Source: Sulfurimonas sediminis
GTDB taxonomy: Bacteria > Campylobacterota > Campylobacteria > Campylobacterales > Sulfurimonadaceae
Length of the DNA stretch: 64,000 nucleotides
Direction of reading: 5' to 3'
Assembly: GCF_014905115.1 (NCBI RefSeq)
Contig: NZ_CP041235.1
Span: forward strand, 1 to 64,000
The position numbers and the translations under genes were made by a program. The notes beneath the pieces were generated by a model that did not search any database, had not been told where the DNA came from, and saw nothing but the letters and a program-made list of their open reading frames with translations. Shown here piece by piece: positions 1-64,000 of the stretch (position 1 is its first letter; each line of letters starts with the position of its first letter).

Positions 1-107
1 ATATTCACATAAGAGAATTTGAGCTATTCACATCTGTTTAACCCTGTTTTATGGATAAAAAAAGTATTATTCACATATAAAAAAAGAAACAAGGTTTTAT
101 GTGAATA
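1..107. other. oriC1: DnaA-box cluster upstream of and into dnaA
   Basis: Short AT-rich stretch holding at least four copies of the Campylobacterota-type DnaA box (TTATTCACA-like): ATTCACAT at 3-10, TATTCACAT at 25-33, TTATTCACA at 67-75, and an inverted copy, TGTGAATA, at 100-107. The last one contains the GTG start codon of dnaA. In Helicobacter pylori the origin is bipartite, with box clusters on both sides of dnaA; the second cluster here is at 1451-1539. The boxes are seen directly. Origin function is inferred from the family. Confidence 0.75.
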
Positions 108-1408
108 TAGGTCAAGAAGTATTACAGGCACTCAAAGATGAAATAAGCGAACTCGAATATAACAGATATATAAGACATCTCTCTTACGATATAAAAAAAT
201 CTACTGCTGATTTGGCTATATTTTACGCACCTAATGCGTTGGTTGTCAACTGGATTAAAAATAAATACAGAGAAAAGATAGCCCACCTTTTTGAAGTAAA
301 AAACGGTTCCAAAGTAAATGTAGAAATAACACTTAAAAACAGTATAGAAAAAAGAAAGACAAAAAAAGCCGTAGAAGTAAAACAAAGCAGCTCTTTGCTA
401 AATCCTTCACACTCTTTTGACAACTTTATGGTCGGAGGATCCAACCAGTTTGCTTATGCTGCTGTAAAAAGTGTCAGTGAAAATGCAGGAAAAGTTTATA
501 ATCCTTTGTTTATTTACGGTGGGGTAGGACTAGGTAAAACTCACCTAATGCAGGCAGCCGGCAATGTTTTTCAAAATGAAGGCAAAGTTGTCATATATAC
601 AACAGTTGAACAGTTTTTAAATGATTTTATCCGACATGTACGGAACAAAACAATGGAGCGTTTTCAGGAAAAATACCGTAAATGTGATGTACTGCTTATA
701 GATGATATACAGTTTTTAAGTAACAAAGAGGGAATCCAGGAGGAGTTTTTTCACACTTTTGAAGCATTAAAAGGTGCCGGAAAGCAGATTATTCTCACAG
801 CTGACAAACATCCCAAAAAAATCGGAGGTCTTGAAGCCCGTCTGCAAAGCCGGTTTGAATGGGGGCTTGTGGCTGACATACAACCACCGGAATTAGAAAC
901 AAAAATAGCCATCATCAAGAAAAAATGTGAAATCAACAAAGTAAAACTCTCCGAAGACATAGTCAACTACATAGCAACCGTCATCGACAGCAATGTAAGA
1001 GAAATTGAGGGAATACTTTCCAAACTCCATGCCTATTCACAGCTGATGCATGTTGATATTGATCTGGATTTTACAAAAAATGTACTCAAAGACCAGATGA
1101 ACGAGAACAGAGCAAACCTTACAATGGAAACCATTACCGAAGTTGTAGCCAAAGATCTCAACATAAAACCGAGTGAAATCCGTTCAAAAGGCAGAAGCAA
1201 AAATATTGTGTATGCACGTAGAATTGCCATATATATCTGTCGGGAACTCACACAAAACACAATGCCTCAACTTGCCCAGTATTTTGGCATGAAAGACCAT
1301 ACCGCCATCAGTCATACCATCAAGAAAATCAACAATCTGCTTAAAGATGATGAAGATTTTAAAGTAAAAATTGATGAACTTACAAACAAAATAACATCTA
1401 TCTCCTGA
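101..1408 (+). CDS. dnaA: Chromosomal replication initiator protein DnaA
   Basis: AAA+ ATPase that binds DnaA boxes and opens the origin. At 435 aa it has the usual length. Walker A (GGVGLGKTH) starts at residue 140 with K146/T147; Walker B (LLIDDIQF) has D201/D202. The C-terminal DNA-binding domain carries the family signature DHTAISHTIKK near residue 402. The GTG start has AAGG at 91-94 as a weak ribosome-binding site and lies inside a DnaA box, which fits autoregulation. The next gene is dnaN, after a 182-base gap holding oriC2. Confidence 0.98.
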   Translation: MNIGQEVLQALKDEISELEYNRYIRHLSYDIKKSTADLAIFYAPNALVVNWIKNKYREKIAHLFEVKNGSKVNVEITLKNSIEKRKTKKAVEVKQSSSLLNPSHSFDNFMVGGSNQFAYAAVKSVSENAGKVYNPLFIYGGVGLGKTHLMQAAGNVFQNEGKVVIYTTVEQFLNDFIRHVRNKTMERFQEKYRKCDVLLIDDIQFLSNKEGIQEEFFHTFEALKGAGKQIILTADKHPKKIGGLEARLQSRFEWGLVADIQPPELETKIAIIKKKCEINKVKLSEDIVNYIATVIDSNVREIEGILSKLHAYSQLMHVDIDLDFTKNVLKDQMNENRANLTMETITEVVAKDLNIKPSEIRSKGRSKNIVYARRIAIYICRELTQNTMPQLAQYFGMKDHTAISHTIKKINNLLKDDEDFKVKIDELTNKITSIS

Positions 1409-1590
1409 TTTTATTTTAAAAGCATTAAAAAAAAAGATATAATTGTAAAAGTGAATAGATGTGAAAGAAGCCTTAAGCTGTATTCACATCTCAAAAAGTA
1501 AGCCTGTGGGTGTTTGAGTTGATTTGTCACATATTCACTCCATACTACTACTACTTACTAAAATTATATAAATATATAGGGATTTAAAAA
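1409..1590. other. oriC2: DnaA boxes, DnaA-trio and AT-rich unwinding element
   Basis: The dnaA-dnaN gap. DnaA-box-like cores: GTGAATA at 1451-1457, TGTGAAAG at 1460-1467, TATTCACA at 1481-1488, TATTCACT at 1532-1539. Directly after the last box comes a run of trinucleotides, TACTACTACTAC then TTACTA (1543-1560), which matches the DnaA-trio element of bacterial origins. It is followed by the purely A/T stretch 1561-1577, the likely unwinding element. The order box, trio, AT-rich stretch matches the basal unwinding system described in Bacillus subtilis. Function is inferred. Confidence 0.72.
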
Positions 1591-2658
1591 ATGAAAATTA
1601 CCGTCTCAAAATCTATATTGGAAAATATACTCATTCATGCTGCACCTTTTTTGGAAAAAAAAGATACATCACAGATAACTTCACATGTCTATATGAATGT
1701 TTCCGGCTCAAAATTAACACTGAAGGCAACTGATTATGAAATAGGTTTTTTAGTATCAACTGATAATCTAAAAATTGAAGATGAAGGCAGTATTACCGCT
1801 AACGGTAAAAAATTTCTCGATATTGTCAGAATATTGAAAGATGATGATATTAATTTGGAAGTAAAAAATGACACTCTTCTTATATCACAGGGACACTCTA
1901 ATTTCAAACTGCCTACTTTTTCGTATAATGAGTTTCCGGAATTTCCTTCTTATGAAGGAAAACCAAGAATTTCCATCGAATCACACACTCTCATTGAATC
2001 TTTAAAAAAAATAACGCCTGCTATAGATACCAACAATCCGAAATTTGAACTTAACGGTGCTTTAATAGATATAAAAAAAGATTCTATAAACTTTGCAGCC
2101 ACAGATACACGAAGATTGGCAGTTGTTACTCTTAACAACCAAAGTGAGAACGAATTGTCCATCATAATTCCTAAAAAAGCAATTGTTGAAATACAAAAAC
2201 TCTTTTTTGACAATATCGAACTCTATTATGACGAAACAAATCTTATCATCCATTCAGAACAATATACTTTTTTTACAAAACTCATTAACGGAAAATTCCC
2301 TGAATATTCAAGAATCATTCCCAAAGAAACAAACTACAATTTGGTTTTGCCTAAAGCCATTATGATTAATTCTATCAAACAGATTACAACCATATCTACA
2401 GATGTAAAACTCACTTTTTTCAATGATACCATCAGTTTTGAAAGTTTGAGCGAAGACAACATCGAAGCAAAAACAGAAATTAGTTACAACACAGGCTTTG
2501 ATGAACCTTTTTCAATAGCAATCAATTCAAAATATCTACTTGATTTTTTAAATTCTATAAACTCTTCAGAATTTACAATCGGACTCAATGAAGGAAACTT
2601 GCCTTTCGTCTTAAAAGATGAAAACTTCATAACAGTGGTCATGCCTATAGTTATCTAA
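1591..2658 (+). CDS. dnaN: DNA polymerase III beta subunit (sliding clamp)
   Basis: Ring-shaped processivity factor that tethers DNA polymerase III to DNA. The 355-aa protein shows clamp-type repeats throughout and ends in the conserved MPIVI, where the usual motif is MPM(R/V)-x. The ATG follows AGGGAT at 1578-1583. It sits between dnaA and gyrB, in the conserved order of a chromosome start, and its leader overlaps the origin unwinding element. Confidence 0.96.
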   Translation: MKITVSKSILENILIHAAPFLEKKDTSQITSHVYMNVSGSKLTLKATDYEIGFLVSTDNLKIEDEGSITANGKKFLDIVRILKDDDINLEVKNDTLLISQGHSNFKLPTFSYNEFPEFPSYEGKPRISIESHTLIESLKKITPAIDTNNPKFELNGALIDIKKDSINFAATDTRRLAVVTLNNQSENELSIIIPKKAIVEIQKLFFDNIELYYDETNLIIHSEQYTFFTKLINGKFPEYSRIIPKETNYNLVLPKAIMINSIKQITTISTDVKLTFFNDTISFESLSEDNIEAKTEISYNTGFDEPFSIAINSKYLLDFLNSINSSEFTIGLNEGNLPFVLKDENFITVVMPIVI

Positions 2659-2759
2659 ACTGTAGGTTCTTCCTCTCTCCCCATAGCTATAAAACTTATC
2701 ATAAGATTATTTTAGATAAAATGTCTTCAATTATGCCAAAAATGGCAATGGAGTATTAA

Positions 2760-5078
<2,319 letters not shown>

Positions 5079-6473
5079 ATGTTATTGTCCCAAACAAAAG
5101 AGAGGGAATACCGTTTTAAGCTTGCACTTAGAATGGCTTTACCTATCTTTGCTCTTATACTTGCTTTCATTTTTCATACACTTATCAGCAATTATACTAC
5201 ACTTGAAATATCATTTTATATAGAAGCTGTTTTACTTTTACTTGTCAGTATCTACTTTATTTTTTTTCTTATATACAAAGGATTTGATGTAAAAATAACA
5301 GACAGTGTTACAAAAACATTCAGCAGGGAATATTTATACCAGTTTTTGCAAAAAGAGATAAAACAGAAAAAAGAATATACTCTGATTCTTATAAGTATAG
5401 ATAATTTAAACGATATAAATTCTCTTTACGGATTAAAAAACGGAGATAAAGTTTTAAAGTATGTTGTTGATTGGATAACAGAGTATTTAAAAAAAGAGGG
5501 GATTGAAAATTTTCCTATTGGTCACATTAAAGGCGGTGATTTTATCATAGGACTTGATGGGGCAAAAGACAAATACAGCACTTTGCTGGAACTTATATGT
5601 CTAAAATCGAATGATTTGAATGTGGATGATATAGAAATAAAAATATCAGGAGCTATTACAGATACGAGTTATTCAAAAGATTTAAATTACCTCATAGAAA
5701 ACCTTTTTGATCTTCAAAACAAAAACAAAAATATGAAATACAAAGAAGAAGAGAGTATTAATCCAAATGAATTGGAATTATTGGTCATTGATGCTATTGA
5801 AAATAAAAATCTTCTTATTATGTCACAGGCAGTTTATGACAATAAAAACAATGTAGTCTTTAGAGAATGTTATATAAAACTCAAAGGACAAAACAGAAAA
5901 ATAATTCATCCTAAAACATACTTGAAAGTTATTAACAAACTGGGACTCGGTGTGAGTTTTGATTTGATGGTTTTAGAAGAAATTTTAAAGAACTGCCAAT
6001 ACAGAGAAAATATTTATGCAATCAATGTTTTACCTACATCACTGAGAAATGACAAGTTTCTTTCAAAAACAAAAGAACTTTTAAAAGAATGTTCTGACAA
6101 AAAAATAATGTTTGTTTTAAGTGAAATGCAGTATTATTCTTATATAAGCAGATATAATAGTATAATAAAATCATTAAAAGCTTTGGGTGTCCTTATAGCC
6201 ATAGACAGATTAGGTTCACTGCATACAAGTTTTTTATATTTAAGAGAATTAAATATTGATGTAGTCCGATTTGACACCTATTATTCAAATAAAGAAAAAT
6301 TAGTTCACAATCGGAATATAATTGATGGTTTTATTGTTATGGCTCATGAAAAAGGTGTAAAAACCTGGATAAAAAACATAGAAGACAAAGAGGTTTACAC
6401 TGTTGCCAAAGAGATGAAAATTGATTATCTCGAAGGAAAATATCTCTCAGAAATTGAAACTGTTCTAAACTAA
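5079..6473 (+). CDS. Membrane protein with degenerate GGDEF and EAL domains
   Basis: A 464-aa protein with two N-terminal membrane helices (about residues 18-38 and 45-67), then a GGDEF-like domain (about 80-215) and an EAL-like domain (about 235-460). Both catalytic signatures are lost: GGDEF reads GGDFI, and the EAL position reads ECY within VVFRECYIK. The protein is therefore unlikely to make or break cyclic di-GMP and may instead bind a nucleotide or protein partner. It starts directly after the gyrB stop codon with no clear ribosome-binding site, suggesting translational coupling. Function unknown. Confidence 0.8.
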   Translation: MLLSQTKEREYRFKLALRMALPIFALILAFIFHTLISNYTTLEISFYIEAVLLLLVSIYFIFFLIYKGFDVKITDSVTKTFSREYLYQFLQKEIKQKKEYTLILISIDNLNDINSLYGLKNGDKVLKYVVDWITEYLKKEGIENFPIGHIKGGDFIIGLDGAKDKYSTLLELICLKSNDLNVDDIEIKISGAITDTSYSKDLNYLIENLFDLQNKNKNMKYKEEESINPNELELLVIDAIENKNLLIMSQAVYDNKNNVVFRECYIKLKGQNRKIIHPKTYLKVINKLGLGVSFDLMVLEEILKNCQYRENIYAINVLPTSLRNDKFLSKTKELLKECSDKKIMFVLSEMQYYSYISRYNSIIKSLKALGVLIAIDRLGSLHTSFLYLRELNIDVVRFDTYYSNKEKLVHNRNIIDGFIVMAHEKGVKTWIKNIEDKEVYTVAKEMKIDYLEGKYLSEIETVLN

Positions 6474-6483
6474 AATAAATATT

Positions 6484-7722
6484 TTAGGAAAGTAGATTTT
6501 TTTTGAGCCAGATGAGAGCATCAGATTTAGTGTTAAAAATATTTTGGATTTGTGCCTGATATACTGATTGGAGTATTTTTGAAAACTCTTTTGATGGCTG
6601 TAGACCGAGTTCAATTAAATCTTTTCCCCTGATTAAAGGAGAGATTGGTTTATGAAGTACATTGAGTTTTTTTGCTTTTTTGAGTAAGTACTCTGTATCT
6701 TTTTTTTTCTTCTGCGTTACATGTAAGTAGTGTGCATAAAATGCAATATCTGTTTTTTGGGCAAGTTTGTATATATCATAATCATTAAAATTGTCTAAAT
6801 CAAAATCAATTGTATGAAGCTGTAAAACTTTTTCAATTAATTTTTTTTCATTTGTGACTCTCTGTAAAAATGTCTGTGTCTGTATGGTCGAAAACTTTGA
6901 TGTTATAACAGCCAAAGCAAGTATAACAAACTCTTTATCATTTGTTATTGGCAGCTGTTTTAACATGTCCAAAGAGTTGAAAACTTCTTTATACTCTTGT
7001 GTATTTAGAAATGCAAGTTCTTTAAAAAATGAAAATGCTCCTAAGTTTTTAAGAAGATTAAATCCAAGAGACGGTTTGTCTGATTTTAGAAGAAGCTTTT
7101 GTAATTCTTGAAAAACTCTTTCTTTTGGAAGCTCTTCAAGAAGTTTTTCTTTTATCATCTCTTTACATGTAAACATAAGAGTTTTATCAAGCTTCATATG
7201 GAAGCGGGATGCAAAGACAACGGCACGAAGAACCCGCAAAGGATCCTCTTTAAATTTTTGTTTATCCACAGAACGTAATATTTTTTTATCTAAATCTTCT
7301 CTGCCGTGATAAGGATCCAACATTTTTTTACTGACAACATCATAGCCTATGGCATTGATGGTAAAATCTCTTCTGAGTGCAGCTGTTTTAAAATCCAGAT
7401 TTTTATCAATTTTGATTGTAAAACCCTGATGTCCCGAAGCAATTTTGTTATCTTCTCTTGGCAGAGAAAAATCCAAATCCAAATTTTTATAGTCCATCTT
7501 GCATACACCAAAACTCTTTCCTACACTGTTCACATTTCCAAATTCCTGCAAAATTTCTTCCACTTTATCAAGAGAACTGACGCCGTAGAGTTCGATATCA
7601 ATATCATTTGAAGGAATTCCCAAAAGCGCATCGCGAATATAACCGCCTACAATGACAGGGAGTATATTGTGTCTGTATAATTTGTGAAAAATAGTATCGA
7701 GACTCTTTGGATAGGTAATCAT
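6484..7722 (-). CDS. cca: CCA tRNA nucleotidyltransferase / poly(A) polymerase family
   Basis: Class II nucleotidyltransferase of 412 aa that adds CCA, or part of it, to tRNA 3' ends. The head has VGGYIRDALLG (about 25-35) and the metal-binding pair D40/D42 in NDIDIELYG. Further family motifs are RRDFTINAIGYD and DPLRVLRAVVFASRF. The C-terminal half is a diverged helical domain without an obvious HD motif. Sequence alone cannot separate CCA-adding, A-adding and poly(A) polymerase activity. It is divergent from typA. Confidence 0.85.
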   Translation of the reverse strand: MITYPKSLDTIFHKLYRHNILPVIVGGYIRDALLGIPSNDIDIELYGVSSLDKVEEILQEFGNVNSVGKSFGVCKMDYKNLDLDFSLPREDNKIASGHQGFTIKIDKNLDFKTAALRRDFTINAIGYDVVSKKMLDPYHGREDLDKKILRSVDKQKFKEDPLRVLRAVVFASRFHMKLDKTLMFTCKEMIKEKLLEELPKERVFQELQKLLLKSDKPSLGFNLLKNLGAFSFFKELAFLNTQEYKEVFNSLDMLKQLPITNDKEFVILALAVITSKFSTIQTQTFLQRVTNEKKLIEKVLQLHTIDFDLDNFNDYDIYKLAQKTDIAFYAHYLHVTQKKKKDTEYLLKKAKKLNVLHKPISPLIRGKDLIELGLQPSKEFSKILQSVYQAQIQNIFNTKSDALIWLKKNLLS

Positions 7723-7769
7723 ACTCTAAGTATATCACTAATTTTACAAGGATATAATAATTATTTGGG

Positions 7770-7775
7770 TATAAT
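7770..7775 (+). promoter_or_regulatory. Candidate -10 box for typA
   Basis: TATAAT at 7770-7775 in the short gap between cca and typA, with a second TATAAT at 7753-7758. Neither has a good -35, which is usual for this phylum. The predicted start near 7782 gives a leader of about 69 bases. Confidence 0.45.
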
Positions 7776-7850
7776 TCGCGAAAAATAGCTGAAAGTAGTC
7801 TGAAATGCAGAATTTTCTTCAGCAAATTTTCCAAATAAAGGAAACCCCTA

Positions 7851-9653
7851 ATGCAAAAAATTAGAAATATTGCCGTTATCGCTCACGTTGACCACGGTAA
7901 AACTACACTGGTTGATGGGCTCTTGGAGCAATCCGGTACATTCGGTTCTCACGAACAACATGATGAAAGAGCGATGGATAGTAATGACATCGAAAAAGAG
8001 CGTGGTATTACGATTCTTTCAAAAAATACAGCTATTCGTTATAAAGATTATAAAATCAATATTATAGATACTCCGGGCCACGCCGATTTTGGTGGGGAAG
8101 TTGAACGTGTTCTTAAAATGGTTGATGGTGTTTTGGTGCTTGTTGATGCCTATGAAGGTGTTATGCCTCAAACAAAATTTGTTGTGAAAAAAATGTTGGC
8201 ACTCGGTAAAATGCCAATTGTTGTTATCAATAAAATTGACAAACCTTCTGCTGATCCTGAGCGTGTTGTAGATGAGATGTTTGACCTTTTTGCAGATATG
8301 GGTGCAACAGACGAACAGCAGGATTTTCCTATTATTTATGCAGCGGCTCGTGACGGGATGGCAAAAATGGATATGGATGATCCTGATGGAGATTTTGAGT
8401 GTATTTTTGAAACAATCATCAATAAAATTCCTGAACCTGAAGGGGATGCACAAAATCCTCTCCAGGCACAGGTATTTACACTTGATTATGACAACTATGT
8501 CGGTAAAATCGGTATCAGTCGTATCTTTAACGGTACTGTTCACAAAGGTGACAATGTTATGCTTGCAAAAGCTGACGGGGAAATGGTCAAAGGAAAGATA
8601 TCCAAACTTATCGGTTTTCACGGACTCAACCGTATGGAAATAGATGAAGCTGAAGCCGGAGATATTGTTGCATTTGCAGGAATGGAAACTGTTGATGTGG
8701 GAGACACTATAGCAGACCCTGTCAATCCTGTTGCACTTGACCCTATGCATGTGGAAGAGCCAACACTTACGGTTGTATTTGCAGTAAATGATTCTCCTTT
8801 GGCAGGTAAAGAGGGGAAACACGTAACATCAAACAAGCTTCGTGAAAGACTTGAATTTGAGATGAATACCAATGTTGCTATGCGTCTTGAGGTTGTTGGT
8901 GAAGGTAAATTTAAAGTTTCCGGTCGCGGTGAGTTACAAATCACGGTACTTGCCGAAAATATGCGCCGTGAAGATTTTGAATTTTCGATTTCACGCCCGG
9001 AAGTTATCACTAAAGAGATTAACGGTGTAAAATGTGAACCGTATGAGCATTTGGTTATTGATGTTCCTGAAGATTTAAGCGGTACGGTAATTGAGCGCTT
9101 AGGAAAAAGAAAAGCGGAAATGAAATCAATGCTTCCGATGGGACAGGGTTTTCAGAGAATCGAATTTGAAATTCCGGCACGTGCCTTAATCGGTTTCCGT
9201 GGACAGTTTTTGACAGATACAAAAGGTGAGGGTGTGATGAATCACTCTTTCTTGGAATTCCGTCCGTTCTCAGGTGAAGTGGAGTCACGTTCATACGGTG
9301 CCCTTGTTTCTATGACATCGGGTTCTACGCTGGCTTTCTCACTTTTTGGTATTCAAGACCGTGGTGTTCTTTTTATCGGTGTGCAGACTGAAGTGTATGA
9401 GGGTATGATTATCGGTGAGCATTCTCGTTCAAATGACCTGGTGGTTAATCCTATTAAAGGAAAAGCACAGTCAAATGTCCGTTCAAGCGGTGCTGATGAA
9501 GCGATTAAACTTGTACCGCCACGCGATATGTCACTGGAACGTGCATTAGAGTGGATAGAAGATGATGAACTTCTTGAAGTAACACCTAAAAATATTCGTA
9601 TTCGTAAGAAATTTTTAACAGAGAGTGAAAGAAAACGTCACGCTCGTAAATAA
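7851..9653 (+). CDS. typA: Ribosome-associated GTPase TypA/BipA
   Basis: Translational GTPase of the EF-G family that acts on ribosomes in stress and in 50S assembly. The 600-aa protein begins with the G domain: G1 [10 protein letters not shown] (about 11-20), switch I ERGITI, G3 [12 protein letters not shown]4 NKIDKP. Domain II, the EF-G-like domains III and V, and the BipA-specific C-terminus ([18 protein letters not shown]) follow. The start has AAAGGAAA upstream. It converges on the hydrolase gene and the two 3' ends overlap by 16 bases. Confidence 0.96.
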
Positions 9654-10612
9654 AAAAACTTTACAACTCTTTTTTCCATCCAGTACTCCGGATGGAAAAT
9701 ACTTCCTGATACAAACCCCACATGACCTCCAAATTCACTGACTTCCAGTTCAACAGCAGATGATATTTCATTGTATTTTGGCAATATATCAGGAGGCATA
9801 AAAGGGTCATCTTTTGCATGAATAATGAGTGTTGGCGTTGATATGAGTTTTAAAAATTGTCTGCTGCTGGATTTTGTATAATACTCCTGTGCAGAGGAAA
9901 AGCCGTGAACAGGTGCTGTGTAGGCATTGTCAAATTCCCAAAAATTTTTTAATTTTTTTATCTCATTTCGCTGCAAAGAAATAATCTGTTTCATATTAAA
10001 AGATTCATATTTTTTTTCCAAATCTCTTTTTAAATCTTTTAATAAAATTTTTTGATAAAATTTTGCAAAGCCTTTATTTATGTGTGTAGCACATTTGTCT
10101 AAAAGCATCGGTGCAGATACAGCAACAGCGGCAGTAAGTTTACATGTAGAGCCTTTTTCTCCTAAAAGTTTCAGGAGCATATTTGCACCGAGTGAAAATC
10201 CGACCGCAAATATCTTTGCCCGGGGATATCTTTTTGAAACAGCCTGTATAAATTCAAAAGCATCTTGCGTATCGCCACTGTGATATGATCTTGGTTTGAG
10301 ATTTTGTTTACCCGAACAGCCTCTAAAATGCATAACCACACTGTTGAATCCCGCTTCTTTGAGTTCTTTTACTGTTCCTTGAATATAGGGAGATTTATAA
10401 GAACCTGCCAATCCGTGAAAGAGTATGACAACAGGAGTCGTTTTTGTATGATTATCAATCTTTTTCCAGTAACATTCGAGAAAATCTCCGTCACTGAGAG
10501 TGAATGTTTCTATCTCAAAATTTTTGACAAGAACCTTTCGAAAGAGGCTGGCATAGAGTGTTTGCAGGTGTCTGTTTTTTAATAAAAAAGATGGTTTGAA
10601 ATTCATTCCCAT
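9638..10612 (-). CDS. Alpha/beta hydrolase of the YheT family
   Basis: Cytoplasmic alpha/beta-fold hydrolase of 324 aa, related to E. coli YheT and eukaryotic ABHD1/3 proteins. Motifs: oxyanion region LFHGLAGS, nucleophile elbow GFSLGAN, acid in HAKDDPFMP and catalytic His in FGGHVGF, so the triad is complete. The physiological ester substrate is unknown. It overlaps the 3' end of typA and is divergent from nrdB. Confidence 0.85.
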
Positions 10613-10681
10613 ATCTTATCAAAAATTTATCTACAGATGGATATAATCATACACTCAAATAATCACTTACAAGGGAATTCC

Positions 10682-11704
10682 ATGAACAGAAAACAGATAT
10701 ATAACCCTGACTCAACTGAAAATGTTAATGACAGAAAAGTCTTTGGCGGAAATCCGACAGGTATTTTTGAACTCAACAACATTAAATACCAATGGGCATA
10801 TAATCTGTGGGAGATGATGCTCAACAACACATGGTTTCCAAAAGAAGTTGATATGACACGGGATGTCAATGATTACAAACAACTCACTGATGCGGAAAAA
10901 ACAGCCTATGACAAAGCACTTTCTCAGCTTATTTTTATGGATTCTCTACAGACAAACAATTTAATAGACAATGTAAATCCTTATGTGACTGCCCCTGAGA
11001 TAAATCTTATTTTGGTGCGTCAGTCTTTTGAAGAGGCTCTGCATTCACAAAGTTATGCGGTGATGGTTGACAGCATCTCTACAAATTCGGAAGAGATATA
11101 TGATCTGTGGCGCAGAGATATGATGCTCAAACACAAAAATGATACGATTGCCGCAGTCTATCAGGAACTGGCAAAAAATCCGACAGATACAAATTTTGTC
11201 AAAGCATGTTTTGCAAATCAGATACTTGAAGGCATCTATTTTTACAGTGGTTTTACCTACATCTATACACTGGCACGTTCGGGAAAAATGCTAGGTTCGG
11301 CACAGATGATTCGTTTTATTCAGCGGGATGAAGTGACACACCTGGTGCTTTTTCAAAACCTTATTAACACACTCAGAAAAGAGCGATCGGACCTTTTTAC
11401 CGATGCCCTCAGAGCAGATGTTATAGAGATGTTTAAAGAAGCTGTCAAGCTTGAGACCGAGTGGGGCAAATATATCACGCAGGGACAGATTTTAGGTTTG
11501 ACAGACGGGATTGTTGAGCAGTATATTCAGTATCTTGCCGATGACAGATTAAACTCTGTCGGTTTTGACAAGCTGTACAATGTCTCCAACCCTATCAAAT
11601 GGGTAGATGACTTTGCAAAATTCAATGACCAGAAAACAAACTTCTTTGAAGGCACTGTAACAAATTACTCAAAAGGCAGCCTTTCGTTTGATGATGACTT
11701 CTAG
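10682..11704 (+). CDS. nrdB: Class Ia ribonucleotide reductase beta subunit
   Basis: Makes the di-iron tyrosyl radical used to reduce ribonucleotides. With the start at 10682 the protein is 340 aa. That start is preferred because AAGGGA (10671-10676) lies 5 bases upstream; an in-frame ATG at 10637 would add 15 residues that do not look like the family. Metal ligands are visible as D87, E118 and H121, the second E in LEGIYFY, and E-x2-H in RDEVTHL. The radical Tyr is Y125, four residues after H121, as in E. coli. The alpha subunit is not in this window. Confidence 0.93.
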
Positions 11705-11711
11705 TTAAATT

Positions 11712-11747
11712 ATGATAAAATATGTCCATTCGCTTTAAATGGACATA
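11712..11747 (+). promoter_or_regulatory. cas9 promoter with a perfect inverted repeat over the predicted start site
   Basis: An extended -10 (TG at 11713-11714, TAAAAT at 11716-11721) points to transcription starting near 11728. A perfect 10-base inverted repeat, TATGTCCATT (11721-11730) and AATGGACATA (11738-11747) with a 7-base loop, overlaps the -10 and the start site and ends 4 bases before the cas9 ATG. It could be a repressor operator or a leader hairpin hiding the cas9 start. No T-run follows it on the plus strand, so it is not a normal terminator for nrdB. Confidence 0.55.
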
Positions 11748-11751
11748 AAAA

Positions 11752-14700
11752 ATGAAACAAATACTCTCTCTTGATTTAGGAATTACATCTGTTGGTTACT
11801 CAGTTATACAAGAACATGAAACAGACAAATATTCTCTTGTAGATTATGGGGTTAGCATGTTTGATAAACCAACTGATAAAGATGGCAATTCAAAAAAACT
11901 TCTGCATTCTCAAGCACTGAGTGCAAAAAAACTCCATAAACTTAGAAAACAACGAAAACAAAAGTTAGCTTCTCTTTTTGAAAAATATAATCTTGGAAAC
12001 AGACAAGAATTATTAGAACAAGAAAAAAATAATATTTATAAAAACAAATGGGAACTCCATGGAAAAACAGTATTTGAAAAAAAGTTGAGTATTGGTGAAA
12101 TTTTTACTATTTTATATCATATAGCAAAACATCGAGGGTATAAGTCACTTGACAGCGGGGATTTACTTGAAGAGTTATGTGACTCTTTAGGCATAGAAAC
12201 AGAGGCTAACAAATCAAAAAAAGATGATGAGCGAGGGCAAATAAAACAGGCACTAAAAAATATTGAAGCACTGCGTGAGAAACATTCACAAAAAACAGTA
12301 GCGCAAATTATTTATGAGTTAGAAAACAAAAAAGAGAATCCTATATTTCGCAATCACGACAATTATAATTATATGATACGCCGTGAGTATATAAATGATG
12401 AAATAAGAAAAATTATTAAAGTTCAGGATGCTTTTGGTGCGTTTGACAATAATTTGGATAGTGATGCTTTTGTAAATGATGTTGTAGCTGTAATAGATGA
12501 CCAAAAAGAATCAACAAATGACCTGTCGTTGTTTGGAAAATGTGAATACTATTCAGAATATTATGTAGCGCATCAGTATTCTTTACTAAGTGATATTTTT
12601 AAGATGTATCAAGCTGTTGCAAACATTACATTTAACAAAGAAAAGATAAAAATTACCAAAGAACAGATTGCTCTTGTTGCCCAAGATTTTTTAGATAAAG
12701 TGAAAAATGCAAAGAGTGTCAAAGATATTAAATACAAAGATATTCGTAAGATTTTAAAATTAGATGATAATGTAAAAATTTTTAATAAAGATGATAGCTA
12801 TCTAAGTAGAGGAAAAACACAGGAAAACAGTATAGTAAAATTTCATTTTGTAGATACTCTCTCTAAAATAGATAAAAGTTTTGTGAAAGATATTTTTTCC
12901 AGCGATGAAAGTTATGCGCTGATGCGTGAGATATTTGATGTGCTGCATTATGAAAAATCTCCTAAGTTAATTTATGAGCAACTAAAAAATAAAATTAGCA
13001 ATGAACAGGTAATTATTGATTTGATTCGTAATAAAAAAGGAAATTCTTTAAATATTTCTTCTTTTGCTATGTTGCAACTGCTTCCTTATTTTGAAGAGGG
13101 GTTGACATTAGATGAGATTAAGCAAAAGCTTGGACTCCAAAGGCAAGAAGATTATGCTGAGTATAAAAAAGGAATAAAATATCTTCATATCACAAGTTAT
13201 GAAAAAGATGATGATTTAGAAATAAATAATCATCCTGTCAAATATGCTGTTAGTGCAGCTTTACGTGTTGTCAAATATCTTCATGCAAAATATGGAGCTT
13301 TCGATGAGATAAAAGTAGAAAGCACAAGAGAATTGAGCTTGAATGAAAAGGCTAAAAAAGAGATAGAAAAAGCCAACAGAGCATTTGAAAAAGAGATACA
13401 ACAGATAGTAGAAAATACCGAGTATCAAAAGATAGCGCAAAGCTACGGAAAAAATCTTCATAAATATGCCCGTAAAATATTGATGTGGGAAGAGCAAGAG
13501 CGATTCGATATTTACAGTGGTAAAAGTATAGGAATAACAGATATTTTTTCTAACAATGTAGATATTGACCATATAGTTCCAAGAAGTTTGGGTGGGCTTA
13601 GTGTCAAACATAATTTTGTATTAATACATCGTGATGAAAATCTTCAAAAATCCAATCAACTGCCAATGAATTATGTAGCAGATAAAGAAACATATAAAAA
13701 CAGAGTAGAGCATCTTTTTCATGAACATAAAATTAATTGGAAAAAAAGAAAGAATCTTTTAGCCAACAATCTTGATGAGATATATAAAGATACATTTGAA
13801 TCGAAATCTCTACGGGCAACAAGCTATATTGAAGCTTTGACGGCACAAGTTTTGAAGCGTTATTATCCCTTTCAAGATGTAAAAAAATTAAAAGATGGCT
13901 CTGCTGTAAGACATTTACAAGGGAGAGCAACTTCAAATATTCGCAAAGTATTGGGTGTAAAGACAAAAAATAGAGAGACAAACATACATCATGCAATAGA
14001 TGCTATTTTAATTGGAGTAACAAATCATTCTTGGTTACAAAAACTCTCAAATACTTTCAGAGAAAATTTTGGACGTATTAATGATGAAGCACGTAAAAAC
14101 ATCAAAAAAGCACTGCCCTATATGGATGGTTTAGAGATAAAAGATTTGGTGAAGGAGATAGAATCGCAATATAACAGTTTTGGAGAGGATTCTATCTTTT
14201 ACAAGGATATTTGGGGAAAAGTAAAAACAGTTAATTTTTGGGTTTCAAAAAAACCAATGAGTTCAAAAGTACATAAAGATACTATTTATGCAAAAAAAGA
14301 TGATGGTATTTATACCGTCAGAGAAAATATTATTGCAAAATTTATAGGGCTTAAAGTCACACCAATGACATCACCAGAAGAGTTTATTAAAAAATTTCAT
14401 AAAGATATATTACAAAAGATGTATAGTTTTAAAACAAACCCTCATGATATTATTTGTAAGATTGTAGAACAAAGAGCTGAAGAAATTAAAGAGTTGCTTT
14501 GGAATTTTGAATTTTTGGATGTTAAAAATAAAGAGCAGATGAGTGAAGCAAAAACAAAACTTGAGTTACTTATACATAAAGCTTTAGTGGACAATAATGG
14601 AAATATTATTCGTAAAGTAAAGTTTTATCAGACAAATCTCCCCGGTTTTAATATCCGTGGCGGACTTGCAACAAAAGAAAAAACTTTTATAGGTTTTAGA

Positions 14701-15117
14701 GCCTATAAAAATGGTGAAAAGTTAGAATATGATCGTATTGATGTAGCAAATTTTGCAAAGATACAAAAAAATAATGACGGAAGTTTTAAGGCGTATAAAA
14801 ATGATGTTGTTTTCTTTGTTTACAAGAATGGAAGCTTTAGAGGTGGTCAAATAGTCAGTTATATTAAAAAGTCTTCAGGTAGTAAATTATGTGCATTTTT
14901 AAATCCAAGATTTCCAACTGCAAGTGAATATCAACCATCTTCATTTTGTAAAATTGAAAAAGGGAAACATTCAGGAGCAAAACAACAGAGTATTGGTTCT
15001 GCTATAGGAATTATAAAACTACATCTTGATATATTGGGAAATATAAAATCATATCAGATTTTAGGTAATGCTGAGAGTCAAATTTTGAACGAGATAAAGA
15101 GTATAGTGAGTCAATAA
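11752..15117 (+). CDS. cas9: CRISPR-associated endonuclease Cas9, type II-C
   Basis: RNA-guided DNA endonuclease of 1121 aa, in the compact size range of type II-C enzymes. RuvC-I is LSLDLGITSVGY with D8. A Lys/Arg-rich bridge helix covers about 50-75. RuvC-II has E523 in IKVESTREL. The HNH domain reads VDIDHIVPRS with D606/H607, and N630 lies 23 residues after the His, as in SaCas9. RuvC-III has H747 and D750 in HHAIDA. All nuclease residues are therefore intact. The stop overlaps the cas1 start by one base (TAATG). No csn2 or cas4 is present, which supports II-C. Confidence 0.97.
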   Translation: MKQILSLDLGITSVGYSVIQEHETDKYSLVDYGVSMFDKPTDKDGNSKKLLHSQALSAKKLHKLRKQRKQKLASLFEKYNLGNRQELLEQEKNNIYKNKWELHGKTVFEKKLSIGEIFTILYHIAKHRGYKSLDSGDLLEELCDSLGIETEANKSKKDDERGQIKQALKNIEALREKHSQKTVAQIIYELENKKENPIFRNHDNYNYMIRREYINDEIRKIIKVQDAFGAFDNNLDSDAFVNDVVAVIDDQKESTNDLSLFGKCEYYSEYYVAHQYSLLSDIFKMYQAVANITFNKEKIKITKEQIALVAQDFLDKVKNAKSVKDIKYKDIRKILKLDDNVKIFNKDDSYLSRGKTQENSIVKFHFVDTLSKIDKSFVKDIFSSDESYALMREIFDVLHYEKSPKLIYEQLKNKISNEQVIIDLIRNKKGNSLNISSFAMLQLLPYFEEGLTLDEIKQKLGLQRQEDYAEYKKGIKYLHITSYEKDDDLEINNHPVKYAVSAALRVVKYLHAKYGAFDEIKVESTRELSLNEKAKKEIEKANRAFEKEIQQIVENTEYQKIAQSYGKNLHKYARKILMWEEQERFDIYSGKSIGITDIFSNNVDIDHIVPRSLGGLSVKHNFVLIHRDENLQKSNQLPMNYVADKETYKNRVEHLFHEHKINWKKRKNLLANNLDEIYKDTFESKSLRATSYIEALTAQVLKRYYPFQDVKKLKDGSAVRHLQGRATSNIRKVLGVKTKNRETNIHHAIDAILIGVTNHSWLQKLSNTFRENFGRINDEARKNIKKALPYMDGLEIKDLVKEIESQYNSFGEDSIFYKDIWGKVKTVNFWVSKKPMSSKVHKDTIYAKKDDGIYTVRENIIAKFIGLKVTPMTSPEEFIKKFHKDILQKMYSFKTNPHDIICKIVEQRAEEIKELLWNFEFLDVKNKEQMSEAKTKLELLIHKALVDNNGNIIRKVKFYQTNLPGFNIRGGLATKEKTFIGFRAYKNGEKLEYDRIDVANFAKIQKNNDGSFKAYKNDVVFFVYKNGSFRGGQIVSYIKKSSGSKLCAFLNPRFPTASEYQPSSFCKIEKGKHSGAKQQSIGSAIGIIKLHLDILGNIKSYQILGNAESQILNEIKSIVSQ

Positions 15118-16052
15118 TGGGTTTTAAAGTTTTACATCTCACACGACCATGTAAGATAAAAATTCAAAATGCTAATATGCATCTCTATTTTTATGATGAC
15201 GCAAATGAAGTAAAAGTTACACTGCGTGATATAGATTTTCTTCTTTTCGATAATACACAGTTCTCTATAACTGGGGCAACCTTACAACTTTTAGCACAGT
15301 CAAATATTGCGACACTGTTTATAGACGAAGTGTATCATCCTTGTGCTATTCTTACACCATATCATCAACACTCAACGATGAGCGAAATAGCACATGCTCA
15401 AGTGTCGTTAGATGTTACATTTAAAAGTAAATCTTGGCAAAATATCATTATATCAAAAGTGAAAAATCAAGCAGAAGTTCTTGCTTTTATGTCTTTAGAC
15501 ACTGCTAATGAATTGCGAGAGTTTGCAAAAAAAGTGACTTTGTATGATGCAAATCAAGATGAAGCACAGGCTGCAAGACTCTATTGGAAATCACTTTTTA
15601 ATATGCAAACTTTTAGACGTGAACAAGGCAGTGAAGATATTGTCAATGTGATGCTTAATTATGTTTATGCAATAGTACGTGCTTGTATTGCAAGAGATGT
15701 AAGTGTGAGTGGTATGCTACCGGTTTTTGGCATTTGGCATAAAAATAAGTATAATGCCTTTGCCTTAGTGGATGATTTGATGGAACCCTTTCGTCCTGTA
15801 TGTGATTTATATGTTAAATTGTTACTCAATAAAAAATATCATGCTGCCAATAATCTTAGCACAAATATTAAACGAGATTTGATTGCTATTTTAAACAAAG
15901 AGTATTTAATTATAAATGATGGTGTTTCGACTGTGATAACAGCCATTGGCCTGTTTGTACGAGAGTATAAGAAATCTATGATGATGCAAAGTGCAGAAAC
16001 ACTTATTTTTCCAAGAATCAATACAGAGAAATTTTACAATGAGTTCTTTTAG
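15117..16052 (+). CDS. cas1: CRISPR-associated endonuclease Cas1, type II
   Basis: Integrase subunit of the spacer-acquisition complex, 311 aa. The type II signature GIWHKNKYNAFALVDDLMEP is present. Likely metal ligands are E149, H208 and E223, spaced as in the type II Cas1 family. It is translationally coupled to cas9 (one-base overlap) and overlaps cas2 by 14 bases, so cas9-cas1-cas2 form one transcript. Confidence 0.95.
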   Translation: MGFKVLHLTRPCKIKIQNANMHLYFYDDANEVKVTLRDIDFLLFDNTQFSITGATLQLLAQSNIATLFIDEVYHPCAILTPYHQHSTMSEIAHAQVSLDVTFKSKSWQNIIISKVKNQAEVLAFMSLDTANELREFAKKVTLYDANQDEAQAARLYWKSLFNMQTFRREQGSEDIVNVMLNYVYAIVRACIARDVSVSGMLPVFGIWHKNKYNAFALVDDLMEPFRPVCDLYVKLLLNKKYHAANNLSTNIKRDLIAILNKEYLIINDGVSTVITAIGLFVREYKKSMMMQSAETLIFPRINTEKFYNEFF

Positions 16053-16371
16053 AGTTATGTGGCTAATGATAATGTTTGATCTTCCGACAAAAAGTAAAAA
16101 AGATAAAAAACGGTACCATTGGTTTCACAAGGAATTGGAAAAAGAGGGATATATGATGTTGCAATATTCTGTATACGGAAAGATTTTTGCTTCTTCTGAC
16201 TCTGCAAAGTATGGAAAAAAACGTATAAAAGATTTTATAGATAGAAATATAAAGCATGGAAACATACGCATACTGATGTTTACAGATAAACAGTTCTCAA
16301 GTATGGAGATAATTATTGGTGAGGAAAGTATTGAAGAAAAGAATGAGCCAAAGCAATTGCTACTCTTTTAA
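16039..16371 (+). CDS. cas2: CRISPR-associated protein Cas2
   Basis: Structural partner of Cas1 in spacer integration. With the start at 16039 the protein is 110 aa and begins MSSFRVMWLMIMFDLP, with the conserved Asp at D14 at the end of the first beta strand. An in-frame upstream ATG at 15991 would add 16 residues without homology and lie deep inside cas1. The stop lies next to the 3' end of the antisense tracrRNA gene. Confidence 0.92.
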   Translation: MSSFRVMWLMIMFDLPTKSKKDKKRYHWFHKELEKEGYMMLQYSVYGKIFASSDSAKYGKKRIKDFIDRNIKHGNIRILMFTDKQFSSMEIIIGEESIEEKNEPKQLLLF

Positions 16372-16461
16372 AATGGAGCATAGCCGAAGCTATGCTCTAA
16401 AGTCAGCTACCATTTGGTAGCCTTAGTTTAATACCCCTATTAAACTTGTGTGTCATACAAC
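16366..16461 (-). ncRNA. Predicted tracrRNA
   Basis: Read on the minus strand from about 16461. The anti-repeat (plus-strand 16426-16461) is a diverged copy of the array repeat in the same orientation, so its minus-strand transcript pairs with crRNA. The pairing has a one-base bulge near the start of the repeat and a mismatched patch in the middle. Next comes a hairpin GCTACC/GGTAGC with a 4-base loop (16406-16421), then a strong terminator hairpin (16376-16397) followed by CATTTT. Anti-repeat, nexus-like hairpin, terminator is the normal tracrRNA order. Ends are estimates. Confidence 0.85.
16376..16397 (-). terminator. Intrinsic terminator of the tracrRNA
   Basis: A 9-bp perfect stem, GAGCATAGC and GCTATGCTC, closes a TTCG tetraloop on the minus strand and is followed by CATTTT. 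It begins 4 bases after the cas2 stop codon. Confidence 0.85.
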
Positions 16462-16467
16462 AGAAAT

Positions 16468-16496
16468 ATTGTATCTAAAATTATCAAAAAACGCAA
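16468..16496 (-). promoter_or_regulatory. tracrRNA promoter
   Basis: On the minus strand, -35 TTGCGT (16491-16496) and -10 TACAAT (16468-16473) are separated by exactly 17 bases. They place the start about 7 bases on, at 16461, at the edge of the anti-repeat. The -10 is the same TACAAT found at the end of each CRISPR repeat. Confidence 0.75.
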
Positions 16497-16536
16497 AAAA
16501 TGTGTAAAAAATGCAACTTTTTGTAAATATTTATCG

Positions 16537-16704
16537 GTTTTAATACCCCTACAAACTTGCGTGTGATACAATTTCATCAAATTTTTCTTTTAAGTCTGCA
16601 TCGTTTTAATACCCCTACAAACTTGCGTGTGATACAATTAAGCGTTCTTTATAATCCATCTGATTCAGGTTTTAATACCCCTACAAACTTGCGTGTGATA
16701 CAAA
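16537..16704 (+). CRISPR. CRISPR array, 3 repeats and 2 spacers (type II-C)
   Basis: Three 36-base repeats start at 16537, 16603 and 16669 (exact 66-base period) and flank two 30-base spacers at 16573-16602 and 16639-16668. The repeat begins GTTTTAATACCCC and ends GTGTGATACAAT. The first two repeats are identical; the third differs only in its last base (A for T), as expected of a terminal repeat. Geometry matches type II-C arrays. Each of the first two repeats ends in an extended -10 (TGATACAAT) just before a spacer. The rest of the 16372-16794 gap holds the tracrRNA and a promoter for the next gene. Confidence 0.96.
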
Positions 16705-16706
16705 TA

Positions 16707-16715
16707 TGTTATAAT
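16707..16715 (+). promoter_or_regulatory. Extended -10 promoter after the array
   Basis: TG-T-TATAAT at 16707-16715, three bases after the last repeat. It would start transcription near 16722 and serve the nitrilase-family gene at 16795. Confidence 0.6.
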
Positions 16716-16794
16716 TGCTTTTATGATAAAACCACAACAAAAAGTTATAAAATTTTTAGATGTTAAGTATATTGCTAAAAAGAAGAATTGATTA

Positions 16795-17520
16795 ATGTTA
16801 GACTACACCCTTTGTTCTCTCTTGTTTGAAACGACACAGAGTTATGAAAATAATTTACAGACACTTTTGGCACTCATTACACAAACAGAAAAAAATACCA
16901 TTATAGTTGCACCTGAAGTGTGTTTGACTTCTTATGATTATGAGCGTATGGATGCAATGCTTGCCTTTGCGCCACGAGCCACTGAGGCACTGAAAAAAGT
17001 TTCTCATAACAAAATTATTGTTTTGACAATGTTGGAAGAAAAAGAGGGGAAAGTCTATAACTTTGCCAAAGTTTTTTATAACGGAGAAGTGGTCTTTCAA
17101 AGAGCAAAAGCCAAACTTTTTAAATTTGGCGATGAAGACAAATACATGCATGCAGGCAGTGAAAAAGATTTTAAAATAGTGGAAGTTGCCGGCATTAAGT
17201 TAGCCGTGTTTGTTTGTTTTGAACTGCGTTTTAAAGAGCTGTGGTGCAAGAGCGAAGGTGCAGATGTGATTGCTGTGCCTTCTTGGTGGGGTGCTTTGCG
17301 ACGCGAACATTTCAAAATCCTCACGCAGTCACTTGCTCTTATAAATCAGTGTTATGTTGTGGCAAGTGACAGTGCAAACGAAGAGTGCACGGCAATGAGT
17401 GGTATTATCACCCCGCAGGGTGAAGCGTTTAGAAACATAAGCAAGCCTTGTTTGAAAATGCAATACAAGAAAAAAGAGATAAGAGTGATGAGAAGATATA
17501 TGGATGTGGGGATAGAATAA
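16795..17520 (+). CDS. Carbon-nitrogen hydrolase (nitrilase superfamily)
   Basis: A 241-aa amidase-type hydrolase. The catalytic triad is visible as E41 (VAPEV), K107 (KAKLFK) and C141 (FVCFELRF). The protein is shorter than the 260-280 aa common for omega-amidases and has a diverged C-terminus. The substrate cannot be told from sequence. The pcm gene starts right after its stop codon, so the two form an operon. Confidence 0.87.
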   Translation: MLDYTLCSLLFETTQSYENNLQTLLALITQTEKNTIIVAPEVCLTSYDYERMDAMLAFAPRATEALKKVSHNKIIVLTMLEEKEGKVYNFAKVFYNGEVVFQRAKAKLFKFGDEDKYMHAGSEKDFKIVEVAGIKLAVFVCFELRFKELWCKSEGADVIAVPSWWGALRREHFKILTQSLALINQCYVVASDSANEECTAMSGIITPQGEAFRNISKPCLKMQYKKKEIRVMRRYMDVGIE

Positions 17521-17521
17521 T

Positions 17522-18160
17522 TTGGACAGAATAACAGCGACAAAAACAGCCCGTTTGGCACAAGAGTGCAGTGCACAGTTTCCTTTAAGTGAAGAAGTAA
17601 AAAAAGCGATTGCGGCTACAAACAGAGAAGCCTTTGTTCCAACTGGTTTTAAGCATAATGCCTATAAACTCGATGCTTTGCCTATAGGGGCCAATCAGTA
17701 TATCAGCTCTCCTTTGACGGTTGCAAAGATGACGGAGTATCTCTTTCCCCGAGGAGCAGACAGAGTTTTAGAAGTTGGCTGTGGCAGTGGATACCAGGCT
17801 GCTGTACTTTCACATCTTTTTCGCGGTGTATTTACCATAGAACGCATAGAATCTTTGATACTTGAAGCAAAAAAAAGGTTTCGTGAGCTTGGTATAAACA
17901 ATGTCCATGCCCGTACAGATGACGGACAAAACGGCTGGATTCAATATGCGCCTTATGACAGAATTCTTTTTTCTGCAACAGCGAAAGAGATTCCAAAAAA
18001 ACTCTTTGAACAGTTGGCTGAGGGGGGAATTCTTGTTGCCCCTTTGCAAAAAGGGAACAAACAGGTTATTACCCGTTTTATAAAAAACGGGGAGCATATT
18101 GAAGAAGAAGAGCTTGAAGAGTGTGATTTTGTTCCTATACTTGACGGGGTACTCAAGTAG
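17522..18160 (+). CDS. pcm: Protein-L-isoaspartate O-methyltransferase
   Basis: SAM-dependent methyltransferase that repairs isoaspartyl residues in aged proteins, 212 aa. The SAM-binding motif is VLEVGCGSGYQAAVL (about 80-94), preceded by the family element QYISSPLTVAKMTEYL. The start is TTG at 17522, overlapping the stop region of the preceding gene, with GGGGATAG at 17507-17514 as ribosome-binding site. Confidence 0.9.
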   Translation: MDRITATKTARLAQECSAQFPLSEEVKKAIAATNREAFVPTGFKHNAYKLDALPIGANQYISSPLTVAKMTEYLFPRGADRVLEVGCGSGYQAAVLSHLFRGVFTIERIESLILEAKKRFRELGINNVHARTDDGQNGWIQYAPYDRILFSATAKEIPKKLFEQLAEGGILVAPLQKGNKQVITRFIKNGEHIEEEELEECDFVPILDGVLK

Positions 18161-18213
18161 CTTTTTAAAGCTTTTTATAGTAGAATAGTAGTAATTTAAT
18201 TGAGGGCATAATC

Positions 18214-19047
18214 ATGGAAGAGATGTATGGCATAAAGTATACGAAGCCAGAAGTTGTTTTGCTGCAAGATACCGGTATTGGTGTAGCAGAAACAGCTGCG
18301 CGTACATGTTATGACAGTTTTGGCAACAGTGAAAATGAGATTGTTCAAGAGATTGAAAAGGTACTTCCTGATACGAAAATGTGTGAATCTTTGAACAATA
18401 TAGAAGAGTCACAGCTGCTTGATGATTTGGCATGGACCTATTTTCACCACTCTATTTTGGAACATGCCAATTTGAGTTATCTTATCCGTGGGACAAGCCG
18501 AGGGGTTTTACAAGAACATGCAAGACACCGTATACAGGCAATCAGTGTAAGAAGTACACGCTATACTATGAGTTCTTTGATTAATGCTTTTGTTGCTGCA
18601 AAACACTCAGGAGAGAGAGAATTTTTTATAGAAAAGGTTTTGGGTTTTGATATGTTTGTCACTGCCGATGAAGCCTATAACAGACTTGAAATCAGCGCAA
18701 TGTATGAGAAACTTGATTTTCAGTCAAAAAAAGTAGATAATTTTTACGAACTTGCTGTTGCAAAAAGTTCTCTTCCTCTTTTGAAAGAATTTCAAGGCAA
18801 GCCTCAAAAACTTTATGATGCTTTGCAGACCGGAAAAAAGAAGAGAAATGTAGGTGATGCTTTTAAACACATCATTACAGATAATGTCAAAGTTGACATG
18901 GTAGTGACATTTAATCTCAGAAGTTTGAAAAACTATCTTACATTGCGCGACAGCGGTGCTGCCTATTTTCAAATACGCTGGCTGGCTCAGGAGATGATGA
19001 AAGTCACTCCAAAAAAATATCTTGATTTGATTATCAAGAAAAAATAG
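18214..19047 (+). CDS. thyX: Flavin-dependent thymidylate synthase
   Basis: Makes dTMP from dUMP using FAD and methylenetetrahydrofolate. The ThyX signature RHR-x7-S is present as R104-H105-R106 through S114, followed by TRYTM. At 277 aa it is somewhat longer than the shortest ThyX proteins. Campylobacterota commonly rely on ThyX rather than ThyA. The start has GAGGG at 18202-18206 upstream. Confidence 0.93.
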   Translation: MEEMYGIKYTKPEVVLLQDTGIGVAETAARTCYDSFGNSENEIVQEIEKVLPDTKMCESLNNIEESQLLDDLAWTYFHHSILEHANLSYLIRGTSRGVLQEHARHRIQAISVRSTRYTMSSLINAFVAAKHSGEREFFIEKVLGFDMFVTADEAYNRLEISAMYEKLDFQSKKVDNFYELAVAKSSLPLLKEFQGKPQKLYDALQTGKKKRNVGDAFKHIITDNVKVDMVVTFNLRSLKNYLTLRDSGAAYFQIRWLAQEMMKVTPKKYLDLIIKKK

Positions 19048-19055
19048 GATTTTTT

Positions 19056-19274
19056 ATGATTAAGATTTCAATACTTACAATACTTTTTTTGACAGGATGT
19101 TCCAACATTACTATAACAGCGGCCATGTGTGACAAAATTCAAAGTGATCCCACTGCCACAATTCCCCAAGAGTGCCGAGACTATAGTGAAAAAGAGGCAG
19201 ATAAGGCATTTAATAAAGTCGTGAACGAGAAAAAAGTTTCTGACTCAGATTTAGAATTTCATAAAGAAAAGTAG
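19056..19274 (+). CDS. Small putative lipoprotein
   Basis: A 72-aa protein with a short hydrophobic leader and a lipobox, LTGC, with the lipidated Cys at residue 15. The mature part is hydrophilic and has two more Cys (residues 25 and 39). It starts 8 bases after thyX and is likely co-transcribed. No family recognised. Confidence 0.65.
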   Translation: MIKISILTILFLTGCSNITITAAMCDKIQSDPTATIPQECRDYSEKEADKAFNKVVNEKKVSDSDLEFHKEK

Positions 19275-19280
19275 TATAAT
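19275..19280 (+). promoter_or_regulatory. Candidate -10 box for the phnA-like gene
   Basis: TATAAT immediately after the lipoprotein stop codon, 28 bases upstream of the next ATG. No clear -35. Confidence 0.45.
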
Positions 19281-19307
19281 TCCAAAAAATTAATGAAGGA
19301 ATAAAAT

Positions 19308-19838
19308 ATGCCAAGAAGTGAAGTATGTGAATTATGTGCCAGCAGTGAAGATGTGACTCTTTTAGAACTGCCTGTAAGTGATGGCAGTGAAGAACAAAGT
19401 GTGTATGTTTGCCGTACATGTAAAGAGCAGATAGAAAATGATGAGCTTGATGAAACTCATTTTAACTGTCTCAATGATGCTATGTGGAGTGAAGTGCCGG
19501 CTGTAAAAATACTTTCGTATATATTATGGAACAGGCTTGGTCGCGGGGATATGACAGATATGATGTATCTTGAAGAAGAAGAGAAAAAACTTGCAGATGC
19601 AGCTATCAATGCAGAAGCAAACAAAGTAGTTTTTCGAGATGCAAACGGCGTTGAACTCAAGGCGGGTGATTCCATCGTTATATTAAAAGATTTAGATGTC
19701 AAGGGTGCCGGATTTACTGCAAAACGCGGAACAACTGTGACAAGAATTGCATTGCCGCATGATATGGATGACCATGTTGAAGGTCGCGTCAACGGAACAA
19801 AGATTTATCTGAAAACCGAATTTATTAAAAAAGCATAA
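19308..19838 (+). CDS. PhnA/YjdM-type zinc-ribbon protein
   Basis: A 176-aa protein with an N-terminal zinc ribbon (CELC at 8-11, CRTC around 45-48) and a C-terminal SH3-like PhnA domain (VVFRDANGVELKAGDSIVI onward). The family is named after E. coli phnA but has no proven role in phosphonate use; its function is uncertain. The ATG has GAAGGAAT upstream. The dGTPase gene follows after 11 bases. Confidence 0.85.
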   Translation: MPRSEVCELCASSEDVTLLELPVSDGSEEQSVYVCRTCKEQIENDELDETHFNCLNDAMWSEVPAVKILSYILWNRLGRGDMTDMMYLEEEEKKLADAAINAEANKVVFRDANGVELKAGDSIVILKDLDVKGAGFTAKRGTTVTRIALPHDMDDHVEGRVNGTKIYLKTEFIKKA

Positions 19839-19849
19839 AAGAAAAAATA

Positions 19850-20917
19850 TTGAAACCATACGAGCGATTTTATAAAATAGAAAAAGATTTTCGCAATCCT
19901 TATGCCCGTGATCGGGACAGAATTATTCACTCCGGGTCATTTAGAAAACTTGAGTACAAAACACAGGTTTTTCTAAACCATGAGGGTGATTTTTTTCGTA
20001 CACGTTTAACACACTCTATAGAAGTATCTCAGATTGCACGCTCGATAGCATCACAGCTTGAACTGAATGAATCACTGGCCGAAGCAATTGCTCTTGCGCA
20101 TGATCTCGGGCATACACCTTTTGGACATGTAGGCGGAGATACTCTGGATGAATGCTTGAAAGCTGACGGATTTTCCAACGGATTTGAGCACAATTTCCAA
20201 TCATTTCGGGTTGTGACCAAACTTGAAAAACGGTATAAAAATTTTGACGGACTCAATCTTACTTTTGCAACACTTGAAGGAATTTTGAAGCACTCTTATC
20301 CCTACAAAAAACCCTTTCTCCCAGAAATAATAGACAAACAGTTTGATTTAAACAAGCATCCTACTTACGAGGCTATGGTTGTAGACCGTGCCGATGAAAT
20401 TGCGTATATGAGCCATGACATAGATGACGGGGTGAACTCCGGACTGCTTACTTTTGAGGATCTCAAAGAGAGCGAACTTGCCTGTGAAATTCTTGAAAAG
20501 GTTGCGTTGGAAGGTGTAGGAGAAGAGAATGATGAAATGTTCCGCTACAGATTCAGTTCACATCTCATAAACCATCTGGTCTATTCCCTCCTTGAATACT
20601 CAAAGCAAAAAGTTGCGCATTGTGAAGAAACGCCTATAGGTTTTGAAAAAGAGCTTGAAACAAAAATAAAAAAACTCAAAAAGCTTCTATTTGTCAAGAT
20701 GTATCAGCATAAAAATATAGTTCGAAAAATGTATGCCGGAAAACAGGCTGTCAAAGGACTCTATAAAGGTCTGATGGAAGAAGAAAAAATGCTTCCGCAG
20801 TTTTATTACAAGCAGTTGGATGTGCGAAGCAAACACAGGGTTATTGCAGATTATATTGCAAGCATGAGCGACAGGTATGCACTCAATTTTCATAATGAAA
20901 TGTATGGAAATATTTAA
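19850..20917 (+). CDS. dgt: Deoxyguanosinetriphosphate triphosphohydrolase-like protein
   Basis: HD-domain dNTP triphosphohydrolase of 355 aa that splits dGTP or other dNTPs into nucleoside and triphosphate. HD residues: H55 in RTRLTHS, H84/D85 in AHDLGH and a later Asp in VVDRADEIAYMSHDIDD. The proposed start is TTG at 19850 with only a weak AAAGAAA site, so translation may be coupled to the preceding gene. Substrate choice is not certain. Confidence 0.88.
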   Translation: MKPYERFYKIEKDFRNPYARDRDRIIHSGSFRKLEYKTQVFLNHEGDFFRTRLTHSIEVSQIARSIASQLELNESLAEAIALAHDLGHTPFGHVGGDTLDECLKADGFSNGFEHNFQSFRVVTKLEKRYKNFDGLNLTFATLEGILKHSYPYKKPFLPEIIDKQFDLNKHPTYEAMVVDRADEIAYMSHDIDDGVNSGLLTFEDLKESELACEILEKVALEGVGEENDEMFRYRFSSHLINHLVYSLLEYSKQKVAHCEETPIGFEKELETKIKKLKKLLFVKMYQHKNIVRKMYAGKQAVKGLYKGLMEEEKMLPQFYYKQLDVRSKHRVIADYIASMSDRYALNFHNEMYGNI

Positions 20918-20925
20918 AGTATCTC

Positions 20926-22059
20926 TTATATATGAGATACTTTTGTTACAAGCTCATGGACAGATTTTTCAATCGTTTCGGCTTTTTCTTTCATAGTTTG
21001 GATTGCTGATTTTGTAATACTCATTGTTTGCTGCTGTTCTTGTGTCAGGTTTTTTGATTCATAGGCTTCATTTTTTATAATTTTAGAATTTTCTGTATCA
21101 TCCAGGCTTTTTTGATGGGTATCTGCTACTTCATCTCTGGCTTGGGCTAAGCCTTCTTGCAGTTGTTTTGATATGTCGACAAGTTCCAATGTATATTGTG
21201 CATTTTTTTCTACATTATTACTTGAATCCAAAATGCTTTGTACAATGACATTGACACTTGCATTTATTTCTGTGAGTGATTTTTGAGTACTTTCTGCAAG
21301 TTTTCTTACTTCATCGGCGACAACAGCAAATCCACGCCCATGTTCACCCGCTCGGGCTGCTTCGATAGCGGCATTGAGAGCCAAAAGATTTGTTTTATCT
21401 GATATGTCCGAAATAATCGTGAGTATATTTTTAATATCTTCTGCATTTTCTGTGAGTGATTTCAGATTTTCATTCACAAGCATTTCTCCTTCATGTGTTT
21501 GGATAATTTGGTTTTCAAGTGTAGACATTTGTATAACAGATTCGTTTATTTTTACAGCTACCTTGTCCAAACTTTCTAAAACTTCTTGAGAAAATTCTAA
21601 ATTACTGTCTGATTCCACTGTAATGATATCAAGCCTATCTAAAACTTTTTTACCAAGATTCTCAGAGTCGAGAAAATCTTTTTCAACTAGAGAAATGTTT
21701 GTCTTTAAATAGTTGAGTTCTTTATCGAGTTCCTGTGATGAAGAGGCTAAATGTTTTGTTTCATAGACTTTTGCAGTAAATATGTTTATAAGTTCAATCA
21801 TCTCTTTATACTCTTTTGAGTATTTTAATTGCATAGTGATAGGTTCGTCAACTTTAAAATTAGAGAGGGAATGAATAATTTTTTTAGCAACATCAACACC
21901 GTTTATTTTTTCGTCTAAATCATGTATCAAAATAACAAAAGCAATAACTACCTGTATAATTTGAGAAAGAATATTATCGGTAAAAACAAAAGTATTTACA
22001 AGAAGCAGAACAATACCAACCCAGTGGACAAGTCTCATGCGAAGGAAAAGTGATGTCAT
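20926..22059 (-). CDS. Methyl-accepting chemotaxis protein without a periplasmic sensor
   Basis: A 377-aa chemoreceptor. Two adjacent N-terminal hydrophobic helices (about 10-45) anchor it with almost no periplasmic loop. The conserved signalling hairpin is [21 protein letters not shown]. Without an external ligand domain it probably senses an internal or membrane signal such as energy state; that is inference. It converges on dgt. Confidence 0.9.
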
Positions 22060-22159
22060 AGCAGTACCTTAATGTAGGATAATACAATTATTATAGCATT
22101 GAAAATCAGTTTTTCTTATAAATTAGGGGGGGATTTTTATGAATTAAAAGTTGAAATGT

Positions 22160-22184
22160 AACGTTCTCCCGAAGGAGAAGCGTT
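22160..22184 (-). terminator. Probable rpsU terminator hairpin
   Basis: Stem TTCTCC/GGAGAA with a TTCG loop, extended by AACG/CGTT with one bulged base, overlapping the rpsU stop region. The T-tract after it is poor, so strength is uncertain. Confidence 0.55.
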
Positions 22185-22396
22185 TACAGGCGTGATTCGT
22201 AACGTCTCATCATATAAAGACGTTTAAGCATTTTCTTACGAGAAGCAATTTTGAACTTTTTACGTTTTTCAGTCTCTGTTTCATGGAAACGGCGAGCACG
22301 AGCTTCTGTAACGATTAAGTTACGGTCAACTTGTTTTTTGAAACGTCTGTAAGCAGCATCAAAGTTGTCATCTGGACGTAGTACAATACCAGGCAT
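22184..22396 (-). CDS. rpsU: 30S ribosomal protein S21
   Basis: A 70-aa basic protein starting [21 protein letters not shown] and rich in Arg/Lys, the typical bS21 sequence. It helps 30S subunits bind mRNA. Single gene with its own promoter at 22434-22442. Confidence 0.95.
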
Positions 22397-22433
22397 ATCA
22401 CATCACCCACTTTCTGTTTAAATTTGAAAGGGA

Positions 22434-22442
22434 ATTATAGCA
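22434..22442 (-). promoter_or_regulatory. Extended -10 promoter of rpsU
   Basis: Minus-strand TGCTATAAT, a perfect extended -10, gives a predicted start near 22427 and a leader of about 30 bases. Confidence 0.7.
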
Positions 22443-22478
22443 TAATAAATTTTTCTTTCAAAGTCGATATTGTTTTTT

Positions 22479-22781
22479 CTATCGTGTGGCACATGAAATA
22501 ATTTTTGGTAAATTTGCTATGTCTTCCTGTATTGTGTCTAAAAAGCAGTACAGAATTTTATTTTTACCAAGAGAATAAATAATCCACTTGCCGCTTTGTT
22601 TTGTTTGTACAAGTTGGGCTTCACGCATCTGTTTTAAATGGCGTGAAACCAATGGCTGTGAGAGCTCTAATGTGTCACAGATTTCACATACACAGAGCTC
22701 TTTTTCTCTGTAAAGCAATGCTATGATTTTTACTCTGTTACTGTCTGATAATATTTTTGCAAGCTGAACTAATTTTTCCAT
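22479..22781 (-). CDS. ArsR-family metal-sensing repressor
   Basis: A 100-aa winged-helix protein. The alpha-3 metal-site motif ELCVCEIC provides C30, C32 and C35, and the recognition helix is LSQPLVSRHLKQM. ArsR/SmtB proteins leave DNA when they bind As(III) or metals such as Cd, Zn or Cu. It is divergent from the cytochrome and permease genes, with a palindrome between them (22805-22824), so it probably controls this island and itself. The metal is not certain. Confidence 0.9.
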   Translation of the reverse strand: MEKLVQLAKILSDSNRVKIIALLYREKELCVCEICDTLELSQPLVSRHLKQMREAQLVQTKQSGKWIIYSLGKNKILYCFLDTIQEDIANLPKIISCATR

Positions 22782-22804
22782 CTAATCTCTTTCGAAGTTT
22801 TATT

Positions 22805-22824
22805 ATATAACAATATCGTTATAT
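22805..22824. promoter_or_regulatory. Likely ArsR operator
   Basis: A 20-base near-palindrome, ATATAAC-N6-GTTATAT, with one mismatched pair in the centre, in the 72-base gap between the divergent arsR and cytochrome genes. ArsR operators are AT-rich interrupted palindromes at such positions. Confidence 0.55.
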
Positions 22825-22853
22825 GAATTATATCATAAAAAGGAATATTGGTT

Positions 22854-23405
22854 ATGAAAAAATTATTATTAGTTTTAATTTTAGGATTTGTCTCTTTTGG
22901 AGCAGATTCTGGAGAAGATATTTACAAAGCAAAATGTGCCTCATGTCACGCTATGAAAGGGATGATGGATCAGACACAGATGCAGGCAATGCGTCAAAAA
23001 ATGCAAAATGCCACACAGGAAGAAAAAATGGCAATGCGTGAAAAAATGATGCTCAAAATGCAAAAAAGCAAAATGAAAGCACCGCCGATGCCGATGGTAT
23101 CAAAACGTTTGAAAATGATGCTTAAAACCCGTGAAGATTTTATTGCTTTTGTAGCAGATTATATACAAAACCCTTCAATAAAGAAAGGTTTCTGTATGCC
23201 GATGGCATATAAACGCTTTGGCACAATGCCTCCGATAGGAAAAACGCTAAGCAAAGAAGAGAGAACGGTTGTTGCTTCCTGGCTGTATGACAATTTTAAA
23301 GAGTCATGGGGAAAATCCATGGGCGGTAAAATGTGTGAGATGAAAAACAAAAATATGAAATGCGGCGCAGGAAAATGCGGTGCCGTAAAAATCCAAACAC
23401 ACTAG
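22854..23405 (+). CDS. Met-rich periplasmic cytochrome c
   Basis: A 183-aa exported protein with a signal peptide ending near VSFGA and one heme site, CASCH (C28, C31, H32). Residues about 35-80 are extremely rich in Met and Lys. A second half with KGFCMPMAYKRFGTMPP resembles the distal-ligand region of small class I cytochromes. The C-terminal tail reads MKCGAGKCGAV. The ATG at 22854 is preferred over TTG at 22848 because AAAAGGA ends 9 bases upstream. Five bases separate it from the permease gene, so it probably works with metal export. A copper-binding role is inferred. Confidence 0.85.
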   Translation: MKKLLLVLILGFVSFGADSGEDIYKAKCASCHAMKGMMDQTQMQAMRQKMQNATQEEKMAMREKMMLKMQKSKMKAPPMPMVSKRLKMMLKTREDFIAFVADYIQNPSIKKGFCMPMAYKRFGTMPPIGKTLSKEERTVVASWLYDNFKESWGKSMGGKMCEMKNKNMKCGAGKCGAVKIQTH

Positions 23406-23409
23406 GTTT

Positions 23410-24540
23410 ATGATGGAAACTATTATGCTTTTTTTCTCTGCTTTGGTTGATTTAAGCAACGCCATGGCCCCTTATATTTTGTTTGGACTTGTTTTTGCCG
23501 GATTTTTGCATGAGCTTGTTCCTGAGAGTATTGTAAAAAACCATCTTGGAAAAGATTCTGTTATGTCGGTGATCAAAGCGACAGTTTTCGGTATTCCTCT
23601 TCCTGTATGTTCTTGCGGGGTGATTCCTTTGGCAACGGGTATCAAAAAAAGCGGTGCAAGTAACGGTGCCACACTCTCTTTTTTGATCTCTACACCGATT
23701 ACAGGGGTTGATTCCATACTTGCGACTTATGGAATGTTTGGCTGGGTTTTTACCATATACAGGGTAGTAACTTCGATGATTATTTCGGTCATTGCCGGAA
23801 TTTTATCCAATTTTTACCCTGAAGAGGAGAGCAAAAAAGAGCAAAAATCTGCAGCGGTATTTAGTATGAAGGCTCCGACAAACCAGCCTTCTGTAATGAC
23901 TTTTTCAGCAGTAAAAACATCTGATGATGCAAGCTGTTGCAGCACGCAGACAAGCAGTGGCGAGAAAAAAAACAATATTGTCAAAAATGCCTTCACATAT
24001 GCTTTTGGAACACTTTTAAAAGACATTGCGTCGCCATTGCTCATAGGTCTGCTTCTGGGTGCTTTAATAACTGTGGCGGTTCCTGACAATCTGAGTGAAA
24101 TACTGATAAAATACAACTGGCTTTCGTACATCATAGTGATAGCCATCGCCGTGCCTATGTATGTATGTGCAACCGCTTCTTTGCCAATTGCCGCAGGTTT
24201 GATGTTGGCCGGTGTGAGTCCCGGGGCGGCCTTTGTTTTTTTAAGCGCGGGTCCTGCGACAAATACGGTCACTATAGGTGTTGTAAAAAAGATGTTAGGA
24301 ACAAGAACTCTTTATATTTATCTCGGGACCATCATAGCCGGTTCCCTTCTTTTCGGACTGGGACTTGACTATCTTTTTCGTGATGTCAATGTCAAAGAAC
24401 TTGTGCATATGGATGAAGATGCCGGTTTGGCAGCATGGATCGCAAGTCTTGTTCTTTGGGGATTTGTGCTGTATTATGTAATAAAACCATATTTTTTCAA
24501 GGATAAAGAGTGTAATGACGGCAGTTGTTGCAGTGCTTAG
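23410..24540 (+). CDS. SO_0444-family heavy-metal permease (DUF318/ArsP-like)
   Basis: A 376-aa membrane protein with two clusters of helices separated by a Cys-containing cytoplasmic loop. Motifs: FGIPLPVCSCGVIPLA near 60-75 and a repeat-like second half with VPMYVCATASLPIAAGL. The loop has DDASCCS and the C-terminus ends CNDGSCCSA. This matches permeases annotated as Cu/Zn efflux transporters of the SO_0444 type; ArsP organo-arsenic permeases are related. Substrate is inferred from its position in the island under arsR control. Confidence 0.85.
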   Translation: MMETIMLFFSALVDLSNAMAPYILFGLVFAGFLHELVPESIVKNHLGKDSVMSVIKATVFGIPLPVCSCGVIPLATGIKKSGASNGATLSFLISTPITGVDSILATYGMFGWVFTIYRVVTSMIISVIAGILSNFYPEEESKKEQKSAAVFSMKAPTNQPSVMTFSAVKTSDDASCCSTQTSSGEKKNNIVKNAFTYAFGTLLKDIASPLLIGLLLGALITVAVPDNLSEILIKYNWLSYIIVIAIAVPMYVCATASLPIAAGLMLAGVSPGAAFVFLSAGPATNTVTIGVVKKMLGTRTLYIYLGTIIAGSLLFGLGLDYLFRDVNVKELVHMDEDAGLAAWIASLVLWGFVLYYVIKPYFFKDKECNDGSCCSA

Positions 24541-24554
24541 GGTATAATAGGATT

Positions 24555-24866
24555 ATGAAAAAGAGACTGCTTACATTTGTTTTATTGTTGTCAATGAGTT
24601 TTAACATACTCCATGCGTATGTAATAGAGGTTCTTGACACAGACCCGTGTCAGGTGAGTGAGTATGTCCATGAATTTAGCAACAACAGTGAGACAGCGGA
24701 CAACTGTATTTGTCAGTTGCACCACTGTTTTCACATCGCTTTTATTCTTCCTGAAATTAATATCCCTTTTATGCGTGAAAATTTTTCTCAAAAACCCTAT
24801 TCACATATCAAAATATATGAGTTTAATTCTTATGATAATTTTTTAAAACCTCCTATCTGCGCATAG
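24555..24866 (+). CDS. Small exported protein with a Cys/His motif
   Basis: A 103-aa protein with an N-terminal signal peptide (KKRLLTFVLLLSMSFNILHA) and a cluster CICQLHHCFH near residues 52-61 that could bind metal. The start at 24555 is preferred over 24525: it follows ATAGGA and makes the signal peptide N-terminal. It sits between the permease and the RND efflux operon. Family not recognised; a periplasmic metal-binding role is inferred only from motif and place. Confidence 0.65.
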   Translation: MKKRLLTFVLLLSMSFNILHAYVIEVLDTDPCQVSEYVHEFSNNSETADNCICQLHHCFHIAFILPEINIPFMRENFSQKPYSHIKIYEFNSYDNFLKPPICA

Positions 24867-24911
24867 TTTCCAACCTATATTTATAAATTAATAACGAACA
24901 AAAGGATAACT

Positions 24912-26093
24912 ATGTTTAAAAAAAGCATACTTGCAATACTTGGATTGTGTGCAGTTGTATCTGCACAGAATTTTGATACATTTTTACATGAGGCTTTGCA
25001 GGCATCACCCTATCTCAAAGCAAATGCTTTGGAGATTGAGCGTGCTGATGTGCAGTCAAGTCTGATACAGAGATATAAAAACCCGAAACTCTCACTTGAG
25101 GCGTCAAAATTTACTCCCGACCTGGGAAAAAGTGAAGCAGGTTACAGGGTTGCACTGATGCAGCCTGTACGTCTGTGGGGTGTTGGCGATGACAAAACAG
25201 ATTTGGCAGCAGCAACACAGGAAGAGGCAAAAGGACTCGTAACGCTTCAGCATGCAGAATTTGTGAAAGTTCTCTCTCTGCTTTATATTGATTATATGAC
25301 ACAATCAGCATTGCTGGAATTAGCACGAGAGGAGTTTTTAATCTCAAAAAATATTGCCAATATTTCAAGAGAGAGATATGAAGCGGGAACCATCGCAAAA
25401 GTAAAATATCTTCGTGCAAAAGTGGATTTGACAGGCAGTAAAAATCTGCTAAATGAGAAAAAAGCTATGCGGCTTGCAAGCTATTATAAACTTTTGGCAT
25501 TTGCTGGTTTGCAAAATGAGAAAGAACTCGATGAAAATTATGTTTTTAAGCTTTCAGACAAAATGCAGACAGAACTGCAAAATAATTCGGCAGAGTTGCA
25601 TTATCTTCAAACACAGCAAAACAGGGCAAAAGCAAAAGCAAAATTAAATGCAAATAAAATAGAGTGGATGAATCTGTATGCAGCCTATGAGGCTGAACCG
25701 GACCAAAGCATTGCCAGAGTCGGCATGAATATTCCTCTTGCTCTTTTTAATACAAAAAAAGAAGAAAGAAAAATTGCTTCACTGCAGGCTAAACAGAGTG
25801 AATTTTTACTGCAAAACCAAAAAACAGCGTTCTCTTTTACTCTTGAGCGTCTAACAAAAGAGTTGGCAATTTTAGGCGCTGTCGTAAATTCTACACAAGA
25901 TCTTTACAATGCGCAAAAAGAGCTGTTAAAAATGTATGAAGATGGGTACAAAATAGCAAACATCAACCTTTTGGAGTTGCAAAATATCAAAAACCAGATG
26001 ATACAGACAAAAGAAAAAAAGATAATGCTTGAAAATAAAATAAACAAAAATATAGTTATATATAACTATGAAGTAGGAGAATACAATGAATAA
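24912..26093 (+). CDS. TolC-family outer-membrane channel of a metal efflux pump
   Basis: A 393-aa outer-membrane efflux protein with a signal peptide (cleavage near VVSAQ) and long coiled-coil hairpins typical of CusC/CzcC proteins. First gene of a three-gene RND operon: it overlaps the adaptor gene by 8 bases. The pump type is inferred from the inner-membrane partner. Confidence 0.88.
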   Translation: MFKKSILAILGLCAVVSAQNFDTFLHEALQASPYLKANALEIERADVQSSLIQRYKNPKLSLEASKFTPDLGKSEAGYRVALMQPVRLWGVGDDKTDLAAATQEEAKGLVTLQHAEFVKVLSLLYIDYMTQSALLELAREEFLISKNIANISRERYEAGTIAKVKYLRAKVDLTGSKNLLNEKKAMRLASYYKLLAFAGLQNEKELDENYVFKLSDKMQTELQNNSAELHYLQTQQNRAKAKAKLNANKIEWMNLYAAYEAEPDQSIARVGMNIPLALFNTKKEERKIASLQAKQSEFLLQNQKTAFSFTLERLTKELAILGAVVNSTQDLYNAQKELLKMYEDGYKIANINLLELQNIKNQMIQTKEKKIMLENKINKNIVIYNYEVGEYNE

Positions 26094-27144
26094 AATATTA
26101 CTGTCACTGTTATTTGGGTTTGGATCACTTGTCCTGGCAGTTGAAGTTCCGCTGGCACAGACACAAATGCACAGTTTTAAGAAATCGGTAGCACTCAATG
26201 CCAAGATAATACAGCTTTCAAATGCGCAGCAGTCTATTACTTCGTTAGTGGGCGGACATTTGGAAAAGTACTTTGTAAAACCCGCACAGGATGTAAAAAA
26301 AGGCGATAAAATTGCTCTTATCAGGTCTATTGATGTGTCAAAAATGAGTGCGGATTATATTGCACTGAAAAAACAGTACAAGGCGGTACAAAAAAATTAT
26401 GAGGCGGTTGAGAAACTTTATAAAAAAGGGATGACATCCATGCAGAATCTCAATGCACAGGCCATTAAGAGAAGCAAAATTGCGGCAAATCTTACAGCTT
26501 TGCAATCGCAGCTCAAAACATTGAATATAGATGTCAAAAATCTAAAAAAAGCAACTGCTGATTTTATTTTGTATGCGCATAGCTGCGGACGTGTTTCGGC
26601 TCTTTTAAAACCATTGCACTCTTCTGTGTCCTCAAATGAACCGATTGTTTCCATAGTTAAGAATCAGGCATATTATGTCAAGTCTTATTTGCCTCTTGAA
26701 TATGCAACCAAGGCACGCATTGGAGATAAAATAGTCGTGAATTATGCAGATAAAGAGATTATTACGCATGCTACACAAATTATGCCCAAGGTAGATGAAA
26801 CAACGCAAAGAGTTGTGGTTCTCTCAAGTGTGGATCAAAAAGTGGATGATCTGTTTATTGATGTATATGTAAAAGCAACCATATATTTCAGTGATGCAAA
26901 AAGTTATGTTGCTGTGAAAAAATCAGCACTCTCTTTTTTTAACAACGAATGGGTGGTATTTGTTCCAAACAAAGAAGCAAAAGAGGAGTCTTTGGCATAT
27001 CTGCCGCGGGTCGTTGTAATAGTTGCACAGGATGATGAATATGTCGGTATAAAGGGCTTGGAGCTTGGAGAAGAATATGTAAGCGGTGAGAGTTACTATG
27101 TAAAATCGGCGCTGCTCAAATCATCTCTTGGCGACGGGGATTAG
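26086..27144 (+). CDS. RND efflux periplasmic adaptor (membrane fusion protein)
   Basis: A 352-aa secreted adaptor with signal peptide, a lipoyl-like half motif around GGHLEKYFVKPAQDVKKGD, a coiled-coil hairpin (about 95-155) and beta-barrel domains. It links the inner pump to the outer-membrane channel. It overlaps the preceding gene and ends 8 bases before the pump gene. Confidence 0.88.
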   Translation: MNKILLSLLFGFGSLVLAVEVPLAQTQMHSFKKSVALNAKIIQLSNAQQSITSLVGGHLEKYFVKPAQDVKKGDKIALIRSIDVSKMSADYIALKKQYKAVQKNYEAVEKLYKKGMTSMQNLNAQAIKRSKIAANLTALQSQLKTLNIDVKNLKKATADFILYAHSCGRVSALLKPLHSSVSSNEPIVSIVKNQAYYVKSYLPLEYATKARIGDKIVVNYADKEIITHATQIMPKVDETTQRVVVLSSVDQKVDDLFIDVYVKATIYFSDAKSYVAVKKSALSFFNNEWVVFVPNKEAKEESLAYLPRVVVIVAQDDEYVGIKGLELGEEYVSGESYYVKSALLKSSLGDGD

Positions 27145-27152
27145 GGGTTGGC

Positions 27153-30100
27153 ATGTTAGATAAACTTATAGAGCTTTCGCTCAAATACAAAATTTTAGTG
27201 CTTGTTTTTTTCCTTGGAATTATCGCTTTTGGTTACAAGGCATACCGGGATATTCCCATTGATGCCTTTCCTGATATTACGCCGAAGCAGGTTGTTATTT
27301 ATACGGAAAGTCCGGGAAATTCTGCCGAAGATATAGAAAAGCTCATCACCTATCCCATAGAGTCAGTTGTCTCGGGGATGGCAGGGGTGAAGCTTATTAT
27401 GTCAAACTCCATTTTTGGACTCTCCTATGTTTCAGTCTTTTTTGAAGACGATATGGACATCTATTTTTTACGCCAACTCGTTTCTGAACGCCTTGGCAAT
27501 GTAGATATTCCAAAAGGATGGGGGAAGCCTGTTTTGGGACCAAATACAACAGGTTTGGGGCAGGTTTTTTGGTATCAGGTAGAAGATACAACAGGAAAGT
27601 ACTCCCTGCAGGAACTCAAAGAGATGCAAAAGTATATTGTGACTCCTCTTTTTAAAAGTGTCAGCGGTGTTGAAGAGGTCATCGGCTGGGGCGGTTATGA
27701 GAAACAGTATAATGTTGTCATAGATACAAAAAAACTTCAGGATTTCGGTATTACCTATGATGATATTGTCAAAGCCCTGCAAAAGTCAAATCAGGCGGCA
27801 GGCGGACAGTATCTGGAGTTTAACCGCGAGCAGTATCTTATTCGCGGAGCAGGGCTGTACAAAACGCTTGACGACATCAGAAACAGTGTGATTAAACCGA
27901 GTCAGGGACAGGCTGTTACCATAGGTGATGTTGCCAGTGTTGTACCGGGTGTGAGTCCACGGTTTGGCGCAGTAACGATTGACGGAAAAGAAGCTGTTAT
28001 GGGCATGGTGCTCCAACGGACAGCCACCAATGCGGCAAAAGTGGTGCAACGCTTAAAAGAAAAGATCAAGACAGTCAACAGTGCTTTGCCGGAAGGTGTG
28101 AAAATTACCACTTTATATGACAGAACAGATATAACGCATAAAGCGGTAAATACGATGACCTCAGCACTTTTAAGCGGTGTAGTTTTGGTTGCCATAGTAC
28201 TGTTTTTATTTTTATTTGAACTGCGCAGTGCTTTTATTGTTATACTCTCTTTGCCCTTATCTTTATTGACTGCATTTTTGTTGATGGATTATTATAATCT
28301 CTCAGCAAATCTTATGAGTCTGAGTGGTCTGGCAATTGCTGTGGGAATGATAGTTGACGGGACCATTGTAATTGTAGAGAACAGTTTTAGAAAACTGCAC
28401 GACAATCCTTATGAGCCAAAGTTGCAAATAGTCAGCGAAGCAGCAAAAGAGGTGGCAACTCCGGTGACTTTTGCAGTACTTATTATTGCAGCGGTTTTTA
28501 TTCCTCTGCTCTCACTTGACGGTTTAGCCGGAAAACTCTATACGCCGATGGCACTCAATATTGTGTTTGTTATGCTCGGTTCACTGCTTGTAGCACTTAT
28601 ACTGGTTCCGGTACTTATCTTGATGTTTTTAAAACCGACGAACTCTCCTGAAAATATTGTTATGAGAGGTATCAAAAAAGTCTATACGCCTGTACTTCTG
28701 TTTGCGTTGGAAAATGCAAAAAAGATTTTGGCAATTGTCAGTATTGTGTTTATTGTTCTTGTCTATATGCTTTCTCAGCAGGGACGGGAATTTTTGCCAA
28801 CACTCAATGAAGAGTCGATTATGTACAGGGTTATAGCAATTCCCGGCACGGCACTTACACAGTCTATAGAGGTTTCTGAGGATATAGAAAAGTATATACG
28901 AAAACATTATGCCAAAGATGTAAAGTCAGTGCTTACAATGATAGGCCGAAGCGAAAAAGGAGAAACGGCACAGGCAAATTATATGGAAGTGCTTTTGACG
29001 CTCAAACCCAACATTGAAGATTTGCCTGCTTTGACGAAAAAGATGAGTGAAGATTTAGGGCATCATTTCAATTTTGTGCAGTTTATTCCTACACAGCCGA
29101 TTGCAATGCGTATAGAAGAGTTGCTTGAGGGTGTAAAAGCAGAACTTGCTATAAAAATTTACGGAGAGAATCAAAAAGAACTCGATAGAATTGCCAAAGA
29201 TATTCAAAATTCCATTAAAGATGTGGACGGGCTTGAGCGGATGGAAGTGGAATCCCAACTCGGACAGGCACAGATTAAGATTACACCGGATTATCTTTCT
29301 CTTGCGAGGTATGGTATCAGTGTGGAAGATGTGATGCAGGTTATTCGCAACGGTATAGGAGAAGAAGGTATCACTCAAAAGATTGAAGGCATTAAAAGGT
29401 TTTCAATTGTTGCCAAAATAAAGGGTGCAAAAGAAGATATTGTCTCCATTGAAAATGTAACACTCCGCTCAAGAAACGGAAATATAGTACGATTGAAAGA
29501 TGTGTGCGATATAAAAATAGTACAGGGTGCTTCTTTTATCAAAAGGGAGAATCTGAGTCGTTATATGGTTGTGTCAATGGATGTGGAAGGGCGTGATACA
29601 GCCTCTTTTGTAGCAGAAGCGGACAAACTCATAAAAGAGAAAGTGAAAATGCCTGCAGGATATTATATAGGCTGGGCAGGAGACTTTAAAAATATGCAAG
29701 AAGCAACGAAAAAGCTCATTATTATTATTCCGATAACACTTCTTTTGGTTATTTTACTGCTTTATATGGCATTTAATTCTTTGAAAAAGTCGATGATTAT
29801 TCTTCTAAATGTTCCTTTTGGCTTTATCGGTGGTATTATTGCTCTGCTTATCGGCGGTATATATCTCTCGGTTTCGGCTATAGTCGGCTTTTTGGCTATT
29901 TTTGCCATTGCGATACTCAACGGTATTGTGTTGGTGAGTTTCATAGATGAACTGCGGGCTAAATATCCTGATGTAGATTTGAAGATACTTTTAAAAGATG
30001 CGACACTGTTGCGCCTGCGCCCTGTTCTTATGACAGCTTTTACAACATTGTTTGGAATTTTACCGCTTCTTTATGCGACAGGTGTGGGGAGTGAAATACA

Positions 30101-30209
30101 GTATCCTTTGGCAGTCGTTATAACCGGAGGGATTATAAGCTCGACACTGTTGACTCTGCTGATTCTTCCTTCAACATATTTACTTTTTTATAAGAAAGAG
30201 AAAAATTAG
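27153..30209 (+). CDS. CusA/CzcA-family heavy-metal RND pump
   Basis: A 1018-aa proton-driven exporter with 12 predicted membrane helices and two large periplasmic loops. The transmembrane-4 motif is AVG-x3-D-x6-E (D402, E409), which fits the HME4 pattern AxGx3Dx6E described for monovalent Cu/Ag pumps such as CusA; Zn/Co/Cd pumps have DFG in place of AxG. Last gene of the CusCBA-like operon. Metal specificity rests on that motif and on the Met-rich proteins nearby. Confidence 0.9.
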   Translation: MLDKLIELSLKYKILVLVFFLGIIAFGYKAYRDIPIDAFPDITPKQVVIYTESPGNSAEDIEKLITYPIESVVSGMAGVKLIMSNSIFGLSYVSVFFEDDMDIYFLRQLVSERLGNVDIPKGWGKPVLGPNTTGLGQVFWYQVEDTTGKYSLQELKEMQKYIVTPLFKSVSGVEEVIGWGGYEKQYNVVIDTKKLQDFGITYDDIVKALQKSNQAAGGQYLEFNREQYLIRGAGLYKTLDDIRNSVIKPSQGQAVTIGDVASVVPGVSPRFGAVTIDGKEAVMGMVLQRTATNAAKVVQRLKEKIKTVNSALPEGVKITTLYDRTDITHKAVNTMTSALLSGVVLVAIVLFLFLFELRSAFIVILSLPLSLLTAFLLMDYYNLSANLMSLSGLAIAVGMIVDGTIVIVENSFRKLHDNPYEPKLQIVSEAAKEVATPVTFAVLIIAAVFIPLLSLDGLAGKLYTPMALNIVFVMLGSLLVALILVPVLILMFLKPTNSPENIVMRGIKKVYTPVLLFALENAKKILAIVSIVFIVLVYMLSQQGREFLPTLNEESIMYRVIAIPGTALTQSIEVSEDIEKYIRKHYAKDVKSVLTMIGRSEKGETAQANYMEVLLTLKPNIEDLPALTKKMSEDLGHHFNFVQFIPTQPIAMRIEELLEGVKAELAIKIYGENQKELDRIAKDIQNSIKDVDGLERMEVESQLGQAQIKITPDYLSLARYGISVEDVMQVIRNGIGEEGITQKIEGIKRFSIVAKIKGAKEDIVSIENVTLRSRNGNIVRLKDVCDIKIVQGASFIKRENLSRYMVVSMDVEGRDTASFVAEADKLIKEKVKMPAGYYIGWAGDFKNMQEATKKLIIIIPITLLLVILLLYMAFNSLKKSMIILLNVPFGFIGGIIALLIGGIYLSVSAIVGFLAIFAIAILNGIVLVSFIDELRAKYPDVDLKILLKDATLLRLRPVLMTAFTTLFGILPLLYATGVGSEIQYPLAVVITGGIISSTLLTLLILPSTYLLFYKKEKN

Positions 30210-30210
30210 T

Positions 30211-30226
30211 GAAGTGCTAACACTTC
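30211..30226 (+). terminator. Small hairpin after the RND operon
   Basis: GAAGTG-CTAA-CACTTC, a 6-bp stem with a 4-base loop one base after the pump stop codon. No T-run follows, so termination is uncertain. Confidence 0.35.
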
Positions 30227-30313
30227 GCTAACTTTGTTGTGTGATAATACCAACATCAAAACAAGGGAATCAAAAAATTTCCGGGTTTGAAAATTAAACA
30301 CAAAGGATTTCAG

Positions 30314-30841
30314 ATGAAATTAGTTAAGATTACATTATCAGTTGCTTTGCTTGGTCTTTTAAGCATAGCGTCGGCAGAGGATGTTGTCATTACAGACACA
30401 ACGGTGAGCACTGCTCCAACAGAAGAGACTGTTTCAACGGATACTACGGTAGATATTGATGCACAGATAGAGGCAATTCAAAGCGCTCCTGAACAAGAGA
30501 GAGTAGAACTTATGAATGAGTTCAAACAAAGACTGATGCAGATGAACCAGGAAGAGAGAATGGCTGCAATACAAGAGATGCAGAGTAAAATGCAGGCAGA
30601 AGCGGGTACTATGAATGAATCTGGTACAAGAACTGCTGAAATGTCCAGAAATATGATGCAGACAAGAGATCAGGAACATGTACAGGAGATGCAGTTGCAG
30701 ACAAATGAAAATATGAACCAGGTACAAAATATGATACAGCAGCAGGCTGGCAGTCAGTATATGCAAACTGTTGGAACGAGCGAAGTAACAGGTACGACTA
30801 GTATTCCAAGTATGAATGCCGGAATGATGCGACGCAGATAA
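30314..30841 (+). CDS. Exported Met/Gln-rich protein
   Basis: A 175-aa protein with a signal peptide ending at SIASA, an acidic Thr-rich stretch, then a long region dominated by Met, Gln and Glu (for example QRLMQMNQEERM) and a C-terminal GMMRRR. The start at 30314 follows AAAGGA at 30302-30307; the upstream ATG at 30287 would bury the signal peptide. No family recognised. Met-rich periplasmic proteins near CusA pumps often bind Cu(I) or Ag(I), so a metal-buffer role is a reasonable inference. Confidence 0.7.
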   Translation: MKLVKITLSVALLGLLSIASAEDVVITDTTVSTAPTEETVSTDTTVDIDAQIEAIQSAPEQERVELMNEFKQRLMQMNQEERMAAIQEMQSKMQAEAGTMNESGTRTAEMSRNMMQTRDQEHVQEMQLQTNENMNQVQNMIQQQAGSQYMQTVGTSEVTGTTSIPSMNAGMMRRR

Positions 30842-30903
30842 AAAATCACATAGTCAATCATCTCTAGAGCTTAATGAGGTGATTGATTTATAAGGAGATA
30901 TCT

Positions 30904-31719
30904 ATGAAAAAAATGTTTATTTTAATGATGCTGGGCATGTTCTCTACCAGCCTTTTTGCCTACTCTGATTCAGATATGGACGGTGTAGATGACAGTAGAG
31001 ATAAATGTCCCAATACCCCTTTGACCGATTTGGTTGATATAAACGGGTGTACTAAAAAAAGTCTTGTCTCCTCCCATCATTTTGATATTATAATCGGTGC
31101 AAACTATGCCGGATCCAATTATGCCTCTTTAAATCAGACAGACACCTATTCAAGTTCCCTTCAAGTTGACTATTATTATAAAAGTTTTTCACTTCAAGCA
31201 TCTACATCCTATTATGCTACCAGAGGAGATGGATATAGTGAGAGTGGTTTAAATGATTCATTTTTAGGGGCATCGTACCAGCTTAAGCCACTGAAATCTC
31301 TCTCTTTGCGTGTAGGGATAGGTATTCTTTTACCTACATATAACACAGCGTTAAATAACAATAACACTGACTATACAGCTTCACTTAATGCAAGTTATGC
31401 TTTAGGTAAAGTAAATCTCTTTGGTGGTTATATTTACACGATGATTAATGATGATGATATAGCAGGAACAGTTGCCTATCAAAACACAAATGCATTGAGT
31501 GGCGGTTTAGGATATTATGTAACAAACAAACTCTACCTAAGTGGGGCATATAATACTTCAGACAGTATTTATGCAGATGTTCAAAAGATTAGAACAGTTT
31601 CGGCGTATGGATATTACAGTATCAATATGCACTGGTTTACTACCTTCTCTTATGCGTACGGACTCAGTGATAGTGCAAGTGATCATGCGACTTCTGTAAA
31701 ACTAGGGTATTATTTTTAG
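30904..31719 (+). CDS. Outer-membrane protein with a thrombospondin type-3-like repeat
   Basis: A 271-aa protein: signal peptide ending at LFA, one Asp-rich calcium-binding-type repeat (DSDMDGVDDSRDKCP), then about 220 residues of alternating strands ending in Tyr-Phe (KLGYYF), which suggests a beta barrel. The start follows AAGGAG at 30892-30897. It lies directly before the two-component genes. Cargo unknown. Confidence 0.75.
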   Translation: MKKMFILMMLGMFSTSLFAYSDSDMDGVDDSRDKCPNTPLTDLVDINGCTKKSLVSSHHFDIIIGANYAGSNYASLNQTDTYSSSLQVDYYYKSFSLQASTSYYATRGDGYSESGLNDSFLGASYQLKPLKSLSLRVGIGILLPTYNTALNNNNTDYTASLNASYALGKVNLFGGYIYTMINDDDIAGTVAYQNTNALSGGLGYYVTNKLYLSGAYNTSDSIYADVQKIRTVSAYGYYSINMHWFTTFSYAYGLSDSASDHATSVKLGYYF

Positions 31720-31729
31720 GTTACATGTA

Positions 31730-32368
31730 ATGAAAAAACATATACTCTTACTTGAAGATGACAAAGCTCTTGCACAAACTCTACAAGAGCTTTTGCAAAG
31801 TGCAAATTATAAGGTAGATATGGTACATAATGGGAATGATGCCATTGACGCTTCGTATGAAAACAAGTATGATTTATATGTTTTTGATATTAATGTCCCC
31901 GATATGAATGGCTTGGAACTTTTGGAGAGTCTGCGAAATGCTGATGATGAAACACCGGCAATTTTTATTAGTGCTTTAATAGACTTGAATTCTATATCCA
32001 AGGCGTTTTCCATTGGTGCAGATGATTACTTGAAAAAGCCTTTTTTCCCAGAAGAGTTACTGATTCGTGTCAATGCAAAATTATCTCAGACTAATAAAGA
32101 TATAGTGTATAAAAATTTGAGATATATACCAGAAAAAAAAGAACTTTACAAAGATGGCAAAATAGTCTCTTTGGGAGAAGTTCAAGAGTGCCTGTGTGAT
32201 CTGTTTATGCATAATATCGGCAAGGTTTTGGACAAAACTGTTTTAATGGACTGTCTTGTCAGCCCGTCAGATGCAGCTTTACGGGTTGCACTCAATAAAT
32301 TTAAACATACCACAGGCTTGGATATAAAAAATATTCGTGGTATAGGATATATGCTTGAAAAAAGTTGA
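31730..32368 (+). CDS. OmpR-type response regulator
   Basis: A 212-aa regulator with a receiver domain (acidic E9/D10/D11, phospho-acceptor D53, conserved K near KKPF) and a C-terminal winged-helix DNA-binding domain of about 90 aa. Its 3' end overlaps the histidine kinase by 14 bases. Position suggests it controls the metal island in response to periplasmic metal. A TTACATGTAA palindrome (31721-31730) abuts its start codon. Confidence 0.9.
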   Translation: MKKHILLLEDDKALAQTLQELLQSANYKVDMVHNGNDAIDASYENKYDLYVFDINVPDMNGLELLESLRNADDETPAIFISALIDLNSISKAFSIGADDYLKKPFFPEELLIRVNAKLSQTNKDIVYKNLRYIPEKKELYKDGKIVSLGEVQECLCDLFMHNIGKVLDKTVLMDCLVSPSDAALRVALNKFKHTTGLDIKNIRGIGYMLEKS

Positions 32369-33401
32369 AAAAGAATCTTTATTAAAGAGTTTTTTACTCT
32401 TTTTTTTATCTCAAACACTTCTTGTTAGTGCTCTTTTTTTTCTCAACTATCAAAAAGAACTGCAAAGCCTTGATGAGACTGTTTTTTCAAAAATGAGACT
32501 TTGTAGTTTTTCTCTGCAGTGCAAAGAGTTTCAATACGATTTTGTCCCCAAAAAAGAGTATGAACTCTACAAACTTTATAAAAATGAAAACGAACTGAGT
32601 GCCTACTTTTCTATTCCTAATTCTACAAAAAATGCTCTAAAAATTTATCTTCCAAAAGAGAAGTATATACAGGGGACACGCACTCTGCAAAAAGAACTTT
32701 TATGGAATTTTTTTATCGTTGTGTTTGTTATTGCAATATTGTCTTTTTTCTTTGCTCTGTATGCACTCTCTCCTCTGCGAAAGGCATTACATGTAACAGA
32801 GGAGTTTATAAAAGATATTTTGCATGATTTCAATACACCTCTATCTATTTTACGCCTCAATGTTTCTATGCTCAAGAGTGAAACGGGAGAAAATACTAAA
32901 ATTGATAGAATAGAAAATGCTGTGCAGAATATTTTGAATCTGCAGGCAAATTTGCGAGCCTATTTGCATTCACATGTAAGGCAAAAAGAGCAGTTTGTAT
33001 TAAAAGAGTTTTTGAAAGAACGCATAAATCTTATAGAGAGTAATTATAAAGATATTCGCTTTTACATAGAAGTTCCGCAGGTTATGTTACATGTAAACAA
33101 AGATTCTTTTACGAGAATTATAGATAATCTGATCTCAAATGCTGCGAAGTATAATAAAAAAGAGGGAAAGGTGTTTATCCGATTTAGTGATGATATTTTA
33201 AGTATTGAAGATACAGGCAAAGGCATACAAAATCCTAAGCGTGTCTTTGAGAGATTTTATAAAGAGCAGGAGAGAGGTATAGGCATAGGACTGCATATCG
33301 TCAAAAAACTGTGTGAAGAATTAGATATTACTGTTCATGTGCAAAGTGAAGTTGGAAAGGGGACAGTTTTCACACTTAATCTTAAAAATATCATAGTATA
33401 A
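32355..33401 (+). CDS. Sensor histidine kinase
   Basis: A 348-aa membrane kinase: helix at about 12-31, a periplasmic sensor of about 85 aa with C50 and C56, helix at about 118-138, then the H-box LHDFNTPLSIL with phospho-acceptor H157 and an ATPase domain (NLISNAAKYN, DTGKGI, GIGIGLHIV). The start is TTG with AGGAT 6 bases upstream, inside the regulator gene. It has no HAMP domain. Partner of the upstream regulator. Confidence 0.9.
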   Translation: MKKVEKESLLKSFLLFFLSQTLLVSALFFLNYQKELQSLDETVFSKMRLCSFSLQCKEFQYDFVPKKEYELYKLYKNENELSAYFSIPNSTKNALKIYLPKEKYIQGTRTLQKELLWNFFIVVFVIAILSFFFALYALSPLRKALHVTEEFIKDILHDFNTPLSILRLNVSMLKSETGENTKIDRIENAVQNILNLQANLRAYLHSHVRQKEQFVLKEFLKERINLIESNYKDIRFYIEVPQVMLHVNKDSFTRIIDNLISNAAKYNKKEGKVFIRFSDDILSIEDTGKGIQNPKRVFERFYKEQERGIGIGLHIVKKLCEELDITVHVQSEVGKGTVFTLNLKNIIV

Positions 33402-33402
33402 T
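33397..33402 (+). promoter_or_regulatory. -10 box of dnaG, predicting a leaderless message
   Basis: TATAAT ends 6 bases before the dnaG ATG, so a normal start site would fall on or next to the A of the ATG. No ribosome-binding site is visible between. Confidence 0.5.
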
Positions 33403-33408
33403 TTCTTT

Positions 33409-36207
33409 ATGATTTCCCAAGACTCCATAGAAGCCCTCAAAGCCAGACTTGATATTGTTGATGTTGTCGGTAGCTATATAGAACTGAAAAAGGCAGGAGG
33501 TAATTTTAAAGCACCTTGCCCTTTTCATGAGGAAAAATCTCCCTCTTTTGTAGTGAGTCCGCAAAAACAGATCTTTCACTGTTTTGGATGTTTGCCACCC
33601 TATCAAAAAATTATTACACCCAATGGTTATAAAGAGATCAAAGATATAAGTGTCGGAGATAAAGTTTTTGCTGCTAATGGAGTAGAAACTGAGGTTATTG
33701 AGACAGTTCACCATACAAGTGAGTTTGATATTCTTTCGTTTGTAACTTCACTGAGCGTAAAGCCATCATGTTTCACGCAAAATCATGATATGTTAGTTGT
33801 AAAAAAAGAAGATGCTATTGCAAAACTTCCCTATTTGCGAATTGAAAAAAAGAGACCGTTAAAGTTTTACGGTCGCATAAAGAAAACGCAACGAGAGTAT
33901 GATTTGGCAATTAAAAGAGAATTTGCAAATAATATAAAAATTGGAGATTATTTTTTATATCCAATAAGCAGAGAATTGCGCCAAGATAAGTTTATGGATG
34001 TGTCAAATTTATGGGATAAAAAGCAGTTTGGACCCAATGTAGAGAAAATTGAGACTATTGAAATATCTGAAGATTTTATGTGGTTGGCAGGCTTTTATGT
34101 AGCAGAAGGAAGTACTTATAGAGGGGGGATTAAATTTTCTCTTTCGATAAAAGAACAGAAGTATGCTGATAATATTGTAAGAATAATTCAAAATATTTTT
34201 AATAAAGAGGCTAAACTTTTTTTCAGACAGAGCAGAAAAAATTCTTTGGAAGTTACGATATCAAGCACAAATTTGGAGCATATATTTCAGGCTCTATTTG
34301 GAAAAGGTGCCGAGAATAAACACTACCCATATTGGTTTAATTATCTTAAAACATCTCTAAGAGAAGCACTTTTAAAAGGGTTAATGGATGGTGATGGTTG
34401 TTACAGTAGAAGAACATATGATACCATCAGTGAGAGTTTAGCTGACCAGATTTTAGATTTGGGATTAAGTCTTAAACTTATTCCAACTTGTCGTATAACT
34501 GAATCGAAGCAAGATAAAAATGGTGTAAATCATAGAAAAAGTTATACACTCTATTTTAAACAAAGAGAATCTATAGAGGGATTTTTTGAGTATATTGATG
34601 GTATAGAGTATTTTTTTACAAAAGTTAGAGCAATTGAAAATATTGGGCATGAAGAAATAGTTTATGATATAACAGTCAAAGATAAGACTCATACATTTTT
34701 GGCAAATCATTTCGCAGTAGGAAACTGTGGAGCCGGCGGGGATGCGGTGAAGTTTGTGATGGAGTATGAAAAGCTGAACTATCCCGAAGCTTTGGAGAAA
34801 CTGGCGGATTCTTACAACTTTACACTTACTTATACCGATAACAAACATAACAAACCACGTTCACAGGTTATGGACAAGCTCAATGAGTGGTACCAGTCAC
34901 TTTTGACGAAAAACAAAACAGCCTTTTCCTATCTTCAAGAGCGGGGCATTTATGAAAACAGTATAGAAAAATTTGGTATCGGCTATGCACCTGATTCGAA
35001 TGCAACGCTGAACTTTATCCGCTCACAGCAGTTTAGTATCAAAGAGGCAGTGGATATGGGTGTTGTCGGTTACAATCAAGAACGCAACCAGACCTATGCC
35101 CGTTTTATAGAACGAATAACCTTTCCGATTTTCTCTGCTAATGGCAGTATTGTCGGTTTTGGAGGCAGAACCATAACAGGACATCAGGCAAAATATGTCA
35201 ACTCTCCCGAGACTGCTTTTTTTAACAAATCCCGTCTTTTGTATGCCTATCATCTGGCAAAACAGAGCCTGCATAAAAAGCAGGAAATCATCATAACAGA
35301 AGGTTATCTTGATGTTATAATGCTGCACCAGGCAGGATTTGACAATGCTGTGGCAACGCTGGGAACAGCTTTGACACATGATCATCTGCCCTTGCTGAGA
35401 AAAGGTTCTCCTCGTGTTGTCATGGCATATGACGGTGACAAGGCAGGGCGTGCAGCAGCACTCAAGGCTTCAAAACTTTTAAGTGCTTCGGGATTTAACG
35501 GTGGTGTTGTGGTATTTGATGGAGGAGTTGACCCTGCCGATATGGTCAAAGAGGGACGGGTTGAAGAGTTGAGCAGTATGTTTCGCAAAGCAAAACCTTT
35601 TATAGAGTTTGTACTAGATGAAATCCTTTCGCTTTATAATCTCAAAGACCCAAAAGAAAGAGAAGCATGTAGAGAAGATTGTGTTGGATATTTGAAAACT
35701 TTGTCTCCAAGTTTGCAAGAAGCATATAAACCAATTTTGGCAGCAAAATTAGGTGGTTTTGTTATTAAACCTTCTCTAATTAAAGTTTCTAATACAAATA
35801 GTATGGATACTAATAATATTAGAAAAGACTCTCACAGAGATATGTGGGAACTCTCTTTGATTAAAACTATTTTGGAAAAACCTGAGTATATTGAACAGGT
35901 TCTGGATGTTATTGATCCGAGTTTTTTGCAGTTTCACTCCTTTGAATTTTCGCTGGTACTGCAGGGAAAACAAGATACTCCCGAGATAATGGCTATTCGG
36001 GTAGATGAGACTATCACTCCGCTTCAAGATGAAGAGGCTTTAAATGCGGAACTGATTACCTTTTTGACAAGATACTATGAAAGAGAGTTGAAAAAGGTCA
36101 ATATTGCTTCAAATATCAGTTTTGAAGAGAAAGCCTTTTATATCCGAAAATTCCGGGGAAAAATTGCAAAACTCAAAAGAGGGGAACTGGTCACACCGAA
36201 TGATTGA
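33409..36207 (+). CDS. dnaG: DNA primase DnaG, interrupted by an in-frame intein
   Basis: Makes RNA primers for replication. The open frame is 932 aa, of which 379 are an intein, leaving a 553-aa primase. The N-terminal zinc-binding domain has C37, H40 and C58; the fourth ligand is C440 after the intein, giving HCFG-CGAGGDAV on splicing. The TOPRIM core has EGYLDV (E631 in the precursor) and YDGDKAGR. The C-terminal helicase-binding region is diverged. There is no stop or frameshift in the exteins or intein, so the product should be functional if splicing works. Confidence 0.96.
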   Translation: MISQDSIEALKARLDIVDVVGSYIELKKAGGNFKAPCPFHEEKSPSFVVSPQKQIFHCFGCLPPYQKIITPNGYKEIKDISVGDKVFAANGVETEVIETVHHTSEFDILSFVTSLSVKPSCFTQNHDMLVVKKEDAIAKLPYLRIEKKRPLKFYGRIKKTQREYDLAIKREFANNIKIGDYFLYPISRELRQDKFMDVSNLWDKKQFGPNVEKIETIEISEDFMWLAGFYVAEGSTYRGGIKFSLSIKEQKYADNIVRIIQNIFNKEAKLFFRQSRKNSLEVTISSTNLEHIFQALFGKGAENKHYPYWFNYLKTSLREALLKGLMDGDGCYSRRTYDTISESLADQILDLGLSLKLIPTCRITESKQDKNGVNHRKSYTLYFKQRESIEGFFEYIDGIEYFFTKVRAIENIGHEEIVYDITVKDKTHTFLANHFAVGNCGAGGDAVKFVMEYEKLNYPEALEKLADSYNFTLTYTDNKHNKPRSQVMDKLNEWYQSLLTKNKTAFSYLQERGIYENSIEKFGIGYAPDSNATLNFIRSQQFSIKEAVDMGVVGYNQERNQTYARFIERITFPIFSANGSIVGFGGRTITGHQAKYVNSPETAFFNKSRLLYAYHLAKQSLHKKQEIIITEGYLDVIMLHQAGFDNAVATLGTALTHDHLPLLRKGSPRVVMAYDGDKAGRAAALKASKLLSASGFNGGVVVFDGGVDPADMVKEGRVEELSSMFRKAKPFIEFVLDEILSLYNLKDPKEREACREDCVGYLKTLSPSLQEAYKPILAAKLGGFVIKPSLIKVSNTNSMDTNNIRKDSHRDMWELSLIKTILEKPEYIEQVLDVIDPSFLQFHSFEFSLVLQGKQDTPEIMAIRVDETITPLQDEEALNAELITFLTRYYERELKKVNIASNISFEEKAFYIRKFRGKIAKLKRGELVTPND
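33589..34725 (+). mobile_element. Intein with LAGLIDADG homing endonuclease in DnaG
   Basis: Residues 61-439 of the precursor (379 aa). The N-terminal block starts CLPPYQKIITPNGY and continues KEIKDISVGDKVFAANG. The TxxH block is FTQNH. Two LAGLIDADG motifs are WLAGFYVAEG (acidic residue E233) and LKGLMDGDG (D329). The C-terminal blocks are EEIVYDITVKDKTHTFLAN and HFAVGN, followed by C440 as +1 nucleophile. The penultimate residue is Gly rather than His. Splicing, endonuclease and homing functions are inferred from these motifs. The insertion lies in the most conserved part of the zinc domain. Confidence 0.95.
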
Positions 36208-36225
36208 GTGGGATTAAAGATTTTT

Positions 36226-36234
36226 TGTTATACT
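36226..36234 (+). promoter_or_regulatory. Extended -10 promoter
   Basis: TG-T-TATACT at 36226-36234, 23 bases before the next ATG, with AGAAGGAA between as ribosome-binding site. Confidence 0.5.
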
Positions 36235-36257
36235 AAAGAAAACAGAAGGAACCCAAG

Positions 36258-36677
36258 ATGGCAGGCGTACATTTCTCATTTGACAATTTTAAGAATTTAC
36301 TGGATTTAAACATTGGTATATCGAATAGACTGGATGAAAACCGTGCTGAGAGTTTTACTCTGTTCTATTGCGATTTTTCAGGGATTGAACAGAGTGTGGT
36401 GGATGCTTCTTTAACGGAAATCCTGCGCTCATCAGATTCGATAGCAAATGACGGCGCGGATTACTTTTTTGTCCTTCCCTACACTGACAAATACGGAGCT
36501 GAAATTGTCAAAAAGATGTTTGATGAGTTTTTTGCAAAGTATCTGGACTCTTTTTTACTGAGCTACCCTGTAGACGGGGAAACAACAAAGGATATTCTTG
36601 AAAACATGCAAAACAGTGTCAGTAGGTTTTTCAAAAAAGAGTTGCACTGTTTAGATAGAATTACAAGAGACTATTAG
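36258..36677 (+). CDS. Conserved-looking protein resembling half of a GGDEF domain
   Basis: A 139-aa cytoplasmic protein. The stretch LTEILRSSDSIANDGADYFFV then LPYTDKYGAEIV has the spacing of the GGDEF motif and its flanks (R.SD...GGDEF...LP.T...GA), but GGDEF itself reads DGADY. It is too short for a complete catalytic domain, so activity is unlikely. The resemblance is by eye. It lies between dnaG and the flagellar genes; function unknown. Confidence 0.7.
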   Translation: MAGVHFSFDNFKNLLDLNIGISNRLDENRAESFTLFYCDFSGIEQSVVDASLTEILRSSDSIANDGADYFFVLPYTDKYGAEIVKKMFDEFFAKYLDSFLLSYPVDGETTKDILENMQNSVSRFFKKELHCLDRITRDY

Positions 36678-36892
36678 AAACCTTTTTTTGTAAATTTATA
36701 ATATTTGGAGTTTTTGTAAAAAGAGATTGCTTCGGATATTTTTTGCTCTTTGTATATTTTTTTATCGCACACCCATCTGCATTTTATTTTTGGGTTGTGC
36801 ATCGCTTCAATATTTGACTTGGAAACTTTTGTGGCATATATGGTCTCTGCAACCACCAATACCGGAAAAAGTATAAAAAATATAATTTTCAT
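36674..36892 (-). CDS. Small exported protein of unknown function
   Basis: A 72-aa protein with a signal peptide (KIIFFILFPVLVVA, cleavage near VVAE) and two Cys in CRWVC. Its 3' end overlaps the preceding plus-strand gene by 4 bases. The ribosome-binding site is weak. Coding status rests on the signal peptide and the absence of another gene here. Confidence 0.5.
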   Translation of the reverse strand: MKIIFFILFPVLVVAETIYATKVSKSNIEAMHNPKIKCRWVCDKKIYKEQKISEAISFYKNSKYYKFTKKGF

Positions 36893-36955
36893 ATTTCTAA
36901 TATCGACACTTCTTTAAAAATATTAAGGGCACCTCCAAATAAATATCTGACTTCA

Positions 36956-36971
36956 TGGAACACTAAATGCT
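36956..36971 (+). promoter_or_regulatory. Sigma-54 promoter of the fliK operon
   Basis: TGGAACACTAAATGCT: GG (36957-36958) and GC (36969-36970) are 10 bases apart, the -24/-12 spacing of RpoN promoters. The predicted start is near 36982, 30 bases before the fliK GTG. Middle flagellar genes of this phylum are RpoN-dependent. Confidence 0.7.
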
Positions 36972-37011
36972 TTATTCTTTAAAATTCTTTTGAGAAGCCG
37001 AGGAGCAACGT

Positions 37012-38538
37012 GTGATTTCAGTAGATATAAAAAAAGAGACTTCTTCCTTATCTCCTTTAAATACAGCACTTCCGGAACAAGAAGAACCAACGATCTCTTT
37101 TGCATCCTTACTCAAAGGAGAGAAAGAATCAAACAGTAAAATTATGCAAAAAGGTTCATTGATTCTTGCATTAAAGGATGAAAAAGTTTCTGTTGGATCT
37201 GTCATAGACGCAGAAAGTTCAGAACTTGCTTCGCAAATAACAGCCAAAATGTCACAAGAGGATGTTAAAGTTTTGATAAAAGAGGCAAAAGAGTTTCTAA
37301 AAAACAAAATTGTGCAGAGTGAAGGGTACAAGAAAGCCGAGATTGATGCCTTGCCAAAAACACTGGGCGGTCTTGTAGAGCTTGCAAAAAAAACAGGGAT
37401 TGAACTTTCAAAAATCACCTTGGAAGAGGTAAAAGATTTTGCACAGACAAAAGTAAAAACAATAACACAACAGAAATCCTCTCCTTTACAGATAAAGCAA
37501 GAAGCTGTACAAAAGCCAGAAGAAACTTCTTTTTCCCGGATAAAACAAGAAGCAGCACAAAAACCAGCACAAACTTCTTTGTCACAGATAAAACAAGAGC
37601 CAAAAGAAGAGGCAGGCATTTTAAATGAAGAGATACCGGTTCGCACCAAAGTAAAAAAAACAAAAGCAGATGTTGCAAAAGCTCAAGAGACAGAGGTGGC
37701 AGACGAAAGTTTGGAACTTGTAAAAAAAGAGATTGTTAAAAACAGGCAAGAGGTTAAACAAGAACAGAAACAGACCCCATTGTTTAAAGCGCAGAGCAGT
37801 GTTGCTGAAATTACGACGCAGCAAATTGTAGATACAAAAGTAAATACACTGACAATTGACAAAACTCCAAAACAAAAAGTTGATGACACATTGAAGCTTC
37901 TTCTGCGGGGAGAAAAAATCACAAAGAATGAATCAGGTCTTACGGCAGATTTTTCAGTGGCAACAGCAAAGGTTATGGTAGCACCGCATACTTCAAAAGA
38001 GACAGAAAAATCATTAGCGTCTCTTTTGCAAAACGACAAGAGCGAAGATGGCGCTGTACAGGCAAAGACAGATGGATTGAATATTGCAAAGGCAGACAGT
38101 TTTGAGGTAAAACTCAATGAAGCGAAACAGATGGTCAAATATCTGTCTCATGATGTAAAATCTGCAATTGAAGATTATAAGTCGCCGTTTACGCGTATCA
38201 AAGTTCAGTTAAATCCACAAAGACTGGGTGAGGTTGATCTGACGATAGTACAACGCGGAAAAAATCTTCATATAAATATCAGTTCAAACAATACTGCCAT
38301 CAATACTCTGGCTATGAATGTACAGGACTTAAAAGTGCAATTACAAAATAATGGAATACAAAATGCTTTTTTAAATTTTAACAGTAATGCTCAAAGCGAA
38401 AACTCTCAAGCCGGACAGCAGGAACAGCAAAGACAAAACCAGCAAAAGGCTGATGACGAGTACAACTATTTTGAAACTCTGCAGAGCAATGAAGAAGTTT
38501 TAAGCTCATTGGAAATTGTAGTTCCATACTACGCATAA
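37012..38538 (+). CDS. fliK: Flagellar hook-length control protein FliK
   Basis: A 508-aa molecular ruler for hook length. The long N-terminal part is Lys/Glu/Gln-rich and low in complexity, with imperfect repeats of a unit like IKQEAxQKP near 163-200. The conserved C-terminal hook domain is seen as LNPQRLGEVDLTI and the Gln-rich end. The start is GTG with AGGAG at 37001-37005, 6 bases upstream. First gene of a fliK-flgD-flgE operon behind a sigma-54 promoter. Confidence 0.88.
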   Translation: MISVDIKKETSSLSPLNTALPEQEEPTISFASLLKGEKESNSKIMQKGSLILALKDEKVSVGSVIDAESSELASQITAKMSQEDVKVLIKEAKEFLKNKIVQSEGYKKAEIDALPKTLGGLVELAKKTGIELSKITLEEVKDFAQTKVKTITQQKSSPLQIKQEAVQKPEETSFSRIKQEAAQKPAQTSLSQIKQEPKEEAGILNEEIPVRTKVKKTKADVAKAQETEVADESLELVKKEIVKNRQEVKQEQKQTPLFKAQSSVAEITTQQIVDTKVNTLTIDKTPKQKVDDTLKLLLRGEKITKNESGLTADFSVATAKVMVAPHTSKETEKSLASLLQNDKSEDGAVQAKTDGLNIAKADSFEVKLNEAKQMVKYLSHDVKSAIEDYKSPFTRIKVQLNPQRLGEVDLTIVQRGKNLHINISSNNTAINTLAMNVQDLKVQLQNNGIQNAFLNFNSNAQSENSQAGQQEQQRQNQQKADDEYNYFETLQSNEEVLSSLEIVVPYYA

Positions 38539-38548
38539 AGGATATATT

Positions 38549-39205
38549 ATGACAATAGATACAACAGCAAATAATTCGGCACTCTCAGCAGCTACATCGT
38601 CTGACAATCCAAAAGGAACACTCGGGAAGGATGATTTTATGAAGCTGCTTTTGGTACAGCTTCAATACCAGGATCCCACGGAACCGACGGATACGGAAAC
38701 CATATTGACACAGACTTCCCAGTTGGCCAGTCTTGAGTCGGCAGATAATACAAATGCAGCTTTGGAGAAGCTAACAGCTTCTTTGGGAAGTTCGCAACAG
38801 TTTTCGACTATTGCAGCGATAGGAAAAACTGCTGACCTTGGCAGTGATGCAATTGCTCATGACAAGGGAACAGAGACTACTTTTGAAGTTTATTTTCCAA
38901 ATGCAGTCGAACAGGGTACGGTTTCTATTACAGATGCAGACGGAAATACTGTACAGACTTTGGATGTCGGAACAAACCCTTCAGGTGTGTATCAGTTTAC
39001 ATGGGATGGTACAGACACTGCGGGCAATCAGGCTGAGAGTGCCATTTATCATGTGAATGCACAGTATGTAGATGCAAATGGTGATACACAGCAAACACGC
39101 TTGGGAGCTTATCCTATAGAGTCTGTGCGATTTGACAATGGAAATACACTTGTAAAAGTCGGTTCAAATTATGTGCCGTTAGAGAGCATAAAAGAAGTTT
39201 ACTAA
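38549..39205 (+). CDS. flgD: Flagellar hook assembly (capping) protein FlgD
   Basis: A 218-aa scaffold that caps the growing hook. The N-terminal motif is LGKDDFMKLLLVQLQYQDP, and the C-terminal half has the FlgD Ig-like domain (GVYQFTWDGTDTAGN). Preceded by AAAGGAT and followed closely by flgE. Confidence 0.94.
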   Translation: MTIDTTANNSALSAATSSDNPKGTLGKDDFMKLLLVQLQYQDPTEPTDTETILTQTSQLASLESADNTNAALEKLTASLGSSQQFSTIAAIGKTADLGSDAIAHDKGTETTFEVYFPNAVEQGTVSITDADGNTVQTLDVGTNPSGVYQFTWDGTDTAGNQAESAIYHVNAQYVDANGDTQQTRLGAYPIESVRFDNGNTLVKVGSNYVPLESIKEVY

Positions 39206-39219
39206 AAGAAGGATTTGTT

Positions 39220-40491
39220 ATGATGACGCAAGCATTTTATACGGGAATATCCGGCTTAAAAACATCTTCTGGTGGTATTGATGTTGTTTCAGATAATCTT
39301 GCAAATATTTCTACTGTCGGATTTCGTGCATATAATGCTGAATATTCAACACTTTTTGAAGACAGTTTAGCCAGCGCATCAAATAATCTTGCTCTGAACA
39401 ACAGTATAGGTACTGGTGTGCAGATGCAGTCAACTTCTCTCTCCCTGGCACAGGGAACTTTGTCACTTTCTGACAGAAGTACAGATTTGGCTATTTTGGG
39501 TGATGGCTGGTTTGGAATTGAACAAGGCGGGGCACCACTCTATACCCGAGCGGGAGACTTTACTTTTGATGCAAACAGTGACCTTGTCACTACTGATGGG
39601 TACTATGTTCTTGGAACAATGGGAAATAATATCAGTGAAGATAACATACTTACACAAACACTTAATGAAGTTCCCTTAGGTGGTGTAAATGAGCAAGAAA
39701 AACTGCGTTTTCCAAAAACCCTCACATATCCTCCTGAACCAACAACACAAGTGAAATTCTTAGGAAATGTAGGTGTGGGTGCAGAAGGTTCAGAAGTGGT
39801 TACAATGGGAGCAAGTGTTATTGATCCTCAAAATAATCGTAATGAGTTACGTTTAGAATTTACAAAATCAGCAGTGCAAACCCCACCGGGAACACAATGG
39901 GACGTTACAGCAACAACGAAATCACTTGACGGGCAAATAACTTATGATACACAAACCGGAACAGTTGCATTTGATGAAACAGGTGCCCTCGTCTCATCCA
40001 CATTAACAACTATAGACAATAATGGTACACCTGTCACCATTGATCTTGGTACAGCATATGATGGGGTTGTTTCAATCGACATACCTGTAGTACCTGGCTC
40101 TTCTGTGGCTGACGGAACAATAGGGGGAGAACTTGACGGATATGCAATCAATAAAAACGGTGAAGTAATCGCAACGTTTACAAATGGAAGACAGAGTAGT
40201 GTCGGACGTATAGCTGTATATCATTTTGTCAATGATCAGGGACTGGAGAGGATAACTGGTACCCGATTTGGAGTAAGTTCCAACAGTGGTGAACCAATCT
40301 TTTTTCAAGATGCCAATGGGCAAAATATAATTGGAACAGATATTATAAATTTCAGATTAGAAGGCTCCAACGTTGCAATGAGCGGGGGACTTACAGAACT
40401 TATAATTTTGCAGCGGGCATATGATGCAAATTCGAAATCTATTACTACAGCAGATCAAATGATGCAAAAAGCGCTCAATATGGATGCCTAA
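39220..40491 (+). CDS. flgE: Flagellar hook protein FlgE (first copy)
   Basis: A 423-aa axial protein: N-terminal rod/hook signature (MTQAFYTGISGLKTSSGGID, then VSDNLANISTVGF) and C-terminal coiled-coil region (SNVAMSGGLTELIILQRAYDA). The start ATG follows AGAAGGA with 7 bases between. It is shorter than the second hook gene at 40694; Campylobacterota often carry two FlgE-type proteins. Which copy forms the main hook cannot be told here. Confidence 0.9.
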   Translation: MMTQAFYTGISGLKTSSGGIDVVSDNLANISTVGFRAYNAEYSTLFEDSLASASNNLALNNSIGTGVQMQSTSLSLAQGTLSLSDRSTDLAILGDGWFGIEQGGAPLYTRAGDFTFDANSDLVTTDGYYVLGTMGNNISEDNILTQTLNEVPLGGVNEQEKLRFPKTLTYPPEPTTQVKFLGNVGVGAEGSEVVTMGASVIDPQNNRNELRLEFTKSAVQTPPGTQWDVTATTKSLDGQITYDTQTGTVAFDETGALVSSTLTTIDNNGTPVTIDLGTAYDGVVSIDIPVVPGSSVADGTIGGELDGYAINKNGEVIATFTNGRQSSVGRIAVYHFVNDQGLERITGTRFGVSSNSGEPIFFQDANGQNIIGTDIINFRLEGSNVAMSGGLTELIILQRAYDANSKSITTADQMMQKALNMDA

Positions 40492-40518
40492 GTTTGCTTT
40501 GGAATGGCAATATAAAAC

Positions 40519-40534
40519 TGGAACACTTTATGCT
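40519..40534 (+). promoter_or_regulatory. Sigma-54 promoter of the second hook gene
   Basis: TGGAACACTTTATGCT: GG (40520-40521) and GC (40532-40533) are 10 bases apart. The hexamer TGGAACAC is identical to the fliK promoter. It gives a leader of about 145 bases that contains the palindrome at 40615-40630. Confidence 0.68.
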
Positions 40535-40614
40535 AGATTTTCTTATTGAAATAATTAAAAAAACATAATTGTTTTTGAGCTTCGTGCTGAGCGAAACCAA
40601 GTGTTAGCGTAGTT

Positions 40615-40630
40615 GTCAGGAGTACTCCTG
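40615..40630. repeat. Perfect 16-base palindrome in the leader of the second hook gene
   Basis: TCAGGAGTACTCCTGA, exactly self-complementary, midway between the sigma-54 promoter and the ATG at 40694. It could bind a dimeric regulator or fold in RNA. No match to a known operator is claimed. Confidence 0.5.
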
Positions 40631-40693
40631 ATAATGTCATAAATAAGTGGACGGGGTTCCCTTAAATTTATGAAATAAATCAAAGGATAAGAT

Positions 40694-42433
40694 ATGTTAA
40701 AATCACTTTTCTCCGGGGTATCCGGACTGCAGTCTCATCAGGTTGCGATGGATGTAGAATCAAATAATATCGCCAATGTCAATACAGTAGGCTTTAAATA
40801 CTCCCGTGCAAACTTTTCAGATCTTTTGGCACAGACAAAAGCCATAGCAACGGCACCTCAGGGACAGCTTGGCGGAAAAAATCCTGTTCAGGTGGGGCTT
40901 GGTTCAACGGTCAGTTCAATGACACGTATTTTTTCACAGGGTTCTATCCAAAACTCTGATAAAAATACAGATGTTGCAATTCAGGGAGATGGTTTTTTCA
41001 TTATATCACCTGATGCCGGGAACACATATAAATATACACGTGCTGGAGATTTTAAGTTTGATGCAGGTGGAAATTTTGTTGACAATAACGGCTTTATAGC
41101 ACAGGGATGGCTGCGTGATCCGGTTACCGGAAAAGTAGATTCCACTGCACCGATTGAAAATATCAATATTCCACCAGGATTGACAACACCGGCAAGTCCA
41201 ACCTCAGAAGTTGTTTTAAAAGCAAATCTCAATTCAGGACCTTTGGTTGAGAGTTACTCCCGTGCTTATCAAATTGATGATGCCGGAGTTGTGAGTGATT
41301 ACAATGGAAATACAACTGGTGTAAATTCCGGGGATGTCGGTTCTATGTTTAACAGTAACGGAGAGGCTTTTTCTTTACAAAACGGGCAGGGTATAACAAT
41401 TGATTACGGTGATGGAACTGTACAGACATACGAATACCAGTCAGACGGTACAGGGGACTTTCAGTCATTAAAAGACCTGAGGGACAAAATAAAAGCAGAT
41501 GTGAATCTTGTGTCACCTAACGCAACAGTTGTTGTAGATGATCAGGGGAAAATAAAAATTGACAACTCAGCTGCCGGTGGTGCTGCTTTGAATATTACAG
41601 TAGAACCACTCCTGGCTGGTGGAGTAACTGAAAATACACGCTTTTTGACGACAATGAGTGCCTTGGAAGGGAGTCTGCCAAATGTTACAGGAGCCGTTGC
41701 TTTTTCTCAGGACTTTAATGCCGCTACGCATTCAAGTTCTATAGATATATTTGATTCACTGGGTACCAAGCATACCCTTCGAACCGAATTTAGAAAGGTT
41801 TCTGCAAGCAAATGGAATATGACAATCACAGTACCTGAACCTTCAACGATAAGTACATCAGCTCCTACAAATCAGGTAAATGGTTCGATAACATTTAATA
41901 CAGACGGCTCTCTCAGTACCTATGATCCGACAAGCGTTTCTTTTACCGGAAACAATGGTTCTGCTCCAAATCAGACCGTGAAGCTCTCTTTCGGTACTCC
42001 TAATAATTTTGACGGGATGACATCATTTGACAGTAAAAGTGCTACATCCGGAATTTCCCAAGACGGTTTTACAGGAGGCGATTTGATTGGAATCAGAATT
42101 GATCAAAGCGGTACTCTGATTGGTTCATTTTCAAACGGTCGTTCTTTCGGTCTGGCACAAATTGCTATGGCGAAATTTACAAACAATGAAGGATTGGCTA
42201 CAGAAGGTGGCAATGTTTATAATCAGACAGCCAACTCCGGTGATCCTATCATAGGAACGGCTGCGACTGCCGGGCGTGGATTTATTCAAAGTTCTGCATT
42301 GGAAGCATCAAATGTTGATCTTTCACGAGCACTTACACAGCTTATTATCATTCAGCGTGGTTTTCAGGCAAACGGAAAGACAATTACCACGTCTGATCAG
42401 CTTCTGCAAACGCTTATAGGACTGAAACAATAA
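40694..42433 (+). CDS. flgE: Flagellar hook protein FlgE (second, longer copy)
   Basis: A 579-aa hook protein with N-terminal LKSLFSGVSGLQSHQVAMD and NNIANVNTVGFKYSR, a large variable middle, and C-terminal SNVDLSRALTQLIIIQRGFQANGK. The length and motifs match the main hook protein of Campylobacterota. AAAGGA at 40682-40687 is the ribosome-binding site. Own sigma-54 promoter. Confidence 0.92.
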   Translation: MLKSLFSGVSGLQSHQVAMDVESNNIANVNTVGFKYSRANFSDLLAQTKAIATAPQGQLGGKNPVQVGLGSTVSSMTRIFSQGSIQNSDKNTDVAIQGDGFFIISPDAGNTYKYTRAGDFKFDAGGNFVDNNGFIAQGWLRDPVTGKVDSTAPIENINIPPGLTTPASPTSEVVLKANLNSGPLVESYSRAYQIDDAGVVSDYNGNTTGVNSGDVGSMFNSNGEAFSLQNGQGITIDYGDGTVQTYEYQSDGTGDFQSLKDLRDKIKADVNLVSPNATVVVDDQGKIKIDNSAAGGAALNITVEPLLAGGVTENTRFLTTMSALEGSLPNVTGAVAFSQDFNAATHSSSIDIFDSLGTKHTLRTEFRKVSASKWNMTITVPEPSTISTSAPTNQVNGSITFNTDGSLSTYDPTSVSFTGNNGSAPNQTVKLSFGTPNNFDGMTSFDSKSATSGISQDGFTGGDLIGIRIDQSGTLIGSFSNGRSFGLAQIAMAKFTNNEGLATEGGNVYNQTANSGDPIIGTAATAGRGFIQSSALEASNVDLSRALTQLIIIQRGFQANGKTITTSDQLLQTLIGLKQ

Positions 42434-42454
42434 GCAGTTTAAAAATTCAGTGAG

Positions 42455-42493
42455 AGCCTGGGTTCCAAAATAATGGAAGTTTTAACCTGGGCT
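42455..42493 (+). terminator. Hairpin between flgE and purT
   Basis: Outer arms AGCCTGGGTT (42455-42464) and AACCTGGGCT (42484-42493) pair except for the central TG, and inner arms TTCCA/TGGAA enclose AAATAA. It lies 21 bases after the flgE stop. Only A-runs follow on the plus strand, so it may protect or process RNA rather than terminate. Confidence 0.45.
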
Positions 42494-42539
42494 AAAAATA
42501 GTGTATAATTCATTTAATAAAATTGAAGGAATTATAGAT

Positions 42540-43703
42540 ATGCAATTCTCAGCCCCACTCAAATCAAACTCAAAAAAAATCATGTTACTCGGTTCCGGTG
42601 AACTTGGCAAAGAAGTCATCATAGAAGCACAGCGTCTGGGACTTGAAACCATAGCCGTTGACAGATATGAAAATGCGCCTGCCCATCAGGTGGCACACCG
42701 TTCTCATGTTGTCAATATGCTTGATAAAGATGCCCTTTTGGAAATTATTTATCGTGAAAAACCCGATTATATTTTGCCGGAAATTGAAGCTATCAATATT
42801 GATGCGCTTTTTGCAGCAGAAGACAGAGGCTATAACGTCATTCCAAATGCCAATGCCGTCAGTAAAACGATGAACAGAAAAAATATTCGTACTTTTGCGG
42901 CAGAGGTTTTAGGGCTTAAAACCGGACCGTATAAGTTCGTAACTACACAGGAAGGTATGCTTGAAGCGGCACGTGAACTTGGATTTCCCTGTGTGATAAA
43001 ACCGGTGATGAGCTCAAGCGGACATGGACAGAGTATAGCAAAAAGTGAAGCAGATATTCCTGCCTCATGGGAAGAAGCAAAAGAAGCGCGAGGTGACGCG
43101 AGTGAATTAATCGTTGAAGCTTTTGTTGATTTTGATTATGAGATTACAATGCTGACGGCTCGTAACGGCAAAGAGACTGTTTTTTGTGAGCCTATCGGGC
43201 ATGAGCAGCGCGATGGAGATTATGTTTTTTCCTGGCAGCCGATGCAGATGAGCGAGACTGCCAAAGAGAAAGCGCAAAAAATGGCAAAAGAGATTACAGA
43301 TGGTCTTGGCGGGCAGGGGCTTTTTGGTGTTGAACTTTTCATCAAAGGCGATGAGGTTTATTTCTCCGAAGTTTCTCCGCGTCCGCATGATACAGGGATG
43401 GTAACACTTATAACACAAAGCCAGAGTGAATTTGCCCTGCATCTGCGTGCTGTGTTGGGACTGCCGCTCGGATTTACTTTTTACGGTGAAGGCGCATCTG
43501 CGGCATTCAAAAGTGAAAAAGAGAGCTTTGCACCTGTTGTTGATGTGGATGAGAGCCTTTTTAGTGACAACTCTTATGTCAGAGTGTTTGGAAAGCCAGA
43601 AGCCCATAAAGGGCGCCGCTTGGCTGTAGCGCTTGTTTTTGACAAAGTAGACGCGGCACTTGAAAAAGCGCGTGAACTTATTACAAAAATAAGAGACATC
43701 TAA
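42540..43703 (+). CDS. purT: Formate-dependent phosphoribosylglycinamide formyltransferase
   Basis: ATP-grasp enzyme that makes formyl-GAR from GAR, formate and ATP in purine synthesis. With the ATG at 42540 (AAGGA at 42526-42530) it is 387 aa, the usual length. Motifs: [38 protein letters not shown] and [19 protein letters not shown] at 42504-42509 is its probable -10. The next gene starts right after its stop. Confidence 0.96.
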
Positions 43704-44627
43704 ATGCAAAGCCGTACAATAGTTTTACTTGACACATTAACCTTTGGCGATACAGATCTGTCCTGTTTTGACAAGTTGGGAAGCGTAACAGCATACAAAA
43801 CAACATCACCGCAGGAGACACTTGAACGTATTACGGATGCAGAAGTTATAGTAACAAACAAAGTTGTGATAACAAAAGAGCATATGCAGCATGCAAAAAA
43901 CCTCAAACTGATTTGTGTTGCGGCAACAGGGATGAACAATGTTGACCTTGAGGCTGCAAAAGAGTTTGGCATTGCAGTAAAAAATGTGGCCGGATACTCT
44001 ACCGACTCTGTTATCCAGCACACATTTTCCATGCTTTTTTATCTCATAGGCCATTCACGCTACTATGATGAAGTTGTCAAAAGCGGTGCCTACTCCAAGA
44101 GTGCTCTGTTTACCGATGTAAGCCATCCGTTTTTTGAGATAAAAGGAAAAAAATGGGGCATCATCGGTCTGGGTGAAATAGGCAGAGGTGTTGCTGATAT
44201 TGCCAAATGTTTCGGTGCGGATGTCTGTTACTACTCGACAAGCGGGGTAAACCGCAGTGAAGATTTTCAAAGAACAAATCTTGACGAGCTTTTAAAAACC
44301 TGCGATATTATCACTGTGCACGCACCACTTAATGATAAAACAAAAAACCTTTTAGACTATGAAAAACTCCTTACATGTAAAGAGGGCGCAGTGGTACTGA
44401 ACCTCGGACGTGGCGGAATCATTAACGAGTCCGCAGTTGCCAGACTTGTGGATGAAAAAAACATTTTCTTCGGACTCGATGTCTTTGAAAAAGAACCCCT
44501 GTCACAGGAAAATCCGCTTTTACATGTAAAGAACAAAGAGAGGCTCTATATGACACCACACATTGCCTGGACATCGGTTGAAGCCAGAGAAAAGCTCATA
44601 CAGAGTGTATGTGAGAATATACAATGA
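43704..44627 (+). CDS. D-2-hydroxyacid dehydrogenase
   Basis: NAD-dependent dehydrogenase of 307 aa. The nucleotide site is GIIGLGEIGRGV (about 153-164). Catalytic Arg (LNLGRGG), Glu (DVFEKEPL) and His (MTPHIAW) are all present. The family includes glycerate and hydroxypyruvate reductases and D-lactate dehydrogenase; substrate not determined. It starts on the base after the purT stop and overlaps the next gene by 4 bases (ATGA). Confidence 0.88.
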   Translation: MQSRTIVLLDTLTFGDTDLSCFDKLGSVTAYKTTSPQETLERITDAEVIVTNKVVITKEHMQHAKNLKLICVAATGMNNVDLEAAKEFGIAVKNVAGYSTDSVIQHTFSMLFYLIGHSRYYDEVVKSGAYSKSALFTDVSHPFFEIKGKKWGIIGLGEIGRGVADIAKCFGADVCYYSTSGVNRSEDFQRTNLDELLKTCDIITVHAPLNDKTKNLLDYEKLLTCKEGAVVLNLGRGGIINESAVARLVDEKNIFFGLDVFEKEPLSQENPLLHVKNKERLYMTPHIAWTSVEAREKLIQSVCENIQ

Positions 44628-46147
44628 TTACAGATGTATTGATTATTGGAGCAGGTGGCGCAGGACTTACAGCGGCTCTTGCTGCCAAGGATGCCGGTGC
44701 AAGTGTACGTGTGCTTACAAAAGAGTACCCGACAAGAAGCCAGACCTGTATGGCGCAGGGCGGCATGAACGCAGCTTTGGGGAATGTGAGTCCGGACTCT
44801 GTAGAAGAGCATATTCAAAACACGCTGAAATCTGCACACGGACAAGCAAACGAAGAAGCTGTGCGTTACATGTGCAGCGAAGCGCCCAATGCAATAGAGT
44901 GGCTTGATGAAATCGGTGTCTGTTTTTCCCGTACACCCGATGGAAAAATTGCACAAAGAAAGCTTGGAGGGGCATCCGCTCCGAGAGCCTGTTATGCGCA
45001 GGATTATACAGGATTAAAAATACTCCATACGCTGTATGAGCGCTGTTTGAAAGAAGATATCGAAATACATAATGAACGTTATTTACTTGATTTACTTACA
45101 AAAGAAGACGGCAGCATCTGTGGAGCATTAATTTTAAACATCAGAAGCGGAGAATTGGAACACCATTTTGCAAAAAGTGTTGTTTTGGCATCAGGAGGCT
45201 ACTCCCGCATATATGACAAATACTCTACAAACTCAACAGCTTCTACAGGAGACGGTATTGCGGCAGCTGCAAGAATCGGTGCAAAACTTCTGGGTATGGA
45301 GTTTGTGCAGTTTCATCCGACAGGATTGAAAAACTCTTCTATCCTTATCAGTGAGAGTGCCAGAGGAGAAGGCGGATATCTGCTTAATTCCAAGGGAGAG
45401 CGTTTTGTAAACGAGCTTGCACCAAGAGATGAAGTCAGTCGTGCCATCAACGAGCAAATCTTAGCAGGTGAAGAGGTCTTTTTGGATATTCGGCACTTGG
45501 GAGAAGCGTTTATAGACGAAAATCTGCCACAGGAGAGAAAGCTGGCACTTTTGTATGAAAAGGTAGACCCTGTCAAAGATTTGATTCCCATAAAAGCAGT
45601 CGCACACTATACCATGGGCGGTATAGAAGTTGATAACAAATCACAAACAAGTGTGAGCGGTTTGTTTGCCTGTGGTGAGTGTGCAAACCATAAAGTCCAT
45701 GGTGCAAACCGTTTGGGTGGAAACTCTTTGCTTGAGATTATAGTCTTTGGTCGTGAAGCCGGTAAAAGTGCAGCACACTATACTTTTTGTGATGATAAAA
45801 GCAAAAATGAATTGAATTGTAAAAAAGAGACAAATTTTCTTGACAAGCTGAAAAGTTTTAGCAATGAAATAGATTTTTATGAAAAACGTTCCTATGTAGG
45901 AGAACTTTTTTATAAAAAAGTGGGCATTATAAGAAAAGAGAGTGAACTCTTAGAGGCGCAAAAAGAGATACAGCTGCTAAAAGAACAACTGCCTCTTATG
46001 GGTGTAAAAGATACCAGTAAAGTGTACAATACCAATCTTGTAGAGTTTATAGAATTTAGAAATATGCTTGATGTCTGTGAAGCAGTAGTGAGTGCTGCGT
46101 TAGAGAGAAAAGAGAGCTGTGGCGCTCATTTTGTGGCAGAGGGATAA
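44624..46147 (+). CDS. Fumarate reductase/succinate dehydrogenase-like flavoprotein without the flavin-linking His
   Basis: A 507-aa flavoprotein of the FrdA/SdhA/NadB family. FAD site VLIIGAGGAGLTAAL; substrate and FAD motifs FHPTGL, ARGEGGYL, HYTMGGI and NRLGGNSL. At the position of the His that binds FAD covalently in FrdA and SdhA it has Gln: PTRSQTCMAQGG (Q40). FAD is therefore probably bound non-covalently, which in E. coli FrdA favours fumarate reduction over succinate oxidation. It pairs with the iron-sulfur gene at 46230. NadB is an alternative, but the partner argues against it. Confidence 0.82.
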   Translation: MITDVLIIGAGGAGLTAALAAKDAGASVRVLTKEYPTRSQTCMAQGGMNAALGNVSPDSVEEHIQNTLKSAHGQANEEAVRYMCSEAPNAIEWLDEIGVCFSRTPDGKIAQRKLGGASAPRACYAQDYTGLKILHTLYERCLKEDIEIHNERYLLDLLTKEDGSICGALILNIRSGELEHHFAKSVVLASGGYSRIYDKYSTNSTASTGDGIAAAARIGAKLLGMEFVQFHPTGLKNSSILISESARGEGGYLLNSKGERFVNELAPRDEVSRAINEQILAGEEVFLDIRHLGEAFIDENLPQERKLALLYEKVDPVKDLIPIKAVAHYTMGGIEVDNKSQTSVSGLFACGECANHKVHGANRLGGNSLLEIIVFGREAGKSAAHYTFCDDKSKNELNCKKETNFLDKLKSFSNEIDFYEKRSYVGELFYKKVGIIRKESELLEAQKEIQLLKEQLPLMGVKDTSKVYNTNLVEFIEFRNMLDVCEAVVSAALERKESCGAHFVAEG

Positions 46148-46186
46148 TAATTAAAAATTCTTAGACTTGAGTCTTTAAAGACACAA

Positions 46187-46209
46187 AGCCCGCACTAAAG
46201 TACGGGTTC
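46187..46209 (+). repeat. Single copy of a palindromic extragenic repeat
   Basis: GCCCGCACTAAAGTAC followed by GGGTTCC, an imperfect palindrome in the gap between the flavoprotein and iron-sulfur genes. Same family as the three copies at 54804-54920. Confidence 0.75.
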
Positions 46210-46229
46210 CGAAAAAGAGGAGTAACCTG

Positions 46230-46919
46230 ATGAAAATAAGTATAAAAAGAGATTTTGATTTTATAGAATATAATGTAGATATGCAAGATGCAACGCTCCT
46301 TGAAGTAATAGAGACCATTAAAACCGAACAAGACAGCTCTTTAGCCTACAGCAGCGGATGCAGAAGCAGTGTCTGCGGCAGCTGTTCGATGCGTGTGAAT
46401 GAAAAAGAGGTGCTTGCCTGTGCCTATAAAGTGCAAGACGGGGATGTTGTTGAACCGCTCAAAAATGTAGAAGTCATACGGGATCTGGTTGTCAATATGG
46501 ACAAAGCGCTTGCAACGAAAAAACGTGCAAAAACATGGCTGCAAACATATAACAAAGAGGCAAAACTCACGCATGAAGATGAAAAAACAAATGCTTTGCA
46601 GAGTGACTGTATTTTATGCGGTTCCTGTTATTCTGCCTGTCCGGTTTACGCTGTCAACGAAGCATTTTTAGGCCCTTTTGCACTCACGGGTGTTTGGAAA
46701 TATGTGAGTGACAAACGCGAAGCTGCACCGGAAGAAAAAATCGAGACAATTCAGAAAAACGGTGTCTGGGACTGTACTCTGTGCAATGAGTGTACTTTGG
46801 TTTGTCCGCAAAATATCTCTTCAAAAGCAGATATAGAAAAACTCCGCATGCGTTCGAGTATGGCAGGATACAGTGACCCGAATTTTGCGCAAAACTTCGG
46901 TGGAGGCCTCTCATTTTAA
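46230..46919 (+). CDS. Fumarate reductase/succinate dehydrogenase-like iron-sulfur subunit
   Basis: A 229-aa FrdB-like protein. [2Fe-2S] ligands: C44, C49, C52, C64. First ferredoxin motif: C127, C130, C133, C137. The second motif, CTLCNECTLVCP (C182, C185, C188, C192), has an extra Cys (C185) where FrdB has Val or Ile, so the usual [3Fe-4S] cluster is probably [4Fe-4S], as in type E SdhB. The start has GAGGAG at 46217-46222. No membrane anchor or CCG-domain gene follows, so the electron partner is unknown. Confidence 0.85.
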   Translation: MKISIKRDFDFIEYNVDMQDATLLEVIETIKTEQDSSLAYSSGCRSSVCGSCSMRVNEKEVLACAYKVQDGDVVEPLKNVEVIRDLVVNMDKALATKKRAKTWLQTYNKEAKLTHEDEKTNALQSDCILCGSCYSACPVYAVNEAFLGPFALTGVWKYVSDKREAAPEEKIETIQKNGVWDCTLCNECTLVCPQNISSKADIEKLRMRSSMAGYSDPNFAQNFGGGLSF

Positions 46920-46926
46920 CAAAATA

Positions 46927-46935
46927 TGCTAAAAT
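46927..46935 (+). promoter_or_regulatory. Extended -10 promoter
   Basis: TG-C-TAAAAT at 46927-46935, 35 bases before the dual-receiver gene. Confidence 0.55.
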
Positions 46936-46970
46936 GTGCAGCTTAAAATAAAACAGATGGATGTAAAAAT

Positions 46971-48089
46971 ATGTTTAGTTGTAAAAGTCAGAAGCAAAGA
47001 TTAGAGAATAAAAACTTTAGGATTCTTATTGTTGAAGATTCTCGGGTTATTAACAACACCTTGACTTCAAGGTTACAGGAGAAGGGTTTTAATTGTCTGC
47101 AAAGTTATGATCTTGCAACGGCACGTGATATTTTGCAAAACAATGACATTACGCTTGTGATATTAGATTTGCATCTCCCTGACGGCGAAGGTGAAGATCT
47201 GATTGAAGAGATAAAAGAAGCAAACAAAGCAACAAAAATTGTAATTTTTACATCTGAGAATGATCTTTTACGAAGAGATGAACTTTTTCGGCTTGGTATT
47301 TTAGACTATTTGCTCAAAGGTAAAAATGCCAATTTAACGGTAAAAGAAATTTTAAATATTATACAAAGCATACAAATCAATCCTGGTTATACACTACTGA
47401 TAGTAGACGATTCCCGTGTAATAAGAAAAATGATGCAGAAAATTTTGTCTTCGTGTGGATATACTATCATTGAAGCAAAAAACGGCGCTGAAGCTATTGA
47501 AAAAGTAAAAGAAACAAATGTTGACTTGATGCTGCTTGATATGCAAATGCCTGATATGAGTGGTTTGGACGCTTTAAAGCAGATAAAGCAGGATGAAAAA
47601 AATTTCCATCTTCCTGTATTTATGATTTCGAGTACTTTAGATATAGAAGTAATGCGTGATGCCTATAAAGCAGGTGTGCTTGATTATTTTAAAAAGCCTT
47701 TTTCTCCTGAAGAGTTGAAACTCAAAGTGGAACAGGTGATTCGACAAAAGCAGATTGAGACGGATTTACAGTGTACCTTAAGGGTAAGTGAAGTGTGCAG
47801 CACTCTTTTGAATGAGTTTTATGCGAGCGCAATATTTTATGCAGATCTCAAACTGAAACAGACAAATGAAAAGTTCCAAAATGAATTTGGCAAAGATATA
47901 TCAAATATGACACAGGCTTTTGAAAGATTTGATATACGACTGATGGAAGATATTATAATGAGTATGAAAAATCGTAAAAATTATAGTACTGTCATTAAGG
48001 ATAAGGAAAACCAAACATATCTTGTGAAACTGCTTCCTGTAGAACAGCATGAGTTTTTAATGATTTTTGAGAAGCTTACAAAAGTTTAA
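46971..48089 (+). CDS. Response regulator with two receiver domains
   Basis: A 372-aa protein: receiver 1 at about 15-130 (phospho-acceptor in LVILDLHLPDG), receiver 2 at about 140-262 (LMLLDMQMPDM) and a C-terminal domain of about 105 aa with no recognised output motif and a PAS-like look (ASAIFYADLKLKQTNEKF). No DNA-binding or GGDEF domain is visible. It converges on the HD-GYP gene, which is in a kinase operon, so the three may form one phosphorelay. Confidence 0.85.
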   Translation: MFSCKSQKQRLENKNFRILIVEDSRVINNTLTSRLQEKGFNCLQSYDLATARDILQNNDITLVILDLHLPDGEGEDLIEEIKEANKATKIVIFTSENDLLRRDELFRLGILDYLLKGKNANLTVKEILNIIQSIQINPGYTLLIVDDSRVIRKMMQKILSSCGYTIIEAKNGAEAIEKVKETNVDLMLLDMQMPDMSGLDALKQIKQDEKNFHLPVFMISSTLDIEVMRDAYKAGVLDYFKKPFSPEELKLKVEQVIRQKQIETDLQCTLRVSEVCSTLLNEFYASAIFYADLKLKQTNEKFQNEFGKDISNMTQAFERFDIRLMEDIIMSMKNRKNYSTVIKDKENQTYLVKLLPVEQHEFLMIFEKLTKV

Positions 48090-48097
48090 TCTTCAGT

Positions 48098-49138
48098 TTA
48101 ATCTTCTTGGAACTGCTCATAAATAGTTTTTACTTTTTCAATATTTTCTAAAAAAAGCTCAACAATTTTTGGGTCAAAATGTGCCTCTTTTTCCTCTTTC
48201 AATAAGCTTAAAGCCTTCTCAAAACTCCATGCCTCTTTATAGGGACGCTTGGATGTAAGTGCATCAAAAACATCAGCGACGGCCACTATACGACCATAAA
48301 GAGGAATCTCTTCTCCTTGCAGTCCTTTAGGGTATCCTTTACCATTGTATTTTTCATGATGGCTTGCCGCTATGACCTCTCCGGCTTGCAAAAATTCATT
48401 TTTCTTTCCGTGTAAAATGTTTGCGCCGATAAGAGAGTGCGCTTGCATTTTTTGAAATTCATCCGGTGTTAATTTTCCGGCTTTGAGCAAAATGGCATCA
48501 TCAATGCCGATTTTTCCTATGTCATGCAGAGGTGCTGCATAGTATATGATGTTTTGTTCTTTTTCACTTAGTCCATATGCTTCGGCCAAAAGTTTTGAGT
48601 AGTGAGCGACACGAGAGATGTGACTTGCAGTTTCGGGGTCTTTGTATTCTGCCGCTTTAGAAAGGACTTCGAGTGCTTCATACTCACTCTGTTGCAATGC
48701 AGCGGTTGCTTCTTTAACTTTTATTGAGAGTTTTTCATTAAAATCTTTGGTGAGGTTCAAAGAAGTCTTAATAGCAAGAATATTATGTAGACGCAGTTTA
48801 AAAACTACAGGAGAAATTGGTTTGACTAAAAAGTCCGTAACACCGATTTGCAGTGCTTTATGCATCATCTCATTATCATTATTTGCGGTAATCATAATGC
48901 TTACCAAATCAGGATGTTCTTTCTTTGCTTCTTCTAAAAGTGTGATTCCGTTAATACCAGGCATATTAAAGTCAGTAATAAGTGCATCAACAGGATGGTT
49001 TTGTAAATATTCTAAAGCTTGTGTAGAATTACTGAAGCTGGAGACATTTTTATAGCCTTCGTTTTGTAAAATGTTTTCCAACAGCATCAGATTGACAATT
49101 TCATCATCAACGATAAGTATATTTAATTTATTTTGCAT
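48098..49138 (-). CDS. Response regulator with HD-GYP phosphodiesterase domain
   Basis: A 346-aa protein: receiver (D56 in ITDFNMP, K106 in LVKPIS), a linker helix, then HD-GYP with H205/D206 (HDIGKIGI) and G268-Y269-P270. HD-GYP enzymes hydrolyse cyclic di-GMP. The active-site signature is intact. It starts inside the last 11 bases of the large kinase gene, so the kinase is its likely phosphate donor. Confidence 0.92.
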   Translation of the reverse strand: MQNKLNILIVDDEIVNLMLLENILQNEGYKNVSSFSNSTQALEYLQNHPVDALITDFNMPGINGITLLEEAKKEHPDLVSIMITANNDNEMMHKALQIGVTDFLVKPISPVVFKLRLHNILAIKTSLNLTKDFNEKLSIKVKEATAALQQSEYEALEVLSKAAEYKDPETASHISRVAHYSKLLAEAYGLSEKEQNIIYYAAPLHDIGKIGIDDAILLKAGKLTPDEFQKMQAHSLIGANILHGKKNEFLQAGEVIAASHHEKYNGKGYPKGLQGEEIPLYGRIVAVADVFDALTSKRPYKEAWSFEKALSLLKEEKEAHFDPKIVELFLENIEKVKTIYEQFQED

Positions 49139-52100
49139 TTGCTAAAGTACCTTTAAGTGAAGTGACATAGTCATCTATGGTTTGAAAGATGTCATTATAA
49201 CGAACTTCAATATTGTTTTTTATATTTTTTTCTATCTCCTGCATGAAAGTACTGATTTCATCTAAAGAGAGCGTTCCTGCACTTCCCTTGATTTTATGGG
49301 CTGTGTCGAGTATGCGTTGTGTGTCATTCTCTTTTATAGCCTCTTTGAGCTCAGTGAGTGAAGTTTCTACATTTTGTGTAAATGCTCTAAGGAGTTTTAT
49401 AATGACTGCCTCATCAAGTTCTAAGCGCATTTTGTTTTTTTGCAGTAACTCTGCAAAATCAAAGGCTTTTTGTTGTTGGGATGGAGCATACTTGAGAATG
49501 ATGTTGTCAAGTTCTACTGCTTTAATCGGTTTTGCTATATAATCATCCATGCCTACTGCCAGAAATCTCTCCTTGTCGCCTTTGAGCGCATTGGCAGTCA
49601 ACGCGATAATAGGAATGTGCTGTGACAGTTTTTTTCGTATCATTTTTGTTGCATCCAAGCCATTCATTTTTGGCATATTGACATCCATAAATATCATATC
49701 ATAGTGAGAAGTAGTGGCTTTTTGTACGGCTTCTTCTCCATCATGTGCAAACTCATACACAATGTTTTCATGTTTTTCAAGCAGTGATTCAATAAGCATG
49801 CGGTTGATATCATAATCTTCTGCAACAAGAATTTTCAGCGTTTGTGTCAAGAGTCGTTTTACCTCTTGGTGTTGCGATGTATGGTTTTGCATTTTAGAGA
49901 GGAGAAAATTATAGAGGTTTGAGCTGAAGGATTCATCAAATGTCAAGTCAACACAATCAAGATGCTCATTGTTACATGTATCGCTTATACAAACAATTTG
50001 CTCCCGTGGAAGAATGCTTCGTGCCTGCATCCCTTTTTCTGTATCAAGCGTCAAGATAATGCTGTTTGGCGAGAGTTTGGAAAGAAAATCCTCCTCTTTT
50101 TCGATATGTTTATAGTTTAAATGAAAAGATGCCAGCGTCTCGTCTATTTTTTGTATAATGAGGTGATTTGTATCTCCAATGATTAAGAGTTCATAATCCG
50201 TTAAAAGTTTGCTGAGTGTTGTGCTGTTTTGGCATTTTTCAAATTCAAGATCAAAGAAAAATGTTGTTCCTTTGCCTTCTTGGGATCGTACTTCTAATTT
50301 GCCACCAAAGAGTTTAACCAAATCGGCACTGATAGTCAGACCAAGTCCGGTACCACCGAATTTACGGGTTGTAGAGTCATCAGCCTGTGAAAACGGCTTA
50401 AAGATTGTCTGCAGTTTTTCTTTTGGTATGCCTATGCCGGTATCGCTGATGCTGAAGCGGATGGTTTGAAACTGCTCATTTGCTTTGATTACTTCTGTTT
50501 TAAAGAGTACCTCTCCGTTTTGTGGGGTAAATTTAATGGCATTTGAAAGAAGGTTTGTAATGACTTGTCTCAGTCGTGTCGGATCACTGAGTATGCATTC
50601 AAACATCTTTATATCAAAGTGATGCTGATATACCAGAGATTTTTGCTCCGCAAGTGATTTGAGAAGTTCATAGGTGGTAGAAAACTCTACATAAGGGTTT
50701 ATCTCAATATATTCAAGTTCTATTTTATTGTTTGCAATTTTGGACGAATCAAGTATATCATTAATGATACTTAAAAGTGTCTGCGTAGAACTGTTGATGA
50801 TATCTACATATTTTTTTTGCGTATCTGAGAGCTCGGTGCTTTGAAGAAGTTCTGCAAATCCAAGAATACCGTTCATAGGCGTTCGTATTTCATGACTCAT
50901 ATTTGCCAAAAACATTGCCTGCGCTATTTCTGCTTTTTGGGCTTTTTGTTTTGCCTGTTCGAGTTCGGTGATGTCATTGAATGTGTGAATCACATACGTT
51001 GTTTCATCGTCATAGACAACTTCACGGGATTTTACATTATATATGCGTTCTTGATGGTTTGCGTCCAACATCAAGGCTAAATGAAGCTTGTATGGCTCTT
51101 TGAGTATAGGGTCATACCACATTTTCGGTCTTTTTTCTTTTTTCAGATACCCCTCTTTTTCGATAAAAAGATCACAAATGCACTCATGCCAACTTACAAA
51201 ACTCTCCAGATCCTCATATCCAAAAGTTCTATAAAAGGCCTGATTCATTTTGTCAATTTTGTTGTTTTTTGTAACTATGACTATGTTTTCTTCGTTATCC
51301 AGAAGCATATTGGTGAATTTAAGTTGGTTTTCATAGGCCTTTTTACTCGTAACAAGATCTGTAATATCTTCCCTGATTGCCATATACTCTGTTATGTTGT
51401 GCTCTTGATCAAAAATTGGAAATATATGTGATTTTACATAGTAAATAGAGCCGTCTTTTGCTCTGTTTGCAAGATTTCCATGCCAGACATTTCCTTTTTT
51501 TATGGTCTGCCACATCTCTTTAAAAATCTGTGCATCGGTAAGCGGATTTCGTATAATATTATGGTTTTTTCCAAGAAGTTCACTCTTTTTGTAGCCACTT
51601 ATCTTTTCAAACTCTTCATTAACATAGGTGATTTTTCCTTGCAGGTCAGTTCTGGAAATAATAATGACGCTGTTAATGGCTTCCAGAAATTCATTGAGTT
51701 TGAATTTTGTTGTATCAAACTCTTTTTGCTGTTGCTGCAGGTTTTTGGAAACATAGTCTATAAGGTGCAAGGTCGCACTCTCTGTCAGTCTGCTTGGCTG
51801 TGTAAACTCTTTATGGATGATAGGTGTTTTTTTGAAATGTTTTGTTCCTTTTTCATTGAGAAAAAGAAGGGTATTTGTCATATTGAGCATCATTTGGTGT
51901 TGCGCATCAGTATAAAACTCCCCATAGGTAAAAAAACCGGCAGTAGGAGCTAACTGTGATATGCGAATAAATGTTTTTTCCAATTCAAATGATAAAAACT
52001 GTTTTCTTCCGGCACAAGAGTAGATGAAAGCCGCTTGAAATTCTTTATTTGTCAAATCACTTTTTTCTGCAGGGTCGTAATGATTCACAACTCTTGAGCT

Positions 52101-52952
52101 TCCTAAACCAAAGTGTACTTTATCTCCCTCTTGCAATTTTCCGGCATAGATTATACTGCCATCTTCAAGTACATTTATCATTGATCTGGCAATAAGAACA
52201 CCATTTTCCTGCTTTAACAGAGGAAATTCTGAGGCTGATGCCGGCATATTTTGAATGACTTCTTGGCCTAAAACTTCACCATAGAGCATCTTGATGGGCT
52301 TGTTGTTTATTTCATAAACTCTGTTTCCTTCTGCTTTTGTAATGATAAACGGTGGACCAACGGCTCTCCAACCTAAATTATAATCATTGGTGACTTCAAG
52401 GGCATCTCCATGCAGGGCAACAGCAACGGTTCCTGTATTGTAAATTTTATTTTGATAAATGACAAAGGTATGTGAAAAAGTAAGCAGATCTCCTGCCATT
52501 CCTCCGGCAATGATAATATTTTTATTGTTATGTGCATTAAATCCACAGAGGTACTCTTCTCCTAGATGTGACAAGCCCTCAACAAAGGAAATAACACACT
52601 TTGTGTCATCTTTGAGAAGTTTTTTTGCAACCTTTTCACCAAGTTTGTAAGAATCTTTTTCGTCTATATAAACTGCATCAAGTGTTGTTTTTTCAAAAAC
52701 AGAGATACTCAAAATTACATGTTTTTCCAACATCTGGCATTCAAGTATTTCACCTGCTGTGGAAGCACCTATCAGTTTGGCATTTGGAAGAATTGCACAG
52801 ACATCATTTGCAATCGTTTCAACCTCTTCTGTATCTTCTATCGAGGTAAACATTTGGATTAAAATTGTATCACTGAAAAGATGCACATCGTTGACATGTA
52901 AATACTCGAGGAACTCTTTCTTGGAGGTATATTTATAGTTAAGCTGTTTCAT
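49128..52952 (-). CDS. FIST-PAS hybrid histidine kinase with receiver and Hpt domains
   Basis: A 1274-aa cytoplasmic sensor kinase with no membrane helix. Order: FIST N- and C-domains (about 1-365, with GASTAGEI and GGMAGD), two PAS domains (about 425-660, with IREDITDL between), HisKA with H687 (MSHEIRTPMNG), ATPase (DTGIGIP, GGTGLGLTI), a degenerate receiver-like stretch, a receiver with D1090 (FMDVNMPKMNG) and Hpt with H1219 (AHKIKGSAGTL). FIST domains are thought to bind small ligands such as amino acids. The output probably passes to the HD-GYP protein encoded directly downstream. Confidence 0.92.
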   Translation of the reverse strand: MKQLNYKYTSKKEFLEYLHVNDVHLFSDTILIQMFTSIEDTEEVETIANDVCAILPNAKLIGASTAGEILECQMLEKHVILSISVFEKTTLDAVYIDEKDSYKLGEKVAKKLLKDDTKCVISFVEGLSHLGEEYLCGFNAHNNKNIIIAGGMAGDLLTFSHTFVIYQNKIYNTGTVAVALHGDALEVTNDYNLGWRAVGPPFIITKAEGNRVYEINNKPIKMLYGEVLGQEVIQNMPASASEFPLLKQENGVLIARSMINVLEDGSIIYAGKLQEGDKVHFGLGSSRVVNHYDPAEKSDLTNKEFQAAFIYSCAGRKQFLSFELEKTFIRISQLAPTAGFFTYGEFYTDAQHQMMLNMTNTLLFLNEKGTKHFKKTPIIHKEFTQPSRLTESATLHLIDYVSKNLQQQQKEFDTTKFKLNEFLEAINSVIIISRTDLQGKITYVNEEFEKISGYKKSELLGKNHNIIRNPLTDAQIFKEMWQTIKKGNVWHGNLANRAKDGSIYYVKSHIFPIFDQEHNITEYMAIREDITDLVTSKKAYENQLKFTNMLLDNEENIVIVTKNNKIDKMNQAFYRTFGYEDLESFVSWHECICDLFIEKEGYLKKEKRPKMWYDPILKEPYKLHLALMLDANHQERIYNVKSREVVYDDETTYVIHTFNDITELEQAKQKAQKAEIAQAMFLANMSHEIRTPMNGILGFAELLQSTELSDTQKKYVDIINSSTQTLLSIINDILDSSKIANNKIELEYIEINPYVEFSTTYELLKSLAEQKSLVYQHHFDIKMFECILSDPTRLRQVITNLLSNAIKFTPQNGEVLFKTEVIKANEQFQTIRFSISDTGIGIPKEKLQTIFKPFSQADDSTTRKFGGTGLGLTISADLVKLFGGKLEVRSQEGKGTTFFFDLEFEKCQNSTTLSKLLTDYELLIIGDTNHLIIQKIDETLASFHLNYKHIEKEEDFLSKLSPNSIILTLDTEKGMQARSILPREQIVCISDTCNNEHLDCVDLTFDESFSSNLYNFLLSKMQNHTSQHQEVKRLLTQTLKILVAEDYDINRMLIESLLEKHENIVYEFAHDGEEAVQKATTSHYDMIFMDVNMPKMNGLDATKMIRKKLSQHIPIIALTANALKGDKERFLAVGMDDYIAKPIKAVELDNIILKYAPSQQQKAFDFAELLQKNKMRLELDEAVIIKLLRAFTQNVETSLTELKEAIKENDTQRILDTAHKIKGSAGTLSLDEISTFMQEIEKNIKNNIEVRYNDIFQTIDDYVTSLKGTLANAK

Positions 52953-52996
52953 AAGGTTTTTTCATAAATTTTTATTTATTTTAGCAAACAAATACT

Positions 52997-54712
52997 TTAT
53001 CTGACATTTACCCTTTTCATAGGCGGTTTGTAGTGTGGGTCTTTGCCCTCTACCGTCCATAACTCTTTTGCCAAGGCACTCACTGTTTTTTTGAAATCAT
53101 TCTCTACCAGTGCAAGGTCTGAAAAATTCTTAAAAAGCAGCTTTTCTTCTTCTTTACATGTAAGCGGAGTCTCCTGTTTTGGCAGAGTGAGTGCTGTTTT
53201 GTTTTTCAGGTTGCAAAGATGCCAGAGACTGAGAAAATCTTCGGAGTATTTGTTCAAAATATGGTGGGCATAGAGCTGAAAGTTTTTGTATTTGCTTTTT
53301 TCAAAAAGTTCTACAATGAGTGTCAGCGTCTCTTTTAAGTGCACAAACGGGACCATGGAAAAGAGCTGTCTTGCCACACTCTTTCCGCTGTCATGTTCTG
53401 CACCTATAAAAACTCTTGCTCCTCCGTCGGTATCTCCGAAGTTGTTGGTTTTTAGCCCTATAAGCCCGATGTCGGTGTGGCGGTGGCGCCCGCAGCCTTT
53501 TGCACAACCTGAAAAACCGACTTTTATTTTATGTTTGTAGATTTTTTCCAGCGGCAGGTATTTGGCACTTTCATCTTTAATGCTCCAGACCGCATAGGGA
53601 CAAAGATTGCCGGCACAAGCAACTATCGTGGAGCTGAGTGCGGGTGAATCAAAAGGCGCTACTTTTTCATTCACACCAATGATGTAGATATTTTGGTCTA
53701 TGCCCAAACGGATTTGGGCATTGTGTTTGTTGGCATAATCACTGATTTGGCGCATCTCTTCGGGTGAAAGACGTGCAAAATCTGTTTGATAACAAAAGGC
53801 GTATTTGTTGTTATTTAAAACTTCAAACTCTTCAAACTCTTTATGCAGGAGTTGTATTTCACCTGCAGTGTCGAACTGTTTGCCATATACATCCTCCATA
53901 AGTTCTTTGAGCCTGTCCAGTCCAAGCTCTTCTATCATGTAAAAAAGTCTGGTTTTAGAACGTGAAAATCGAGAGCCGTGTGTATAAAAAGTCTCTACAA
54001 AAGCCGTGAAAAAATCAAAAACCTCTTCGTAGCGTAAAAATATATCTGCATCTTGGGCAATCTCGGTGTTCTTGCCGCCCATATAAACATTAAAGCCGTA
54101 AGTCTCCTCTTTTTTGGCAAGCGCAAAGTAGAGATCGTTTGCAAAAAAGGAGTTGACATTTGCCTCGTTACCCGAGATACCGATACTCACACGGCGGGGT
54201 AGCATACCGACATATTTCGGGTTTTTGATGATGTAATCCTGCATCTGTTTTATCAGCGGATAGACTTCTATTTTTGCGTGTCTGTTGACACCGTCATAGA
54301 CATCGGTTACGATATTTCTGATGTTGTCGCCAAAACTCTGCCAGGTAATAAGTCCGTTTTCATTTAAGAGTCTGAAAAGTTCATGGACATCGTCAGCTTC
54401 GACATCATGGAGCTGAAAGCCTGCTCGTGCCGTGATGACGAGGGTCAAATCATATTTGTTGACTATATCTGCTAAAAAGTTAAACTGTTTTGTGCTGATT
54501 CTGCCTCCGGCTACACGAATACGAATGGTGAATTCATCTTCCAAAAAATCGGTATTGAAAATCCCAAAATCCTGCAGATAGTACCGGTCACCTTCACCCA
54601 GACTCTCAAAATCAATGGTATCAAACTCTTTGACAAAATAGTCATAGGGTTTGAGTCTGGCTTTGTAGCGTTCACGTTTGTTGAGTTGTTTTTCCAAATT
54701 TTCTTCCTGCAT
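52997..54712 (-). CDS. Nitrite/sulfite reductase (siroheme, [4Fe-4S])
   Basis: A 571-aa ferredoxin-type nitrite or sulfite reductase with the two-fold ferredoxin-like repeat (GGRISTKQFNFLADIV near 70-85). Cluster and siroheme cysteines: C366, C371, C403 and C407. The second pair has the usual Cys-x3-Cys in GCAKGCGRHRH; the first pair is Cys-x4-Cys (CAGNLCPYA) instead of the usual x5. Whether it reduces nitrite or sulfite cannot be told. It is a single gene after a 44-base gap from the kinase. Confidence 0.87.
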   Translation of the reverse strand: MQEENLEKQLNKRERYKARLKPYDYFVKEFDTIDFESLGEGDRYYLQDFGIFNTDFLEDEFTIRIRVAGGRISTKQFNFLADIVNKYDLTLVITARAGFQLHDVEADDVHELFRLLNENGLITWQSFGDNIRNIVTDVYDGVNRHAKIEVYPLIKQMQDYIIKNPKYVGMLPRRVSIGISGNEANVNSFFANDLYFALAKKEETYGFNVYMGGKNTEIAQDADIFLRYEEVFDFFTAFVETFYTHGSRFSRSKTRLFYMIEELGLDRLKELMEDVYGKQFDTAGEIQLLHKEFEEFEVLNNNKYAFCYQTDFARLSPEEMRQISDYANKHNAQIRLGIDQNIYIIGVNEKVAPFDSPALSSTIVACAGNLCPYAVWSIKDESAKYLPLEKIYKHKIKVGFSGCAKGCGRHRHTDIGLIGLKTNNFGDTDGGARVFIGAEHDSGKSVARQLFSMVPFVHLKETLTLIVELFEKSKYKNFQLYAHHILNKYSEDFLSLWHLCNLKNKTALTLPKQETPLTCKEEEKLLFKNFSDLALVENDFKKTVSALAKELWTVEGKDPHYKPPMKRVNVR

Positions 54713-54803
54713 AAGTACCTACATGTAAAATATGAAAGGATAGTAGCAATTTTTTCTTTACATGTAGATGATATAGGTCAATTTTGTGTTTTCAAGCCGC
54801 AAA

Positions 54804-54920
54804 GCCCGCACTGAAGTACGAGTTCCGAAGAGGAGGTTTATATTTCTTCGGAATCGGTACTTCAGTGCCGACTGTTGCAATAGTCTTGCCACTCTCAGCC
54901 GGCACTGAAATACCGGTTCC
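54804..54920. repeat. Cluster of three palindromic extragenic repeats (BIME-like)
   Basis: Copies at 54804-54826 (+), 54850-54870 (-) and 54898-54920 (+) share the core GCACTGAAGTAC and a TTCC end. The first two face each other: 54808-54831 and 54845-54868 form 24-base arms matching at 21 positions around a 13-base loop, a very stable hairpin. They fill the 314-base gap between the divergent nitrite/sulfite reductase and yajQ genes; the rest of the gap holds the yajQ promoter. A fourth copy is at 46187. No transposase of the RAYT type is in the window. Confidence 0.8.
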
Positions 54921-54993
54921 AACAATGGGATTTGCATTTTTAAAACTAAATTCTTTTCTGAAATATCGACTGTTATTGATAACAAACAAACTA

Positions 54994-55002
54994 TGTTATA
55001 AT
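54994..55002 (+). promoter_or_regulatory. Extended -10 promoter of yajQ
   Basis: TG-T-TATAAT at 54994-55002, followed by AAAAAGGA and the ATG at 55027. Confidence 0.65.
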
Positions 55003-55026
55003 TAAAACAAAAAAAGGACAATACCC

Positions 55027-55524
55027 ATGGCAAAAGAACACTCATTTGATATAACGGCAAAAATAGATATGCAGAATTTGAAAAATGCTATTAACCTGGT
55101 AGACAGAGAAGTCTCCAATCGTTACGATTTCAAGGGAACACCGTATGAAGTGAATCTGAAAGAAAAAGACAAAGTGCTGGTACTTGTGGCTTCGAGTGAT
55201 AACAAACTTGATGCACTCAAAGACATTGTCATAGCAAAACTGCTCAAACAGGGGCTTTCCTCAAAAGTGCTGGATGAACTTCGTGTGGAAGATGCCAGCG
55301 GAGGCACACGCAAGGCAACTTTTAAAATTGTAGATTATATAGAATCAAAAGAGGCAAAAAAAATTACAGCAGAGATAAAAAAGATGAAACTCAAAGTCAA
55401 TGCACAGATAGAAGGGGATTCTATTCGTGTAAAAGGTGCGAAACTTGATGATCTGCAAAAGGTGATAAAGATGGTGCGTGAAGGCGAGTGGGAAGCGCCT
55501 TTGGTTTTTGAAAATATGCGTTAG
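55027..55524 (+). CDS. yajQ: YajQ-family nucleotide-binding protein
   Basis: A 165-aa protein with the duplicated ferredoxin-like fold of YajQ: starts MAKEHSFDITAKIDMQ, with VDREVSNRYDFKGT and the conserved end VREGEWEAPLVFENMR-like. Members bind cyclic di-GMP and some act as transcription co-regulators (for example in Xanthomonas). This genome region also encodes an HD-GYP enzyme, but no direct link is shown. Confidence 0.92.
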   Translation: MAKEHSFDITAKIDMQNLKNAINLVDREVSNRYDFKGTPYEVNLKEKDKVLVLVASSDNKLDALKDIVIAKLLKQGLSSKVLDELRVEDASGGTRKATFKIVDYIESKEAKKITAEIKKMKLKVNAQIEGDSIRVKGAKLDDLQKVIKMVREGEWEAPLVFENMR

Positions 55525-55537
55525 CAGGGGAAAAAAG

Positions 55538-56176
55538 ATGAAAAAGATGAGCATAAATGATGCGGCTGAGTATTTTGGTGTTTCAAAAGAGGCTATACAC
55601 AACCGGGTCCGACGGGGTTCTTTGCAGAGTGTTGTAGAAAACGGTGTCAAAATGGTGCTGCTGGATGAGACACAGGCAAAAACAGGGCGAAAAACTGTGC
55701 AGCCAAGACGCCCTACACCCAACAACGACAGATATTACAAACTTCTTGAAGAACAAAATCAAAAACTCCAATCTCGTGTGGATACTCTGGAGAATGAAAC
55801 ACGGAGCCTCAGAGACCAAAAAGAGCAGATGCTCATAGCCGAGCGTGAAAAGATAGAAAGAATTTATAAAGAAAAAGATGAACAGCTTAAAAATATTCTC
55901 AGCACAATTTCATCACAGTTTATGCTCAATGCACCACAGGAAGCAGTAGCCGAGGATGAGATGCTTGAGGCAGAGATAGAATCCGAAGTCGTAGAAGAGA
56001 GCAAGGTTGTCTCTTTGAACAGGCATCTTAAAAAACGTGGTTTTTCAGCAAAAAAAATCAAAAAAATCAAAGCAAGATTTAAAAAGAGTGCAAAAAAAGA
56101 TGAAAGAATTATTATTGTAGGGAAAAAATATTACATAGATACAAAAAAATATGACTATAGTGATATAATTGGCTAA
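55538..56176 (+). CDS. Helix-turn-helix protein with a coiled coil
   Basis: A 212-aa protein: N-terminal excisionase/MerR-like helix-turn-helix (SINDAAEYFGVSKEAIHNRVRRG), a coiled coil at about 70-125, an acidic linker, then a basic region (KKIKKIKARFKKSAKK) and a short C-terminal domain. The start at 55538 is chosen because GGGGA lies 10 bases upstream and the helix-turn-helix begins at once; an upstream in-frame ATG at 55478 lies inside yajQ. Probably a DNA-binding protein; targets unknown. Confidence 0.75.
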   Translation: MKKMSINDAAEYFGVSKEAIHNRVRRGSLQSVVENGVKMVLLDETQAKTGRKTVQPRRPTPNNDRYYKLLEEQNQKLQSRVDTLENETRSLRDQKEQMLIAEREKIERIYKEKDEQLKNILSTISSQFMLNAPQEAVAEDEMLEAEIESEVVEESKVVSLNRHLKKRGFSAKKIKKIKARFKKSAKKDERIIIVGKKYYIDTKKYDYSDIIG

Positions 56177-56197
56177 TCTTTTTTAAGGAATCACTCC

Positions 56198-57511
56198 ATG
56201 AATATTATTATTGCGGGTGCCGGAAAGGTAGGTTTTAACCTTGCCAAAACTCTCAGTATCGGACACAACGTTACGGTCATTGATAAAAATTCACAGGCTT
56301 TGGACAGGATACAGGAGAGTCTGGACATTTTACCGCTTCAGGGGGATGTCGAGGATATACATACATATAAGCGTTTTATCGGTCAGGAAATCGACCTGTT
56401 TATAGCAGTGACAAATATTGACAATGTGAATCTTATTGCTGCAATGACAGTAGATGCCGCTTTACATGTAAAGAGAAAATTTGTACGGGTGCAAAAATAT
56501 TTTTTTCAAGAGCAGATTATTCAAAAAAGACTTGCTGTTGAAAAAGTTATTTTCCCTTTAAAGCTTACCTCGGGGGCAGTTTCTTCACTTCTTTTGTACC
56601 CAAAAGCAAATAATGTAAAATTTTTTAAATACACACCCTACAAACTTATTTCTGTTATGGTTTCAAGCAAAACACTTCCGCAAAGCATCAGTTCTGAGCA
56701 TTTTAAAATAGTCGGCATTGAACGCAAGAAGGATTTTTGTATTCCTGATGCAGATGTGGAGATTCTTCCCAATGATCTTGTCTATTTTTTTGGTGATGAA
56801 AATGAAATCAAACAGGTGTGTCAGAAACTGGATGTGGACAACACTCTGGACATTCAAAGATGTGTTGTTTTTGGCGGTGGTGAACTCGGGATTGCCATTT
56901 CACAGGAACTTCTAAAAGCAGACAAAGAGGTCAAACTGGTAGAAAAAGATTTAAAACTTTGTGAAATAGCGGATGAAGAGCTCAAAGGCAGAGCTTCTAT
57001 CATTAACTATAAATACGGTTCGCATGATATTTTTGAAGATGAAGGACTGGAGAGTGCCGATATCTTTATAGCAGCGACCAATAATGATGAGTATAACATC
57101 ATAAAATGTCTCGAAGCAAAAGAGAGCGGCATCAAAAAAGTGGTTGCGATTAACAATGAAATGGAATATTACAACCTGATGCACTCTTTGGGGATAGTCG
57201 TCGTACGAGGTCCAAAAATGAGTGCCTATAATGCAATCATGGAAGAGATCAGTTCTACAGGTGTTGTTATTCAAAAAAGTTACTGCGGGGCAAAGGCAGT
57301 GGTTTTTATGCGTAAAGTTTTTCCTGGTTCTAAGCTTATTGACAAAGTGATAAAACCTTTACATGTAAAAGAATCCAGCGTCTTTTATATAAGAGAAAAT
57401 GTGATGCAGAGCCTCAGTGAAAAAGTGAGACTGCAGGAAAATGATTTGATTGTGGCCTTTTGTGCAGTAAAAACAAGCGCAAAAGTGAAAGAATGGATTT
57501 ATGAACTATAA
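56198..57511 (+). CDS. trkA: Trk potassium uptake regulator TrkA
   Basis: Cytoplasmic gating subunit of the Trk K+ transporter, 437 aa. Two RCK units, each with a Rossmann NAD(H) site: IIIAGAGKVGFNLA (start) and VVFGGGELGIAISQ (about 226-239), each followed by a TrkA-C domain. It overlaps trkH by 11 bases. Two TTACATGTAA palindromes are inside (56462, 57359), both encoding LHVK. Confidence 0.95.
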   Translation: MNIIIAGAGKVGFNLAKTLSIGHNVTVIDKNSQALDRIQESLDILPLQGDVEDIHTYKRFIGQEIDLFIAVTNIDNVNLIAAMTVDAALHVKRKFVRVQKYFFQEQIIQKRLAVEKVIFPLKLTSGAVSSLLLYPKANNVKFFKYTPYKLISVMVSSKTLPQSISSEHFKIVGIERKKDFCIPDADVEILPNDLVYFFGDENEIKQVCQKLDVDNTLDIQRCVVFGGGELGIAISQELLKADKEVKLVEKDLKLCEIADEELKGRASIINYKYGSHDIFEDEGLESADIFIAATNNDEYNIIKCLEAKESGIKKVVAINNEMEYYNLMHSLGIVVVRGPKMSAYNAIMEEISSTGVVIQKSYCGAKAVVFMRKVFPGSKLIDKVIKPLHVKESSVFYIRENVMQSLSEKVRLQENDLIVAFCAVKTSAKVKEWIYEL

Positions 57512-58943
57512 AAATGTGCTGAAGATTCTCTCTCTGATAGGCATTACTGTTTCTGCACTTTTTTTGTTTGATGTCTTGATAGGCATTATATACCAAGAAG
57601 CGTATGGAAAATTTTTGCTTTATGACGGAGTGTTTTTTTTGATCAATCTTGGCGTGTGGCTGTGGCTGAGAAAGCATGAACTGGATTTGAAAATAAAAGA
57701 GAGCATACTGGTGGTTAACCTGCTTTGGGTGTTGCTGGGCGTTGCCGGAGCCATACCGCTGTTTCTTTATACAAATGTGTCGCTTGCCTCTTCGTTTTTT
57801 GAAGCTATCAGCGGATTTACAACAACGGGAGCAACAGTTTACAGCGATATAGAAGCTCTGCCCCATTTGATACTTTTTCACAGAAGTCTGATGCACTGGC
57901 TTGGAGGGCTTGGAGTCATTGTCTTGGGTGTCGGGCTTTTGTCGGTTATCAATCCTACAGGAAGCCTCTCTCTTTTTAAAGCCGAATCAACAGGAATTTC
58001 TCTTGAAAAACTGACACCAAAAATAAAAGATACAGCGCTGCGTCTGTGGATAGTATATGCGCTGCTGACACTGGTTGACATGCTGCTTTTGAAGTTTTTC
58101 GGTATGAGTTGGTTTGATGCACTCAACCATGCTTTTTCGACAGTTTCCACGGGAGGGTTTTCTACAAAAAATGATTCTCTGGGCTCCTTTGGCAATGACG
58201 GCATTATTTGGACAACGACAATTTTTATGATGCTTGCAGGGATAAACTTTTTAGCCCATTTAAAGCTTTATTTCAGGGATGTCAGCGGGTACAAAACAGA
58301 AGAGGTCAGATGGTATTTAATAATTTTTTTACTGCTGAGTCTTGCTTTGAGTCTTGTACATGTAGATATCAGCGGAGACTCTTTTTATGATGCCCTCAAA
58401 CACTCATCTTTTACGATTGCTTCTGTTATGACAACAACAGGATTTGCAACGATAGATTACGGCTCCTGGTCGCATTTGGCTATAGCGATTATATTTTTAG
58501 GGCTTTTGATGGGAGGCAATGCCGGCTCAACGGCAGGGGGTATTAAAATCATCCGGCATGTAATTATTTTTAAAACACTCTCTGCGGAGCTTAAAAGAAT
58601 ACTGCATCCAAATATGATTATTTCTGTTTTTATCGACGGGCTCAAGCAAAAAGAGCGGATTTTGTCTTCAACCTTTGGTTTTTTTACGCTTTTTATGATT
58701 ACTGTAGCCGTTGTAACCGTCTATATATATGCCCGGGGGTACGATGCCATGACTGCAGTTTCTGGTGCATTTGCCATAGTGGGCAATATTGGTCCCGGAT
58801 TCTCTATGGTAGGCCCTGCAGATAACTTTTCTTTTTTCTCTGATTTTGATAAAATCTTTCTCTCAGTCGCTATGATTATAGGCAGACTGGAGTGTTATAC
58901 TGTTTTTGTCCTGCTAAGCAGTTCTTTTTGGAAAAAATTCTAA
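57501..58943 (+). CDS. trkH: Trk potassium transporter membrane subunit TrkH
   Basis: A 480-aa K+ channel-like transporter with four membrane-pore-membrane repeats. The selectivity-filter segments are visible: GFTTTGATV, STGGFST, TTTGFATIDY and GNIGPGFSM. Coupled to trkA by overlap. Role: K+ uptake and osmotic balance. Confidence 0.95.
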   Translation: MNYKNVLKILSLIGITVSALFLFDVLIGIIYQEAYGKFLLYDGVFFLINLGVWLWLRKHELDLKIKESILVVNLLWVLLGVAGAIPLFLYTNVSLASSFFEAISGFTTTGATVYSDIEALPHLILFHRSLMHWLGGLGVIVLGVGLLSVINPTGSLSLFKAESTGISLEKLTPKIKDTALRLWIVYALLTLVDMLLLKFFGMSWFDALNHAFSTVSTGGFSTKNDSLGSFGNDGIIWTTTIFMMLAGINFLAHLKLYFRDVSGYKTEEVRWYLIIFLLLSLALSLVHVDISGDSFYDALKHSSFTIASVMTTTGFATIDYGSWSHLAIAIIFLGLLMGGNAGSTAGGIKIIRHVIIFKTLSAELKRILHPNMIISVFIDGLKQKERILSSTFGFFTLFMITVAVVTVYIYARGYDAMTAVSGAFAIVGNIGPGFSMVGPADNFSFFSDFDKIFLSVAMIIGRLECYTVFVLLSSSFWKKF

Positions 58944-58961
58944 TACAATCTTAATAAAAAG

Positions 58962-58970
58962 TGTTATAAT
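58962..58970 (+). promoter_or_regulatory. Extended -10 promoter of the ClC gene
   Basis: TG-T-TATAAT at 58962-58970, about 30 bases before the ATG at 59001. Confidence 0.62.
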
Positions 58971-59000
58971 CTCTCTAAAGACTTTAAAGTAGAAAAACTT

Positions 59001-60374
59001 ATGATACAAAAACATATAACAGAACAGACAGCTATTTTTTTCAGTGTTACAAAATGGGTTTTTCTCTCATCAATTATCGGTATAATGATTGGGGCGACAG
59101 TTACAGGCTTTTTAAAAATCTTAGCCTATAGTGAAACAGGCCGTTCTTTTTTGCCGTTTGAATACTACTACACACTTCCTTTTGCCCTTGTTCTGACTGT
59201 ATGGCTGGTGAAAACCTTTGCCCCGAGTGCAGAAGGGCACGGGACGGAAAAAGTTATCTCCGCAATTCATAAAGATAACGGAAAAATAGATGTTTCTGTC
59301 ATTCCCGTAAAAACACTTGCGACCGTTTTAAGTATTTTTGCAGGGGCTTCTGTCGGAAAAGAGGGTCCTGGCGCGCAGATTGGTGCAGGGGTTGCCTCTT
59401 TTGTTTCAACACTTCTGAAGTTTCACAAACAAGACAGAAAAAAGCTTGTTGTATGCGGGATCAGTGCCGGTTTTGCCACAGTCTTCGGTACCCCGATAGC
59501 CGGAGCAATTTTCGGTGTTGAGGTGTTGATTATCGGTGTCATTATGTATGATGTGCTTTTGCCTTCGTTTATCGCAGGTTTTGCCGCTTTTACAACAGCC
59601 CAGTTCCTGGGTATAGAATATACCTATTATGATCTCCATTTTTTTCAGGATATCTCTTTGGATATCTGGCTGATAGCCAAAGTGGTCATTGCCGGACTCT
59701 TTTTCGGTTTTGTCTCTGATGTGGTGATAACAACAATCTCCTACAGCCATACATATGTCAAAAGCATCAAAATAAATACCTACATCAAAGCTTTTGCGGG
59801 CGGTAGTTTGATAGTCGCGCTGACCTTGATTTTCGGTGAGCAGTATATAGGTTTGGGAATGAGTACAATTGCAGATGTTCTCAACCCCCATACCGCTGCT
59901 TCGCAGGATATTCACTGGTATACATTTCTTTTAAAAACAGTATTTACTTCTCTTTCTCTTGCCGCAGGAGGAAGCGGAGGTGTCATTACGCCTATTTTTT
60001 ACATCGGGGCAACAAGCGGGCATTTTCTCGGCTCCATCATCTCTCCCGAACATATTACGCTTTTTGCAGCTCTGGGCTTTGTAAGCGTTGTTTCGGCTAC
60101 CACAAATACACCTATTGCCTCAACGATTATGGCCGTAGAACTCTTCGGGATAGATATTGCACACTATGCGGCCCTTGCTGCAGTGATCAGCTTCTTGATT
60201 TCAGGGCACAGAAGTATCTTCTCTTCACAGATTTTAGCCATGCGAAAATCTGAAATGCTGAGTGTGAAAATAGGGGAAGAGGTAGAAAACATAAGTATTT
60301 CGCTGGAAAAACACGAGATGGATAAAATAGAAAAATTTCGAAGAAGACTGAATAAAAAACATAAAAAGCGCTGA
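59001..60374 (+). CDS. ClC-family chloride channel/antiporter
   Basis: A 457-aa membrane protein of the ClC fold. The three ion-path motifs are EGHGTEKV, GKEGPGAQIG with the external gating Glu, and GGVITPIFYIGA. The gating Glu suggests a Cl-/H+ exchanger or a gated channel. The C-terminus is a short charged tail without CBS domains. Convergent with the DUF1538 gene. Confidence 0.92.
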   Translation: MIQKHITEQTAIFFSVTKWVFLSSIIGIMIGATVTGFLKILAYSETGRSFLPFEYYYTLPFALVLTVWLVKTFAPSAEGHGTEKVISAIHKDNGKIDVSVIPVKTLATVLSIFAGASVGKEGPGAQIGAGVASFVSTLLKFHKQDRKKLVVCGISAGFATVFGTPIAGAIFGVEVLIIGVIMYDVLLPSFIAGFAAFTTAQFLGIEYTYYDLHFFQDISLDIWLIAKVVIAGLFFGFVSDVVITTISYSHTYVKSIKINTYIKAFAGGSLIVALTLIFGEQYIGLGMSTIADVLNPHTAASQDIHWYTFLLKTVFTSLSLAAGGSGGVITPIFYIGATSGHFLGSIISPEHITLFAALGFVSVVSATTNTPIASTIMAVELFGIDIAHYAALAAVISFLISGHRSIFSSQILAMRKSEMLSVKIGEEVENISISLEKHEMDKIEKFRRRLNKKHKKR

Positions 60375-60397
60375 GTGTTTTGGAGGGATGATTTGTT

Positions 60398-62350
60398 TTA
60401 CAAATCATCCGATCTTAATCGCAGACCTTTAATGTGAGAAACAGGGTAGGCAAAGGTAAGGCCTCTTCCATCTCCTGTGATATCGAGTTTTGTGATGATT
60501 TCTCTTATAATTTTGTCTACATTCTTTGTCTGGGTGATAAACATCAGGTTCGCATCAGTCGCACCCGCATGGAGTCTGTCGTAAAAATTTTCCATATGTT
60601 CAAGACCCATACCGTGTGCACTCATGATAGTTACCCCTCTTGCACCCGCATCTCTTGCTGCAATAAGTGCCTCTTCCTGTTTGTTTTTTGGAACGATTAC
60701 ATGTACCGCAGAAAAGCTCATAAGTGATGAGTGCAAAGTCTCTGTACCGTCTACTCTTATGGTTGAAAGCTCCATGTTGTGGACATCTTCAAGTGCATGG
60801 CGAATCTCTTCTATGTGTATTTCCTCTTTCTCTTTCTCCCCTTTAACTCCCATTTTCTCTGTAATAATTCCATAGAGCATAACAGTAAGCATAGGAAATA
60901 AAGAAGCAAAGGCAATGAGCCCGAAACCGTCTATAAGCGGGTCACGTCCGTCTATATTTGTCGCAAGTCCAAGTCCTAGTGCTGCAACAAGTGGGACAGT
61001 AACGGTTGACGTTGTGACTCCACCACTGTCATAGGCGATGGGAATAATGTACTTTGGTGCCAAAAAGGTGAGAATGATGACAAAAATATATCCGCTTATG
61101 ATGTAGTAGACTATTTCACCGCCGGTAACGATTCTGTAAGCTCCGAGTGCAATGCCTATAGCAACGCCCAAGGCTACAAAAAGACGAAGCACAAAGTCAT
61201 TGATTTTACCGTCGCTGACCTCTTTTGCTTTTCTTGCGATTGCGGTGAGAGCCGGTTCTGCCATTGTGGTAGAAAAACCGATGAAAAAACCGAAAGAGTA
61301 GATGATAAGGTTGTTGTCATAGCGGGTAAGCTCAAATGCCATTGTCTCGCCGACAGAAAAAAGACCCATCTCCAAACCGACTATAAAGGCATCAAGCCCT
61401 AAAATAACCAGTCCGAAACCTATCATTACATGTTTGAGATTCTCTATAGGTTTTTTTAGAATAATGTACTGAAAAAAGAGAATAATCGCCAAAATAGGTA
61501 AAACATCTGTGATGACACCAAGTAGCCCTTTTAAAACAGTTATGGCACTGAAATCCAGGTTAACCGTCTCAATCTCTTTGATAACAGCAGGCACCACAGT
61601 TGCCGAAGCATCTATAAACTGGTAGACAACGATACCGTAAAACTGCACAAATATCATAGGTGTGAGCGAAGCAAAGGCGATGAGCCCAAAGCCGTCAAGC
61701 ACAGGATTGCGCCCTTTGATGGTGGAAGCCAGTCCTATACCAAGGGCGGCAACAAGCGGAACGGTAACAGTAGAGGTCGTTACCCCGCCCAAATCATAGG
61801 CAAGACCTACTATCTCTTTTGGGGCAAAAGCAGTTGCACTGACAACCAAAATATACCCTGCAATGATATAGTAGTGGATAGGATGCCCTTTAATGATGCG
61901 CCATACCCCTAAAACAATGGCAAAACCGACAGAAAAGGCAACAACGGTTCTAAGCACTGTAGCGTCAATGCGTCCCGCACTGATACTGGCAGCCTTGTCT
62001 GCGATGACGATGAGTGCTGGTTCGGCAATGGTTGTTCCAAAACCTATCATAAACCCGAAAATCAAAATCCAAAAGGTTGAACCTTTATGGGCAAATTCAC
62101 TCGCAAGTCCCTCTCCGACAGGGAAAATTCCGACTTCAAGACCAAGCAAAAATACGGCAAGCCCCACACCGACGATGCCTAAACCTATGGCAGTGCTCAG
62201 CCAGTTTGGCGGGACACTCTGGATGATGGCAAGCTGGAAAAACATAATCACAAGTATGATTGGCAAAAGGTCACGAAAGGACTCTTTTAGAAGTTGTAAA
62301 AAAGTTGAAATGCTCAGCACGTAAATTTCTCCCACATTATTTTTTTGCAA
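60398..62350 (-). CDS. DUF1538 membrane protein with C-terminal PII-like domain
   Basis: A 650-aa inner-membrane protein made of two homologous halves. [17 protein letters not shown] occurs in both halves, each time followed by a GLIAFASL motif, showing internal duplication. The last 110 residues are soluble and resemble a PII-type ligand-binding domain ([35 protein letters not shown]). This suggests a transporter regulated by a bound nucleotide. Substrate unknown. Divergent from cobU. Confidence 0.85.
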
Positions 62351-62374
62351 TAATATCGAAAAATATTATAAAAC

Positions 62375-62383
62375 TGCTATAAT
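62375..62383 (+). promoter_or_regulatory. Extended -10 promoter of cobU, predicting a leaderless message
   Basis: TG-C-TATAAT ends 6 bases before the cobU ATG (62390). The expected start site is the A of the ATG, and there is no ribosome-binding site. Confidence 0.6.
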
Positions 62384-62389
62384 TTTAAA

Positions 62390-62884
62390 ATGAAAACATT
62401 ATTTATAGGTGGCATTAAGAGTGGCAAATCCCGTAGTGCCGAAAATTACATAAAAAAACTCTCAGACAAAAAACCGGTCTATCTTGCAACGACAGAATTT
62501 ATAGATGATGAAATGCAAGAACGCATAGCACAGCACCAACAGCAACGCAAGAGTGATTTCATCACAGTCGAAGAGGCGATAAATCTCAAAGAAAAAATAG
62601 CTCTGCAGGAGGGTGCGGTACTTGTTGAATGCCTGAGTATGTGGATAAACAATATGCTCTACCGTGAAAAAAGTTATGCACAGATGGAAGCGGAAGTGGC
62701 AAACATTTTGGAGTTAAAACAAGACATCGTGTTTGTTATCAATGATGTGAGTTGCGGCATTATTCCTGAAAATAAACTTGCCCGGCAGTTTGTAGACATC
62801 AGCGGAAAACTTTCTCAACTGGTGGCGCAAAAATGTGATGAAGTCTATCATGTTGTTGCCGGCATCAGTACACAGATAAAATGA
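62390..62884 (+). CDS. cobU: Adenosylcobinamide kinase / GTP guanylyltransferase
   Basis: Phosphorylates adenosylcobinamide and attaches GMP in the last steps of B12 assembly, 164 aa. P-loop FIGGIKSGKSRSAE at the N-terminus; the guanylylated His is probably in ERIAQHQQQR. It overlaps cobS by 4 bases (ATGA) and is followed by a cobC-like phosphatase, giving a nucleotide-loop assembly operon. Confidence 0.92.
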   Translation: MKTLFIGGIKSGKSRSAENYIKKLSDKKPVYLATTEFIDDEMQERIAQHQQQRKSDFITVEEAINLKEKIALQEGAVLVECLSMWINNMLYREKSYAQMEAEVANILELKQDIVFVINDVSCGIIPENKLARQFVDISGKLSQLVAQKCDEVYHVVAGISTQIK

Positions 62885-63608
62885 GCAGGCTCTTCAAAGG
62901 CTTTGCCCTGGCTGTTTCAATGCTTAGCATTGTTCCTTTTTTCAAAGTGCATGATTTTTACAAAGGCATAAACGGTTACGCGGTGATGTTCTATCCGCTT
63001 GTCGGTTTTATACTCGGTTTGCTTTTGTATGGTACTTTTTTGTTACTTACTCCTTTTTTCCCGCCTTTACATGTAAGCATCATTCTCTTTTCCTTATGGG
63101 TTTTAGTGACGGGTGCATTGCATCTTGATGGTTTTGCAGACACTGTAGACGGCTTGTTTGTTCCCAAAGAAAAGGCTTTACATGTAATGAAAGACCCTTA
63201 TAACGGCGGAATGGGTATGATTTTTACGGTAGTGTTTTTGCTGCTAAAAGCATCTTCTGTAGCGGCTTTGGATGCAATGTATCTTTTGCCTGTCTTGCTC
63301 TTATGCTTTCACGTTTTACGGCAGTTGTTGCAATCTGTCTTTACCCCTATCTTTCTGCAAACGGAATGGGAGCTTTGGCAAAAAAAGAGTTTTCGCAAAA
63401 ACAGTTTTTCGTAAGTGCGGTATATGTTACAGGAATGAGCATACTCTTTCACAGTTTTGTTTTGCTGTTTGTTGCTTTGTTTGTGCTGTTTGTCTGCAAA
63501 CATTTTTTTATAAAACGATACGGCGGTTTTACCGGTGATATTTACGGTTTTTGCATAGAAGTGACAGAGCTTGTGCTTTTAAATGTCATTATAGTCGGTT
63601 TGGTATGA
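62881..63608 (+). pseudogene. cobS: Cobalamin-5-phosphate synthase CobS, split by a frameshift
   Basis: Membrane enzyme that joins adenosylcobinamide-GDP to alpha-ribazole. The first frame (from 62881) carries the signature HLDGFADTVDGL and runs normally to LLPVLLL near 63300, then goes out of family. The expected continuation, MLSRFTAVVAI then YLSANGMGALAKKEF and GGFTGDIYGFCIEVTE, is in another frame from 63303 to 63608. Joining them needs one missing base near 63298-63303. It could be a real mutation, a sequencing error or, less likely, programmed frameshifting; no classic slippery heptamer is seen. Confidence 0.85.
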
Positions 63609-64000
63609 AAATAACACTTGTGCGTCATGGTGAAGTAGAAGAGGCATATATCGGTAAATATAACGGACATAACGATATAGGACTTTCAAAAAAAGGGCAT
63701 GAGGATGCCAAAAATCTGGCAAAAGCCTTTACATGTAAAGCCTTTGATTTGGTCTACTGTTCAGACCTCAGACGGGCAAAAGAAACACTTGCTACTTTTT
63801 CTCAGGCAAAAAATGCCGTATATACATCAAAACTGCGGGAAAAGTCATGGGGAAGAGATGAGGGAATGGGTTTTGATGAAATCAGGGCGCAGGGTATAGA
63901 ATATGAAAACTTTGCACAGTGGATAAAAGCCCTTGACGGCGAGCCTTATGAAAAATACATGCAAAGAGTCAAAGCATTCTTTTTCAAAGAGTTGCCTGTG
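63605..64000 (+). CDS. cobC: Histidine phosphatase (alpha-ribazole phosphatase-like), partial
   Basis: Begins MKITLVRHGEVEEAYIGKYN with the phosphohistidine motif RHGE (R7-H8-G9-E10) and SDLRRAKET further on, as in CobC/phosphoglycerate-mutase-like phosphatases. It starts on the cobS stop (ATGA overlap). The window ends after 132 codons, so the C-terminus is missing. Role in removing phosphate from alpha-ribazole phosphate is inferred from the cobU-cobS context. Confidence 0.82.
   Translation, partial: MKITLVRHGEVEEAYIGKYNGHNDIGLSKKGHEDAKNLAKAFTCKAFDLVYCSDLRRAKETLATFSQAKNAVYTSKLREKSWGRDEGMGFDEIRAQGIEYENFAQWIKALDGEPYEKYMQRVKAFFFKELPV

Follow-up and report, generated by a model that had tools for sequence, protein, structure and literature searches.

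The DNA primase gene dnaG of Sulfurimonas sediminis is interrupted, at a cysteine of its zinc ribbon, by an insertion that we read, with a probability of roughly 0.9, as an intact and probably mobile class-1-type intein, one that is predicted from its sequence and modelled fold to splice and to home and that belongs to a lineage residing at the zinc site of primases. The gene lies in a stretch of 64,000 nucleotides analysed here as a whole (the window; Table 1). The first-pass annotation had placed a 379-residue intein inside the 932-residue dnaG frame; its coordinates proved exact, profile and fold matches agree with them, and the predicted spliced product of 553 residues follows directly. 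When the exteins are aligned with E. coli DnaG, no residue is gained or lost across the HCFG/CGAGG junction, and C37, H40, C58 and C440 each pair with a conserved Cys or His of the E. coli protein, which bears out the claim that the insertion sits at a zinc-ligand cysteine; the zinc-binding role of these four residues is presumed from what is known of the family. All DnaG domains were recovered by Pfam and NCBIfam profiles, namely the CHC2 zinc ribbon, the DNAG_N/primase core, Toprim and the helicase-binding domain.

Table 1. Features of the interrupted dnaG gene, in window coordinates.
Feature	Position	Strand	Basis or conservation
dnaG (DNA primase) precursor ORF, 932 aa	33409..36207	+	TIGR01391 dnaG, 428.4 bits
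N-extein, residues 1-60, ending HCFG	33409..33588	+	alignment with E. coli DnaG
C37, presumed zinc ligand	33517..33519	+	alignment with E. coli DnaG; invariant across 20 rows
H40, presumed zinc ligand	33526..33528	+	alignment with E. coli DnaG and 20-row alignment
C58, presumed zinc ligand	33580..33582	+	alignment with E. coli DnaG and 20-row alignment
Intein, 379 aa (C61 to N439)	33589..34725	+	profile and fold matches, alignment
Intein Cys1 codon, in precursor register of the fourth zinc ligand	33589..33591	+	Cys in 25/25 bacterial and 5/5 viral inteins
Block B TQNH, intein residues 63-66	33775..33786	+	T63 and H66 in 30/30
LAGLIDADG motif 1 LAGFYVAEG, acidic E173	34084..34110	+	Glu in 30/30
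LAGLIDADG motif 2 LKGLMDGDG, acidic D269	34372..34398	+	Asp in 24/25 bacterial and 4/5 viral; remaining two Asn
Block F VYDITVKDKTHTF	34660..34698	+	D360 in 30/30; H368 in 24/25 bacterial and 1/5 viral
Block G FAVGN	34711..34725	+	Gly-Asn in 25/25 Campylobacterota; His-Asn in 5/5 viral
C-extein, residues 440-932, starting CGAGG	34726..36207	+	alignment with E. coli DnaG
C440, +1 nucleophile and presumed fourth zinc ligand of spliced DnaG	34726..34728	+	E. coli alignment, 20-row alignment, comparison of 30 inteins

The complete genome (one contig, 2,320,257 bases) holds a single dnaG match. Since this sole match is interrupted, splicing is very probably required for the supply of primase; self-splicing itself we infer from the lone match and the conserved exteins. 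A response regulator and a histidine kinase gene (31730-33401) end 7 bases upstream of dnaG; on its downstream side (37012-40491) are found fliK, flgD and a gene for a flagellar hook or rod protein. A PF14890 match elsewhere in the same genome, at 1.80 Mb (17.4 bits), was rejected as a second intein: it falls in a gene read as PglZ-like and is devoid of intein blocks. We take this locus (L079, near 1.804 Mb) to be PglZ-like from its reading, and its neighbour may belong to a BREX locus.

Class 1 inteins are defined by an N-terminal Cys or Ser, a block B TxxH, a terminal Asn and a Cys, Ser or Thr at +1, and all of these are found here (C1, T63, H66, N379 and the +1 Cys). We compared 30 inteins of the primase zinc site, 25 of them complete copies from Campylobacterota and 5 viral; invariant in 30 of 30 were Cys1, the Thr and His of block B, the Asp of block F, N379, the +1 Cys and E173. 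The first-pass annotation had all core blocks in place, which holds for the catalytic residues; it gave block G as AVGN/C but did not remark that Gly there replaces the usual penultimate His. A penultimate His before the Asn is usual in class 1 inteins and non-defining, and its replacement by Gly could slow Asn cyclisation. Both LAGLIDADG motifs proposed from the sequence were recovered with their acids E173 and D269 intact. Elsewhere in motif 2, one bacterial copy among 25 has Val for D267, and the G062 intein has Asp for G268. Two motifs with intact acids, together with empty alleles at the identical site (see below), are the marks of a LAGLIDADG homing intein.

The annotation had also named intein models as a check on the insertion, and most of them agree with it. 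When only the intein was scanned, Hom_end (42.2 bits, cut-off 21.1), LAGLIDADG_3 (34.8 bits, cut-off 22.5) and, despite the Gly for the penultimate His, TIGR01443 intein_Cterm (21.7 bits, cut-off 15.6) all matched, but PF14890 Intein_splicing stayed below its cut-off (30.4 bits against 35.8). The Hint fold is supported by a structure model. We modelled precursor residues 1-500 with AlphaFold, using a shallow alignment of 20 sequences and no metal (mean pLDDT 80.8), and found ten-residue block values of mostly 75-96 over residues 61-440, with one block at 65. The intein part of the model (residues 59/61-439) aligned end-to-end on full-length inteins with a Z of 30.4 to both 2cw7 (rmsd 2.7 over 324 residues) and 7qsu (rmsd 2.6 over 314 residues), and many mini-inteins aligned with Z of about 15-17. 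The TliVMA and PhoVMA inteins (7qss, 7qsu, 7qst), PI-PkoII (2cw7) and PI-SceI thus share the Hint domain and the two-motif LAGLIDADG part with the window intein (Z 21.7-30.4), from which they differ in sequence, with 17-21% identity over the structural alignment. Sequence comparison also matched PI-SceI and PI-PkoII, whose chains of 454 and 537 residues exceed the window intein in length. The host proteins of these four inteins are, we assume, other than DnaG.

How widespread is the intein? Within Campylobacterota, the phylum covered by our occupancy data, it was found at the primase zinc site in 27 genomes. Fourteen are in the genus (G000, G062, G019, G029, G446, G007, G477, G018, G450, G462, G012, G472, G001 and G022), where 124 of 135 genomes have a dnaG match, 100 of them as an uninterrupted frame of at least 500 residues and 10 as partial matches. 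The other 13 comprise twelve loci (L063-L071, L073-L075) and G382, which belongs to another family; 11 of the 13 gave usable sequence, and on the extein tree all 11 fall outside the genus rows. In a contig scan with two strict peptides, the intein started after CFG within a primase frame at 23 of 23 loci. Several loci are defective or incomplete: the intein frame is broken in L071 and L074, the C-extein frame stops early in L065, L056 and L057 are cut off by contig ends, and L055 contains ambiguous bases. In an even sample of the phylum (397 genomes), four carry the zinc-site intein (G000, G062, G012 and G382). Matches in G328 and G294 of this sample were discarded as inteins at other sites, judged by eye; the one in G328 (L035), a genome from another family of the order, was read by eye as a ribonucleotide reductase intein. 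When the same 397 genomes were searched with a pattern trimmed to 17 bases, 62 matched; of the 20 loci that were read, G382 alone had a dnaG intein, and L113 held a primase-like frame with no interruption. In three members of the genus (G468, G506 and G476) there is a further dnaG-like gene that shares 39-42% identity with the window primase.

Whether related strains have an empty dnaG site, a question raised with the original annotation, is answered by the 100 uninterrupted frames in the genus and most directly by G011, a single-contig genome in which the primase is 98% identical and the 1137 intein bases are absent. The extein DNA of the G011 gene is 95% identical up to the junction, and no trace of co-conversion was seen around the site. 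The metagenome bin G022 has two contigs at the site (C80 and C43; loci L057 and L089): one spans the intein plus 127 bases of C-extein, and the other begins precisely with the +1 Cys codon and matches those 127 bases without a difference. A contig break at the junction is what an assembly graph is expected to produce if both alleles are present, which suggests that occupied and empty dnaG alleles coexist in the G022 population.

How did the intein reach these sites? Our extein tree comprises 53 primases, of which 24 are occupied and 29 empty, the empty rows being the best-scoring 29 of 100. Left out were L016 for its short C-extein, L071 and L074 for their broken frames, and three empty loci that were not parsed (L011, L025 and L050). 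Two features of the trees bear on movement: (i) occupancy requires 12 changes on the extein tree, 7 of them forced by starred branches, and it differs within the close pairs G000/G011, G007/G027 and G029/G501; and (ii) for 13 members of the genus, the intein and extein trees conflict. The intein tree makes G000 and G062 sisters (99/98), and the extein tree pairs G062 with G007 (100/100). In AU tests of groups picked after seeing the trees, the intein data reject {G062,G007} (p 0.0045) and {G018,G001} (p 0.031), and the extein data reject {G000,G062} (p 2.4e-6). Between G000 and G062 the intein diverges less than the extein (dN 0.106 vs 0.143), and in the other nine G000 pairs it diverges more. 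Shuffled labels required a mean of 17.8 changes against the 12 observed, and 1 to 4 of 500 shuffles were equally low; occupancy is thus more clustered than shuffled, so that it is partly inherited or else reflects the all-occupied rows outside the genus. Given the conflict between the trees and the alternation of occupied and empty sites, horizontal homing of the zinc-site intein is the best reading.

The lineage extends to viral contigs. Scans of IMG/VR yielded five contigs (L076, 213 kb; L077, 335 kb; L083, 108 kb; L084, 45 kb; L086, 160 kb) with a homologous intein at the same Cys of primase-like proteins, inserted in each after CFG or CFS and before the Cys. L084 and L086 were recovered with a DNA pattern that spans the junction and reaches to the seventh intein residue, and again with a longer pattern. 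Among the primase-like proteins, those of L077 and L086 score above the cut-off for the DnaG zinc ribbon, those of L076 and L084 match the primase core and Toprim and have a C-H-C/C set read by eye in place of a zinc-ribbon profile match, and L083 has only a zinc-ribbon match below the cut-off (18.0 bits, cut-off 24.9). No Pfam intein model exceeded its cut-off on the L084 intein. With an HMM of the 25 Campylobacterota inteins, the five viral zinc-site inteins scored 175-277 bits and seven inteins from other sites 22-73 bits; L114 and L119, which have no recognisable end, and L116 were omitted. In a tree of 24 inteins, which uses 12 of the 25 from Campylobacterota, a starred branch separates the 17 zinc-site inteins from the rest; long branches were flagged in this tree. 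The zinc-site inteins are thus closer to each other than to the seven from other sites, which suggests that a single intein lineage of the primase zinc site, common to Campylobacterota and the viral contigs, moves between lineages.

Viral and bacterial sites share runs of identical bases across the junction, of 20 for L084 (with L029), 18 for L086, 12 for L077, 9 for L083 and 5 for L076; both kinds of site encode similar peptides, and the 20 bases are given without a chance expectation. Among the records searched, no named phage isolate with a zinc-site intein was found. P0002 matched 39 records of named phage isolates, the best 20 of the 39 at 21-26% identity, and the matches listed lay in ribonucleotide reductases, methylases, a portal, polymerases and unnamed proteins. 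A single such record matched the intein of L086, and none that of L084; plasmid records gave one partial match. When the inteins of L077 and L076 served as queries in single-protein viral scans, only the queries themselves and one weak other match came back. Two further inserts were observed in passing. The primase-helicase ORF of L076 has a second, distantly related intein in its DnaB-like part (residues about 940-1270), and the dmt gene of L115 (phage P1 record OP279344.1, 301-1323), annotated only as Dmt, has an intein-like insert that begins with Cys and ends VHN/C.

Could zinc control splicing? If zinc bound by C37, H40, C58 and C61 held the nucleophile, splicing and the supply of primase would depend on zinc or redox state. 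The suggestion of the first-pass annotation that the intein's own C61 could take the place of the fourth ligand in the precursor fits the sequence, for all 30 zinc-site inteins have Cys1 in the CxxC register of the native ligand, and there is a precedent in the passages of PMC7360933 on the Mycobacterium smegmatis DnaBi1 intein, likewise in a replication-fork protein, which is inhibited by zinc on its nucleophile C118. DnaBi1 differs in being a class 3 intein in the ATPase domain of the helicase, where the zinc is not a structural zinc of the host protein. Cys1 is however needed for splicing regardless, so that its conservation is silent on zinc, and patchy occupancy with movement between lineages resembles a parasite more than a kept regulator. 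The zinc segment of the precursor model (residues 31-60, block pLDDT 50-52 from a shallow, metal-free model) is uninformative on zinc binding. We consider such a switch unlikely. A wider proposal adds to it that zinc on C37, H40, C58 and Cys1 couples replication to zinc or redox by blocking splicing, and that the lineage passes between phages and Campylobacterota through shared target bases, because the primase targets share up to 20 identical junction bases; taken as a whole, we find it improbable.

Alternatively, the intein may splice with a dead endonuclease, be inherited vertically and be on its way to being lost. The 100 uninterrupted genes among the 124 members of the genus that have a dnaG match, the partial clustering of occupancy on the extein tree and the single occurrences of Val at D267 and Asn at D269 among 25 bacterial copies would fit this account. 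The catalytic acids are nevertheless intact in the window copy, and dN/dS is low throughout the intein: its median is 0.117 (dS was finite for 54 of 55 pairs) and that of the extein 0.073 (finite for 37 of 55), both rough values with synonymous sites near saturation, and they indicate purifying selection on intein and extein alike. The conflict between the trees and the homologous inteins at the same site of viral primase-like proteins also speak against vertical loss, which is in our view very improbable. An assembly or sequencing artefact, or an insertion other than an intein, has nothing in its favour for the window copy beyond the broken intein frames of two relatives (L071 and L074) and is negligible in view of the intein profile and fold matches and of a site and frame repeated across many separate assemblies, including the one-contig G000, G012 and G382.

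What would the mobile, splicing intein do at this site? Its anatomy and distribution point to the following route. The precursor would self-splice by an acyl shift at Cys1, transfer to C440 and cyclisation of Asn439, which would place C440 in the zinc ribbon of the mature primase. In empty dnaG alleles, the LAGLIDADG endonuclease would cut within the zinc-knuckle codons, and the intein would be copied in during repair. Such a site may favour homing on two counts, because the zinc-knuckle codons can hardly drift without loss of the primase and because the host, for its own zinc ribbon, retains the +1 Cys on which the intein depends.

The kind of element is already known. A 2018 review lists "DnaG, DNA primase, Eubacteria" in its table of intein hosts (PMC5874633), which is the same host protein in Bacteria, in an entry that names neither organism nor insertion site and may or may not refer to the same site. 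The suggestion that no bacterial DnaG intein had been described at this site thus needs trimming as regards the host protein; of the site itself, no description was found in the open-access literature. Topoisomerase-primase (TOPRIM) inteins of mycobacteriophages likewise reside in phage proteins of the primase kind, and the relevant passages of PMC5050341 give neither an insertion site nor a zinc ligand. In the open-access literature, we found no paper describing an intein at the zinc-ligand site of a primase, none pairing an intein with Sulfurimonas or Campylobacterota and none linking a primase intein to viruses; the zinc-ligand site and the viral link are thus without a prior description that we could find.

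If our reading is true, a single residue, at +1, serves the intein as splicing nucleophile and an essential replication enzyme as structural zinc ligand. Metal binding and splicing would then meet at one Cys position, in a clean and testable setting for conditional splicing. With its patchy spread, its close pairs of occupied and empty genomes and its viral copies, the primase zinc-site intein is a good natural system for the study of intein homing and of exchange between phages and bacteria.
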